Below are positions 1-64,000 of a DNA stretch of 64,000 nucleotides, piece after piece. Every line of letters starts with the position of its first letter. Position 1 is the first letter of the stretch. The notes under the pieces were generated by a model that was not told the DNA's origin, searched no databases, and saw nothing but the letters and a program-made list of their open reading frames with translations. Origin of the DNA: Norana najaformis (lineage: Eukaryota > Annelida > Clitellata > Crassiclitellata > Hormogastridae); NCBI GenBank assembly GCA_964023275.1, contig OZ029918.1:14826355-14890354 (forward strand), read 5' to 3'. The position numbers and the translations under genes are program-made.

Positions 1-240
1 CTTAATATAGTCTCTTAGTACCTAAGTAATTGTAGCACCTGGGTGCCTAAGTACCTTACAAAAGTGCTGCCCACATATGGCTGTCTAACTGATCTTACAA
101 GTGTGTTTTAAGAATTTTTCAGCATCACATGTAATGGCAGAGGGCAGTCCTCTCCCTCTCTACCTGATCTTTTCACTGACAGTATACAGTCAGCGTATTT
201 ATCTTATAACTGCGTTCACTAGGGACACAAGTGGAACAGA

Positions 241-352
241 AATCTAGGAACATCTTTCTTCCCTGGGGGATAGGAATGCCCAACCACTGGGTTGTGGATT
301 CAAATCACTGACAGCCCAGCTCTCTATCCACTAGACCATCATCCAACTCTAA
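241..352 (-). repeat. tRNA-derived SINE-like fragment
   Basis: Read on the minus strand, this segment has a good RNA polymerase III A-box (TGGTCTAGTGGATAGAG, from 321-337) and a weaker B-box (GTGATTTGAATCC, from 297-309) at tRNA-like spacing. The arms do not pair into a full cloverleaf, so it is a tRNA-derived SINE head or tRNA pseudogene rather than a working tRNA gene. It lies beside the 3' end of a LINE remnant. I cannot assign a SINE family. Confidence 0.45.
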
Positions 353-360
353 CACCAGAC

Positions 361-1345
361 TATTGTAATTGTAATTTGAGATTTACAAAGCGCCTCTTAG
401 AGGATAAACTCAACAGAGGTGCTTCCGACCCAAAAAAGTAAAATCACTGTTGAACAGTACAGTCTTCAGGCGCCTGCGGAACACTGAGAGGGGGAGAGAA
501 AGGGGCTCAAGTCGAAATTCTCGAGGGAGACGATTCCAGCAAGTGGGACCAACGTAGGCAAAGCTTCTGGACTGGGCTGCAGCGGTACGCATGCAAGGGA
601 CAAACAGGAGATCTTGAGTGGCCGAGCGAAGGGTGCTACGGCCCGGCAACGAGGAGACCAAAGTGCAGAAGTGAATGAGGTAAAGGGGAGCAGAGCCAAG
701 AAAACAATTGCGCATGAGGGAGAGGATCTTAAAGTGGACACGCTGCTGGACGGGGAGCCAGTGAAGAGTGTCACGAATATAAGACGAGACGTGGCCATAT
801 TTTGGAATGCCCCCTATGAGACGAGCAGCAGAGTTGAGAACAGATTGTAGCTTAGCAGTGTTGGCAAGCGATAGGCCGGTATAGATGGCGTTCCCAAAGT
901 CAACCCTGGTGCAAATGAGGGCATGGACCAGCGTGGAGATAGCGTGAAAGGAAAGAGTACGGCGAATGGTACAGAGCTGATGAAGATGATAAAAACAAGA
1001 GCAAGAGACGCTGTTAACATGAGCAGTACAACCTGCTCCAGTACAACCTCAAGATCCCGGACAGTAGTAGAGAAGGAGATATCTGGAAATCTTTGGCGTA
1101 AGGAGGAGAGATCGATCTTGGCGAGCTGTAAGCGGCCACCAAGCCAGATGAACTGGGTCTTATTACAGTTCAAGCAGAGGTGACTGGAGGACATCCATAG
1201 GTCAAGGACAGATGTGGCATCGAGAATCCTCTGAACAAGGGCAGGGGCTGCCTCTGCCAGACCACGGGCATAGCCTGGGTGTTGTCTGCATACTGAAGGA
1301 CGGCAACACTCAGTGGGAACCATAAATGAAAAAATTACAAGCTGC
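361..1345 (-). mobile_element. CR1/L2-like LINE remnant, 3' part of reverse transcriptase
   Basis: Minus-strand translation from about 1345 to 410 gives the C-terminal part of a non-LTR retrotransposon reverse transcriptase, broken by at least one frameshift near 1030. Recognisable blocks are LNCNKTQFIWLG (thumb-proximal), FSTTVRDLEVVLEQ, and the terminal SFAYVGPTCWNRLP followed by FRRRLKTVLF. The 3' end, at the low-coordinate side, is a short tail of TTACAAT-type repeats at 361-378, as in CR1/L2 elements. It is 5'-truncated and dead. The family is named from motif resemblance, not from a search. Confidence 0.8.
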
Positions 1346-1479
1346 AAACTCTTTATCAGCATAATTTTTTACCACTTTTAAAAATTGTTTGAAAATGCCT
1401 TATTCTGGACATGTTCCTGCATCTATCCAAACATGAAGATGCCCAGAATATAATAAACTATACTGCAGACGAGTCGTTA

Positions 1480-1710
1480 ACTATCCTGTGGAAAAGCTGA
1501 TTGCTCAAGACGACAAGAAGCTCTTCCAGAAACTGCAGTTTCCTGGTCACAGCCTTCATCAGCTCTTGCCACCTATTTGTGAGGAAAAGTACTCACTTTG
1601 CAACAAAACACACCCTTGCATTTTACCTATCGATACATCTAAACTGTCTAAAAGTAGTTATACGAATTAATGTATCTTTAGTCATATTTAGTTGTGCATG
1701 CCTGTCTTAT
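1480..1710 (+). mobile_element. Non-LTR retrotransposon 3' coding fragment
   Basis: The + frame at 1488-1670 contains LFQKLQFPGHSLHQLLPP followed by a short basic tail. This resembles the conserved C-terminus downstream of the reverse transcriptase in a common invertebrate LINE type, where GH-x-L-x-x-LLPP recurs. No other domain remains. It is probably a 5'-truncated copy, unrelated to the minus-strand LINE just upstream. Confidence is moderate because the evidence is one motif. Confidence 0.45.
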
Positions 1711-2198
1711 ATTTGCTTATGTTACAATCTATTCAAAAATGTATTCAATCATTACATACAATGTTAATGCATGTGTAAGATGGCTTTGTTAAAGGATTCA
1801 AATAATGGCTATGTACTTATCTACTTACTTAGAATAGGACATTCTGTGATTTTCTCACCTCTCATAACAGTCTGACCACTTTATAAAGCGGAAGAAAAGA
1901 AACAGACAACAAGCTCAAAAACTAGAAAAGTTACATTAAAATAAAAGTGGGGCCTGTTGAAATGGGAAACAACATAGTTCTGATCACAGGGTGAAAGCTT
2001 CATTTAAGCCAATTTAAATGTACACTGAAACTCTTTATAACACTGTCCTTGGTGACCATATCAAGAATCACCCTACAATGAGTTCATGCTATAATAGGAC
2101 ATTCTCTAAATAGAACTAAATTTGGGATTCATGTACCCAAATGCATTATATCAGAATCTGTTATAATGGAGAATATTATTATAAGGAGTTTATGGTGT

Positions 2199-2764
2199 AT
2201 GAAAACCGGTACCGCGACAATTCGTCTACAGACTTTTCGTCTACGACACTTCGTCTACAGACATTTCGCCGACCGACATTTCGCCTACTATGACGTTTCG
2301 TCTACAGACTTTTCGTCTACGGCACTTCGTCTACAGACATTTGCCGTTATCTTTGTAATTTTATAAAGAAGTAAAAACTGAAAGTGAAGTAAACTATGAA
2401 GATGGCAAACGGAAGTTAAAGAAATAGTGATGTTGTAAATCATACGTTGAATTACTGAGTAAGGACAATTTTCAGTTTAAGAAATCATCCAAAACATAAT
2501 TTGATAAACATTACACAAGATTTTACGAAGCGGTCCCACTTTCATTGCGCCACCCTGTATTTTTCACCGGAAATACATCTGTCCACGCGCATTCTTCTAC
2601 CAAAGAAATAACATTTACTGTTACAAATAAAGAAATAGTCCCGTAGACGAAAGGTCTGTAGATAAAACATCATAGTGGGCGAAATGACGGTCAGCGAAAT
2701 GTCTGTAGACGAAGTGTCGTAGAAGAAAAGTCTGTAGACGAATTGTCGTGATACCATAAAAACC
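2199..2764. mobile_element. Non-autonomous DNA transposon with long terminal inverted repeats
   Basis: Inverted arms of about 115 bp lie at 2208-2322 and 2641-2755, starting GGTACCGCGACAATTCG and, on the other strand, GGTATCACGACAATTCG. They agree at roughly nine bases in ten. The flanks ATGAAAACC (2199-2207) and ATAAAAACC (2756-2764) match at 8 of 9 bases and look like a target-site duplication. The arms are built from short repeats of TTCGTCTACAGAC and TTTCGCC; in the left arm a unit with a period of about 76 bp restarts near 2297. The 300-bp core has no coding capacity. Long arms plus a 9-bp duplication resemble Mutator-like elements, but that is inference. Confidence 0.8.
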
Positions 2765-4479
2765 ATTTATCTATTGTATAGTGTACCAATTATTATTACT
2801 GTTAGTCATTAGTTTGAACTGGTAAGTGAACAGTTTAATTCCTATATTAGCGCCATGCAATAATGCTTTTAAGAGTTCTATACAGAGAAATTTACCACTA
2901 AAATACAGTAATTAATACTTTTTAATAGTATTTAATTAAAATACTGTAATGAGCTAATAATTTGTTTGTCTCTCACTGGTATGCTTAGAATCCTAACTTT
3001 TCCTTTTTCCTTACCTTACTCATCGTCTGCCGGCTCATCCCAAGTTGGATTCTGTCTTCACTGAGCTTAAGAAAACATGCTGCTTCCCTTTTTAGCACTT
3101 AGCAAACTGCAAAGTTTATAGAACTTTACAATAACCATGTACATACTCACATAAATTTATTATAATTATTCAGCAAGTGCCATTGCGATTCCCTCTTCTT
3201 CTCTACTCTTAGAAGCAGCATTCCCTCCACTTAAAAAATACAGTGCATGAGTTTTTGAACTTGCTATGTGCAAAGATCTGTTGGATAAATTTACACTGTT
3301 TGACCATTTTGTGGTGTGCAGAGCCACAAAACTGCTGTGAAGCCACACTGCTCTGAAGCTTAGATATAACACTGCTTAGATGGCAAACTGGCTTGATGAA
3401 TGAGAAACAGTGCTTAAAAAGTGAAGAAGCCACCACATTAAAGGAAGTATTTGATGGACATATTCGTGTGGTGTTTAAACCATGACAATTCTGACATTTG
3501 TAATGCACTGAGATAGTAAGGGCCTGAAGTTGCCTTATAGTTTTGCCTATGGATGTGCAGGTGGTGAATAATAAACATATGCAATTTCTTCCATCAAACT
3601 AATCAGCTCCCATGTCATAAATATGACATGAACAAGCAACAACTTGGGGATTCAACCAACAGATTCAAGTTATTTAAATTTAGTCAGTCTGTTACCTGCA
3701 GTCAGTTAGTAATTACTTATGCAACACAGACTGATCCAAGTTATTTACTTGATGACAAATTGCTTGCTCAGTCCCTTTCATACATACCAGTACCAGTTTC
3801 AGAGAGTTTCAATACCATTTTCTCAGTGGACTCATGTAACAAGTACAGAACCCCGATAAACTTATGAAGCCAGTTTAAAACCTTCTGTTTTATTGCATAG
3901 TAAACTCCATGCTCATCCGAAGTGGACCCTGGTCCTTAATTCAATTCTGGATCTGGCATATAACCTCTACCAAAGTCCACAGCCTTCCTAAAACGCCCCC
4001 TCCCACAGTCGGCCCAGGACAAATATAACACAAACAACCCACTGTCTACACCAGGCCACCTGTTTAAAATTTGTGAAGTCAGCCGAATTCTTATTAACTG
4101 CTGAATATGTAACAGTATGCAGACCTCTGCGTAAAACGGGCTAACCTGGGACCCATTTCAGGTACCCAAAAGCCTACACACATGCACAGCCGGTAGGCCG
4201 CGTTGGTTTGTGATAGCCACCACAACAAAATCACCTAGGCCTAGGCCTTGCTCTAGAAGGACTAAAACGCACGGCATCCAGTGGACGTCTTGCAATATAT
4301 TAACCAAAATACTACCACCAATTAATTTAAAGACGCAATTCAACACCGCCCTCATTCTTGAAACTGCCGACAATAACTGTCCAAAGCCCAACCTTGCCAG
4401 CTGCTATGACCCTATGACCCATCAATGGCCACAACCCTAACATCAGCAACCTAACCACCTACTAGTACAACCGTTACCA
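2765..4479. other. Non-coding AT-rich region
   Basis: No gene is supported here. Short open frames at 3166-3508 (-), 3628-3867 (+) and 4158-4440 have no recognisable domain and overlap on both strands. A + frame near 3265-3400 reads through several stops with a protein-like look (DHFVVCRATKLL), which may be a decayed pseudogene or transposon piece I do not recognise. Confidence 0.4.
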
Positions 4480-5730
4480 AACATGGTGCGATCGTCTTAT
4501 GCTTATCTGACCAGAAGACCTAGATGCTCTAACATGAACGCCTCCCACCTCACTCGCTTTTATTCGGCACGTAATCTCGTTACCTGGATCCCTGAATTTT
4601 TCGGTTTTTCGATTTTCTGCGAGACGATTGTACGACAGGCATCGGTAGACTCGTCGCGTACCCATGCTCGGCCTCTGCAAAATTAAAAGAAAAATTACGA
4701 ATAAGGCAGAAATCAAGTTATCCATACCTCTTTGACTGCAACAGCGAAAGGCCTTTCTAAAGGCTAGCTCACCACGTACGAATACCATGGCAATGATCGC
4801 GACCAACAAAACGCAATTAAATCCGTCTAACCTCGGTCTTTTCTTTCCAGATAGTCGGCAGCCTTCAGCAATGTTGCTATGTTCATATTTTAACGATTTT
4901 TGACTGAATTTGGCTTCGAACTGCTGCGTTTTTCGCGTTCTCCAATCTTGCTGCGACCCGAGACCACTGGCGCATGCGTGCGTTACAGCTGTACAGAGGG
5001 CGTGGCGCCAGTAATGCGACCTATTAAACATAAGTGTCATTGGTAGGCGCTGGATCACCGTTGCAATGTGACCCATATTATACAATTTTAATTGGATACA
5101 GTTTGTAAGTAGTTATCGCCTATTGGAACCTGCAGAATAGAAACTAGGTGAACGCTAACGAAACTAGCGCGGGTCACGTAGCAAATGACGCAATACAAAG
5201 AGATGCAATGATTGGTTAAAGGTGACAGGCTGTCAGATGATTGGTCAGAATTTCGTTTTTATGGTAATTTATGCGCACGCTCTTCGATCGTCCTGGCTTC
5301 AAACAAGCGCGTCCTTGGCATAAAATGTTTGTAAACAGCCAAGGCCACGTGATCATTCTGCACACGCTCCAGTGTGGGATGGTGTTTACCAATAGACGCC
5401 TTGACCTCGAAATCAAATATAAAAATATTCTCAAAATAAAACGATTAGATAACAAGTTGGAATGACCGCTGAACATTGGGAATTTGAGTAGAAAAAGCAG
5501 AAATACGCGAAGAACATTGGATAAGCGCACGCTAAGCGACATTTCGGACTCTGAAACCTACGCTGCCGACAACCCTGACCTTATTTTATTGATCTCGCGT
5601 TTGGCAAATGTGATTCAGATCATAGTTTCGGCTGAATACGCAAGGGGGAGCCACCGTCGGCCGCGTACTTAAAAAAAGACTGCGTTGAAGTGGCATATAG
5701 ACATCGGCACAGGGTGAGGTAAGGGTTTGC
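4480..5730. promoter_or_regulatory. CpG-rich promoter-like patch
   Basis: This stretch is visibly richer in CpG than its neighbours. It holds a palindromic GCGCATGCG core (about 4970-4978) of the kind bound by NRF-1, and two CCAAT-type boxes in inverse form (GATTGGTTA near 5211, GATTGGTCA near 5239). A + frame at about 5484-5672 has a protein-like start (SRKSRNTRRTLDKRTLSD) but no upstream ATG, and a donor-like GAG/GTAAGG lies near 5720. It may be the promoter and first exon of a gene whose other exons I cannot see. This is inference only. Confidence 0.25.
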
Positions 5731-6987
5731 GCTGTTCAGGTTGTTTCCCTAATGTAAAGCAGAACATGTAGGGATTCAACATAGCAGAACTACTATTGAA
5801 ACACCGAGGCTCTTTGCGGTCTAAAAAGCAGGGAGAGTAGGCCTATGTTAAAGAACCTAACAGCAGTGATAACCTGTAATTATGGAATTCTTACTTATCC
5901 AAGACTAGCAGTTGTGGAAATGCCACTAATCAAGCTTTACGTTACGACTTGATGTCGAAATGACGTAAGCCCGAGTACATTAGGCTATCGTTATTAAAGT
6001 TCCCACGCCCTCTATTCACTTGTCTTTCGCGGAGTAAATAGTTATTCCATTGCATGTGGTTTATTCCTATCGTCTTGAAGGGGCCAGCTAGCTCGTTTAC
6101 TTTATTGTGCAGACTATTTTCGGCATGAAGATTTGTGCTTGTTAAAAGACATATACCATGCAGTAGGGCTTTGAGGCCTGTGCTTCTACAGGCCTACGTG
6201 TGCCGATAAGCGCCTGCATATCGAAGAAGCTGGAGCATGAAAAAGGCAGGCCAATTCGATTCTACAGGCATTCTAAAGCACTTCACTTTAAAATGCAGAT
6301 TTAAAGTCGTGCATGCCACTACATCAATTCCTATGCAAATAAACAAGTCATGTAAATATTTTGCTGAACCACTTTTTATGGAGATTTCATTGATGTAGAG
6401 GCGTACGAATACGCTCCAATTTACTATTCTCATAAACATTCACGACTCCTAGACTTAGGCTCAGTTTACCTCGCGATTTCTCAGACGTATATAGGGCCCG
6501 CGAAAACACATCCTTTAAAATGTATCTTTTTACTATTTGTGATAGAGACATGCGGTTTTCGCCTAATAATTCATCAATTGCAGTCCAATCCAGTGTAATA
6601 TCAAAATCAGTTTTGATTTTCCGACTTTGTGAGGATTTTCTCATGCACGGTCACGGTTTCTAAATTTTACGGTAAGAACAACCTTACTAGACTGCAACCA
6701 ATGCATTTCCTATCGATGGCGAACTTAAGTTAGTGTGGTCTTATATGATAATCTGACACAATTGTCGGACTGTAGAGTGTCTAATTATTACCAAGCAGAC
6801 ATTGTGAGTAAGAGAGCGTGGTTAAAGAGGGTGCGTGACATGCAGTCAGAGCTGATAAGCGGCCCCCCCCAGCGGGAATAAGAATTTTTCTGCAGTGGCA
6901 GACACTGACAACATTCGTTAGACCACCTGTTTATTCATAAACGAACGAGTTTTCATTTTAAATAAGCATTTGCACCACATCTTCAAA

Positions 6988-7252
<265 letters not shown>

Positions 7253-8691
7253 CCTTCGATCTGTTCTTCTGTGCTTCTTAACTGATTCTCTTTCCCTACT
7301 TCTTGCCCCACTTTCCACTTTGCTTGCACACGATCTCGTTCAAACCATCTGCTTCTTACTATCGTATCGTACAGGCGCTTTCTAATCTATTCTGACTTGG
7401 AAACTTCTCTGGCGCTGTTATAATGCACATATGTAATGCACAAGTCATCAATCCTTGTTCTTAAATTGCTAACGCACGGAAATTAAACATTTCCATTGAA
7501 AATTTTGCTGCAAAAATAGTAACCAAATGTAGGCCTAAATGTAAATGTACATGTTTTGCTATAGCGACCGTTGGCCTAAATCTTGCTCAATTTGCAATGA
7601 ATTTATCGAATGAGATCCTTCACCACCGCTGCCCTTTTGAATGAGTGCCACGCCATTTATGGTCCCCGTGTACGGACCGTTTTAGTCCGAGATTTAAATC
7701 TGTGAAATAGTATAGCATGTATCGGTATGCGAACCGGTTAGAGGAAACGACGCGGGATTTCCAGGGAGGTTAAAGCCGCTATCGTCGGTCTGAACCTTGC
7801 ATAGAATTTGGAAGCTAAACTTTTTATCGGGAAATTCACTCTGCAGTCACTTATTGCTAGTGGGCAACGCAGTGGAGAGTTTGTAGGCAAAAAGAAATGT
7901 GCATTGACTGCAGTATGTAAGTTCATACTCTGCTTGATTGAAAAAGTTCCGACTGAAAAACTTCTGTGGTAGTCTACCAACAGGCGTTTGGATCTTGACC
8001 TTATAGCAATGCATTTTCACTCCATGGAGTGTGGTCACTTGAATAATTATTATTAATAAGGTTGAACTTCACAAGCTGGTTTTAGCGGGTTAAAAGGGAC
8101 ACCCAGGCCATTTTGCTACCGCGCTTTTGAGGTTCACTTTTGACGCAGAACACTGTTCAGGCGCGTCCATCAGTTTCCCTGCTTTTTCTGTCCGTCCACA
8201 TCTGGCTTTTTCTCTACCCCTCTCTCCCTCCTTTTCTCTGTTTCTTTGTCTGTCTGTATGTATGTATGTACAGTATGTATGCATGTCTCTCTCTCACACA
8301 ACTTCCTCTTGTCTGTCTTGTTCTCGTCCCATTCTTTTTCATTCTTTACGTGGATATTCTTTTCATTCTTTATCTCTTTTGCTAGTAAATACCGTCGTCT
8401 TAGATTTCTGCCATTTCTTCTTGTTTGCCTGTGTGTCTTTATTTGTCTCCCTGCGTATCTGGTGGGCTGGCTGTCTTTGCAGCATTTAACCCAGACTGTA
8501 TCTGCATTTACCTCCACAGCTGTCCATTTGTCTATACAATTCTCTTAGCAACCGACCGGCTGCTAATTTCAATGTAGTTTACCCTACTGCATTGTGCAGA
8601 GAAGGTAACGGTGGGTGGTAGTCGTCGTGTGCTTCCATAACTGAGAGATTCATTGACTTCCTTGCTTCTTGACATGTGCTGCTGCTGCTGC

Positions 8692-8770
8692 GGGAGGAGG
8701 AGGAGGAGGAGGAGGAGGAGGAAGAAGAAGAAGAAGCAGAAGAGGAGAAGGAGGAGAAGAAGGAGAAGGC
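8692..8770. repeat. (GGA)n/(GAA)n microsatellite
   Basis: A run of GAG and GAA triplets with GCTGCTGCT at its left edge. It is purine-rich on the + strand. No gene is associated with it. Confidence 0.9.
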
Positions 8771-8879
8771 GATTATCGATCTCATAAACACCGCTGATTG
8801 GAGTCGAACTTCCGTTTGATGCGCACTCAAGATTTGAAGGACACCATATTTATTGGTTGTCATAGCGCTATGTCCCTCA

Positions 8880-9020
8880 GAAACTGTCCGTCTGTCACTC
8901 CGTGGGTCTGTCTGTACGTATGCTAGTCTGTCCGTGTGTCTCCATGTCTGTCCGTGTATCTGTTTGTCTGTATGTCTGTCCGTGTGTCTGTATGTCAGTG
9001 TGTCTGTCTGTCCTTATGAC
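8880..9020. repeat. GTCTGTCTGTCCGT-type simple repeat
   Basis: Degenerate tetranucleotide repeat of the GTCT/GTCC kind, similar in type to the tracts near 8245-8290 and 10465-10620. No coding signal. Confidence 0.85.
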
Positions 9021-9060
9021 AAATATCAATCAGTAGGTTTTGTTTAAATATTCTCTTCGT

Positions 9061-9190
9061 CATCGTAATCGTAAACTCGAAATTTCTAAAGCGCTACATA
9101 AAAGCTAAGCGCAGGGCACCAGCTGCGTCAAGTCAGTGGGGTTGTCTAAAGCTGTCATGTCAAGAACCAAGTTAATGTTTCGTTGTGGTC
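9061..9190 (-). mobile_element. LINE 3' tail remnant (short type)
   Basis: Begins with a TCGTAATCGTAA repeat followed by CTCGAAATTTCTAAAGCGC and then AAAGCTAAGCGCAGGGCAC. The same arrangement recurs at 11285, 25355 and 61122. The reversed tail repeats and the AAAGCGC block resemble the 3' ends of the LINE remnants at 361 and 21548. It is therefore read as the untranslated 3' end of a LINE on the minus strand. No coding part is left. Confidence 0.6.
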
Positions 9191-9852
9191 TCCGTGGAGA
9201 ATGTAGTGGAAGTCCAGAAGCTTTGCTTTTATATATATTTACTTATAGGTATATAATGTATACGTATGTATGAGATTATGTATATTTATCTTAAATGTAG
9301 ATATTTTTGTGAGCTTACTCAGGTGCAGGCCTGATGTTTATGACATTCTTTAGTGACGATATATTATGTTACATTACATGATATAAAAATAACCGCTATA
9401 TATATATATATACAAATATATTAAAAAAAATAACAAACACAAAATAATAGCACAAAATTATTATTCAATGACAAGGGTAATTGTCAATTTATCAAGATCT
9501 GATGATAACATATGGGCCATAGAGTCACTAAATTTGGATGCACCGAAGTTTCGGCTGAAGCACTTTCTCCCCCCAGACCTATCGTCATGTCAAGAGGTCT
9601 TCGTCGGATAGCCTAAGCTAATCTGCGGAAGACAACTGTAATTACTCTGTTCTGAGCAAGACATCTGTTTTCGGTGGCTCGGCCAAGTTTCTGCACTTTA
9701 CTTCCCCTTTCTGTCATTATCGACGCTACAAAAGGGGTAATTATTATTTTTTTTGCCCCGAGGTATTTATGATCCCTCAGGATTTCAGAAATTAGGGACT
9801 GCTTTGTTCTGGGATCGCCAATCTTCAGTGATATCGTGCTCGATGTCAAAAA

Positions 9853-9897
9853 TTATTATTATTATTATTATTATTATGGAAATTTATTATTATTATA

Positions 9898-9967
<70 letters not shown>
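9853..9967. repeat. (ATT)n microsatellite
   Basis: About 115 bp of ATT triplets with a short interruption (GGAAATTTA) near 9880-9886. Confidence 0.97.
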
Positions 9968-9968
<1 letters not shown>

Positions 9969-10464
9969 ATGGGCAGGTTAGTTTTACGGTCTTTACAGCC
10001 TGGGTTGTCACAGACTAGCTCAGTCACGTGGACAAGCTTGAAGAAACATAACAATTTGAAGTCTTTTCCTAAATCAATCGATTGACAACAGTTGGTGGTT
10101 ACGGATGCCCAGCAGATGGTAGGACGTTCCAGGCAGAAGAATATATTAGCTATTATGTGCGTATTTTCTGACTGTTCATGGTTATCGGTTAGGGGAATCA
10201 CCCACATCTTGCCTTTCAATCATCTGTCTATATGACCTGCGATAAATGGACATTTCTACTACAGTCCCAGACATGAGAGCTAACAATCGAAACAACTGAG
10301 CAACTGGACAACATTAAATTTACGGCTTTGGCTGAGGGGATGGATCGAAAATGGATCTGGTTAATTGCACAGGAATTCAAATCCAGGATGCATCGGTGGA
10401 AGGTTTTTCTTTAACAATGGGCCTCTACGGCATATAACGCGTGTTCTGTGAGAGTGTGCAGAAA

Positions 10465-10640
10465 TATTGAACAGACAGACAGAAGACACACAGACAGTGA
10501 GACTTTGTGTGTCAATCCGGGTGGCTGTATCTGTTTGTCTGTCCGTGGTCTGCATCTGTCTATATCTGCCTTTGTGTCTTTGTCTGCATGTGTGTCTGCC
10601 TGTGTATGTCCGAGCGTTAGTGTATGTTTCTGAACATCGG
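10465..10640. repeat. CAGA/TGTC-type degenerate simple repeat
   Basis: Starts with ACAGACAGACAGA and passes into a TGTCTGTCCGTG-like tract on the same strand. The open frames in it are repeat artefacts. Confidence 0.75.
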
Positions 10641-11284
10641 TGTGTGCCAAATCGACCGTGCAATTTAGAGATGAATGGGCGCCTGGCAAATAAATATTGT
10701 AGTCTCTGCCGTCTTCGGCTGGCGTTCAGTGCGCACTCACTCAGGTCGTGTTGCTTTTGACCGTAATATAGCAACCGTTGCCAAATAACACTGGCCGTTG
10801 TCATGTCAATGACCCATGCGCTCTTCACGGAGGCTGAGCATCAAAGCCAGCGCATTCTTTGAACATATTGTGGTCGGAATGCTTCCACACTGTTAGGCAA
10901 CGGAGCCGACGCTGACAGCCACATTGTTTTCTGCTTTGTATGAATAGCAGTTGAAGTGTAATTGCCATGAGCGATGATGCTTAGAACTGTATGTATCTAA
11001 GCATCTCAGTGACATTGTTGGTCTGCTGCCAACAAGCATTTCTTCTAAGGCTGTCGACGATTAATGTGATTCAGTAGCAGGGACGATTCTAGGCATTGGT
11101 TACTAGCCGAGCAGAAGTCGAATTCTAACGTTCTAAAGCAGATAACTGTCAATGGTAAGTGTGGAATGCTAATGTAAAGAGATTTAAACATTTGATTTGA
11201 ATGCTAACGTAAATAGATCTATTTAATATTTAGTATTTATGGCTGTGAATGCAGCTTTGTCACTCCGTCTCCAAAGTGCGAATT

Positions 11285-11520
11285 AATCGTAATCGTACAC
11301 TCGAGATTTTTACAGCGCCCAACGAAAGCTAGGTCACAGGTCAAGATCCAAGAGTCAGGCAAGCAGGCAGTCAGACGGCTATGGTGAATGGTGTTTGGAA
11401 TTGGAGCGGAAAGTGAGATAAGGGGAAGAGGATGAATCAGGATAGGATTTGTGAAAGAGGAGTGTTTTCAGTTTTGAGTGAAAGACCTATGCAGAAATTG
11501 CAAGAGGTGAAGTGTTGGTG
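11285..11520 (-). mobile_element. LINE 3' tail remnant (long type, internally deleted)
   Basis: Starts with AATCGTAATCGTACACTCGAG and continues with matches to the copy at 25355-25645: CAAGATCCAAGAGTCA, GGTGTTTGGAATTGGAGCGG, GAATCAGGATAGGATTTGTG. It lacks about 75 bp present in that copy between AGCTAGGTC and AAGATCC. Both are probably the 3' ends of one LINE family, inserted in the same orientation. Confidence 0.6.
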
Positions 11521-12485
11521 AATTCGTATGATACACTACAGTGAAGCCTCACTGAGTTATGTTATGATTCACTTAATTGCAGTTTCAGTGGGCTAGTCTT
11601 GCATTCAGCAATTTCCAATCGCACATTAACCCAGTTATGCGCATTAATCTGCAAACGAATGAAGGACATTCTTCATACTTATCGCAAATGACTGCATTAT
11701 AAAGACTTGTAAGCTCTTTTTGCGTCGTTATAATATGTTCAGTACAAGTCTTGCTAGAAACTAATTTTTTTCTACTATAGACTTAATTATTAATAGTCGC
11801 ATGTGAATACCATAATTAGTTTTCTTTCTTAACATGATTTATTTACCATTTAAGCTAAATATTAAGTCGATTATTGAAAAGTAACAATTATCTGTTCTGT
11901 TGTTCATATTTAATTCTTAATTATTTCAAAACATTAGTAAAGTCTAAGGAGGCACCAAAGGCAATCGTTGTGCTGACTTGCTGTAAAAGCCCATTGACAG
12001 TTAGTTTGCCAATTAATCAATTAACCGAAATCAGTGTCTAATTTAGTAAGTTCCTAATCAGGTTAGAGCTGCTGCTCGCATTTTACCCTAATTTGCAAAC
12101 GTTTGCTAGGTCAGTATTTGCCGGAGAGTAGGGGTTCGATCCAACCCACCCCACACGCACACACGTTGGGTTCATGTTGGTCTGACTAAATATGTTGGTC
12201 ACTATCGGTGAATGGTTGCACGTCAGACATATCGACCCACGGCTGATCTAAAATCCGCTCTAGCAATTGGCGCAATGTAGTTTTACCCTCCAACGAATTC
12301 TGACGGCAGAGCAGCATTTGGCCAAAGTGTAAACCAATGTCACACAACCGCGACCATTCGTCCTACAGTATTTATGTCCCACTATGTCTTATATTATACG
12401 TCGGCGTAATGCATGGTGGGCGACGTATATTTTTCCTGGCTAATAGCACATGTACATGTATATTAACTTAATTCCGCAGTTTTCT

Positions 12486-13069
<584 letters not shown>

Positions 13070-13880
13070 ACATAAAAATAGTTTGAATTAAACTATATGT
13101 GCTATTATTAAGAAAAGTACAGAACAAAAAAATCAGCAAAATTGTAAATGTGTGATATCTGATCTTAAGGTAGGCAAATGAAATTATTGTTCTTTAGTAT
13201 GCGGTGCACTCTTTTCATTATTGATGAAATTTTGTCTTCGGCCCCCGAAGTCTTAGAAAAATGGCAGTGTGACCTTTCACTCCAAAAAAGTTCGATACCC
13301 CTGCTCCAACATATAGTCTTTGAGACTGGACTAACATAGGGCCAATGTTCGAGTTTTTTGTGGCATTGGATATGAATTGGCCCAGTATTGATATGCTGGG
13401 TTGGGTCTGGCATTGGCCTAACATTGGTTCCATGTACGTAACGTGAAAACATATAGGCCTACATTATCAATACTGAAAATAATGTAAATGAGTCTCAAAA
13501 TAATATGTCCAATTTGCTGTCCTTGGGCACATTTAGCACTGGCCCAATGTTGAATTTTGACGTTGGTCCAAGATATCTAAATCATAAATACTGAAAATAA
13601 TAGAATATATAAGTACCAACATTTATCCAATTGCTTATCCTTAGGTGCACTTACCTAGGCACAGATGAAACTAACCTAATATATTTGTGCCATTATAAAG
13701 AAAAAGTACTTGTAGAGTAAACGTCGTACAGCCTGCATTACGCCGACATAGCATTCGATATAAAGCGAACATAGGGCCAACGTTCGTGGTTTTTGTGACA
13801 TTGGATAGACCTATATATTGTTGGTCGAATGCTGGTGTGCTGCCTGGGCATCTGGGCCAAAAGTCAACCCCAGCAGTGAT
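13070..13880. repeat. Cluster of related direct and inverted repeat blocks
   Basis: The block at 13310-13450 is, when reversed, similar to 12705-12840: both carry CACGTTACRTACATGGAACC, then TATCCAATG and CACAAAAA. A third partial copy lies at 13745-13865. Another pair runs in direct orientation: 12935-13115 and 13555-13715 share TGACGTTGG, ATCTAAATCATAAATA-like and AAGAAAAAGTAC words. The region seems to be several nested or rearranged copies of the element at 12486. Confidence 0.5.
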
Positions 13881-14490
13881 TAAAAACACTGGCCAACAGA
13901 AAAATTTTTTTTTCTTGTTGCCTTCGGTTTTAGACCTGTTCTTGGGGTAATTTTGGGCGCTGATTCAGAAAATGTCATTGGATTGAGTGCATCAGGTCTA
14001 GTTTCTGAGATATCGTCGATTTTGTAAAGAAAACCCAGTCCACTCTTTAAACGATGTCTTTGGCAAAACTAAAATGTCATAATAAGCTTTATTTATGGCT
14101 AATTATAATTCTTGCTGATTCATATAATGCCTACATCCTTATAATGTAAAATCAGCATATCTTGCCCGTGCTGAGATATTGCTGATTCAACGAAATAACT
14201 ATTCCGTAGCCTACAGCTTACTCAGCACTAAATTCATGGCCTCATTTAGAATTTATTTGTGCTTATACAGCGTTTCATGGTTTCGAACTATGTAAATAGA
14301 TTATGCTGAAGTCAGCATTTATAGCCTATATAAACCGCCTCCTGAAAGCTAGAGCAGCCGCAGTCGTCTTAGGGAATATTAAGAGTTGGTCGCAAGAACA
14401 ATCTGTGAATGTGAGCATTAAATAACTACATGTTCTTACTATTTTTTAGGTTAGTCATTTAATTCCTCAGATGCGAACATCCTTAAGGTT

Positions 14491-16194
14491 ATGGCTACTT
14501 CCAGACGGAGCTGCATTAACCATCCAGACATATTCTGCTACATTTGTGGGGAATACACACTAAAAGCAAACAGGAAACCGATTTCTGAGTTTGTAAAAAG
14601 AGCATATGTAGGTTATTTTGGTGTCAAACTTGGAGATCAAGATAAGCAATGGGCTCCTCATACAGTATGCAAAACTTGTATTGAACAATTGCGCCACTGG
14701 ACAATTGGAAAGAGAAGCTGCCTGAAATTTGGTGTACCGATGGTTTGGATGGAACAGATAAACCACTTCGACGACTGTTACTTTTGTATGGTTAATATCA
14801 TAGCCATCAATCGAAATAATCGTCACAAGTTGTCTTACCCTGATATACCTTCAGCCAGGAGACCTGTTCCGCATTCGGATATTGTACCAGTTCCACCTTT
14901 TCGCGAACTACCTCAGCTCTCAGACGATGAGACTTGCATGTCCAATATCGGACAAGATGACGAAAGTGAAGAAAGTGGGGGCAGTGACAGTGATTTCCAA
15001 TCAACTTCACACAGTGAACGTTTTGACCAAAAAGAGTTGAGTGATCTGATCAGGGACTTAAATCTGTCCAAAGAGTCCTCTGAATTGCTTGCGTCCAGAC
15101 TAAAGGAAAAGAATGCACTTCAGCCTGGAACGAAAATTAGAATTTATAGAAACAGAGAAAAGGATTTGCTGCCATTCTTTACCGAAGACAACAACCTAGT
15201 ATTCTGTAATGACATCAGCAACTTATTGAAGAAAATTGGTCTGTCGCATTACAGCCCAGATGAGTGGCGTCTTTTTATCGACAGTTCAAAACGTAGTCTG
15301 AAATGTGTGCTTTTAAATAACGGCAACAAATTTGGTTCTATTCCAATCGGTCACTCCACCAGGATAAAAGAAGAGTACAATGCCATCTCTTTAGTACTGG
15401 AAAAGATAAAATACAAAGAACATCAATGGGTAATTTGTGTAGACTTGAAGATGGTAAATTTCCTCCTTGGTCAACAAAGTGGCTACACAAAGTATCCCTG
15501 CTTTTTGTGTCTTTGGGACAGTAGAGCCAAGCATGAACATTGGACAAGAAAAGATTGGCCTTCGAGGAAAGACATGGTGGTTGGAGCTCAAAGTGTAATC
15601 AAGGAATCTTTGGTGGCACGAGATAGGATCATACTGCCACCACTACATATAAAGCTAGGCCTGATGAAACAATTTGTCAGGGCTTTGAATAAAGAAGGTT
15701 CATGCTTCGAATACATAGTACACAAGTTACCAGGAATTACAATGGAAAAATTGAAGGCTGGAATCTTCGATGGTCCACAGATCAGGCAACTTATGAATGA
15801 CCCACTTTTCATACCATCAATGAATGAAATCGAATCTTGTGCCTGATCTTCCTTTGTTCTTGTAACTAAAAATTTTCTTGGCAACAAGAAGGCAGACAAT
15901 TATGCACAACTAGTAGAGGATATGCTTCTTCATTTCAACAAGCTTGGCTGCAACATGAGCATTAAAGTCCATTATCTCCACAGTCACTTAGATCGCTTTC
16001 CAGAGAATCTTGGTGACTTCAGCGAAGAGCAAGGTGAAAGATTTCACCAAGACATCAAAACAATGGAAAATCGATATCAAGGAAGATGGGATGCACACAT
16101 GATGGCAGACTATTGCTGGAATATTATGCGCGATTGTTCCGGCAGATGCCACACTCGGAAATCGTACAAAAGGAGCTTCTTCGGTGTCGAATGA
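14491..16194 (+). pseudogene. Transposase-like gene of copy 1, interrupted by one in-frame TGA
   Basis: The frame opens at ATG 14491, reads 451 codons to TGA at 15844-15846, and continues in the same frame to a stop at 16192-16194, about 567 codons in all. The N-terminus has three CxxC pairs (C16/C19, C60/C63, C96/C99), a likely zinc-binding DNA-binding region, then an acidic Ser-rich linker (about 145-175). A plausible catalytic triad is D264 (RLFIDSSK), D318 (VICVDLK, followed by CFLC) and E516 (EEQGERFHQD). The D-E spacing of about 198 residues is long, as in CACTA-group transposases. The TGA sits where the other copy and the reading context suggest tryptophan. Its partner copy at 51184-52847 shares all these blocks. 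The family is widespread in invertebrate genomes in my recollection, but I cannot give it a name. Confidence 0.8.
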
Positions 16195-16393
16195 CTTGAA
16201 ATTTTTATAACAAACTTGTTCTGTTTGGTATCATATAAGTACAGTTTCAGGTACTACCATTTTCTTTTAAGTATTTGTATTATTATGTTTATTTAGTGTA
16301 TCACATAATAAATTGAGCACTACATAATTATAGCTATAGCCTTATGTTTTATGGGCGAGCAGAGGCAAGGACTGGTATATGGCATAATGTTCT

Positions 16394-16510
16394 ATATCTC
16401 GAAAACTAGACCTGCTGGGAGAAAACTGGTGCCTTTTCTGGAATCAGCAGGTCAAATATACCCAGAAACAGTTCTAACATTTGAGGCAACAAATTATGTG
16501 TTGGCCAGTG
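16394..16510 (-). repeat. Right terminal inverted repeat of copy 1
   Basis: Complement of the left arm at 13887-14013. The outer 11 bases are identical; the inner blocks GGTCTAGTTT and GAGATAT are also conserved. Confidence 0.85.
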
Positions 16511-16513
16511 AAA

Positions 16514-17322
16514 TCGGTTTTAAAATACTCTGTTAACTCCCCGTACATCAGCTCATTAATTATTTATAATTATGTTCGACATTAGAGTGAATAATGCTCA
16601 GCTATGAGGCCAATTTGCTGACGATTGATGAGAAACTACCACCATTGTCTCCGCTGATCGAAAAGTTCAAGCCGAAATGTCGGTTTTAACTTTCAACTGG
16701 CAACCTCATTTAGTTTTTACACAAATTAACATATAAAGTAAAATTTTCTAAATAACTTTTCATAAGATACGTTCGAAAATTGTTGGCGGCCGAGGTTTCG
16801 CCTGAACTTCGCTGGGGATCTCACGAATGTAGATCAAAATTGGTAGATGGACGGACAGACGAACGGACAACGGACGGATGAATGGATGTAAGGATGAATG
16901 GTGGACGGTAGTTTCCCAAGATTCCTGGTGACTATAAATTTTTAGTAAGCAAGCATCAGCATCACTAAAACCAGTTTCGGGCCCTCGAAACTGAATGGCG
17001 TGCCCCCAAATCAACGAGGGCATCGCTATATAGATCTACCCACTGTATTTGTCCTTGTTAATCAACGCGCGTTGTCACCCATCTACTTCTCTGTCTTACA
17101 ACTAAATCCGTTATCGAATGTGCCTTCATATTTTACTTGACATTTTAATAACATTTACTTTTTCTAAGCATATTGTTGTGTCTTACTTTGTATTGACCTT
17201 CTGACTGGCCTTCGGGATATTGACCTGATTGCGGCTAGGCTTTGGTGCGCCATTGGTTGATGCCTTGTGCATAGATACCGTCGCATTAGAAGTTACTAAT
17301 TATTATTATTATTATTCGTATT

Positions 17323-17370
<48 letters not shown>

Positions 17371-18949
17371 TTACTTTACTTAGCATGGCTGTACCGAATA
17401 CCATATCTTGTCACGGTTTAATTTGTATTGCTTTACTTCATTTTCGCTAAACGTACTGTAATGTCGTACCTTTAGTTGTCTTGCCTCATATGTTATACTT
17501 AACCTTATATGAAGTACTTTGCCCTAACTTGTCTCTCCAGTCGAGAAATCGTTTGGTTCTTCAAGAATAATTATAACCGACTGTTGTTTTTCGCCGTTTT
17601 AGGACATCAGCAAAGAAAAAAGAGAAGGTAAGCAGCCTTTGAGCAACAATAAAAACAACAAGAGCAATAATAACAATATAAAAGGCGACGGGACAGGGAG
17701 CTAAGGGGCCATGCCCCCAATCGAAAATCAGGGACAGAGGTGCTTTTACCTTAAATTGTATAGAATTTTTGAAGCAGTGGCTTAATTCTGTTAGCGTATG
17801 CGGTTGTTCGCTGGTTGGATCAATAGCTTCCCTGGGTACTGGTGACGGGCGCGACGAGAACGTTGATTCATTGCTCCCAATGGCTTATAAAGCGGCAGAG
17901 AGCAAAAAGAGTTGCAAAAAACTCGGCTATCGAAGTACGAACCGAATTTCAAGCTTCCCTTTCAAAACTTATGAATATGCCACTGTCCCCCCTCTCTGAA
18001 AATCGCGCTGACGCTCTTGACCGTAACGATAGCAGCAGTAACAATAAAAGACTTGCAGAATGTTAGCTCCTAAACCATCCCAACTGATTCGGGTGAAAAA
18101 ATGTACTGTACGTTAAGCTTCAGGAAAAAACTGAAAGGAAAAGAAAAACCGAGATGAAAGGAAAGCAGAAAATGGGGAATCAAACGCTCCGCAGGAAAAG
18201 TAGCAGAATAAGCAAAATTGAAGAGAATTGAAATAGAATGGTTGAAATAAAGAACAGAAGATGGAAAAGAAAAAGTGACTGGTTGCCAAGAAAAAAGCAA
18301 CCCACATGTGCCAAGGGGTAAAAGTCGATTGCAAGCTAAAGGCAACAGACTGAAATTAAGTGCTGCCCTGAAGAATTTGTTTCATTCAGGACAATATTCT
18401 GAAGATAAGATTATTGTTCGGTTTATGATTTTCTTGGTGATATTGTAGGCCTGGCTAAACGACCTTATGACGACTGTGTTTCAGGTTCGATTGAGAACAG
18501 TATTAAGAACTATGCATGTATCCAGACATTCAACCGAATGCCTATTAAGCGCCTCAAGAAAGCGCCACCTCCGCTACCAGAAGTGTTGAATGTAAAAGTT
18601 CAGTAAGAACTGAAAGTTCACCTGTAAGCAAACAGGAGCCTAATGCTCACCAAACTGGAAAAATCACAAATGGTGGGCTCTCGCACACACGTAGACCCCA
18701 TCCAACAGGTTCCAGCGTTAATTCGAAGAATTATGGAAAGATTAAGGAGGATTTGGCATTCTGTCTTAAATTGTCTAGGTCATGCACATAGTATTTTCGT
18801 CTTGGTCTCAGCATTGAGGTTCATCGATGTCTCGGTCTTCTTGGTATCCCTTTAAATGTCTAAGACTCTTGGTCCCATTTCTTCGATTTGAACCGCAGTC
18901 GTTTCAATTGACTAACCTACAGACCATTGTTATTGTCTGTCTTTTCCAG
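16514..18949. other. Non-coding region upstream of the EF-hand gene
   Basis: Contains an (ATT)n tract at about 17299-17368 and no supported gene. I looked for the missing first exon of the EF-hand gene. A donor-like site at 18603 (CA/GTAAGA) follows an open frame starting at ATG 18538, but its phase does not fit the exon at 18950. A start at ATG 18643 (MLTKLEKSQM) also has no donor of the right phase. The true first exon must supply one base before AA/TAC. Confidence 0.4.
17299..17368. repeat. (ATT)n microsatellite
   Basis: ATT triplets with one CGTATTAGT interruption. Confidence 0.95.
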
Positions 18950-21900
18950 AATACCGAAAGGTTTTCTCAATCTTCGATAAATATGGCAGTGAAACCATTT
19001 CCACGAGTGATCTTGGCGACGCCCTGAGAGTGATGGGTTGTAACCCAACAGATGAAGAAATCGATGAACTGGTTCAGGAGGCGTCCGAAAGAGGTGGGAA
19101 ATATAGCATCGGCTTCTTCTCTGGTTTTCCTCCTTAGACAAGCCATCATCAAGCTATAGGCATAGTAAGATGAGGTAAGCTTAATCGTTCATCACCATTC
19201 TATCACTATTAGCCCTTAGAGGCGAGTTCCTGGCGTTGACTTCATATTTCAGCTGAAGCACTGCAAACACAACAAAACCAACCCTCAACCAAACGGTTAC
19301 ATTCCTTACTGGTTACACGGCTTGACAATGAGTTGTTGGTTTCACATGATTCACTGGGTTTCGAACCGATGAAGCAGAAGTGACAGGCTCTGCGTATTAA
19401 TCTGCCAGCCAAGCTAAGGTGTTCCGACCGGTTGTGGGCTTGGCTTGAAAAGTCACACTACGCAGAGATACTGAAACTCCGCACACAGCTAAAAATCCAC
19501 CATTTATATGGATACCCCGGATATTCAGTTGAATCTCAACCAACTGAAGTCACTGCTGATGCTACAAGAGACTCGGGGTATTCATGGATGACATCACTTT
19601 ATAGAGTCTACACATTAGTACTTCTGTCTCAAACTTAGCCCTAACCAACTCTTAAATATTGGAGCTCATCTGATCTGACCGTTCTTTAAAGTTTCTGCAT
19701 TCCTCTAACATTAGACTGGCTACTTCTTCGTCTGCTTACTCAATCCTCCACTGTTCGCGATTCCAAGGTCATGTTCGACTAACGTTTCCAGCTGAGAATC
19801 CGAACTGATCCGACCGATGCACAAGAAACATTTTCAGCTCATCTTAAGACGTACATGTGTTTGGGTCTCTTAGATAGCAATGTTCCTTAAATGTACTACA
19901 CAAATGTTTACATACATAAATCCACACAATGCTGCGACCTAAATGACATTCTATCTCCAAGAAGCTTCAACTGAAAATAATGATGCATGATCTTACTCTG
20001 GCCAGACTTTCAACTACTACAATAATTGCATACTTTGTGAACTTCCTGATTCTGCACTGCATTTCCTAATATGAATGATGCGCCTGGCAACATGCCTACA
20101 TCTAGAACAATCATGTTGGTATCATATTAAACTGGCTATTCGAACTTTTGCACTGGCTCCTTGTACCAGAACGAATATGGTTTAAACTGGCACTCCTTTA
20201 CAAAGAAAGCCCACCCTTGCAGGTAATAAAGTCGTCCTATCCATCGTCCTTAGGTGTAAAGTAAAGTGAGCGCCATCTTCTGGAAATTACGTTGCTTCTC
20301 GTACACGTCTTGAGGCAGCGCTCATTCAGCGTAGCTGGTCCCACCATCTGAACTTTTACCTCTTCATGCTCACGATTCTCCCGCTGAACCTAAATTTCGC
20401 TCTAAAGTGAAAACTTACCTGATGTTGTAAGGAACATTGCCAAATTGCACTTGCACTTGTATACTATGTTAGAAATATGTCACCTATAGAAATATGTCAC
20501 CCAAATATGTCATCCGCGGTGCTTTCGATATGAATGCTTTATGGGGCTATACATGTTCGTACTCTGGTTACCCTACCCGACATTAAAAGATCGAATGACG
20601 TATCTTTGCCTGTATAGTGGATGAGAAAGGAAGGATCGATTTTGATGAATTCTGTGATATAATTTCCGGACGAGCAAAGGATTTGGACGAAGAAGAGAAA
20701 AAACTCATGGAAGCGTTCCGGGTCTTCGACAGGAACGATAATGGAACGCTCAACAAAGCGGAACTACGAGAGGTCAGTCTCACCACTCCACAAATACAAT
20801 ACGATACAACAGAACTGAAACACGAAGAATCAGCTTAACCACTTGAAAATAATAATACAATGTAACACAAGGCATACACTCGGATACGATACAATACAAT
20901 ACAAGTGTACAGTGCATTAAAAATGCGCGATACAATATAATGCAATAAAGTGCATTTAGACGAAATGTAACGCAACAACTTGCCATACACTACCTTAGTG
21001 TGGGCTACTGCATGTAAAACAATAAATACAATAGAATTGGAATTCAATATAATTCAACTCAACGCGTTACACCTGTTACACCTCAGTACAATATACTAAA
21101 TAAAATATAGGACAATCATAATCACAGGTACAGAAAAAACGAAACAATTCAACAGACTATAGGCTAATAGGCCTACAGTATATCAAAGTATGATATAGTA
21201 TAATATGATGCCACAAATCGCACGTCAGTTAATACGATATGAAATGTAATGTAGGATTAGGTACAGCAGTTATGTCTGATCGTATGCGTGCATGTATCAG
21301 GACACTTCATATAGCGCATTTAATTAACTCACTAAAGCTCTACACACTTGGTTGATCTAAATATGTGCGTTTGAAGACGGTTTGAAAGCGTTTGCTGTGC
21401 AGAGTCAAATGCAACTGTACTTAAATGCAGTTGGAAAGTTTTCCGGAAGGACGGTCCAATACATGTGAGAATAAAACATGGCAACTGCTTCTTTAAGTCC
21501 TTTGAGCTGCAAGAAATGAATTCCCGTACACCAGTCTATGCATCTGTTGTAATTGTAATCGCAAATTTATATAGCGCCACTCCAAGAGAAACTCATCAGA
21601 GGCGCTCCCGACCTGACAACACAAAACCCCACGATGGAGTGGAATAGTTTTCCAGAGCTTACGGAAAAGAGGCAGAAAACGGCCAAGGAGCTCATATCGC
21701 AGGTTGCAAGGCAGCTTATTCCAGAAAGATGGAGCTACCAACGCCTCTTGACTCGATGTTTACTCCTTCGCACTAAAATATGCTGGTAAGATCCGATGAA
21801 AAGTTCCCTATCGATCATGACCACAGTGACCATTTGTAACATCTGAGACCACCTGTTGTCTCTTCACAATAACTCGCACCTGTAGGTGCTGTCTAGTTTT

Positions 21901-22397
21901 GGAATGACGAAGATGACCGATGAAGATATCGACGAATTCTTCGCCGAAGTAGATGAAAATGAAGACGGCGCCATCAGCTATGCAGGTAATATCTTCTTTA
22001 TCGTAACAGAGTTACTTTTCTGGTAAGATCTTGCCAATTGGAGGTTGAATACTAAGGTGAGTAAGTTATTGGCTAGTCCAAAGGTTGAGGACTGGTAAGT
22101 GTTATGTTGTGCATATCCGATAATCAATAACAGACATATCATTATCATCATCGTCGTCATCATCATCATCATGCTTTGTTTCTCGGAAGCGTCGAAGTTG
22201 CCACAACGCGTTTCAAGCCTTCTTGTTCCTGGGCTCGTCTCCAAACTGCATAGTCTACTGCGTGGCCCGAAGTACAGCGACGTCAGGTCAGACCCCATGT
22301 GATTCTCAGTGAACCGGAACCAATTTAATAGCATGAATATTGAAAACCTTTTTCTTTTTTTGTAGAGTTGGTAAAAGTCATCATGGGAAAACGCTAA
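18950..22397 (+). CDS. Calmodulin/troponin-C-like EF-hand protein, 5' exon missing
   Basis: Four exons join in phase: 18950-19093, 20618-20772, 21886-21985 and 22366-22397 (TAA stop). Acceptors are TTTCCAG, CTGTATAG, CACCTGTAG and TTTTGTAG; donors are GTGGGA, GTCAGT and GTAATA. The joined frame gives about 142 residues beginning YRKVFSIFDKYG and ending with MGKR. It carries four EF-hands. Loops 3 (DRNDNGTLNKAE) and 4 (DENEDGAISYAE) are canonical calcium binders. Loop 1 (DKYGSETISTSD) has Tyr at position 3, and loop 2 (about RVDEKGRIDFDE) lacks Asp at position 1, so both probably bind calcium poorly. The order and length match calmodulin or troponin C (about 150 residues); only a short N-terminus is missing. 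Probably a cytosolic calcium sensor; whether it is a troponin C, a calmodulin-like protein or a centrin relative cannot be settled. LINE debris sits in introns 1 and 2. Confidence 0.88.
19640..20420 (+). mobile_element. LINE remnant inside intron of the EF-hand gene
   Basis: Within the intron 19094-20617 a + strand frame with several shifts gives reverse-transcriptase C-terminal blocks: WLLVPERIWFKLALLYK near 20150-20210, then near 20370-20420 PKFRSKVKTYL, the usual last motif before the LINE stop. The upstream part around 19750 (STVRDSKVMFD) also fits. It is heavily decayed and CR1/L2-like by motif. Confidence 0.65.
21540..21750 (-). mobile_element. CR1/L2-like LINE 3' fragment in EF-hand gene intron
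   Basis: Minus-strand translation gives APSFWNKLPCNLRYELLG, the conserved C-terminal block of CR1/L2-like elements. The low-coordinate end (21548-21612) is closely similar to 363-432: TGTAATTGTAAT, then ATAGCGCC or AAAGCGCC, then AACTCATCAGAGGCGCTCCCGACC. The two copies therefore belong to one family. It is severely 5'-truncated. Confidence 0.75.
22140..22170. repeat. (ATC)n microsatellite
   Basis: ATCATCATCGTCGTCATC-type triplets in the intergenic region just before the last EF-hand exon. Confidence 0.8.
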
Positions 22398-23717
22398 AGA
22401 CAGCAGTAGGCAAATCGTCACCGTGTTATTATATCGATTATGAACTTAAGTCACCAAATTATATTGCTTACGAACTTAAATGATCATTTTGTGTAATATA
22501 AATAAATCTGTTGGCTATCGATTTGCACGGAAATACTAGACTATGCAGTGTGTAATTGCAAGTGTCCATAATTATACTGTAAACACGATCAAACATCACA
22601 CATGCTGTAAGCACACCTTGTTGGTTCAGAGGTGCGCAGAGACATTCTGAGTTTGGCCGACGAACGTGCGAGTGGATTCCAAGTTCCAATCGAAGTCTCC
22701 GTTTTAACGTCTCTCTGGATAGAAACTCTTCAGAGGGGCGGATGGTTCCGGGGTTTAATGGATTTCACAGCTGAGGGGGAGCAGCAGCAATTGAACAACA
22801 GGACATCTGTTGTGAAATGTGGGCAAGACGACGATGATATTCGTTTTTAACACAAGTGTAGATTTTTTTATTTAGTTTATTCCAACTACATTCGTTTGTT
22901 TTGACTTGTCAGAATTAATTCATTAATTTGTAAGGCCGGACTATCACTAACAGCGGCATGACTAATATGCAGAGAGGCCAAAGAGGGAGAAGTGCAGGAA
23001 GCACAAGGGCCATAAGGAGACGAATAGAGGGAGCTAAGCTAGGAAGGACGGACAGAGGTCCGCTGATTGCGGTATGGACGGGGCAGATGTGGCTGATTAA
23101 TGGGTGGAGGTGAGAGATGAAAGGGAAGCGAAAGCAGTTAAAAGCGGGCGAAATTAGAAAGGAATTCGCTAAAGTGACGGTCAAGCGAGCACCATCCGGA
23201 GAGCTGAAAGTAAATAGCACGTTCGTCGCTGAACAATAGCACCGCTCGTCACCAAGTTACTGGAAGAAGATTGTGTTCGCTTACGGATCTTTCTGTCAAC
23301 GCAGACAGAACAAAAATCATAAGCACAACAGCAATCTTTTTCCAGTACAACACATCTTTTCCAGCTCAAGAGCGAGTTCTTGTTCATCAATCTCGAATCT
23401 AGATATTTAGATCCCGTTCCCCCACTTCAAGTGAAATAATATGGATACCATATGGATCTAAGCAGTTACGCGGTTCAACGTCAGTCTAGGGTAAGAATTT
23501 TTGACCCACTTCTAGACTAGTAAAGTGCTCAATTGCGACGATCATAGTTCGCAATGCAAAAAATGCGGGAGTCAAAGATTTCAGTTTTTGGTCGATCAGC
23601 CGTTCCCGCTTCACAATGGACTCTCCCGCTTTACATCGTAAAGTCCTGTTACGTAAACAGACAGTTGCATAATGTCTTCTAATCCAACATTCATCCGTCT
23701 ACCCACTCATTCAGGTT

Positions 23718-24280
23718 TACCCATCCATCCATCCATCCACCCAACCATACATCCATTCATCAGTCCGCCTTGTTTTCCTCTCCTTTACGTTCTTATCCTT
23801 TCATTCCTTCCCTTGTCTTGTCTTGTCTTGTCTTGTCTTGCCTGCCTGGCTGCCTGGCTGCCTGGCTGCCTGCCTGGCTGCCTGGCTGCCTGGCTGCCTG
23901 TCTGCCTGTCCTGCCTGCCTGTCTGCCTGCCTGCCTGTCTGACTGCCTGCCTGGCTGCCTGCCTGCCTGCCTGTCTGCCTGCCTGTCTGCCTGCCTGCCT
24001 GCTTGTGTCACGTACGTATTTGGCTAAGGAATCTTGATGGATATTTATATTATTCGATTGGCGCCATCTGTGCCTCTCTCTCTATTTCTCTCTTGTGCCG
24101 ATTCTCTTGCATAACGGAGAAGTCTTATCTCTCGTGTCAACGCAATCAAAATGGAATTCGACTGAGCTACCGAGTCCATCCATCCATCCATCCATCCTTC
24201 CATCCATCCATCCATCCATCCATCCTTCCATCCATCAATCCTTCCTTCCTTCCATCCATCCATCCATCCATCCATTGCGT
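23718..24280. repeat. Clustered (CATC)n, (CTTGT)n and (CTGC)n microsatellites
   Basis: (CATC)n at about 23718-23750; (CTTGT)n at 23811-23840; a mixed CCTG/GCTG tract at 23838-24003; (CATC)n again at 24176-24276. The two CATC tracts are on the same strand and flank the CCTG/GCTG tract. All long frames here are repeat artefacts. Confidence 0.95.
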
Positions 24281-25354
24281 CTCCTTCAGACTCAAGTGTT
24301 CGCCAATGCCTCTACAAGGTGATTGACCTCTGGTGGATGACCTCGGATGTAGTAATGTCTGCTTCAACTGAAGACACTCGTATTGTGCACATAAGTTGTC
24401 CAGTAATGTAGTGTGACCACATCCTGATTGTTGTGTTGCCTCTGATGTCGGGTAGACGGAAGGGTATGACCCGAAGCCACACTATATGCACCATTCGTTG
24501 CGGGTAGTTGCGCCGTTTTGGACCCTCCCACCCATAGTTTACCCATGGGCCTCATCTGAAACTTGTGTGAACTCCACAGTTTCGTCTAAGCCTAAGCTGG
24601 ATTGCCAGACAGTTAAATTTTCTGATCGTTCTACCTACATCAGTGTCTGACATGTAGGACTAATCAGGTATTGACTGCAAACTTTTTATTGATCACTGAT
24701 GGAATTTCGTGCATATCTACGTCAACTGATAGAGATCATATCAGATGCGTGAAAGGGAAAACTGAAAAGCGACCACGTGTCCATTAACTGAACTGCGCCC
24801 TCTTTCCATTATAGGCTTACTGTAGGACTACACAAATTGACACAGGTGACGGCTTTAGCAGCATATCAAGAAACGAGGTCTGTTATGGATAATGCGATAC
24901 AACTGCAGTGTTTAAAACGATAAAACAACTCATTTAAGAAAATTAGGACAAATCCTAGCAATGTTTTAAACTGGTTGCAAACTGGGTAAGTTTATGGTGT
25001 CTTACATTACTTCAAGAATGTGCAGGCCTAGCCTAAATGCGCATTCCAGCAAGGAAACCTAGCTGGCGATCAAGTTGAGGCAACTGTATATTTATTTAGG
25101 GTCTCTACTTAGCCTCTCAAAAGGGCTCTGCTTAGTCTTGAGGTGAAGAGAGGGAACGGAGGGGAAGGGGAGGAGAGTAGTGAGGGGAGAGTAGGAGGGG
25201 AGAGGAAGGAATGCAACGTAATGCAATGAAATGTATTCGAATATGTACAAAGATCAACTTCAAGTAAATTCTAGTGCTAGGAACACATCAGACGCATTCA
25301 GTCCTATGTACACACACAAGCCGGTCCCGCTAGCTACCTCAGTTAAGGCGTACG

Positions 25355-25645
25355 TCGTAATCGTAATCGTAATCGTAAACTCGAGATTTCTACAGCACAC
25401 AAAGAAAGCTAAGTCGCGGGAACCAGCTTATTCGCAGGTGCTCAGTCAAAACAAATCGATATGCAAGAAGGATCAGGTTCGCTTCCAAGTCAAGATCCAA
25501 GGGTCATGCAGGCAGACAATCAGATGGCTACGGTAGATGGTGTTTGGAATTGGAGCGGTAAAATAGATAAGGGGATGAGGATGAATCAGGATAGGATTTG
25601 TGGAAGATGAGCGTTTTTAATATTGAGTGAAAGACCCGCAAATAC
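25355..25645 (-). mobile_element. LINE 3' tail remnant (long type)
   Basis: Starts with a (CGTAAT)n-like run and CTCGAGATTTCTACAGC, then matches the copy at 11285-11520 over most of its length, including GGTGTTTGGAATTGGAGCGG and GAATCAGGATAGGATTTGTG. It keeps the stretch deleted in that copy (AACCAGCTTATTCGCAGGTG). No coding part is visible. Confidence 0.6.
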
Positions 25646-26957
25646 CGGATCACTACCGATTGTGGCTGTATTTCGTTTAGGCCTATTTGTATCTAGGGCT
25701 ATTTGTATCTAGGGCTATCACGGGGGCCTTAAAGGACGTGCCACCAATCCAAACGAGAAGGAGTGCTGAAGAATTTCACCCAATAATTTCAATGTAGAAT
25801 GAGCAGCGTTAAGGCTACACGGTCGCTATGGGAAAATGTGTACGTTTACAGTTAGGAAATAGCCTACATAGATTAGGCCTTTGCGAAGTGCTCTTTGTAC
25901 AGCATATACGCCCACTGTTGCCCCCAGAGGCTATCATGTATATAGTTGCAGATTTTTAGCTGTTCATATTTACGTGTATAACCACCATACCACGCATATA
26001 TTATGTATATATGGTGTATATATAACCCTGATATATATGCGTATATATAATGGTACAATCAGCACATGTTTGGCTAAGCAGATGAGCAACTTAAAATCTG
26101 TCAATTAGTTCAGTCAAGGTAATCGCTAAAGCTAATACAGGTATGGGGCAGATTATACAGTATAGGCCTACGCACATGTCCATGTAGCTTACAGCTGGCT
26201 CTAAAAATTCGCAGCTGATTAGAGGACGACAGTAGCTTCTGTGCACTCATTTTATCAGCCTGTACACAAGCGTACACACGTAAGACATACGAAATGTGTG
26301 CCACAAGTGCGAGGGCGCAAATTTATCAGATAATTTGTTTTATGTGTGGCTGATTGGGGCCGAGGTGATGCTTGTTGCCCCGGGGTTCGATCTGGCTCGG
26401 TATGTTATCTTAGATGGGTACAATTAGTGGTTTATGGGTAGAGGGCAATGGCTGCCCTCTTGCAGTGTACATTGTGCTACCCTCTAGGGCTTGCCTGTAG
26501 AGACTCCTAGGCAATCTTGCGATATGCGGTTGGTATTTGCTAAGACGTTTAGCCCAGGATAATGGATGTCGTTTAGAACCTTCGTATCTACAGAAAGACG
26601 CTGAAGAAATCGCGGTGTCACGGTGTCATGTAACCTACAACCTCTTCTAAGGTCGAGGATATTAGATGGGTGGATTGTTTCTCGTGGCTTTGAGGTGCAG
26701 CTTTGTACAGAAGTTGGCATCCAGTGGTGCATCAAAGATACAGTAGGGTATCGGACGAATGGGTTCGAGGAATCGGGGCATAATAAATTCTATTTTAGGG
26801 GTGTTGTCAAAAATGTGGCACTGGGTACAAATTGCTTTCATAGCATTTGCCTCTAAGACTTGGGCTTTATATTTATACATTTGTATGTTTTATATATGTT
26901 TATCTTATATGTGGTTTCATTAAATATCTGTTAATGAACTTTGTTTCAGTAGAGAAT

Positions 26958-29900
26958 ATGACAAAACAGCCTGGATCTGCAGGTGGGTCATCTGTAGCCA
27001 AAGCGGGTAACAGTAGCTCTGTTGTTCCATCTCCTCCATCTCTCAAAGTGGATATTCCTCTTTCTCCTCCGAACAATTCCACAGTCGGAGGATTCGAATC
27101 CACCGCTAAAGCCAGAAACGATCTCCATTTTGGTTCGTCGACAGCCGCTGTACTGGATTCGAATCCCAACGAGACGTTCGTGTTGACCGACAGGAAAGTT
27201 GCGTTGCCAGTTAAGGCTTCCGACCGGAGTTCCGGGTTCGATTCTTATCCTCTTGGACCGAAAGAAAGTCAAGTTTTGGCTTGTGTGAATCTGGCGGCGG
27301 CTTCCACTCCCCTGAAGCCGAGTATGGGAGTGGCTGGAAGTATCTATACAAGAAGGAGAGGTTCGAATAACTTACATGGTGAAGGCGAATCGAAAACCCA
27401 GGAAATAGACGAGACCCCGGTTAAGGTAAGGGTATCACTCACTAATGCTAGTTGTCAGCGATTGTGAGGGGTATTTTAACGGTGTTATATATAGATAGGC
27501 CTGCATGTGCGTATATATTTGCTATGACAAATACTTAAATACATATTCTTGTCACTTACATAACGTCAAACCAGAAGTCTGTTACTGGTGCTATAAATCG
27601 CAAATCGGTTTGAAATGTCCAGTCTTATCATTCAAGTGATTGGATAGTGATAGTTCATTAGGCTAAAATCGCTGTAATTGAGGTCCTACTGTAGTACAAA
27701 GCTTGCGCAGCAACCATTTTAGACATTCTCTCAGTGACAGCCGAGTAGAAATTCGTCTTGTTGTCTAACCTCTGCGTCGACCGTTTCGAATCCCATTGCA
27801 ACCAACAGTGAACCAGATATTCGCTTGTTAGACTGCTAGTGATAATTACCAAAAGAGCCTTTAAGAGTGGCCATGTATAACCGTCTCTTTAATAGACTAT
27901 AACTGACAGGTTCCGGCAGGTATGCCAATGATGTCAATCGGTCGGCCAGAGTCCCGGCCGAGAGGAAGTAGCCAGCCAAAGAACCGGACTGGGGGGAGAT
28001 ACAAGAAGATTCTGGGGAAGGCCTTTAAGAAGGCCAGATGCAGCGACGGACGAGGATGATTCATATTAGAACCAGGAGAAGATCGGAGAAGATAGTTCGA
28101 GAGGCTTGGATCGGGACAGGATTGTTAACGTAAATTACACTGCTTTATCAGCAGGTTTTAAGCACGCGTTTATATAGAAAATTTCCACGAGTCATCAGGC
28201 TGCTGATTTTTTAAAGTCGGTTGATCAGTCGTTTTATCTGACTTGACGAGTTTATCTGTCTTCCTGGTCGAGAATTAAACTATATGCCATTTCTGGCCAT
28301 GCATTCCCTCGCTTTGACCAACTTTTCTAAACACCACTGATGAGATAATATGAGTAGGAGACAGGTTTTCAAACCTTTGTCGACCGTTCTCCCGCTGAAT
28401 CCTGCGTTTAACGTCCGATGCATCAGGCAGAGTTGACGAATTTTCGAGAAAATATGTTCAGCTGTTGGACTGCTATTGTTGTGCTTCCGCCGCAGATAGC
28501 AGATCCTGCAACCTTATGCCTAGGCATCTGAAGACTGCTTTCATATGACGGTGTCTAATAAATTACCAAATCTTTCCAGATGTATACATTCTACTGGTCA
28601 AGCCGACCAATTGGTAATTGAATTATGACAAGCTGTCTCACCGTGTCTCAAGTGTGTGGGAGAGCCTGTCAATGGAAAGTATGCCATCTGTCGAGCATAA
28701 TTCGCCATCGGATGAGTAACGAATTGGAACATCAATTAGGCTGGCGAAGAAAGACTCCCAGAAGTACTTACAAGGCTCGCTGGTTCGCTGAGTCTCATAG
28801 AATGTGCCATGCTTAGCTGAGTCACATGGCATATCTCATGGTTGGCTGAATCTTATGCAGTGTCTCATGGTTGACAGAGGCTCAAGGAATGTCTTATAGC
28901 TGGCTGAGTCTAATGAAAAGAAAAGCCTCATGGTTGGCCGAGTCTCATGGAATGTCGTATAGTCGGTTGAGTCTCCATGGAATTTTCATAACTGGCTAAG
29001 TCTCATGGAATGTCGGATGGGTGGTTGATTCTTATGGAATATCAAACTAAAGATGGTTTGCTTATGTGACGAGCTGTCCTGTCACTGCATTTAGTTTGGA
29101 AAAAGCCATTGCGACAGAATGGCTCTAATAGAAATTAACCAGTAGATTTTCGCTCAACAGCTGCTACAAGCTGCAGTGTGTCGGCTACGTTTATAGAGTC
29201 CGACCTGAGATAGCGTGGGCTGTGCTATCTGCTATAGACATGAGTGTCACTGTGTGTTGCTGGCGCCTTGTAAATAGTGTTTTTAGAAATTTTCAAGGCA
29301 AATACACGTGAAAGAAACAGAGGCATCGATCGGTTGGCTGGTATTCAAATAGGCTGGCCTAATTTCTGAATACTGTGTACTATAGCAGTACATAAAGCCC
29401 GTTCGAATCGGATACGCTTCTCATCAGGGAGCTATTTTCGATGCATTGCCTTGCTGTGCCAGTGTTGTGACCCTCTCCAGTCTTCTGCATTATCACAAAT
29501 AAACTGGGCATACTTAATAAGTGACATTTAAGATAAATTATGCAGTATGTTTAGCGTGCATTGTACTTGCATAGCTTACAGCACCTACATTTAAAGCGCC
29601 TGTGACAGGCTCCTTAAGATTCGTCATGCAATTTTGTTACATTACTTTTACGTTGATTAGATTAGAGATGAGCTTACTTTACATAACAGTGCATTAGATT
29701 AATCTCGATTGAGATGAATAAATGCTCTTGAATACATTATCCTTGGTTTCGCCCACACTTTGTGTCGAGAGTGCTTGTACAGTATGTTTAGCTATGTTTA
29801 GACATAGCTCATGAGGCGACCTTTGAGACACTTGACCGTTCGCTTGCAAGTGCGAGCGCTGTCGTATTGCTTTAGTGTATGTCTCAAGTAAACCTCTTAC

Positions 29901-32425
29901 GGCGAGCAACGTCTGGCGTGGGCTATAAGCTGCCTGCGAAGGAGGATAAGTGCGGCTGTTATGGTAATTAGAGTCTATGTCACTCATCAGATAATTGAAA
30001 ATGGATTCAGGAAGTGTAAGTGCCGACGCTGAATACTTCTTGCACTTTAGTCACTGAAGTTGCGAACTGCATGATGGTTGATTGACTGACACCCATACAC
30101 CTGGAATAGGGCCAATAAACCGCCTGGAAGAAAATGACCGTTTATTTAGAGAGCTTTAACTAATAATAAATACATGGTGATTAATTGGAGGGAAACTCGT
30201 CCACACTGCACTGCTTCCAACAGCTTCCAATCAATCTAGTCAGTGAGAGTGAGTCAGTGAGTTACTGAGCATTTAAGTCAATTGTTTGTTTAGTACAATA
30301 CATTGTTGAGAGAATTTGTACATCGGTACTAATTTATAGCAAATTGTTTGTAGGATTATTAAGTAGGTCTATACTGATTTGTTGGGAACATTTATGAGCC
30401 AAGATAATTTTAGGAAATTAATTTTATGCAGGACATGGGAGTTTTTGTGTTTTGCTTTTTACGTGAGGTGCGGAATTTAATTATTCGTGGTTATACAATG
30501 TTGTAAATCCAACACTAGTGAATATTTCTCGAAATTGTTTTATGTGCCAGTTATGAAACAAAACGTTGCACTTTGAGGCACATCTGTGTCTATTAATTGT
30601 CACGTTTGCTTTTGAATTTTACTTATTTTCAGTATAATAGGCCCTTTTTAACATACTCTTTTACTTATTTTTATTATTCAATGTTTTCTTGCTTGTTAAA
30701 ACTGTCTACATTAAACTTGAATGAATCCGCAATATATTAAGTGTTTTATCTTTTGCTTAGGACGCCCCGTCACGTTTTGTCACGAGGGCTGAATTCTACA
30801 CCTCGCCGCCACATGTTTCAAAGACGAAGCAGTCGTGCGATAATTACGAACAACGAAAATCCATTTCCGCCATGACACCCCACCTGTTGGATCAGCACAG
30901 GTACCAGGGTTCTGTCAATTCCAGTTGTCAAGATCTCAGGGTCAGATCTCAAGAACTTCCCACTTCCTCGTTCTCAACATCAGCTAATGGCAGCAGCTGT
31001 GGGCGCAGAATCGAGCAGGGGCCTGTACACAACACAAACACTGGTAGACAAGGTGAAACCCCTTACGCCGATATACGTCATGCTCAGAGCACGCCGACGA
31101 CCAGACACTGTCAACCGTCTGCTGCAGATCTACAGGAGATCTACACAGCGCCGGCACTCGGGCACTTTAAGAGATCCTCCAATGATCAAATCCAGATCTT
31201 CTCCCCATCCGGTAAACACTGTAAGACCACGCCTTTGAATCCTCAGCAAGATGTGGCTTTCGTTAATTACAGTCAAACGCCTAATTCGAATCGTCAACCT
31301 GTCCAGGATTCTGCGTCTGGTAAATGCTATGCGACTCCTCAGCACATGCAGCAGTCGTTGTACCGCGGGGCTTCAGCGCGCTTTCCCGATCGCCATACAC
31401 CAGCTGGAGTCCATGCGCGTCAGAATTCAGTCCACGTGGGATTTTCGGCGGCTGAACTGACCGGTCCAGGTCATTTATCTCTAGCTCCAGAGCGGTGCAG
31501 CACTTGTCAGAACCTCCCTCAAGAACTTGGTGAGCTGCGCTCAAAACTCCGCACCATAGAACGCCAGCTGAACGAGAAAGAATATGAAACAATTCACCTT
31601 CGTGAGACGATGGAGCGAAACGAAAAGGCCATTCTTCAGTCGTTGGAAGAGATGAGAAGAAAGAGTGACGTCGAATCTTCCACTCTAAAGAGAGACTTCG
31701 AGAATTACCTGCGAGTTCAGCTTCAGAATTCATTTCGCAACGAGGATGCTCTTCGACAACACATTGCGATGTTGACTCAGGAAAACGCCCAGCTGCAGGA
31801 CCGCGTGACGACGTTGAAGTCACAGCGGGAAGAGTTTGCGACGAGATGCATCCGTGCGGAGTGGCAGTTCGAGAGGACCAAGAGGAACGTCAAGGACCTG
31901 ACACGTGAACTGAATCAGCGTAAAAGAGAAACGGTAGGAGTGCTTTACGCAGGAGCTATGGACGAACATGAGCCGTATCCAGTTCAGTATACTTCTCCAA
32001 CAGCCGCAGATCATCGGAGTTGCGTCGGAATCCGAACTTGGAAGTCTGAGGACGATATGAAGAGCCTTGACTATAGAGAAGTTGACAGAAGACCATGCTG
32101 GAACACCGAACTAGAGCAGTCGAGCGACGATCTACAGAGGAGAAGGAGGATCAGAAATGAAGATTCTACGACGGCCGAGTGCGTCCAGCTGCTTCAGGGG
32201 GAGCTGCAGAAGACGAGGAATGAGATGGAACGCTGCCGAAGAGAGTTTGAGGAGGAGCGAAGCCGGTGGGAGGAGGAGAAGAGCAAAGTGCTCAGCTACC
32301 AGCGATTTCTCCAAATGAATTATCTCCAGCTACTGAACGGAAGGGGCGTCACTGCGACGGACGCTGAAGAGCGAAGTGCCTCTGGACATAAGCTGAACGC
32401 CATCATCGAAGAAGAATCACTATGA
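26958..32425 (+). CDS. LZTS/N4BP3-like coiled-coil protein (FEZ1 domain)
   Basis: Two exons: 26958-27425 (acceptor TTTGTTTCAG ending at 26949, donor AAG/GTAAGG) and 30761-32425 (acceptor TTTTGCTTAG, TGA stop). They join in phase 0 to give about 710 residues. ATG 26958 is chosen because it is the first Met after the acceptor; the frame is open upstream, so a longer N-terminus from another exon is possible. Residues 1-400 are Ser/Pro/Gln-rich and look disordered. About 402-546 form a coiled coil starting with a CxxC (CSTCQNL) and including LNEKEYETIHLRETMERNE and LRQHIAMLTQENAQLQDRV. A second coil at about 629-683 contains EEEKSKVLSYQRFLQMNYLQ, close to the signature near the C-terminus of LZTS and N4BP3 proteins. 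Such proteins act at synapses, centrosomes or in Wnt and ubiquitin-ligase adaptor roles; the role here is unknown. Which paralogue it represents cannot be told. Confidence 0.82.
28123..28235 (+). repeat. Segment related to LTR-like repeat at 54059
   Basis: TGTTAACGTAAATTACACTGC and what follows resembles 54059-54170 over about 110 bp: both have CTGCTT-nnTCAGCA, GCGTTT, AGAAA(A)TTTCCA and TTGATCA words. It lies inside the intron of the LZTS-like gene. It may be a truncated LTR or another dispersed repeat. Confidence 0.4.
28779..29045. repeat. 29-bp tandem repeat array
   Basis: About nine diverged copies of a 29-bp unit with consensus near TCTCATGGAATGTCTTATAG followed by TTGGCTGAG. One unit carries a 5-bp insertion near 28917. 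The array lies within the large intron of the LZTS-like gene. No protein is supported from it. Confidence 0.85.
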
Positions 32426-32594
32426 TGTCGACTATGATCTCGATCTCACACAGAAACGCAAACCGTTTCGTCAGAAATGCAGTGCAGCGGTAAACTATGC
32501 ATTGTCATTTCGGACCTTTGAAACCACCACGATCATCGAGGGAACAATTGTCTCTTTGCAGCACTGTACTGTAAAAGTGGCCGCATTTATATGT

Positions 32595-32632
32595 ATATAT
32601 ATACATATATATATACATATATATATATATAG
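32595..32632. repeat. TATATACATATA simple repeat
   Basis: Short AT-rich tract about 170 bp downstream of the LZTS-like stop codon, possibly in its 3' untranslated region. Confidence 0.7.
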
Positions 32633-33749
32633 CATTTGTAAAATGTTAGCGTTTGATCCAGTTTCTTGGTGTCGAACGATATGCAGAAATGAGAACGAGC
32701 AGCCACAGCCACGTAGATGCTTTCTACGAGAATCCAACCATGAATGACACTGTTTTAAGTTTTACTTATCAGAGACAGATATTATCATACCATTTTCATG
32801 CATGCATTGGGGCAGAATGCTAACGCTGACGGCTTTCATCGTCCTTCTCCACCAAAGGTGATTTGAATTCCAGTACGTCACACGTGAGTTTCGACCACTT
32901 AGCACATGGAATGCGTTGCAAAGTTGTAGCTGCGCATCAATAGACAGACACAACGGGTCAAAGATTGCACCTCCGATGACTAGATCTGTGAAGTGCAACG
33001 TGAGCTTGGCACCTGCTTGAGGTAGTTCTAACCTGAGCAACACTGCCTCGGCATTGCCGTGCTCTGCCTCAATTGGAAATGCTCTATTCTCAGCCTTACG
33101 ATGTTTCATATATAAAACTGTTGCATTGAATGTTTGTGTGATTGCGTTGCCTTATCTTACGTAATCTTATCATAGGCCTATTTCCTACCTTTCTTTGCCT
33201 TGCCTTAGGACTACCTTACCTTACCGTTCTGTACGATGATGATGCAGTGCGTCAACCGGCCATCTTAAATCAAACTCTTCTTAGGCCTACTTGTCTTTTG
33301 TCTTACTTCCGTGATAGTTGCGTAAAGTAAAGCTGTTAGCATCAGTTGGATAAATTTGCAAGTAGTCGCATATACATGTACCTGTGCAGGTACATGTATA
33401 AGTACATAGTTCCATCGGTTCGAATCCCGTCGACTGACACTTTGGAAGATCGTCGACATTGTTGTTGTGTCATATTCCTAGGTTTTCTCTTTTCTTCAGG
33501 AGAAAAGGTCCTGCCGACGTTCACGGTTGTGAGTACTACCAAGTGAAACCTGAATGTTTTCTTAGCTGGTGTAACGAAATCGTGAATAAAGGTAACGCAA
33601 GGTAATGAGGGTGTCGTTAACTGTACGCAGGGCAACTGATCTTTTGACCATGATTAGTGAATCCTCAATAATGGAATAATTACACTCGTGCTTATTCAGT
33701 TTTCTACCTTAATTATGGACCACCAATAACCTGGAATAAGCCTGGACCA
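32633..33749. other. Non-coding region after the LZTS-like gene
   Basis: No gene is supported. Contains a near-perfect palindrome at 33371-33400. The first AATAAA-like hexamer I see on the + strand is near 33583, far from the stop at 32425, so the true polyadenylation site is unclear. Confidence 0.4.
33371..33400. repeat. Perfect 14-bp palindrome with 2-bp spacer
   Basis: TATACATGTACCTG at 33371-33384, TG spacer, then the exact complement at 33387-33400. It could form a hairpin or be a dimeric binding site. No function is evident. Confidence 0.85.
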
Positions 33750-34490
33750 TGGCATATTCGAAGGCATCCCGTAAAATCAGATGAGTAAAGGAAAGTCGTG
33801 ACGTGTAATAATAGGTCGTGACACTAGCCTTAATCAACTTTAAAATTTGTTGCAAACGCACTTCCCAATCACCTGGTTGAACAGCAATGTCATCAACATA
33901 AGGCTCAATTGAAATGTCACTGATAGTAAAACCGGAATTATCGCTTCAAAAAATTCGTCTTGAGTTTTTGCCATTCCAGTAGGGGACCCGAGTAATTCAG
34001 ACAGAGGCCATTATATGTATATGCTACAAAAACAGTTTTCCATTGGTCGGATTCTTTAACGAGACCAGTCCAATTTGCGCTGCGACAATCAAAAATATAA
34101 ATTAAATTTATTTTTCCAACCGTATTGAGTACTTTATTTACTACTGGTTACACGATATTTAAAATAAACAGGAAATGAATTTATATATCGGTAGTTAGAA
34201 GCAAGTCTTAAGAATCCATCCTTCTTCTTGACAATTACAAGTGGGCTTGCCATTCTGCTTGTTGACGCCTTGATGATATTTGATTGTAATATTTGGTTGA
34301 TATGGCTTTCAACTTCAGCTCGAAATATGAGTGGAATTCGATAAGCCATAAACTTCTTCTCACGAAATTCTGGCGGCTTCAGGACAATTTCATGTTCGAC
34401 CAAAGTACATAGTTCAGGTTGATCTAAAAACCTCTCTACGTACTTAGCCTACGATTCCTCGTTCAGCCGATAGACACATGGCGTGTTAAC
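33750..34490 (-). mobile_element. Ty3/gypsy-like reverse transcriptase remnant
   Basis: Minus-strand frames with stops and frameshifts give the gypsy RT series: a VEHEIVLKP block, ASPLVIVKKKDG, NYRYIN, then IFDCRSANWTGLVKESDQW, and the catalytic YVDDIAV around 33885-33910. The element is dead, and one frame stays open only over 34134-34403. A (CTTG)n/(CTTA)n tract at 34496-34556 interrupts the upstream side. The integrase part of a gypsy-like element lies at higher coordinates, that is upstream on this strand. Confidence 0.8.
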
Positions 34491-34495
34491 AAATG

Positions 34496-34556
34496 CCTTC
34501 CTTGCTTGCTTGCTTGCTTACTTACTTACTTACTTGCTTACTTACTTACTTACTTG
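34496..34556. repeat. (CTTG)n/(CTTA)n microsatellite
   Basis: CTTGCTTGCTTGCTTACTTAC-type tract lying between the RT part and the integrase part of the gypsy remnant. Confidence 0.9.
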
Positions 34557-34809
34557 GATAGACGTCGATCAACTGCTGCAGTTGTGTGGGAGTCAGATGT
34601 TTTATTTGTTCGTAGTCAAGATCAAACTTTTCTTTCTTCTCGGTAACATCAACATAGGCCTATACAGGTGATTCCGTAACTATTCCGAAAAGTCATCTTA
34701 TTCAACAATTAATTCACAACTTAGCGCTCGAGTGACATAAATTATCGTCTTGTTGGCATACACAGTTTGTTTGTCACTTTAAACCTTGTCCGCCAAATAA
34801 GAATATTTC

Positions 34810-34840
34810 GAACTTCCCTGCATGCACTGCAGGGAAGTTC
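34810..34840. repeat. 13-bp perfect hairpin
   Basis: GAACTTCCCTGCA at 34810-34822, a 5-base loop, then its exact complement at 34828-34840. It is embedded in the spacer of the gypsy-like remnant. Confidence 0.85.
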
Positions 34841-35059
34841 ATGCAATCTCGAAATTAACTTGTTTGTTGAGGTTGGATATAATACAATGCCAGTTTCTTC
34901 TGGTTCAAAGAATCTATCTTCTGGTTCAAAGGGTATATCTTCGGCGCTGCTGCTGTATTGATGGAGTTATTGTGATTGTTTTTCTTCGGAGTGATAGTCT
35001 GCAATGAATGGCGCTTTATCCAGGTTCTCTTTTAATTCCTTAAGACATTTAATTGGTTT

Positions 35060-35870
35060 TATTCTAATCCGTTAATTTATTTCGTTTGACCAGCTTCTCT
35101 TACAATAGTAAATGGATCTCAAGGTGTTCTTCCGTAAACCAACAAATATGGAACAATTCCTGTCGTAGCATTTGGTACCTAGTGTAATGCTGACCCTGTA
35201 AACTGAATTAACTGAAGCCATTGCCTCGGATTATCTATAAATACACGATTGTTCATTTTCTTGAATGGATGGTTCCGTCTTTCCACTAATCCTGCTGCTT
35301 CTGGATGTCCTGGATTGTTAATTCTGGAACTACAACCCACGAAGTTAACAAATTATCTCGTTAGACTAGCAGTAAAGTTGATTCTCTGATCGCTTGTGAC
35401 CACTGTCTGTACTCCAGCGTTTACAAACAATTCTATCAGTGCATCACATACTGTTTTTGCTGTCAGCGATTTCATGAAAAATACTGTAAGGCATCGAGTA
35501 CGAGTCTACAATACACAGACAACGCTTATGTCCAGCTGCTGAAATAGGATCAATCGGACCGATAACATCTATAGTTATACTTAGAAATGGTATGTCTTCT
35601 CGAGGTATTTGTGTGATAGGACTCTGTCCATCACAAAACATTTAGCTTTCAGCTGACACTTTTTACTTGACTTGCATAACTTCGCAATATCTTGTCGCAT
35701 CTTAGGTCATACAAAAAATGATTGGATTCTTTTTCTGGTCTTCTCTTCACCGATATGTCCACCAAAGGCAGATTCATGCGCTAACTCCATCCCTCGGATC
35801 CTCCTCACCTTTGGCAACACCAACTGAAATATCACGTGATCCAACATCTGATACCTTTTGTACAATAAGC
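35060..35870 (-). mobile_element. Ty3/gypsy-like integrase remnant
   Basis: Minus-strand frames, with shifts, give the N-terminal zinc region (FGGHIGEEKTRKRI-like and KLCKSSKKCQ around 35660-35770), then the core: ITIDVIGPI and RCLCIVDSYS (35500-35600), a DQ-NFT block near 35380, NPGHPEAAGLVERRN (about 35285-35330), and VPNATTGIVPYLLVYGR near 35120-35180. These are the usual gypsy integrase landmarks with the catalytic D, D and E positions visible. The copy is dead. The RT remnant of similar type lies downstream on the same strand, giving an IN then RT order. Confidence 0.8.
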
Positions 35871-36109
35871 CACACAAAATTTATAGTCATTCAGCTATTT
35901 TCTATTTTCAGCTATTTTAGCTATTTTCCATCATGGCTTCAGTAATTCATCTTTCCTTTGTTGCTCTTATCTGAGTAATGAATACCTTAATAGATGCGCA
36001 TATATTAACCTACTTTCGGGTTTCGAGATATTGTCCTCGCATCCATGTTTGTGATGAGTACTGGCTGACGACGGCAGCCACGAATAGCCAGCTGCCGTGT
36101 CATAGTCTT

Positions 36110-36640
36110 GGCCATTAGCCAATACATAGGCACAGACACAAGTGTATAAGCAGACAGACAGACACAGACACATGCTTACAGAGAAACACACAGAGTGCGA
36201 ATGAACGGAGGAGGTTAGGCGGGTTGGTTGAGCGGGAGGCCGAGGGGCCAACTGCTGTCTTTGTGGCGGTCATCATCATCACCAGGCATAGCTGGCCATC
36301 GACAACAGATGGTAGAATTCATAGACTTCCTGTCATCGTATTTGGACGCAAAGCCCGAATAGAGCCACCACCAGGAATACTGGAAACGTCAGCCACAAAC
36401 TCTGCTGACGACACTGAGCGATGATTGTATTGTGGTGCATCCGTGTACTTACTACGATGACGAAGTCCAAGTGCAGCTCTTGTGTGCTGAAGCATAGAAA
36501 CACGCACCCAAACACACATTCACCCACACGATAGAAGACCCACACAGGCATACAGACACACACGCACACACACACACACACGCACACAACGGAACACTTA
36601 CAAAGGCATAACAAACATAATAGGACACACAATGAAAGAC
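36110..36640. repeat. CAGA and (CA)n simple-repeat patches
   Basis: CAGACAGACAGACACAGACAC-like tract near 36150-36175 and a (CA)n tract near 36555-36590. No gene; minus-strand frames here are Cys/Val repeat artefacts. Confidence 0.8.
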
Positions 36641-37369
36641 TCGCATAGGCACAGCTGGCTGGCCTGGTTAAAGCGTACGTCGAGGAGCCTCATTAAGTGA
36701 GGATGCCGGTTATTTATCTATTTTCAGAGATTTTAATTTCAGACTATTGCTGTCCCTCCGCAGCGACCTTAAATGGCGTGGCAACCATTCAAGCGGGCAG
36801 CAGTGGTGAAGGATCTCACCAGATAAATTTATTGAAAAATAAGCAGGGTCGAGGCCACACTGTCGCTATAGGAAACCGTGTACATTTACATTTTAACTAA
36901 AAACGACACCCCCCACAAAGCCTTACAGAGAAAAACACACTGCCAGGTCATTGAACAGAACGTGTAGCGGTTGCTAGCGACGGCGACTATCAGACTCGTC
37001 TGCTGGACAGAGGCAGCGCCAGCAGCCAGACTGCCAGGCCGCCGCCGCAGCTGAAGCCTCCGCTACTGCTGCTGCCTCAGCTGCTTTGGATGCGGCGAAG
37101 GCAGCTGAACATAAGCTATGCGCCGTTTATATAGCGCGTATAGTTGTACACAACAGGTTCGTCTGTACAGTCGATCGCTGGCTGCGGCAGCCGGAAGGAT
37201 AGAGCGGGTGGTGTTGGAGGATGCGATGGAGGATGCCGTGTCGTTTGAGTCGATGAAGATGGAATTCGACAGCGATAGACAGAGCAACCTCTTCCGCGGA
37301 TAAATTTATGAATCGTTGTCTTGTCGTGATTAAAAAGGATTTCGCTGAATCCAATGTATGTTAGACCAA

Positions 37370-37462
37370 AGACATCGTCGTCGTCATCACCAATGCCATC
37401 ACCATCATCTCAGTCACCGCCATCATCATCATCATCATCGTCGTCATCATCATCATCATCAT
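37370..37462. repeat. (CATCAT)n / (TCG)n triplet repeat
   Basis: Tract of CATCAT and TCGTCG triplets; the Ser-rich frame over it is a repeat artefact. The region 36640-37370 upstream holds no supported gene. Confidence 0.85.
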
Positions 37463-37766
37463 CCTTGTCATGTTCGTATCGTTATCCTACGTCCGATTGC
37501 AATTGTGGCCTGCAAAGGCTAACGTTCACTAGCATATTTCGTTTATATCTACATTATGTAGTGCCGGTTTAATGAAACTCGTCTGCGATTTATACAACGT
37601 GAAACCAGGATGATTTATAAGGACAAAGATTTTCAGCCACTGAGAAATCAAAGCGCTAGACAAAAGGTTTGGTTTTTACGATGAATTGTTAAAGTACATG
37701 TAAAAAGTGAGATACGACAGTTTTACGCGAAGAGCTTAACAGTGTTTTTGTACAGTGATTTGTTAA

Positions 37767-37768
<2 letters not shown>

Positions 37769-37864
<96 letters not shown>

Positions 37865-37878
37865 AGTTGTTGTTGTTA
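37769..37878. repeat. Compound (TTA)n(TTG)n microsatellite
   Basis: About 58 bp of TTA triplets pass directly into about 50 bp of TTG triplets. It abuts the 3' end of the minus-strand LINE remnant and may have grown from its tail. Confidence 0.95.
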
Positions 37879-37879
37879 T

Positions 37880-38730
37880 TCATTTATAACTTATAATGTA
37901 CCGTTGTCTAATGTACAAGGCATCTACCGATGGCGCGCCAACACCAAGCCGCAGTAAGGTCAGTATCTAGAAGATCAATCCAGTAAGACAAAGAGACAGC
38001 CAATGGTAGATAAGCAATCTGAAAAAGGTAAGTCTTAAGTTGAAAACGAAAAGATGTAAGCGACTGAGCAGATACAGAAAAAGAGTTCACAAATCTAGAT
38101 CCAGAAACCAAAAAGCCCGTTCACCCCGAAAAGTTCTAGCGTTAGGTTTGACAAGAAAACAGGTAATCAGATGATCTGGGTGAATAACGGTAAGTCTTGG
38201 GAATAAGGACTGATTTTAAGGATTGTGGTTGGCCAGAACTCAATGTTTTATGAACTATAAGCCCCGCTCTTAAATAAATCCTTTGCTGAACAGGAAGCCA
38301 ATGCAAAGATTTAAGCACAAGAGTTACAACTCTAGCCAAATAGTTCTAAACTCTTTGAAATTTCTGCATGCTTGACTTTGTGGTATGAGTTACAGAAATC
38401 AAGGCGACTGAATACCAATGCGTTTGCCAGAGATATTCTTAAAGTCATGGAAACATAACGCCTAATTCTGCTTATGTCACTTATGACGATTTATAAATAC
38501 CCGTTATATACCCTTTGAGAAACATAATAGAATACAAAACAACCCCAAAGTTAGGAGCAGTATCAGCGAACTCAACAAGTGAGTCACCCAGTTTGAATGA
38601 TTTAAGCCATTCACACCTCAAAGTTGCTGTGGAGTGCCCAGAAGTAGAAATTCAATTTTCGATGGGTTAAGAAGGGTTTTATTATAACGGTGTTACGATT
38701 TATGGCAATGGCGGTATAAAAGTCATTAGA
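37880..38730 (-). mobile_element. CR1/L2-like LINE remnant
   Basis: Minus-strand frames contain LLNPSKIEFLLLGTPQQL (near 38640-38690), LVLKSLHWLPVQQRIYL (near 38260-38320) and LTSFRFQLKTYLFQIAY (near 38010-38060), the standard order of blocks in the C-terminal half of CR1/L2 reverse transcriptases. It is 5'-truncated with several stops. Confidence 0.8.
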
Positions 38731-38759
38731 TAAGATAAGTTAAGAAAAGGAAATCCTCT

Positions 38760-40930
38760 TCAGAGAAATGCTGTTAAGTACTGGGCTCATGGATGGTTTT
38801 AACCGAGAGAAGTTTTGAACTGTGAAAATGCATACTGAACTGTCTTCGTTAAAAAAAACATATGCTCTTGAAATGAAAGTTATCTACCTGCTTATTTCTG
38901 GAATGGTATATTTGACCTGCAGTTGGATGTTGTGAATCTTAGTTTGCAGGTGTCGTTGACTGGAGAAACATCTTATTTGTCTGAAAGGAGATTAGTACTA
39001 TCAGATATTATTTTCCAGTCCATGGTTATACAGGTTCTGATTCACTGTCTTCCTACTGCTTTAGCTGTTGTTTTATTTTTAAAAATATGTCCATTTCGGT
39101 TAACTGTCAACCTTATTAGACCAAAATAAGCAGACTGTTCCACTGTATATTCGCATAGCCTTATTTTGAACCTTACACATGATTCGCTCGTCGTCAGTAG
39201 TGCTCTATCGGTATGTGGCCTTCAAAAAAGCTCACGAAGGATCTACGCTCTGCACGACGTATTGCGCGCAAATCAAGGAGAGAAAATGTATGACCTACAC
39301 TTCTTGATTCTTATAAACGAATCCGCAATCTGTCTCATTTACGGTAACAGATGCCTAACATCATGCGGCAGCCAGCCTACTTCTAGTCTACTTCTTTTAT
39401 ACCTACACTGCACGCGACAGCAACTCTGACTATAAACAAACTTAACCGACCACCATGACTCCATTTCTGATACAGTACATGGGCGAGATTCCATTGTTAT
39501 GCAAATGTAAAGTGAGACCAACTCCTTTGGATGTCCACTGGATAGTTCAGTTGATTTAGGAAAGTATGAAGATCAGCTGAAGCTGTTATAAACATAATGA
39601 TTACTTGGAGCTGGAGCGTATTGTTGACTTACGAAAGTTTACACCTATGAAAACACGTGTTTCATGCAAAAATTCTGGGTGACAATCGCTATACAGGTGT
39701 CCGCTTCGATACCTGAGGACGTGCCCCCGTCTTCTGCGGATGCGCTTGAAGGGGCTGCATCTTGTTGATTTTGATCAACTTAAAGTCGTTAAATCCGAGA
39801 ACAGTGCAAGTGAAGTTCTCTAAGAGGCATCGGCATTCTCCGAAAGCAGGTTCTTGGCAGATTACTGATGCCACGTATATGTACCTTAAGTGAGAGTGTG
39901 AGTGACTTTGTGCATGACTGTCCACTTTACCAGACAAAATATTGTTTTTGACAGATGGTGAATTTCAAGTGTCGTGATGAAATGTCTTCTGAGTCACTTG
40001 AAACCCATGTTATGTTATGCTATGTCTTAAGAAGTCGTGCAACATTGAACTGATCAGATGGACCCGAAGCGATGCTGCTTGCGAGTCATGGAAGCACCTG
40101 GCGACGAACTTTGAACTATGAGGTTGAAGTCGCTTAACGATCAGAAGTACAAAGAACTTCCGGATTTGGATTCATTGAATTTTGCTCTGTCATCACAGTG
40201 AAATCGCGCTTAGTCATCAAAGTCCATGAACAGATGAGGAAGCGATAAAAAAGACAAAGAAGCAATAAGGTAACAACGAAACAAAAAAGTGGGTGGTTAA
40301 CTACAGGTAGTAAACCATTGTCTTTCCATAAACAATATGTACTGCACAATTCAATTTCTTAGCACAGAAAAAGCATAAAATCAAAAATTGCCTCAGAGGA
40401 AGAAAGTGTTGCATAGTTCCTGTGATTTTTGTGATGCATAGTAAACACTAATTATACTGTTATTCAGTTAAATATCCTGCATTTTCCCTGGAGATACTTT
40501 AAAGTGTTCAAGTAAAATAAACACACGTACCTGAAAATAAAAAACAACAACAACAGCTATGACAACAGTAAGATCAAAAACTGCAATAGTACTAAACGCG
40601 AATGTAAAAAAAACATAAAATACATAAAACGTTTTTACATCTATGGTCACGACAAAGACCTTATAGAAGTCCTTAGATTTTACAAAAATCACATAGAAAA
40701 ATTTAAACACATGAAACTCAAAGACGTCCGAAATTATTAGATAAAAGTATAAGATCAGTTAGAATAAATAATTACAGAGTCAAGAGCAAAATAGCTATAC
40801 AATGAACAGTAATAGTAATGAAATAATGAGCAATAACAGCAGTAAAACAAAACTGAAATAAAATAACCTTATAAAATAACCACAAAATAAACAACAGCTA
40901 TGACAACAGTAAAATCAGAAACTGCAGTAG
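38760..40930. other. Non-coding AT-rich region
   Basis: No gene is supported. Short frames at 38923-39129, 39166-39429 and 39689-39937 show no recognisable domain. A stretch AACAACAGCTATGACAACAG occurs twice (near 40547 and 40893), each followed by an ACTGCA-TAGTAC-like segment, a small local duplication. Confidence 0.4.
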
Positions 40931-40939
40931 TACTAGCAG

Positions 40940-42465
40940 TCACACCATAGGGCCTGTCCTGGGCTGCACGCTTCTTTACATATTTCTATCTAATCTCTCT
41001 GAACGGGTCATTCTCTAACGCCTCAATGCCTATCTTACCTGTGACAACCTCACAAATTCTGTATACATCAAACACTACTCTACTGAAACTGACATTTCCT
41101 TGCTGTACAGCAAACTTGTCACGGCGTTAGATTGTCAGCAAGTCTTACCTTCGTCTTTTCGGCATCTCTACTGCTTACAATACCATAGATCACAGAGTCC
41201 TTGTCAAGCGCCTCTCGTCTGTCCTCGAATTCTCTGTACTGCCTTGTCTTAGATTAAGTCTTACCTTTCCTCTCGTTCTTTCACTCTTAATGCTGCTAAA
41301 CATTGATCTAATCCTCACGATCTTACCTGTGGTCTTCCTAAAGGTTATGTTCTCGGTCCCTTTATATTCATTCCTTACACATTCCCACTCAGCGAAATCA
41401 TTTCCTCATCCTCTGTTGATCATCGCCTCTATGCTGACGACACACAACTCTTCATATCTTTCTCCTCTCGCTCTTTTTCAGACATGCTAAATCATCTACG
41501 TAATACCATCACCACGATATCAGCCTGGATGACCCCTAACCTTCTATGCCTCAACCCTTCAAAAAATGAATTTCCCATAATAGGCCTCCGTAAAAAACTT
41601 AACAATTAACTCGTCCTCCTTTCTCCAAAAGCTCTCACTTTATCAGGGCCTTAATTTTCTTCAGTCCACAATCTCGGTGTCATCTTTGACAGAACATACC
41701 TTTTTGCTGACCACATCACTCACTTTTTTCACACTGGTTACATGCAGATTTGTGACTTGACTATAGAACTGCCTTCACAATAGCCACATCAGTTGTTCAC
41801 ACCGAACTTGACTACTGCTACTCCCTCTTCAGTAACATTGACTCGTTTCAAATGAAACGTCTTCAAGCAATCCAGAATGCGCCTACCCATACAGTTACCA
41901 AATCTCCAACACGCCGTCACATAACCCAGTTCTCAAATCTCTTCATTGACTTGAAGTCCCTCGGCGGATCCACTACTAAATTATACCTCTTACCTACAAT
42001 GTCCTACACATTTCTCAACCCTTTTACATTCGCCAGCCATTCATTATCCAACCGCCCCGATCTACGCGTTCTTCCTCATAGCATTCTTTATCTCGGCCTC
42101 CAGTCTCCTCCTCTCAAATTCTGCAACCGCTCCTTAAACTACGCGGAACAAACTTCCGAAAGACCTCCCCATTTCGCTCATCCCCTTTCTCGCCTGCCAA
42201 TACGAGCACGTACTTCTCCACTTGCCAGGGGCGTAGCAATGGATTGTGCAGGTTGTGCAAAGCACAAGGGCCCACGAGACCAGGGGCCGCTTGTGCTCCC
42301 AAGGGGCCAAGGCCCAGTTGCTCAATTACTTACAGAAAACTAGTCAAAGTTCATTTTGCACAAGGGCCCTCGGAAGACTAGCTACGCCACTGCCACTTGC
42401 CCTCTCTCTCTTGCAGCTTTTCACTCAAAACTGAAACCAAACTTTTAAACTATCCTATGTTGCTT
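40940..42465 (+). mobile_element. L2/CR1-like LINE remnant, split by a hAT-like insertion
   Basis: Plus-strand frames, with several shifts, give the second half of a non-LTR reverse transcriptase: YADDTQLFISFSSRSFSDML (about 41431-41490, with the catalytic YADD), LLCLNPSKNEF, SSVHNLGVIFDRTYLFADHI (about 41655-41720), KRLQAIQNAPTHTVTKSPTR (about 41853-41912) and SLNYAEQ. It is interrupted at 42226 by a 167-bp insertion, after which PLALSLLQLF resumes. The element is dead. Confidence 0.85.
42218..42400. mobile_element. 167-bp hAT-like non-autonomous element with 8-bp duplication
   Basis: The element runs 42226-42392. Its left end CAGGGGCGTAGC and right end GCTACGCCACTG are inverted repeats with one mismatch. 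The target duplication CCACTTGC is perfect on both sides (42218-42225, 42393-42400). Eight-base duplications and CAGTGGCG-type ends fit hAT elements. It sits inside the L2/CR1-like LINE and so is younger than that copy. No coding capacity. Confidence 0.9.
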
Positions 42466-42946
42466 CCGCTCCTGAACCATTCCATGATCACCATCACCAG
42501 CGATTTCCACCGTAACACCAGGCCGTCGCCCAGGCTTGGCCCTCTTATTCTGATCTGGCATCACAAGTGACCAAACAACCTGGCTCTTGCGTACTTGATT
42601 CATGTAGCGCCGTTGATTAAGCTGGTCTCTCTGACGCGGCTTTTGTGGCACTCTAATGCTGCGTTTGACAGTGTGAAAAACAATTCCTGATGCGCCACCT
42701 CTTTATCTATAAAGTCGTTTCCCTCGCTGCAAAGCGTCTTGACTGACTTCGCTCTTCCTTGCATGGACGCATGTTCCTGGATTGTCTCTGGTCAGTTCAG
42801 TGTCCTTCAAGGAATATCTTTCAGTTTATAAATATTATAGACGGAGCTATATAAATGTTAAGTTACATACATACACACAGAACTTTGTTGCCTTTAATGT
42901 TGTTACTTTCATTTTATTGTTTGCACTGCTATTCTTATTGTAATAT

Positions 42947-43440
42947 TGTGGCGGATCGGCCACAAAACAAGCCTGTTGGATAAGAGGCGGGAGTAGTTAT
43001 GACCCGCGTTAAGTAGCCATTAAGTGCTGTGCTTAGGGGCCTATGTGCACTGTTCGGCCGCGTTACCTGCATAGGATTTTTAAGGAATTAATTTTTATTA
43101 AATTTAAGCTTATTATAATAATAACTTAAAAATTAGGTCGTGCAAAGTTTTTAGTGTAAATTTAGTAAAGTAAGGCACAAAATTGTTGAAATTTATAGGC
43201 CCTAAAATGTTTCTTTTACGGCAAGTAATTAGTAACAGACACCTTTATTTACGTTTTATCAAGCGTACTAGTATATAAGCAAACCGTCGTAAATAGGAAA
43301 AAGGGGCTTGAATAAAAGATGTCGCGTGCTGCAATGCCTATGTTGTGAAGGATGGTTGCGTGCCTTCACATATACGAGTTACAGTGTTTTGATATCGTTC
43401 TGTGAGCGAATTCATAGCGTATACAAATACATATATACGG
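42947..43440 (+). mobile_element. LTR-like segment with TATA box and polyadenylation signal
   Basis: Starts TGTGGCGGATCGGCCACA (42947-42964), a partly palindromic TG start. A TATATAAG box lies at 43273-43280 and AATAAA at 43311-43316. This layout suits a gypsy-type LTR of roughly 490 bp. I do not see a second copy or a certain primer-binding site, so this is a candidate only. Confidence 0.35.
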
Positions 43441-44850
43441 ACGAGGGTGACGTCCGGAGAAGCCCGTATTCAATACGGTCCCGGTTACGATAAAATATAA
43501 GGACGAGAGAGTCCGCGGAAAAGACTAATCTGTGCGCTTCCGGGAGGACGACCGAGATAATCACTGTCTGGTTTCGGGCTAACGGCGTCGATCCGGTTAG
43601 AGCGAGGGCCCACTCTGCCGTAGATCGCGAGGCGGTCTGAGCCACGACGGTGGACGTTGAGGTTGAAAGACCCCGATCGTAAGAAATAAATACAGATCTG
43701 TGTAAAACAAGCGGGAAAGTTGCGGAAGCTACCCCTTTGATCGCGTAAGAGAAAAATCTGATCAGTGCGCTCCCTGGAACGTCGCAGCCGTTACGAACCA
43801 ATCTGTCTGATTTCTGACTGGCTCCGTTGGTCCAGCAGGGCTCGGGCCCACGGTCGAGTAAGTCACGATAGTTAGAAGATAACAGGCTGTGCGAAACTCG
43901 GGTAAACTGCGGTTCTCCCGGTCGAAATTCAGACAGCGGGATACGGGAAGACCCGCGGATCATAACGCAGACCAAGTAAAGCCCCAGTAAGTAAGAGACC
44001 GGATCATAACGCAGACCAAGAAAATACCCGGTACAGCATACATAGTCCGGGTCGGTTCCCCGATAACACCGGAGTCGACACGGGAAGATACCGACTCCTC
44101 TATATGCTTGTCGCCACACACTGATCAGAGGACTGACTGAAGTGCGGGGAGGGCCCCTCGTGTGTAGGTCGGTACGAAGGTCCGTGTGTTTTACAGAAGG
44201 TTAGAGAGGGGACCTTCTCTTGAGTGTTCCACAGGGGTATCCTATCCTCTGAAGCAGTGTTGGCCGATAATTGTCAGTACAGAGACTTGACATGGAAACT
44301 TGCTCCGGAAGTTCTCGGAAGTACCCGGAGATGGAGCGAGAGACAGATAGTGATAACGGGAAGATGTCTCGCCCGATATCTATGTGCCTAGAGCGGAAAG
44401 GCACAGAGGCTCGTCGTAAGACTTCCCTGTTCTTGGAACCGAGAAAACGACTGGTGTCCGAAAATATTGGCGGTAACGGGAGAGTTACAAGATGTAGAAT
44501 GGTGGTTACGAGAAAGTCCTCACACAGAAAGGGAACGACTATTGCCGGTTAAGGAACGAACCCTGTTCTGAGTAAAGGCCATCCTCAGGACGTTGCCCAT
44601 CCGGCGACCGCGGAAGAGGCAAAGTCGGATTCCGAGACCGAGAGTTACAGTGTTGATTCCCTTAGGGAAGCGACCCATTCTAGGCCTTTCTTGGAGAGAA
44701 CAGACACTATTCGAAGAGATGATACGGGAAGACCATTGTACAGTGAGAGTGCAAGGGGCGGTGAGGCGGGTGACTCTGAGCGTAGAACTGGGCTAGAGTT
44801 ACCCCCACCTCATGAACAGTTAGCCCGACCGAGAACGCCACAATGTATTA
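43441..44850 (+). mobile_element. GC-rich tract, possible LTR-element leader and gag remnant
   Basis: Composition changes sharply to GC-rich. Frames at 44292-44552 (+) and the third frame from about 44580 to 44830 (EEAKSDSETESYSVDS, then LELPPPHEQLARPRTPQ) look protein-like but carry no domain I recognise. A 20-bp unit, GGATCATAACGCAGACCAAG, is repeated directly at 43958 and 44002. The tract follows the LTR-like segment and ends at a LINE-tail-like ATAGCGCCCTTCTAAGAC near 44866. It may be the 5' part of an LTR retrotransposon cut short by a LINE insertion. The long minus-strand frame 43412-44119 has no supporting domain. Confidence 0.3.
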
Positions 44851-45056
44851 TTGCAAATCATTCATATAGCGCCCTTCTAAGACAAGAATTCAATCAATGC
44901 CACCCACAACCGGTTGACATTCTGTGTATTAGGATTGAGATAGATCTTAGGCTAAATTACATTATACACGTTACCTTAGCTTATCCTTAAACTGCCTTTC
45001 CATATCTTATCATAACTTACCCTACCTTACGCTGAATGTTGTAGCTCACAGCAGTG

Positions 45057-46085
45057 ATGTTGTGCTTGATTTGGTCAAAGATTTCTCAGCGGCGCCTACA
45101 AGTGTCGTCGTGCCTCGTAGCCTTCTCTTTCCTTCTGTGCCTCGTCCTTCAGTTCAAGTCCCTTCAGCGTCACTGGGTCCATCTGTCACCCTCGGTTGTT
45201 CAGCCGACCCCAGGGTACACGTCCCTCCCCCGGATCCCCATCGAATTCACGACAAACATACCACGCAATGTCTGCTCAGCTGGTTCGGACAAGACATCGG
45301 AAGACGAGGAAACCACTTCCTACGTCATTATGGTCTACACTCGCCCGGAGAACTTCGAAATTCGCCAGCTAGTACGAGAAACATGGGGGTCACGTGATCT
45401 TCTTGGTCCAATGGACATCTTGGTCCTGTTTCCAATCGGTAGGACGCTCCAGGTCAACGTGGAGGAGAGGATCAGGGCGGAAGAGGTACTTCACGGCGAC
45501 CTGATACAAGGGGACTTCATCGACGACTATCGAAACCTCAGCTACAAGGGAGTGCTGATGTTGAAGTGGTTCGTCTGGTTCTGTCCTCGTGCCAGCTTCA
45601 TTGTCAAGGTCGACGCCGATGTTTTCGTTAACGTCTACCATCTGGATCAGCTCTTGAGGGTGGAGTATGCTAGTTCGAAGCGCTTTCTTGCCTGCAAGGT
45701 CCATTGGCGTTCACGGGTGCTCCGTCCGAACGTCTGGTGTGGCAAGTGGTGCGTGCCCATCACGGACTACCGCGAGACGTTCTACCCGCCGTACTGCTGG
45801 GGGACATTCTACATCATGTCAAGAGACATGGCGGCGGAGGTACTGAGCACGAGCGAGACGGTGCCCATATGGTGGGTTGACGATGTCTACCTGACCGGCA
45901 TCATTCCACGCACTATCGGCTGGATCCAGCATGTCGTCTTTACTGAGTACTTAGAGGAAAATCCATCTCGCCTTCAAACTGTTTCTGGTAATCATATCGT
46001 CTTCGCCTTGGTACACAGCCTCAACGATTCACTCAATGCCTGGAACTCGGTAAAGAATTCTCACTGGTTGCAGCAGGACACATGA
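45057..46085 (+). CDS. GT31 family beta-1,3-galactosyltransferase-like enzyme
   Basis: A single exon of 342 codons. The start is ATG 45057; the codon just before it is GTG and is not used. It predicts a type II Golgi membrane protein: a short basic tail, a membrane segment at about residues 14-33 (VSSCLVAFSFLLCLVL), a Pro-rich stem to about 85, then the catalytic domain. Family landmarks are RQLVRETWG, the metal-binding DxD motif as VDADVFVN (D186, D188), YPPYCWGTFYIMS and VDDVYLTG (D275, D276). GT31 enzymes usually transfer Gal or GlcNAc in beta-1,3 linkage from a UDP-sugar to glycoproteins or glycolipids. The exact donor and acceptor cannot be told. The usual DDD is VDAD here and the usual EDV is DDV; the metal-binding aspartates remain, so activity is plausible. 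Length is typical. Confidence 0.88.
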   Translation: MLCLIWSKISQRRLQVSSCLVAFSFLLCLVLQFKSLQRHWVHLSPSVVQPTPGYTSLPRIPIEFTTNIPRNVCSAGSDKTSEDEETTSYVIMVYTRPENFEIRQLVRETWGSRDLLGPMDILVLFPIGRTLQVNVEERIRAEEVLHGDLIQGDFIDDYRNLSYKGVLMLKWFVWFCPRASFIVKVDADVFVNVYHLDQLLRVEYASSKRFLACKVHWRSRVLRPNVWCGKWCVPITDYRETFYPPYCWGTFYIMSRDMAAEVLSTSETVPIWWVDDVYLTGIIPRTIGWIQHVVFTEYLEENPSRLQTVSGNHIVFALVHSLNDSLNAWNSVKNSHWLQQDT

Positions 46086-46439
46086 TTGTCCTTGCCGCTA
46101 CACGGTTGAAAGTATTGTCTGATATTATCAGGCATTAATATGGCTAAAGCGCTCCAAGACACTAACTGTCTGGTAGTAGGGCCTGGTTAATTTTACAGTT
46201 TTTGACACTTAGACGAGCAACATCAATTTAGTGAATATATGCATATATATGTATAAATGTATGCTCCAGACAGACATATAACGCAACCAAGAACACAAAG
46301 CCACTAAAGAAAACAATGCAAACAATTACTCAAACTATCCCGTCATAAATGACCAGTCGGTTTGAGTGACCGTTTGTGAGTTTGTGGCTATAGACAAATG
46401 CATAATTATTCAATACTCACTCTTTGAGAAGTACTTGAA

Positions 46440-46680
46440 AGGCGCTGTATTAAGTGTCTTGATATATACATACAAACATACATACATACATACAAACATG
46501 CATATATATGCACATACACACATGGATACATACTTATATGTATATACATTTAGATACATGCATACATACATACATTTATACATATATATATGCATATGAT
46601 ACATATGCACATACACATGTAGATATATATATATATGCATTTAAATACATGCATACATACAGATATAAATATTCACATGT
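46440..46680. repeat. (CATA)n-type microsatellite
   Basis: ACATACATACAT and ATATATGCAT variants over about 220 bp downstream of the glycosyltransferase gene. Confidence 0.9.
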
Positions 46681-46973
46681 ATTGCAATAACTATTCTAAA
46701 TCAGTTTATGTCTCTGAACCCTTTAATCCACACTTCCGACCATACCCCGTCAGTGAACTTCACTGGGCCAGCGTTACGTCATTGTCTTTATATGACAGAC
46801 GAATTATTCTGACGATAGTCCAAAGAATCGACCTCACTGAATTATTGTTTAAGACTTTAAAAAGTTATAAATGTAATCTACATGTGCTGTAATGTAAATG
46901 TTGTGTAAACTCAATTTGATGTATATATGTGCCAGTAAAGCAACTAATTCGTCAAGTCAATATTTACACGTAC

Positions 46974-47049
46974 GACCAGCTGCTGGTCATCTCTGTCGGT
47001 CAGACAGAGATGACCAGCCCTGACCGACAGAGATGACCAGCAGCTGATC
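46974..47049. repeat. Long near-perfect palindrome
   Basis: Left arm 46977-47003 and right arm 47020-47046 are exact 27-bp complements (arm starts CAGCTGCTGGTCATCTCTGT). Including the next bases outward the arms agree over about 31 of 32 positions. The 16-bp spacer itself repeats ACAGAGATGACCAGC, part of the right arm, so the structure is a palindrome plus a short direct repeat. It looks like a recent local event. Confidence 0.9.
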
Positions 47050-48770
47050 GTTTGCTTAGACAACTTCGTAACGAAGCATTCACTGAGATTCACATCCCAA
47101 GTGGAGCGGTGAAAGAAAGGCCTACGTGTTTTCGAGGGGCACATTAAATTTTGCCCTCAACGGACCCTAGTTTGTCGCGCCCACATAAGTCAGAGACTTA
47201 GAGGGACTTAGTGCGGGAGGGACAACGCAAGTCGTTGTATTCAGTGAGCCATTTTGTGTTAGATACAATGACGTGTAACGACTGGAACATGGCATTCAAA
47301 TTAAGGCCCATTAGATACTCGACAATTTGACGCAACTGATTTAGGAAGGCTACTGGCAGTCAAACATTTCAAATATGATTGATTCAGCCACACCGATGGC
47401 ATCTAGACTTTAAATGTGACTGATGCGAATGTCTTGTAGCAGCCACTTGAATGGTACTTAACATAAAATGAAACTAAGTTTCTCTGATGTGTTGTTTTAT
47501 GATAAACAAACTCAGTGTAACCAATGGCAGCCAACTTCAAATGTGACTCAGTTATACTGGAAATGACATTCAACTGAGAGATCATTCAGAGTGATCAGTT
47601 ACAATAAACTTCTAATATAACTTGTTTAGACTGACAGAGAGAGTCGACTATCATCACTGATTGAATTAGACAGTAAAACACTAGTGGATTTCGTTTCTTG
47701 TTTATGGCTAAATGCCTGCTATTGATTCATATTGCTATATTTTTTATAAATGTTGTGTCGTGGGGCAGGTAACTTTCGGAAGGCGGAATGGATTTTATGT
47801 AAATATATCCTTTGATTGATAGTGAGTGAATGATGTTCAATATGAATGGGCAGAGTTGCCAATGTAAAAGTTTCAATTTATTGATTGTTGTTGTGATGGT
47901 TCTGTGTGGCTTCTAAGAATATGACACTTATCTGATGCGACCTCAAACACACGACACCTTTGCTTAAAAATGAATTTGTTTTATTTTGTAGGACCATAAT
48001 GAACGAATCTGCATTTGGTTTGTTATTGCAACTATCGTACTAAGTGAATTGTCTGTCATATTTTAATTAATGTTGATATTTTGTTATTTTAGATAAATAA
48101 TTTGTATTTACTAATACAACTGCTGTTTTCATTGTTATTTTCCAGTTGTTTTAAGATTGTTACCAGTATTTTTACTGCTGTAATATTGTCATGACTGTGT
48201 TCTATATTTCTGATGAAAGTTATTTTATGAGTTTCTTATTGCAAAACTATGAACAACACGACACCTTTAAAAACAAGGAAATTGTTTGTTTATTCCACAG
48301 TAACTTTAAAGGTCAGGTTATTGATAATTGCATACATCAAATTTTGTTCAATACTAGCATCCATGGTTGAGTTGCTTGCAATAATTATCCTGGTGCACTT
48401 TAACTTTCAGTGAAAATTAATTGCACAGTTCGCATGTCTCATAATTATTGTCACTTATATGTGTGTTTGCGCTGAGTCTTTCAGCTGAAGTGCAAACCAA
48501 ACAGAATCAATGTATTTAATGGTCGACACGACAGTAGCGAGTATTTCGTTAGATGACTTAATGGTGTTAAAGGCAGCACTAGGCCTACTTTATTTAGATC
48601 CATTGCTCTGAGAAAATTAGCCTTAGCCATTGTACAATATTGCAGCTGGCTCAGTTGTTGTTTTCAGTGCATCAGAAATTCCCACGCATAACATGGCATA
48701 ACACAACTAGGATTCTAAGTGATTCAGAAGACATATAATCTGTGTTAGAACCACTGAAAATTAACCGAAA
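47050..48770. other. Non-coding AT-rich region
   Basis: No gene supported. Only short frames without recognisable domains; no notable repeats. Confidence 0.4.
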
Positions 48771-48779
48771 GGCTTAATA

Positions 48780-49670
48780 GCCAATCCTTCATAGCTTCTT
48801 CTTAGAGGCTGTGATAGTGTTCCACTGAGAGAGTACTATTATCCAAACCATTCCACAAATCTACTATTCTTGCACTAAAACATCTCTGCCCTAATGTTCC
48901 TTTTGGTTTCTTAAATAATTTATTGCAGTGTCCTCGAGTCGTAAGCTCAGTGCTCTCACTCTCAAAGAACCTCTCCCACTGCCCTGCCTCCTTTCTCATT
49001 ACAATCTTATAAGGTCTCTTATGCTCTTCCTTTTCTCTAATGTTGTCACGATGTATCCTTTCAGGCTTTCTTCATAGCTCAGATCCTTGTAGCCCCAAAT
49101 CAGTTTGGTAGCTTTTCTCTGCACTTTCGTCTGTTTTTCTATGTCATGTTTTAAACTTGGATTCGATATTTGCAGATGCTATTCCAACTGCAGCCTCATC
49201 AGTGATTTGTACAACCTCACTATTGTATCCTAATTTATGCTAACTATTGTCCTCTTGAATTCTTCGTCATACCTAAGTTTGTTTTTCTTTTTTGCCGTTT
49301 CAGCACATTGCCCTTTATTACAGTGTACTCGTTCAAATGTGCCAGTGTTATCCTTAATAATTCTTTCCATGACCTTGCACACAACACTAGTTAAACTGAC
49401 TGGTCTATAGTTGTATGGTTCACTTCTGTTCCCTTTGTAAACAGTGACACTATCAGATCAGTGCATCTCTCCATTCCCGTGATTCCTTTCCAGTCGACGA
49501 TGATGCATTGAAGATCTGTGTTAATACGTCTCCGATTTTATCTCTCGCTTCGGGTGCAAATTTAGGATGTAATTCATCGGTCCTTGTACTCTTTTTAGGT
49601 TTTAACCTTTTCAGCTTTTTCACCACAATTTCCTTAGGAAACTGTAGGCCTATCTGTGACATCCCTTCCC
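48780..49670 (-). mobile_element. Non-LTR retrotransposon remnant, internally deleted
   Basis: Minus-strand frames show an N-terminal RT block (LKRLKPKKSTRTDELHPKF, from 49662 down), SLFTKGTEVNHTTIDQSV-like text near 49400-49440, and then a C-terminal block near 49080-49180 (VQRKATKLIWGYKDLSYEES) ending with a VDLWNGL motif near 48850. Most of the central RT is missing, so the copy has a large internal deletion. The C-terminal block type differs from the CR1/L2 copies elsewhere in the window. Confidence 0.75.
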
Positions 49671-50976
49671 ACTATAGGCTGAAAATGTTTTTAGGCTCAG
49701 GGATGTATTCTAGTTCTACTAATTAAGTCTTTAATTAGAATGCTACGCACACCTCGAACAAACTAAACAATCGTGATTTATCACCTGCACTGGTATTTTG
49801 TATAATTTTGTATTGAATTCAAACTACCTTATTTAATTTAACAAGTCTTTAGCTGCTTGTTTAGGAGTTGGTCTTTTGGTCAGACGCCCTGCGTGGGTTA
49901 TTGTCATGCGTGGGTTATTGTGCATTCCATACTGCAGCCCCCGATGGAATGAAACTACATGTTAGTCTATGTTTGAATCTCAAGTCATGTTAAAGTCACC
50001 AGTGCAGAAATATATGGCTGCAAGCGTATATGAATCGTGCCAGTACTGCCTTATTATGCACGATGTATATACGAGGTGCTCAATAATTTGACGGTGGACA
50101 ATACTCGGAAACACTCGGCTAACAATCGCACGTAAACGGGCAGAAACTTGTCTAGATATCGATTTATACGGGCGTAACAGTTAACCCTGGGAGTCACTTA
50201 ATTAGGTAAGCCAACATTATCCCTACTTGACTGTAAGACGACTTTAGGTCGACTTGAAGCCGACGACTTTGAATAAAAATAAACTGATTCGAGTTATTGA
50301 AAATCAACCAGCTTTCGACTCTAAACTGACCGGATAGCAGCACAGCAGAAAGTAAGATAGCATTAGCAGCATAGCGGCCGTATTTTGGAATAAACTAGAG
50401 GCCTACTTACTAAGCGCTAAAAATAACTGAGCAAAATTCAGATAATGCAGCAATCTGTGACTGGAAATCTATCAATCTTTATCATTAGTAAACCGAACAA
50501 AATAAACTACACAGTGTTTCACAAATTCACGTAATAAAGAACAGCAGGCCTGCCTAGCATCACTTAATATGCCTAGGCCATATGCGTCAGCAGAAATTAA
50601 CATTTCCATTATTGATTGCATTAGTGGATAATCGTGGCTTGTGAAAGCTACTATCTCTTCATGCTTTCAGCGTCAGTTCGACTTGTTTAAAAACTTTTTT
50701 TGATAATTATCATGCATTGCCAATAGGAAGCGTTTGTTCGATACGGTACCATTGAACTCCTGCTCTGGTTAATTATCAAGTACACGTTGAAGCATTGCCT
50801 CAACACGGTCGCTGATGCTAAAACTGAAAGAAAGTTCCTCACAAGAATGTTGACATGTGGGAAGTTTTGCCGCTGTGTCTTCCTGAAATGCAGTGAGTTC
50901 TCACCAGCTGTCGCATCCTCCATAAGCACATACGTGTTGTCTTCATTTTCGGTGTGCACAGCAAAACCAGGCCCGG

Positions 50977-53300
50977 TTTCACTAGACAACAAATTTTTAC
51001 AAAAGTCATGTTACTGAAATGAAATTAGTCAGTTCTTATCAATTTGTATGTGCTGAACACGAATATGACAGTGAAAATGCCGAATTGGCTCTAGTTTTTT
51101 TGTAATCTGAAATGAAGTAATTTTATATCGCACAATGCATGCCAATAGTGATACACTTACAGTTAATATTTGTAAAAACCAGGTCATAGACTAGTCCTTA
51201 GATTTTTTGCCTGTCTCTTGTACAGCTGTTCGGGAGCATCTCTGCGGAGTGTCCAGCAGTAGTCAGCCAACATTGTAGTGGACCATTTTCCCTGGTACCT
51301 TTGCTCCATTGTTGCGATATATTGATGAAAACGTTCGCCATTTTCGTCATTAACCATACCACAGTTGTCAGGGAAGAAATCCAGATGGGAATGAAGAAAA
51401 TGCATCTTCAGAGACATATTGCAGCGAAATTTCTGGTACTGCTTGAGCATGTCTTCTACTAGTTCCTTGTAGTTTTCTGCCCTAACATTCCCCATGCTTG
51501 TTTCGCATCACCCTCCAGCAAGTTGTTGAAGCGGTCATCTTTGAAGAGTTCTCTAATCTGAGGACCCACAAAAACTCCCTCTTTAATCTTTGCTTCGCTG
51601 AGTCGAGGAAATTTTTCATGCAGGTATCGGAAAGCTGGCGAAGTGCGGTCCATGGCTTTCACGAAGTTCTTCACCAAACCTAGTTTGATGTGAAGGGGTG
51701 GTAGTAGGATTTTGTGAGCCTCGACCAGAGCTGGGTGCTGGATATTCTTCTGTCCAACTGCCATGTTTTGTCTGGGAGTCCATTCCTTCCGCACGTAGTG
51801 CAACTCTCTTGCTCGGCTATCCCACTCACACAAGAAACACATATATTTTGTATATCCTTGCTGCAGTCCCATTAAAATGGCAACTACCTTCAAATCACCA
51901 CACAGGTGCCATTTGTACCCGTTATAGTCAATGGAATGCAGTAGCTGTTTTAGGTTATCGTATGTCTCTTTCATGTGGACAGCATGCGCTAATGGAATAG
52001 ATGGAAGACGGTTTCCATTGTGCAAAAGCACAGCCTTAAGACTCAGTGTTGAAGAGTCTACAAAGAATCTCCATTCTTGTGGGTCATGAGTAATCTGTAA
52101 GGCATTCATGAGGTCGTCAATATTGGAACAGAATACCAGATTACCTTCCTTCATAAAGAAAGGTTCCAACTGCTGATGGCGCTTTCTATATGAAGTAATT
52201 GTGACATCTTCTTCTAGAAGATTCCATTGTTGAAGTCTTGATCCTAGCAATTCTGCCTTGTTTTTGGATAAGTCCAAATCACGAACAAGGTCATTTAGTT
52301 CTTCCTGTGTTATTCTGTGTGGGGTTGATGATGCACCACAGTGAAAATCGGGATCACTGCACTCTGACGGACCAGGAGAAGAACATATCGGCTCACCCTT
52401 GTCCTCATCAGATGAATCAAGGAAAATATATTCTGCTGGAGGTTCTGGAATAGGAAGTCCATCACCATGTGGAACTGGTCTCAATGCTGACGGAATGTTT
52501 GGGTAGACTATTGTCGACTTCTTTTGCTTCGTTATTCCACCGGAAAGAGGAGGAACCAAGCAGAAGTAACAGTCGTCTACGTGGTTGCTTTGCTCTCTCC
52601 ACACCATGGGAACTGCAAACGGCATTGATGGTCTTTTGCCATTCAACCACTGTGAAAGCTGTGTTGTACATGTAGCACAGCATATATGCGGGGCCCATGG
52701 CTTGTCTTGGTCACCAACCTTGCATTCGAAGTAAGCATGATATGCCTTCTTGACTTGATAAGTGATACTTTTCTTCTGGTTGGCAAATGTCACTTCCCCA
52801 CAAATGTAACAAAAGTTGTCCACAGTATTTACGCACTTCCGAGGCATTACTGTTCTGTATTGTATCTAGATGGATAAAGTAATAATAGTTTTATAAAACA
52901 GTAACTTAAACTGTCTCGCACAAAGTCTGTAATATTGTAAATGCTCAACCGTTCCGACTCGCTTTATATAGTACACTGCTAACGTCATCTTACGTCAGCA
53001 GCCGACTGGCTGTAGTTTTACATTGCATCAGAAAACGACGTAATCAACTGTGCATGATGTGTCCATGATGGGATTATGCAATGAGGTGGAATATTACATC
53101 ATTCTAGACTTATTTAGGATATTGTCGCAGTCCTACTGCATAAATTTACATGGTGAAACATAAAAAATGAACTATATGAAATATTTTCAAAACGAGAGCC
53201 AATAAAAAATTTTTATGGTTATATTCGTGTTCAGCACAGCAAGATGCTACACATTAGGGCCTTTTCCAGTCAGTAACGATTTCTATGTTGACCAGTGTTT
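50977..53300 (-). mobile_element. DNA transposon copy 2, CACTAG/CACTGG ends, 3-bp duplication
   Basis: The low end starts CACTAGACAAC at 50980 and the high end finishes with GTTGACCAGTG at 53297, the complement of CACTGGTCAAC. Further in, TGTGCTGAACACGAATAT is perfectly inverted (51049-51066 and 53221-53238), followed by TTGGCTCT-GTTTT. Flanks are TTT on both sides (50977-50979, 53298-53300). Length is 2318 bp. Ends, inner blocks (compare GGCTCTAGTTT with GGTCTAGTTT) and the encoded protein show it is the same family as the copy at 13887, in opposite orientation and somewhat diverged. Confidence 0.85.
51184..52847 (-). pseudogene. Transposase-like gene of copy 2, frameshifted in the D-E linker
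   Basis: ATG at 52847 (minus strand) opens 462 codons that end at 51459. The rest of the protein continues in another frame, from about 51500 to 51184. Conserved blocks match copy 1: CxxC pairs C13/C16, C57/C60 and C93/C96; FFVDSSTLSLKAVLLHNGN; LCGDLKVVAILMG followed by MCFLCEWDSRA; ILLPPLHIKLGLVKNFV; and in the second frame MSLKMHFLHSHLDFFPDNCG and NGERFHQYIATME. At the break, about a dozen residues present in copy 1 (SSFVLVTKNFLG region) are missing, so a small out-of-frame deletion just after AKQAWG explains the shift. All three candidate catalytic acids are kept, so the break is probably recent. Confidence 0.8.
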
Positions 53301-54058
53301 CCGATAATTTGGTCTTGTGCACCAGTTTCATCATTTTGTTATTGGCTGTGAATATGCTGTTTAAGATGCGACGTTTCAATTCGATGTTGCGGATCAATTG
53401 GGCTACAACTGGTGGATGATGCTGAGCGCTGGCAGTAAGAATTGGACCAGAGCTACTTGATTATTCCGATTATTCCGATTATTCCTATGCTGGTGCCGCA
53501 AAGCTTAGTCAATAGCAGCCTTGCTATAATATTAAATAGTTGAAAAGTCGATTGAAAGTCTATATTTTGTTTATTTCATGTTACTTTACAGAAAGTTTTG
53601 GCAAAAAACTGTAAGAGTTGGTATTCGAGTATCATAACCTTTTCCTATACTTATTGCACTTTTAAAGTATTTCAGCTGTAGCATTTGTTTTATGTGATTG
53701 ACAATGGGTGGAGTTGTAATAACATAGTAATGCTGATACCGAGTGGCGTCATCGGATGATTGAACCTGCCTGTGGGTAGAGACCAGAAGAAGAAAAATGC
53801 TAATATCGTATCAGCCAGCACTTCGTGAAAGACGCCTCCTGATTTCAATCGCTTTTTATTTGCATTGCAAAGCTGACCATGTTTCATGGAAAGTAGCTGA
53901 CATTACAAAAACTTGCCCAAATATTCAACTTATACAAGCAGAAGATGCCCATTTGAGAGATTGGAAAGCAGTTGAAGGTGATCATTCAACTGTTATTCAT
54001 AGAGTCAAAGGGGTGTCTGAACTGCGGTGCTTTAAATCACGGTATCGCGTTGAGTGGC
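53301..54058. other. Non-coding region with a short open frame
   Basis: A + frame of 88 codons at 53797-54063 has no recognisable domain and no splice context. A short (CGATTATTC)n-like repeat occurs at 53459-53487. No gene is supported. Confidence 0.35.
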
Positions 54059-54740
54059 TGTGAACGTAATATTACGCTGCTTAGTCAGCAAGTCTTGAGT
54101 GCGCGTTTGCATAAGAAATTTCCATAAGTAATCGGGTTATTGTTTGGTTTTTTGCACGCGTTGATCACGTGCTTACGGCTGATGCGCGTCAGATGCGTGT
54201 TTGGGGGTGGTATGATTAGCTGACAGAGCTCTGCGGGAAGGCGGGCTGACATCAGCAGTAATTATTGCTGACGCGTATTTTATCACGTGGGCTCTCGCGC
54301 GGCCTAAATTGTGATGAGCCAACGGTTTTTTAAAACCCACGATTGCGCATTGGAGGAAGGCGGGTCAAAACCAGTTTGTACTGGTCTGCTATCTTGACGG
54401 AAAGGGCTTATATAAGCGAGTGCGAAGATTTGTAGCAGAGGTCTAGTGTGTGCTAAGTTATTGACCGGGGAGTTTAGGGGCGTTTAGCCAGGGGTTATTG
54501 CCCGGGGGTTAGTTATACCGTTTCTGGAAATCATCAGAAGTTTTAGTGAAGGGTCCTGTAAGGTTGCCACTGGAACAGTTTCTGTTATTTTGATAGGAAG
54601 AACGTTAAACCGAAAACAACATTGATAACAAGGCTATCTAACCTTGCCCGAAGCAGCCATTTTATAGTTCGATTGAGAGGTTATTTTCTCAAGGCGACTT
54701 GCTGCAAACCAACTTACTGCGCTGTCCGAATTCGACGGCG
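54059..54740 (+). mobile_element. LTR-like segment with TATA box
   Basis: Starts TGTGAACGTAATATTACGC and is CpG-rich, with a TTATATAAGC box at 54408-54417. A GGCGGCGCCCAATA stretch at 54737-54750 could be the start of a primer-binding site, which would make 54059 to about 54740 an LTR. The first 110 bp match 28123-28235. No coding region follows. An unrelated CpG-rich promoter is the main alternative. Confidence 0.35.
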
Positions 54741-54939
54741 GCGCCCAATAATTCCGACCCAGCGCGACGTGGAGTCTTCAAGTCGACTCAAGTCAACTGT
54801 AAGGTCTAGTTATAGTGGACGGGAATGTAGACTAGTGTTGTGTTGCTTCTGCATTTATCAAGCACCACTATCTAACGACTAAGCATCAAACGATAGCGCT
54901 GAGCAGTTGTGAGTCAAGACTTGCTCAAGGTCCCTACAA

Positions 54940-55022
54940 AGTAACCGTCTCAGAGGAGACTCGAACCCGTACTTTCCGCATTACAAGCCGAGTTCTCTAA
55001 CCAATTGAATACTGTGCCCCAC
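54940..55022 (-). repeat. tRNA-Thr-like SINE head or tRNA pseudogene
   Basis: On the minus strand the segment has an A-box-like TCAATTGGTTAGAG (55007-54994), an anticodon-loop-like CTTGTAA (54987-54981, anticodon TGT) and a B-box GGTTCGAGTCTCC (54967-54955). The T and acceptor stems do not pair well, so this is a tRNA-derived repeat rather than a functional tRNA gene. Confidence 0.6.
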
Positions 55023-57170
55023 AGTTTAGTGTAGTGTAGTTTAGTGTCGTATGATGTAGTGTGATGAAATCTAACGCAGTACAATGCGATGCAAGCCTAA
55101 TCCAGTGTAGGCCTATTGTGACGCAGTGAGAATTACTGTACTGTAAGGTGATGTGACGTTATATGCAATGCAATGCGTAAGAAAGCTGCACTAAACCAAA
55201 AAAGATTAAGATAAGCTTTACTATAAAATTAATTTCTACGAAGGTCCATAGAGGTTCTGTACATGAAGGTAATCGCAGATAAATAAGCTGTCTCAGCAGT
55301 ATTTCTCGAAGGTTCTCTTGCTTTAAATCCTTCTCAGTGCTGAAAAATCCTGTCCTTACGAGCTGTACAGCTTGAAATTTATCGGCCTTTCAGATTCACG
55401 TGAAGCTCCTTTATCCGAAATTGGAACGCCTCTCCACCGCACTATATCAGCCGGATTCCCAATATTCAGTTCTTTATGATGCGACCTTATTACTCAACGA
55501 TCGCATCGATTTTTCACTTTGGAAAGAATTGACTATTTAAGAAAATATTTCAGACATTTGTTCTATATTGGTCAGTAGCGATCCTCCTGTTGATTTTTCG
55601 CATTTGTTTCGTTTACTGGTGTGTTAAAATTGTTTATTAGACCTAACTGTTTTGTGTAGGTTTTGGTATAATTTAGTAGATTGAATGTTGATTATAGTCG
55701 TGTGAAATGTTCGTATATTAAGGAGGCCAGCATGTAGATTAATTATTTTGTGTTAATTAAGGCCAGATTAAGTAACTAAATGATATTAAATGGGGTTATG
55801 GATATAACTGTGCGATGTCAGAGGCTGAAAAGAAAGCAGGGCACCAGCGAATCTGATTGCAAATGGCTAAGGCTTTTTGATCGGACGCCATGAAATAGCA
55901 GCCGAACTTTCTTCAAGGCGGTTGAGCGAGAAAATTCGATTAATCTACTAAGTTCAGCATTGGACGTAGGGGATTAAGGATCGCTGTGAAAGACTGAAAG
56001 ATCCATCGCAAACTCCGAGTCTAAACTGCAATCTGGACGATTTATAGCTAGCCAAATAGCTAAAGACTCGCTAAAAGTGTATAGAAAGCAGGGAATGAGA
56101 ATCTGCGCATGTTACCTTAAGTCTCTGAAGGTGATTCGAGCGAAGCTTAGCAACTTTATCACTGTTGATCCTGTTGGAACTTACTATACGTCACGAGGGA
56201 CGCTATTGTAGTTGAAAAATAAGTTGATTCAGATGTCTAATGGTTGTTTGTTATACGAACTGTGGAGCATTTCTAAATGTTCTTCGAAGAGAAACGAGTT
56301 GACTTTGTTCAAAAGATTTGGCAATAATCCTATCGTCTGCGAAGAACGCCATTTCAACTGAACGTTAATCTGCGTGGAAAAGTACACGGTGACGAGAATG
56401 GTGAATCCTAGAACCTGACTACATCTGGAAAGTGCATTTAGAAGACCCGTCGACCAACGAAGGAGAGATTATTAATTATATTATTTATTAGTATTATTAA
56501 TGTTGACCTTAGATAGGTGGATTAAAACGTAATTACGTATCTCAATTTGTCACATGAACTGATTCACAGTTATCCTCAATAATAATAATCAACTGTAATC
56601 TCAGTATTCCAGAACACTTCAGATAAACATGCTATTGCAAAATGTTTGGTAAGGTGAGTGGCCTGGGTTATTGTGAAACTCAACAGATGATCACTGTTTG
56701 AATCGCGCACCCACCTCCACAACTTACATGAACTGGAGCGATATAATTCCTCTGAAGGACATTGCATTGAAATCACACATAGAAGTGTAGAACTCTGCGT
56801 ATAGTGGCCAGAGGTAAAAGTGTAAGTGAGGTGTAGGGTGCGACAGGTCTGCGCATCTTCAAACGCCTATATTTATAAAGCTTATAATTATCTATTAGTA
56901 ATTTTTTGATATATGTAGTATGTTTCAAGACTCTTAATATAGAGCCTATTAATAATCACAAAAGCGCTGCATATGTTGTTGTTCTGGTTTATAAATTAAA
57001 AGTAAATAAGTGTTTATGGTCGGACATGTTAAGTTTATTTTACGGTTTTTAAAATTCAGTTTGTGGGACATGATCCCAGAATATAGTTTAGTCCTGGAGC
57101 TGTATTGGACAGTCTGTTATGAAGCGCTCCCTGTAATTGGCTAGAGACGTGACAGTATATATAATAATTC
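55020..57170. other. Non-coding region
   Basis: No gene supported. Contains a weak TAGTGTAGTGTAG-like repeat at 55025-55060 and AT-rich DNA. Confidence 0.4.
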
Positions 57171-57179
57171 ATTCAGATG

Positions 57180-59930
57180 TCATTTAATCGAGGAGTGGAG
57201 AGGCTGCATGATCGTTGGACGGATGAAAGTCGGTCTTCAGAAGTTGGAGTTCGAAGATTTCAGCTCCTTTCAAGCAAATTTTTAAATGTCGGCACATAAA
57301 ATGTGAGAACTTTGGACATCACTGGAAGGCATCTACCGATGGCACAGGAGCTGAAGGCTCACAATTTACAGATTTCTCGGGATAAGTGGGATTAGATTAG
57401 TAGAGAGTGAAAAATGGAGTCGGACTGCACAACAATACTCTATTCTGGAGGACAGAGGCATGAACAAAGTGTGAAGGCCTCTTAGACATTACTAGTTGGG
57501 AACCGATAAGTGACAGAATAATAACAGTAAGGCTGCATACAAGGTGTTTGGAAACAACCATAGTTTAGATGTATGCTTCGACAAAACAGCCGATGACGAA
57601 GGATGGATTTTACGAGCAGCTAAAGGGCTTTCTGGATGAAATCCCGAGGCACGATACGAAGATCATAATGGGAGACTTCAATGCACAGATTGAATCGGAT
57701 AAGACTGGTTAGGAAGAGGTTGTGGGAGGGATGGCGGAGGGTGAAAGATCCGATAATGGAGAAAGATTACTAAGCCTACAGCAGTTACAAATTAATATCT
57801 GGAAGGTAGATGTGATCGTTGAGAGCTGTCAGGGTGTACAGAGGCGCTGATGCAGCATCAGACCGCCATCTACTGATGGCATAAATAAAGATAAAACTAA
57901 AAACCACCAGAAAAGAAGAGGATTATTATTATGAACATGGGTAGCCTAAAAGAAGAACCGATGCGACAACAATATGAGCTGAAACTATAAAATAGGTTTA
58001 CAATCTTGGTGAACTGTGAAAATGTTGCTGAGGTTAGCATCGCCGCGAGAAGGGGGCGATTGACACAGAACGCAAAAGATGAAACAACACAGCCACAAAA
58101 GCTAAAGAATAGATTCTGGGTTTCAGAAGAGGATTGCAAGAAGGACCTCCATAGAAACGTGGCAGGCAATAGATGAAAGGAAAATTTCTTAGGCAGAAAC
58201 ATACAGGGACAAGCGAAGTCGGCCAAAAAGATTTCACTAAAACATAAAAATTAAAGGATTAGAAAGTCAAGAGGAGATGTAGACACAACAAAAATAAATA
58301 CATCTTAAAGGGAACAAATAATGCAGAAGCGGCAGCAAACAGGAGCTTTCTAAACTTTGTTTCGTAAAGTGAAGGAACTTTCCGAAGAAACAAGATTGCA
58401 CATCCTCCCGATGGACTTAGAAGGACAAGGACTTATGAAGAACAGATCGAGAGCTGGATAGAACACTTTTAGAGTATACAAAATCGTCCTGAGCCAACAA
58501 CAACACAACTCGAAAGCCTGACTCTGAAGAGGAAGCTGAGGAATTGGAAACAGATATACAGGCCGTAAACGAAGAAGAGGTACAAAAAGTAATCAAAGTC
58601 GGAAAAATGGAAAGGTAATTGTAATTGCAATTGGTAACTTCTATCGTGCCGGTTTCTAATGATCAAGGCATCAACCGCGCACCAAAGCTAACCTGCAATC
58701 AGATCACGGTTGCAGGAAATGACGGAATAAGAGCTGAAATGATTAAATGTGAGAAAACGATAATAAGACAGCGGACAACGTTGTCCAACGACATGTGGCA
58801 ACGGGCAGAGTACCGATAACATGGGGAGACGGCGTTATCAAACCGATTTCTGCTGTCGAATCCTGGAAAGATCATGGCTCGGTGGTGCTGAATTGCATGG
58901 GGATTGCTGTGGATAAGAAGCTGAGATAGGAATAGGAGGGATTTAAACCAGGGCGATTTTTACAATTAAACAGATAATAGAGAAGACTTTAATGTGCCTG
59001 TATTAAAAGGCCTTTGACAATGTACACAGAGAGTCGCTGTGGAGAATAATGAAGAGCTATGGAATTCCAACAAAGATAATTGACATCACCAAGAGCTTTT
59101 ATGATGGCAGTCGACACGCGTTGAGATGTAGAGTAGAGGGTTGGTGAGCGGTTTCAGACTGTAACTGGGGTGCGAGACATATGTTTTCTCACCGATAATG
59201 TTGCTCGAGGTTGTGCTTTTGCTTTGGTTGTGAATTGGGTGATGACGACAGTGATAGCATAACAATGGACTGAAATGGATAAATGGTGATGCGTTAAGAG
59301 ACATGGACTTTGCTGGCGATATTGCCCTGCTGGACCTGGAAAGGCATGAAAGAACTAACACCTAAAGACTAAAAGGAAGCAATGAAGATGGGACTCACTG
59401 TCAATCCATGAAGGACCAAGATTATAATGGTAGGAAATGGAATGAAAAGGACAAGATTGTGAGATCAAAGAGGCTGAGGTTATGAAAAACTTCTGCTAAC
59501 CCGGTACCTTAATAAGAATGGACAGCAACTGAGAGAGAGAGATAAAGCTACTCGTAGAAAAGAAAAATATTGCGTTTGTGAGACTTGCAAAGATATTGAA
59601 GAACAATGGATGCAGTGTGACTGTTTGAGGACCAAAATTCGTCTCTATGAAGCCGTTGTATCTAGCACACTGCTATAAGGATCTGAACTCTGGCCAATGA
59701 CGGTGGCAAACTAGAAAAGACTGGAGGCAGCATATCATGGATGGCTGAGCAGAATTCTGAAGATTTCGTGGCTGATAAAATCCCGTATACAACTTTAAGA
59801 GAAACGACGCACAAGAGGATTATATAATAGGATCAAATCATTCGGTCCAGGTAATAAGTAGCCAAGTTTTCGTTTTCAACGAATGAACGAACGAACGAAA
59901 GGACGAAGGAAGGAATGAAATCAAGGAATG
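57180..59930 (+). mobile_element. Decayed RTE-like LINE with endonuclease and reverse transcriptase
   Basis: Plus-strand frames with many shifts follow the usual order of an APE-type LINE. Endonuclease blocks lie at about 57290-57730: AQELKAHNLQIS, TILYSGGQ near 57440, and an IMGDFNAQI-like motif near 57665-57690. Then comes an RT: KAFDNVHRESLWRIMKSYGIP (about 59011-59072) and IIDITKSFYDG (about 59078-59110). The 3' end carries a (GAAC)n tail at 59880-59900. This is the most complete LINE in the window, but stops in every domain make it inactive. RTE-like is inferred from motif style. Confidence 0.75.
59880..59925. repeat. (GAAC)n LINE tail
   Basis: GAATGAACGAACGAACGAAAGGACGAAGG at the 3' end of the RTE-like LINE, summarised here as a GAAC/GAAG-type tail. 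Confidence 0.8.
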
Positions 59931-60839
59931 CTCGTATATTTATATCTGATCATTTATGTGTTATCGTTCTCTTGTTCAATCGTCAAGTGATAAACTCTTC
60001 TATATATCTATTACTTTCATTTTACGTCTGTCTGCCCGACTGTCTGTGTGTCTCTCGGTCTATAGAATTCTTCTTGTGCAACTGATTTGATTTCTGTTGC
60101 TCCGAATCGTTACAAAGCAACTTAAACTATATATACAAATATATAAATATGTGTAATATTGTGACTTAATATATACATGTATGTAGCCTAACTAATAACA
60201 TAACGATATATATAAGTAATTGCTATTCGTCGTTTTATTTATCGATCTGATCGAACGAATGACTGTTTGAGTGGCAGCGTCTACATGTTTATTTTGCGTC
60301 TTCGTTCAATTTCAATCGAAGCCTGCAGGCGATGATCTCATAAATTGTTACCACGTGACTCGGTCCACATCCGGTTTGGTCCGCGATTAAAAAGGAAACA
60401 GTCGGGAGTTCCGTCGTTTGCTTTTTAATCTTGAAGATGGAACGATGGGCAATCATTCTTGAAATAGTGTAGCCAGAACTCTTTTAAGCAGTCACTGTCT
60501 GGTAATAGTCTGCACAAACACTTGCCATGACTTGCTACCAGATATTTCGGTTTGTCATTAGAAGCCCTTAAAAATTTCTTACTGTCTTACTGTTCAACCT
60601 TGTTCATCATGATCATCGTCATCATTAGCTCGTAGCAGATGCAGCATCTCTTTTATTGATTCCAAGTCAAGTGTGATATATAGTTACACGGGATGAAAAG
60701 GGCGCATCATGCAATCCATGTCTGTATAGATTTCCTGTAGTGTCTGCTTTGAGCAGACATTTTTGAGAAGAGAGTTCCTAGGGAATCGTGCGATTGCGAT
60801 CAGTCTGCGCATTCGGGAATGTAAAAGTCGTCAAAAAAG

Positions 60840-61115
60840 AGTGAAAGATCGACTGACGAAGGGACAGCAGGACAGAAGGACGAACGAACGGACGAACGGA
60901 CGGACTGACGGACAGACAGACGGGCGGGCAGACAGATTGAAGAATACAAGGACGGAATGTTAAAAGGATTGACGAAAAGACGAATAAAGAGACAGAAGAG
61001 CAGGATAGTCAGATTGGAATGATAGGAGGACAGAAGTTAGGACGAAAAGGACAGTATTGGAAGGACGAATAGAAGGAGAGAAAGACGATACACAGAAGGA
61101 CAGAAAATGAACAGA
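60840..61115. repeat. GACGAACG/GACA-type degenerate repeat
   Basis: Purine-rich repeat of GACGAACG-, GGACAGAC- and GACAGAAG-type units over about 270 bp. The Arg/Thr-rich frame over it is an artefact. Confidence 0.85.
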
Positions 61116-61121
61116 AGAAGG

Positions 61122-61330
61122 GCGTAATCGCAATCGTATTAGTAAACTCCAAATTTCTAAAGCGCTACTTAAAAGCTAAGAGCAGGGCACAAGCTTATCC
61201 ACGAGCGCTGCGTCAAGTCAATGGGGTTGTCCAAAGATGCCATGTCAAAAATCAACTCCCGTTCCCAGAAGAACAAAGAGAGAGAAGGGGAAAAGAGCTG
61301 TTAGGGTGGGCTGTGTTTAAACTTTTCGTT
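61122..61330 (-). mobile_element. LINE 3' tail remnant (short type)
   Basis: GGCGTAATCGCAATCGTATT followed by CTCCAAATTTCTAAAGCGCT and AAAGCTAAGAGCAGGGCAC. It closely matches the copy at 9061-9190, including GCGTCAAGTCA and TGGGGTTGTC, and also keeps the AGCTTATCCACGAGCGC stretch shared with the copy at 25355. Confidence 0.6.
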
Positions 61331-62330
61331 TAAAGCCTTCGATATAGAGACAGAAAGACAGAAGCACGTACAGACGGAACCGGGGGAGGCAACAAGAGGC
61401 CAAGGGACCGGAAGGAAGGGCCAGCTGGATGCCAGGGTTTGCCGTAAACGGAAGATGTTCTAAAATGTTTTGCATTGATTCACTACTTGACGAGAGGTCT
61501 GAATTTGAGCTAATGATTTATTACCTCAACTACCTCGAGTTAAAACACAACAGTTGAAAACACCATCACTGCTTTATAAATACAAATAAACAGAAATATA
61601 AACAAAATCAAACTGCATATGCTCAATGAAGCAATTGTGATGCCTAGAGTCAAACTCGTCCTCAAAAAGCCACATTAATCGACTGCACGAACAGATTCAA
61701 CTGACAGCGTTGCATGAATGTCAGACGTAGTGCTTTAGATATGCTCGATAAATTTTAGAACACAAAAGCTTCGCTCACAAATCGCCGATGTTATCGTCAA
61801 AACAATGACTATGATTAATAGACTGCATATTTCATGAAAAACAATTTACAACAAACAATATCTAACATTGAATCTGTATTGGTTGTACCTGAACTTGTAT
61901 GCTGTAACAAATGGTTCACTTGGAGAATTTCTGAGCTGGGGTCTTCAACATTACTCTGGTAAAAATGTGCTAAAGGGCTTGAATTTTGTCTCCTAATTTA
62001 GCACGACATATGTTTCGAAGTTAATGATTGTACACCAATCAAAATGTCCAGTACATATGAATGGTAAAGGAATTGTTTCTCTAATTTGGAAATGATGCAG
62101 TCAATAACCGCATATCAGCAACATCCTGTCGCATATACACAGGTGCATCTAAACGATGTGGGGCAATGGATCAGCGCTGTCTTCGGCTCCTCGCCAATAC
62201 CCGGCTAAGACCGGGAACGCTAATCATCCAACCAGCAGACCGAATTCTACAAGGAATCTCGGTCACGTGCCATCGACAACGGCGATGACAGCAGACTCCT
62301 AAGTGCCGCTGTCCTCTGACTTTCAAGCCA
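61331..62330. other. Non-coding region
   Basis: No gene or repeat supported beyond ordinary AT-rich DNA. Confidence 0.35.
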
Positions 62331-62334
62331 TTGG

Positions 62335-62420
62335 ACCGGCTATGAGAAATCTTCAAATCAACGTCGAGAGTCTTTCAAAGGCCAAACGCAAAATCACCAG
62401 CACTGTAAGCAAACGCTAGA
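62335..62420 (+). mobile_element. LINE endonuclease N-terminal scrap
   Basis: Plus-strand frame AMRNLQINVESLSKAKRK resembles the start of an APE-type LINE endonuclease, where L-Q-I-N-x-x-x-L-S-x-A-K recurs. The frame is lost after about 25 residues. A short, uncertain remnant. Confidence 0.35.
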
Positions 62421-63532
62421 AGAAGAATCTAAATGATCACAGATATCACGGGAAACGACTAAGCTTACACGACACACCGATCTTGTATTACTGTGCTGCT
62501 GGGCTGCCTCGCCGGTTCCCCTGAGTATAATGCACTTTGTGCTTCAACCCATTTCCTATGCATAAGAGAACTTCATGCAAAAATGTATAACCTTTCAAGA
62601 AATGCAAAAAATGTCTAGTCTTTTAAATATATGCAACAACCAAAAATTTAATTCAGTTTGTATATAACAATCAGCATAGATGGCTAATGCCATACTTTCT
62701 GCTGGACTCCCTCATTCACACCGTTAATTACACGTATACCTTGATCTGCTTAACATGAGCTGATGTCTAATTCATATCACTCCAATGTATCCATAATAAG
62801 CCCTGACAATAACTGCGCATGTAATTAATCCGTTTTAAGTATTTAAATTTTGAAAGCATTCTAAAATTTCTTGTTGGCACAAATTCATATAACAAAAGAT
62901 GGCTATTCCTTGTGACTAATATCTTTTGTTTCATCCACAACAATAGACTAATAAACAAATTTCTTCACCACTTCTATCATTTGTTCCATAATAATATCTG
63001 CCAATTTAACCAGGATTTTATTTGGTGGTCCACCGGGGAGTCAGCCACACACTCATTTGGTGGGGCGTTAGAGCCGCCTCGAACGAATGGAATGGCGGAC
63101 TGATAAAGCGATAAAACGCTGAACAAACATCTACAAAGGATGGATGAAAGAAAGGACAAGAGGATCAGTTGAAAGACCGGGCAAAAGGCCGGACGAAGAG
63201 AAAGACGGAGAGTAAGTGCCTTTTCTCCCTATTTGGAAAGGTCGCCTGCGTGCTATGGAGCGACTGAAGCGCTCATCTGTGGTGCTCACCAGCACAGGGT
63301 TGGTACTTTCATTCAGACACAGGGTTCCTAAGTCATGAGACAAAACTCTGATGACCAAAGAAGACCTGTAAGAGCGCTGCCTGGCTGTAGCCCAGAGTCA
63401 TTGTACTTCAGCATGGAATTGTCGATAGTGAATCTCAGCGTTCAGGCCACATTATCTGCTGATGTCGCACATTAATTTTAAGTTCAAGGAAGCTAGCAAC
63501 TGATATTTTCTGATAGAAAAACATCTTACAGG

Positions 63533-63536
<4 letters not shown>

Positions 63537-63568
<32 letters not shown>
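63537..63568. repeat. (AT)n microsatellite
   Basis: About 30 bp of AT dinucleotides. No gene is supported in 62430-64000. Confidence 0.9.
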
Positions 63569-63571
<3 letters not shown>

Positions 63572-64000
63572 GCTCTAAATATAGATCTGCTCGAGTGATT
63601 AGCCAAATGGTCTATGGTTCAAATTCTAGGACAGATGGATATTTAAAGATTTCAAGAGTGCATTCACTGAACACTGGCGGCGTATAAATCCTGGCGAGGG
63701 AGATGATTGGCCACCTGCCCTCACATTGCTCATTCAGACTTTCTGGCGGCGAATTCTGCTATAATAACCACTTTCGGTCATACTAACTGGAAGCTAAGAC
63801 TAAAAAGGAGTGAATGAAAGATAAAACTCACTAACACTTCAAGACTAGCGTTATCTTGCTGTTAGCGGAATGGTCGACTCTCTTGCTATCTCTAGTAGAA
63901 ATCAATGTATATTCACCATCTAATTACGAGCAGCGCAATCAACAAATGACGTCATTTCCTGCTCTTGTAGACGCTGTTTATGCGGCCCAAGTGCAATGTT

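Follow-up and report, generated by a model that had tools for sequence, protein, structure and literature searches.

The target duplications of Transib transposons are longer than 3 bp. They are described as GC-biased in the available text of PMC8289069, and according to the same sections and those of PMC8355894 Transib ends are mostly symmetric, a few having 12/23 spacers. The spacers of RAG recombination signals measure 12 and 23 bp and those of ProtoRAG 27 and 31 bp (PMC8289069, available sections), and in the accessible part of PMC8355894 a 12/23 asymmetry in transposition beyond V(D)J recombination is given as known only in a few Transib families. In the Drosophila P element the terminal repeat and the inner transposase site lie 9 bp apart at one end and 21 bp apart at the other, an unequal spacing like the one reported below, which the authors of the review compare to 12/23 (PMC7776569, available passages). 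Chapaev elements have CAC..GTG ends; the Chapaev3 elements of Zhang and colleagues duplicate a 3-bp TWA target with A before it and T after it, and one of them, Garfield, is a 2289-bp element whose 556-residue transposase carries C(2)C, LH and H(4)H motifs (PMC4079192, in the parts at hand).

Here we describe an element in a 64-kb stretch of earthworm DNA (the window) that we regard, with a probability of about 0.88, as a Chapaev3-type (CMC/Transib-related) cut-and-paste DNA transposon that has recently multiplied in its host genome; its mechanism and the pairing of its ends we infer from relatives and from anatomy.

Results

The window holds one copy of the first family (copy 1, 13887-16510, plus strand, 2624 bp) at the place where the sequence-only reading had put a DNA transposon, and the AAA triplet it had noted on both flanks is present at 13884-13886 on the left and 16511-16513 on the right. 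The outer ends are indeed perfectly inverted, over 12 bp rather than the 11 bp proposed (CACTGGCCAACA at both ends; 13887-13898, plus strand, and 16499-16510, minus strand). On the left, a long linker of 18 bp (13899-13916, plus) leads into an inner end block (13917-14013, plus) with GTTGC at offset 31, GCTGA at 73, CTNGTTT at 112 and GANATAT at 121; on the right, a short linker of 8 bp (16491-16498, minus) leads into the corresponding block (16394-16490, minus), where the same motifs lie at offsets 21, 63, 102 and 111. Between the blocks runs a single-frame transposase gene (14491-16194, plus) with a 567-residue relative, P0002, at 96% identity. An in-frame TGA (15844-15846, plus) forms codon 452 of this gene, upstream of the third catalytic residue, E516. 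The element had been called complete, which is true of its DNA ends only, because the TGA cuts the frame before E516; neither this stop codon nor the 10-bp difference between the ends had been seen.

A second element of like architecture (family 2, copy 2, 50980-53297, minus strand) is also flanked by AAA on both sides. Its transposase gene (51200-52847, minus; C-terminal end approximate), about 48% identical to P0002 at the protein level, has its frame broken near 51495. The 18-bp long linker (50992-51009, plus) lies at its downstream end and the 8-bp short linker (53278-53285, minus) at its upstream end. An open frame on the minus strand runs across the insertion (50690-50979 and 53298-53459, both approximate), with a weak match to a hAT dimerisation domain (E 0.0018, below the cut-off); copy 2 is probably a nested insertion inside a decayed hAT gene. 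Elsewhere in the window, a 343-codon open frame (45054-46085, plus) was recognised by eye as resembling a beta-1,3-galactosyltransferase, and a long TA microsatellite (12492-12986, plus) gives a spurious 164-codon frame that contains an alternating Tyr/Ile run.

The host assembly (608 Mb, 17 contigs) gave 1280 first-look candidates for family 1; 40 of these were scored, and every one proved to be full length, with an identity of 99-100%. We fetched 28 of these 40 loci, including the window's own copy (L004). All 28 stop at identical points, so that the ends proposed from the window hold in every copy examined, and their lengths range from 2622 to 2625 bp. Both 12-mers are perfect in 27 of the 28, the exception (L015) having one mismatch, and the 20 copies of 2625 bp differ from each other by 0.36% on average. 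An intact 567-codon frame is found in 25 of the 28, a share that does not stand for the whole family because the best-scoring copies were sampled. For family 2, all 77 scored matches to P0122 (of 6583 first-look candidates) were at 99%, and 73 of the 77 were free of internal stops. Ten copies were fetched, seven with both ends, each of these seven with an intact 563-codon frame. The termini are CAC..GTG in every fetched family-1 copy (28/28) and every full-length family-2 copy (7/7). The other three family-2 copies (L034, L035 and L040) are truncated at the upstream end by 236, 305 and 66 bases, respectively, and for that reason were left out of the paired-end counts. Their remainder is over 99.7% identical to another copy; the truncation perhaps stems from interrupted repair.

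Exact 3-bp direct repeats flank 21 of the 28 family-1 copies, in agreement with the duplication length suggested earlier, and four of the seven family-2 copies. The 21 family-1 duplications comprise TAA (8), TTA (4), AAA (3), ATA (2), TAT (2), CAA (1) and TCA (1); strict TWA accounts for 12 of them, and in 16 of the 21 an A precedes the left triplet and a T follows the right one. The target of family 1 is thus a strong preference for TWA between A and T, not a strict rule. The AAA-type triplet that had been taken as the target does flank copy 1, and is a minority target (3/21). The other copies, flanked by TAA, TTA and other triplets, rule out that AAA belongs to the element itself. Seven of the 28 family-1 copies and three of the seven family-2 copies have no exact repeat. 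In five of these ten (L007, L008, L020 and L021 of family 1, L038 of family 2) a matching TTA or TAA lies 1-3 bases off the right end, as if extra bases had come between; in L007, L008 and L021 these are A only.

In both families the inner block begins 8 bp after the outer 12-mer at one end and 18 bp after it at the other, and each of the two window elements has one short and one long end. With the 12-mer at position 1, GTTRC, GCTGA and CTNGTTT lie at 21, 63 and 102 in the short ends of the window elements and at 31, 73 and 112 in their long ends. Family 1 has its long end upstream of the gene, family 2 downstream of it. The ends of the two window elements have little in common beyond these short motifs, yet the motif positions are exact. 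When unlike ends were compared without gaps over 111 bp, the best shift was 10 in all four comparisons (71, 64, 47 and 49 matches, means about 30), and when like ends were compared it was 0 in both (47 and 46 matches). The 71 matches are those between the two ends of copy 1 (mean 29.9, sd 7.0, over 74 shifts with the best included), so that the inner blocks are conserved, as had been claimed, once one end is shifted by 10 bp. Copies from elsewhere in the genome gave the same best shifts. Within one family the similarity between ends fades beyond about 130 bp.

A three-block pattern, composed after inspection of the ends, occurs at exactly four places in the window, which are the two ends of each element, with 0 expected from 100 shuffles. 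In a rougher control, the motif having been picked from these same ends, GTTRC fell within 60 bases at all four window ends in 0 of 20000 shuffles. In family 1 the long linker measures 18 bp in 24 of the 28 copies, 17 bp in three and 16 bp in one, and the short linker is 8 bp in every copy; in family 2 the upstream and downstream linkers are 8 and 18 bp in all seven copies. Over all fetched host loci the lengths are 8 bp (34), 18 bp (34), 17 bp (3) and 16 bp (1), and none of the other lengths from 0 to 40 occurs.

The full-length family-1 transposase is a protein of 567 residues in one open frame. The proposed catalytic triad D264/D318/E516 was numbered correctly: neither Asp varies across an alignment of 40 proteins, and the Glu reaches at least 90% conservation, the alignment taking in the copy-2 frame of the window, which is C-terminally cut and ends before E516. 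C337/C340, the pair within the CFLC motif pointed out earlier, L385/H386 and H494/H499 are likewise invariant or at least 90% conserved. Family 1 therefore has the C(2)C, LH and H(4)H motifs and the DDE residues, all described for Chapaev3. The three CxxC pairs of the N-terminal region are present as claimed (C16/C19, C60/C63 and C96/C99) and would bind zinc.

In its predicted fold the protein agrees with the RNase H-like DDE core of the Transib/RAG1 type, in line with the core expected by the sequence-only reading, in a comparison that hardly covers residues before 175. This thin coverage is no sign of a novel fold in that part of the protein. In this model the DDE core with its putative zinc insertion (C337/C340, LH385-386 and H494/H499) resembles HzTransib and RAG1. 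A separate model of the N-terminal region had a pLDDT of 38, too poor for a structure search. Against Pfam at E ≤ 1, this region gave weak zf-AD matches in 22 of 40 members and RAG1_imp_bd in 2 of 40; zf-AD was rejected as the N-terminal domain, its matches being below the cut-off for the window protein and P0002. At E ≤ 1 the 40 members together match 20 Pfam families, none of them a family of DNA transposases; cut-offs in this list are given for the first member only. The first window protein had only sub-cut-off Pfam matches and the second had none. By sequence, one search of the PDB returned nothing and another returned two weak matches (E 0.53 and 2.8).

A protein search with the family-1 query gave 2094 matches at E ≤ 0.001, and one with the copy-2 frame gave 2444. 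Among the 120 listed for each, P0002 was the best match to the family-1 query (96% identical over 567 residues), the titles read uncharacterised, hypothetical or unnamed protein, and the organisms, where named, include Hydra, beetles, a firefly, a lizard, a frog, a lamprey and an electric eel. According to their record names, three close relatives (P0100, P0033 and P0155) come from a bacterial metagenome bin, from a lizard and from a frog; the first is probably contamination, and for the other two horizontal transfer is possible.

Searches of microbial and viral collections returned no relatives. In viral contigs, one protein search gave no pattern match and another 28 pattern matches with 0 relatives, and the end pattern was found at 0 places; in GTDB genome contigs, protein alignment gave 32 pattern matches, none related; and tblastn against phages and plasmids gave no match. 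The end pattern occurs at three places in GTDB contigs (L001-L003, bacterial-bin records) with linkers of 16, 10 and 11 bp. There the next block is absent and nearby protein matches are weak (E ≥ 0.03); we regard these places as chance matches and excluded them from every end count.

Discussion

Family 1 shares with the Chapaev3 elements (Merrow, Garfield, Conan and the Repbase Chapaev3-n) the CAC..GTG ends and a 3-bp, TWA-preferring duplication with A and T outside, and, like them, has C(2)C, LH and H(4)H in a transposase of similar size (theirs of 556 residues in a 2.3-kb element); their complex zinc-finger N-terminus may have a counterpart in the CxxC region of family 1 (available text of PMC4079192 and PMC4411706). 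Every Chapaev3 trait that could be tested was found, TWA as a preference. The transposase-like gene that had been described as unnamed thus fits a published group in target, ends, motifs and size (PMC4079192, available parts), and the element of copy 1 is a young representative of this already known group, a filing that rests on described traits rather than on comparison with a reference transposase sequence. Family 1 departs from these descriptions in its less strict target (12 of 21 duplications TWA) and in the 8/18-bp linker difference, which is absent from the available Chapaev3 descriptions.

Two other placements were weighed. An animal EnSpm/CACTA element would have CACTR ends and a 2-3 bp duplication, with which the CACTG or CACTA starts and the 3-bp duplication seen here agree, and EnSpm has C(2)C and H(3-4)H as well (available text of PMC12730594). 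Such ends and duplications are not decisive, because they are compatible with Chapaev3 too. The Chapaev3 descriptions are matched by the TWA-type target with A and T around it, by the LH motif, by a gene that is small (567 codons) and in one frame, and by the CxxC pairs of the N-terminal region; we therefore consider EnSpm/CACTA improbable. Curated transposase families of EnSpm/CACTA include the tnp2 type. The lack of any DNA transposase family among the Pfam matches also speaks against this placement, with the reservation that an animal EnSpm may not match either. A separate lineage within the CMC/Transib group, beside Chapaev3, could be argued from the fact that no more than 12 of 21 duplications are strictly TWA, from the absence of a match to any Pfam family named for such a transposase and from a comparison drawn with described traits, not with a reference sequence. 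Against it, the testable traits described for Chapaev3 are present or nearly so, and we judge it very improbable. We thus retain the assignment to Chapaev3.

From Transib elements such as HzTransib, family 1 is set apart by their longer duplications and, in the accessible literature, by the GC bias of those duplications and by mostly symmetric ends. It differs from RAG1/RAG2 in that no second gene was seen inside the element, and from the recombination signals of RAG and ProtoRAG in that the inner blocks are, by eye, unrelated in sequence and the difference between ends is 10 bp, against 11 or 4. If family 1 moves as its relatives do, a transposase dimer would join the two ends, nick at CAC, excise the element by way of a hairpin formed on the flanks and insert it with a 3-bp stagger. 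As judged from the anatomy of the ends, one DNA-binding part may hold the outer 12-mer and another the inner blocks, and a pair would be functional when its linkers are 8 bp and 18 bp, one helical turn apart, like RAG 12/23.

The most interesting feature of the element is the 10-bp difference between its ends, which corresponds to a single helical turn and recalls the way RAG signals differ. Its constancy in two families suggests a pairing rule like RAG 12/23. The difference could instead be a harmless accident that plays no part in end pairing, arising for example as a poly-T run grew in family 1: the long linker of family 1 does hold a run of T, and its length is off by 1-2 bp in 4 of 28 copies. 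Family 2, however, is also 8/18 without such a run and with the long end on the opposite side of the gene, and the shift is exactly 10 in all four unlike comparisons and 0 in both like ones, without gaps over 111 bp. An accident seems to us rather unlikely. What we put forward, tentatively, is that Chapaev3 elements may obey an 8/18 rule, in which a transposase of the RAG1/Transib fold, from an element lacking RAG2, would pair an end with an 8-bp linker with one of 18 bp. The geometry would have been kept while the ends diverged and the long end switched sides; the one-turn asymmetry would then be an old trait of the RAG1/Transib/Chapaev enzymes, independent of RAG2, and the 12/23 rule by which antibody genes are assembled one form of it. 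In the article text of open-licence PMC papers we found no paper on unequal linkers in Chapaev and no earlier report of such end anatomy.

With its many intact copies, family 1 is a candidate active animal transposon with an enzyme that is RAG-like in its predicted fold. Many intact copies that combine a short end with a long one lie in a single genome, and the pairing question is therefore testable. An 8/18 pair in Chapaev3, if true, would extend the known cases by a group whose transposase is RAG1-like in fold and whose elements carry no RAG2 gene, and if the 8/18 geometry is general in Chapaev3, it would bear on the origin of the 12/23 rule.
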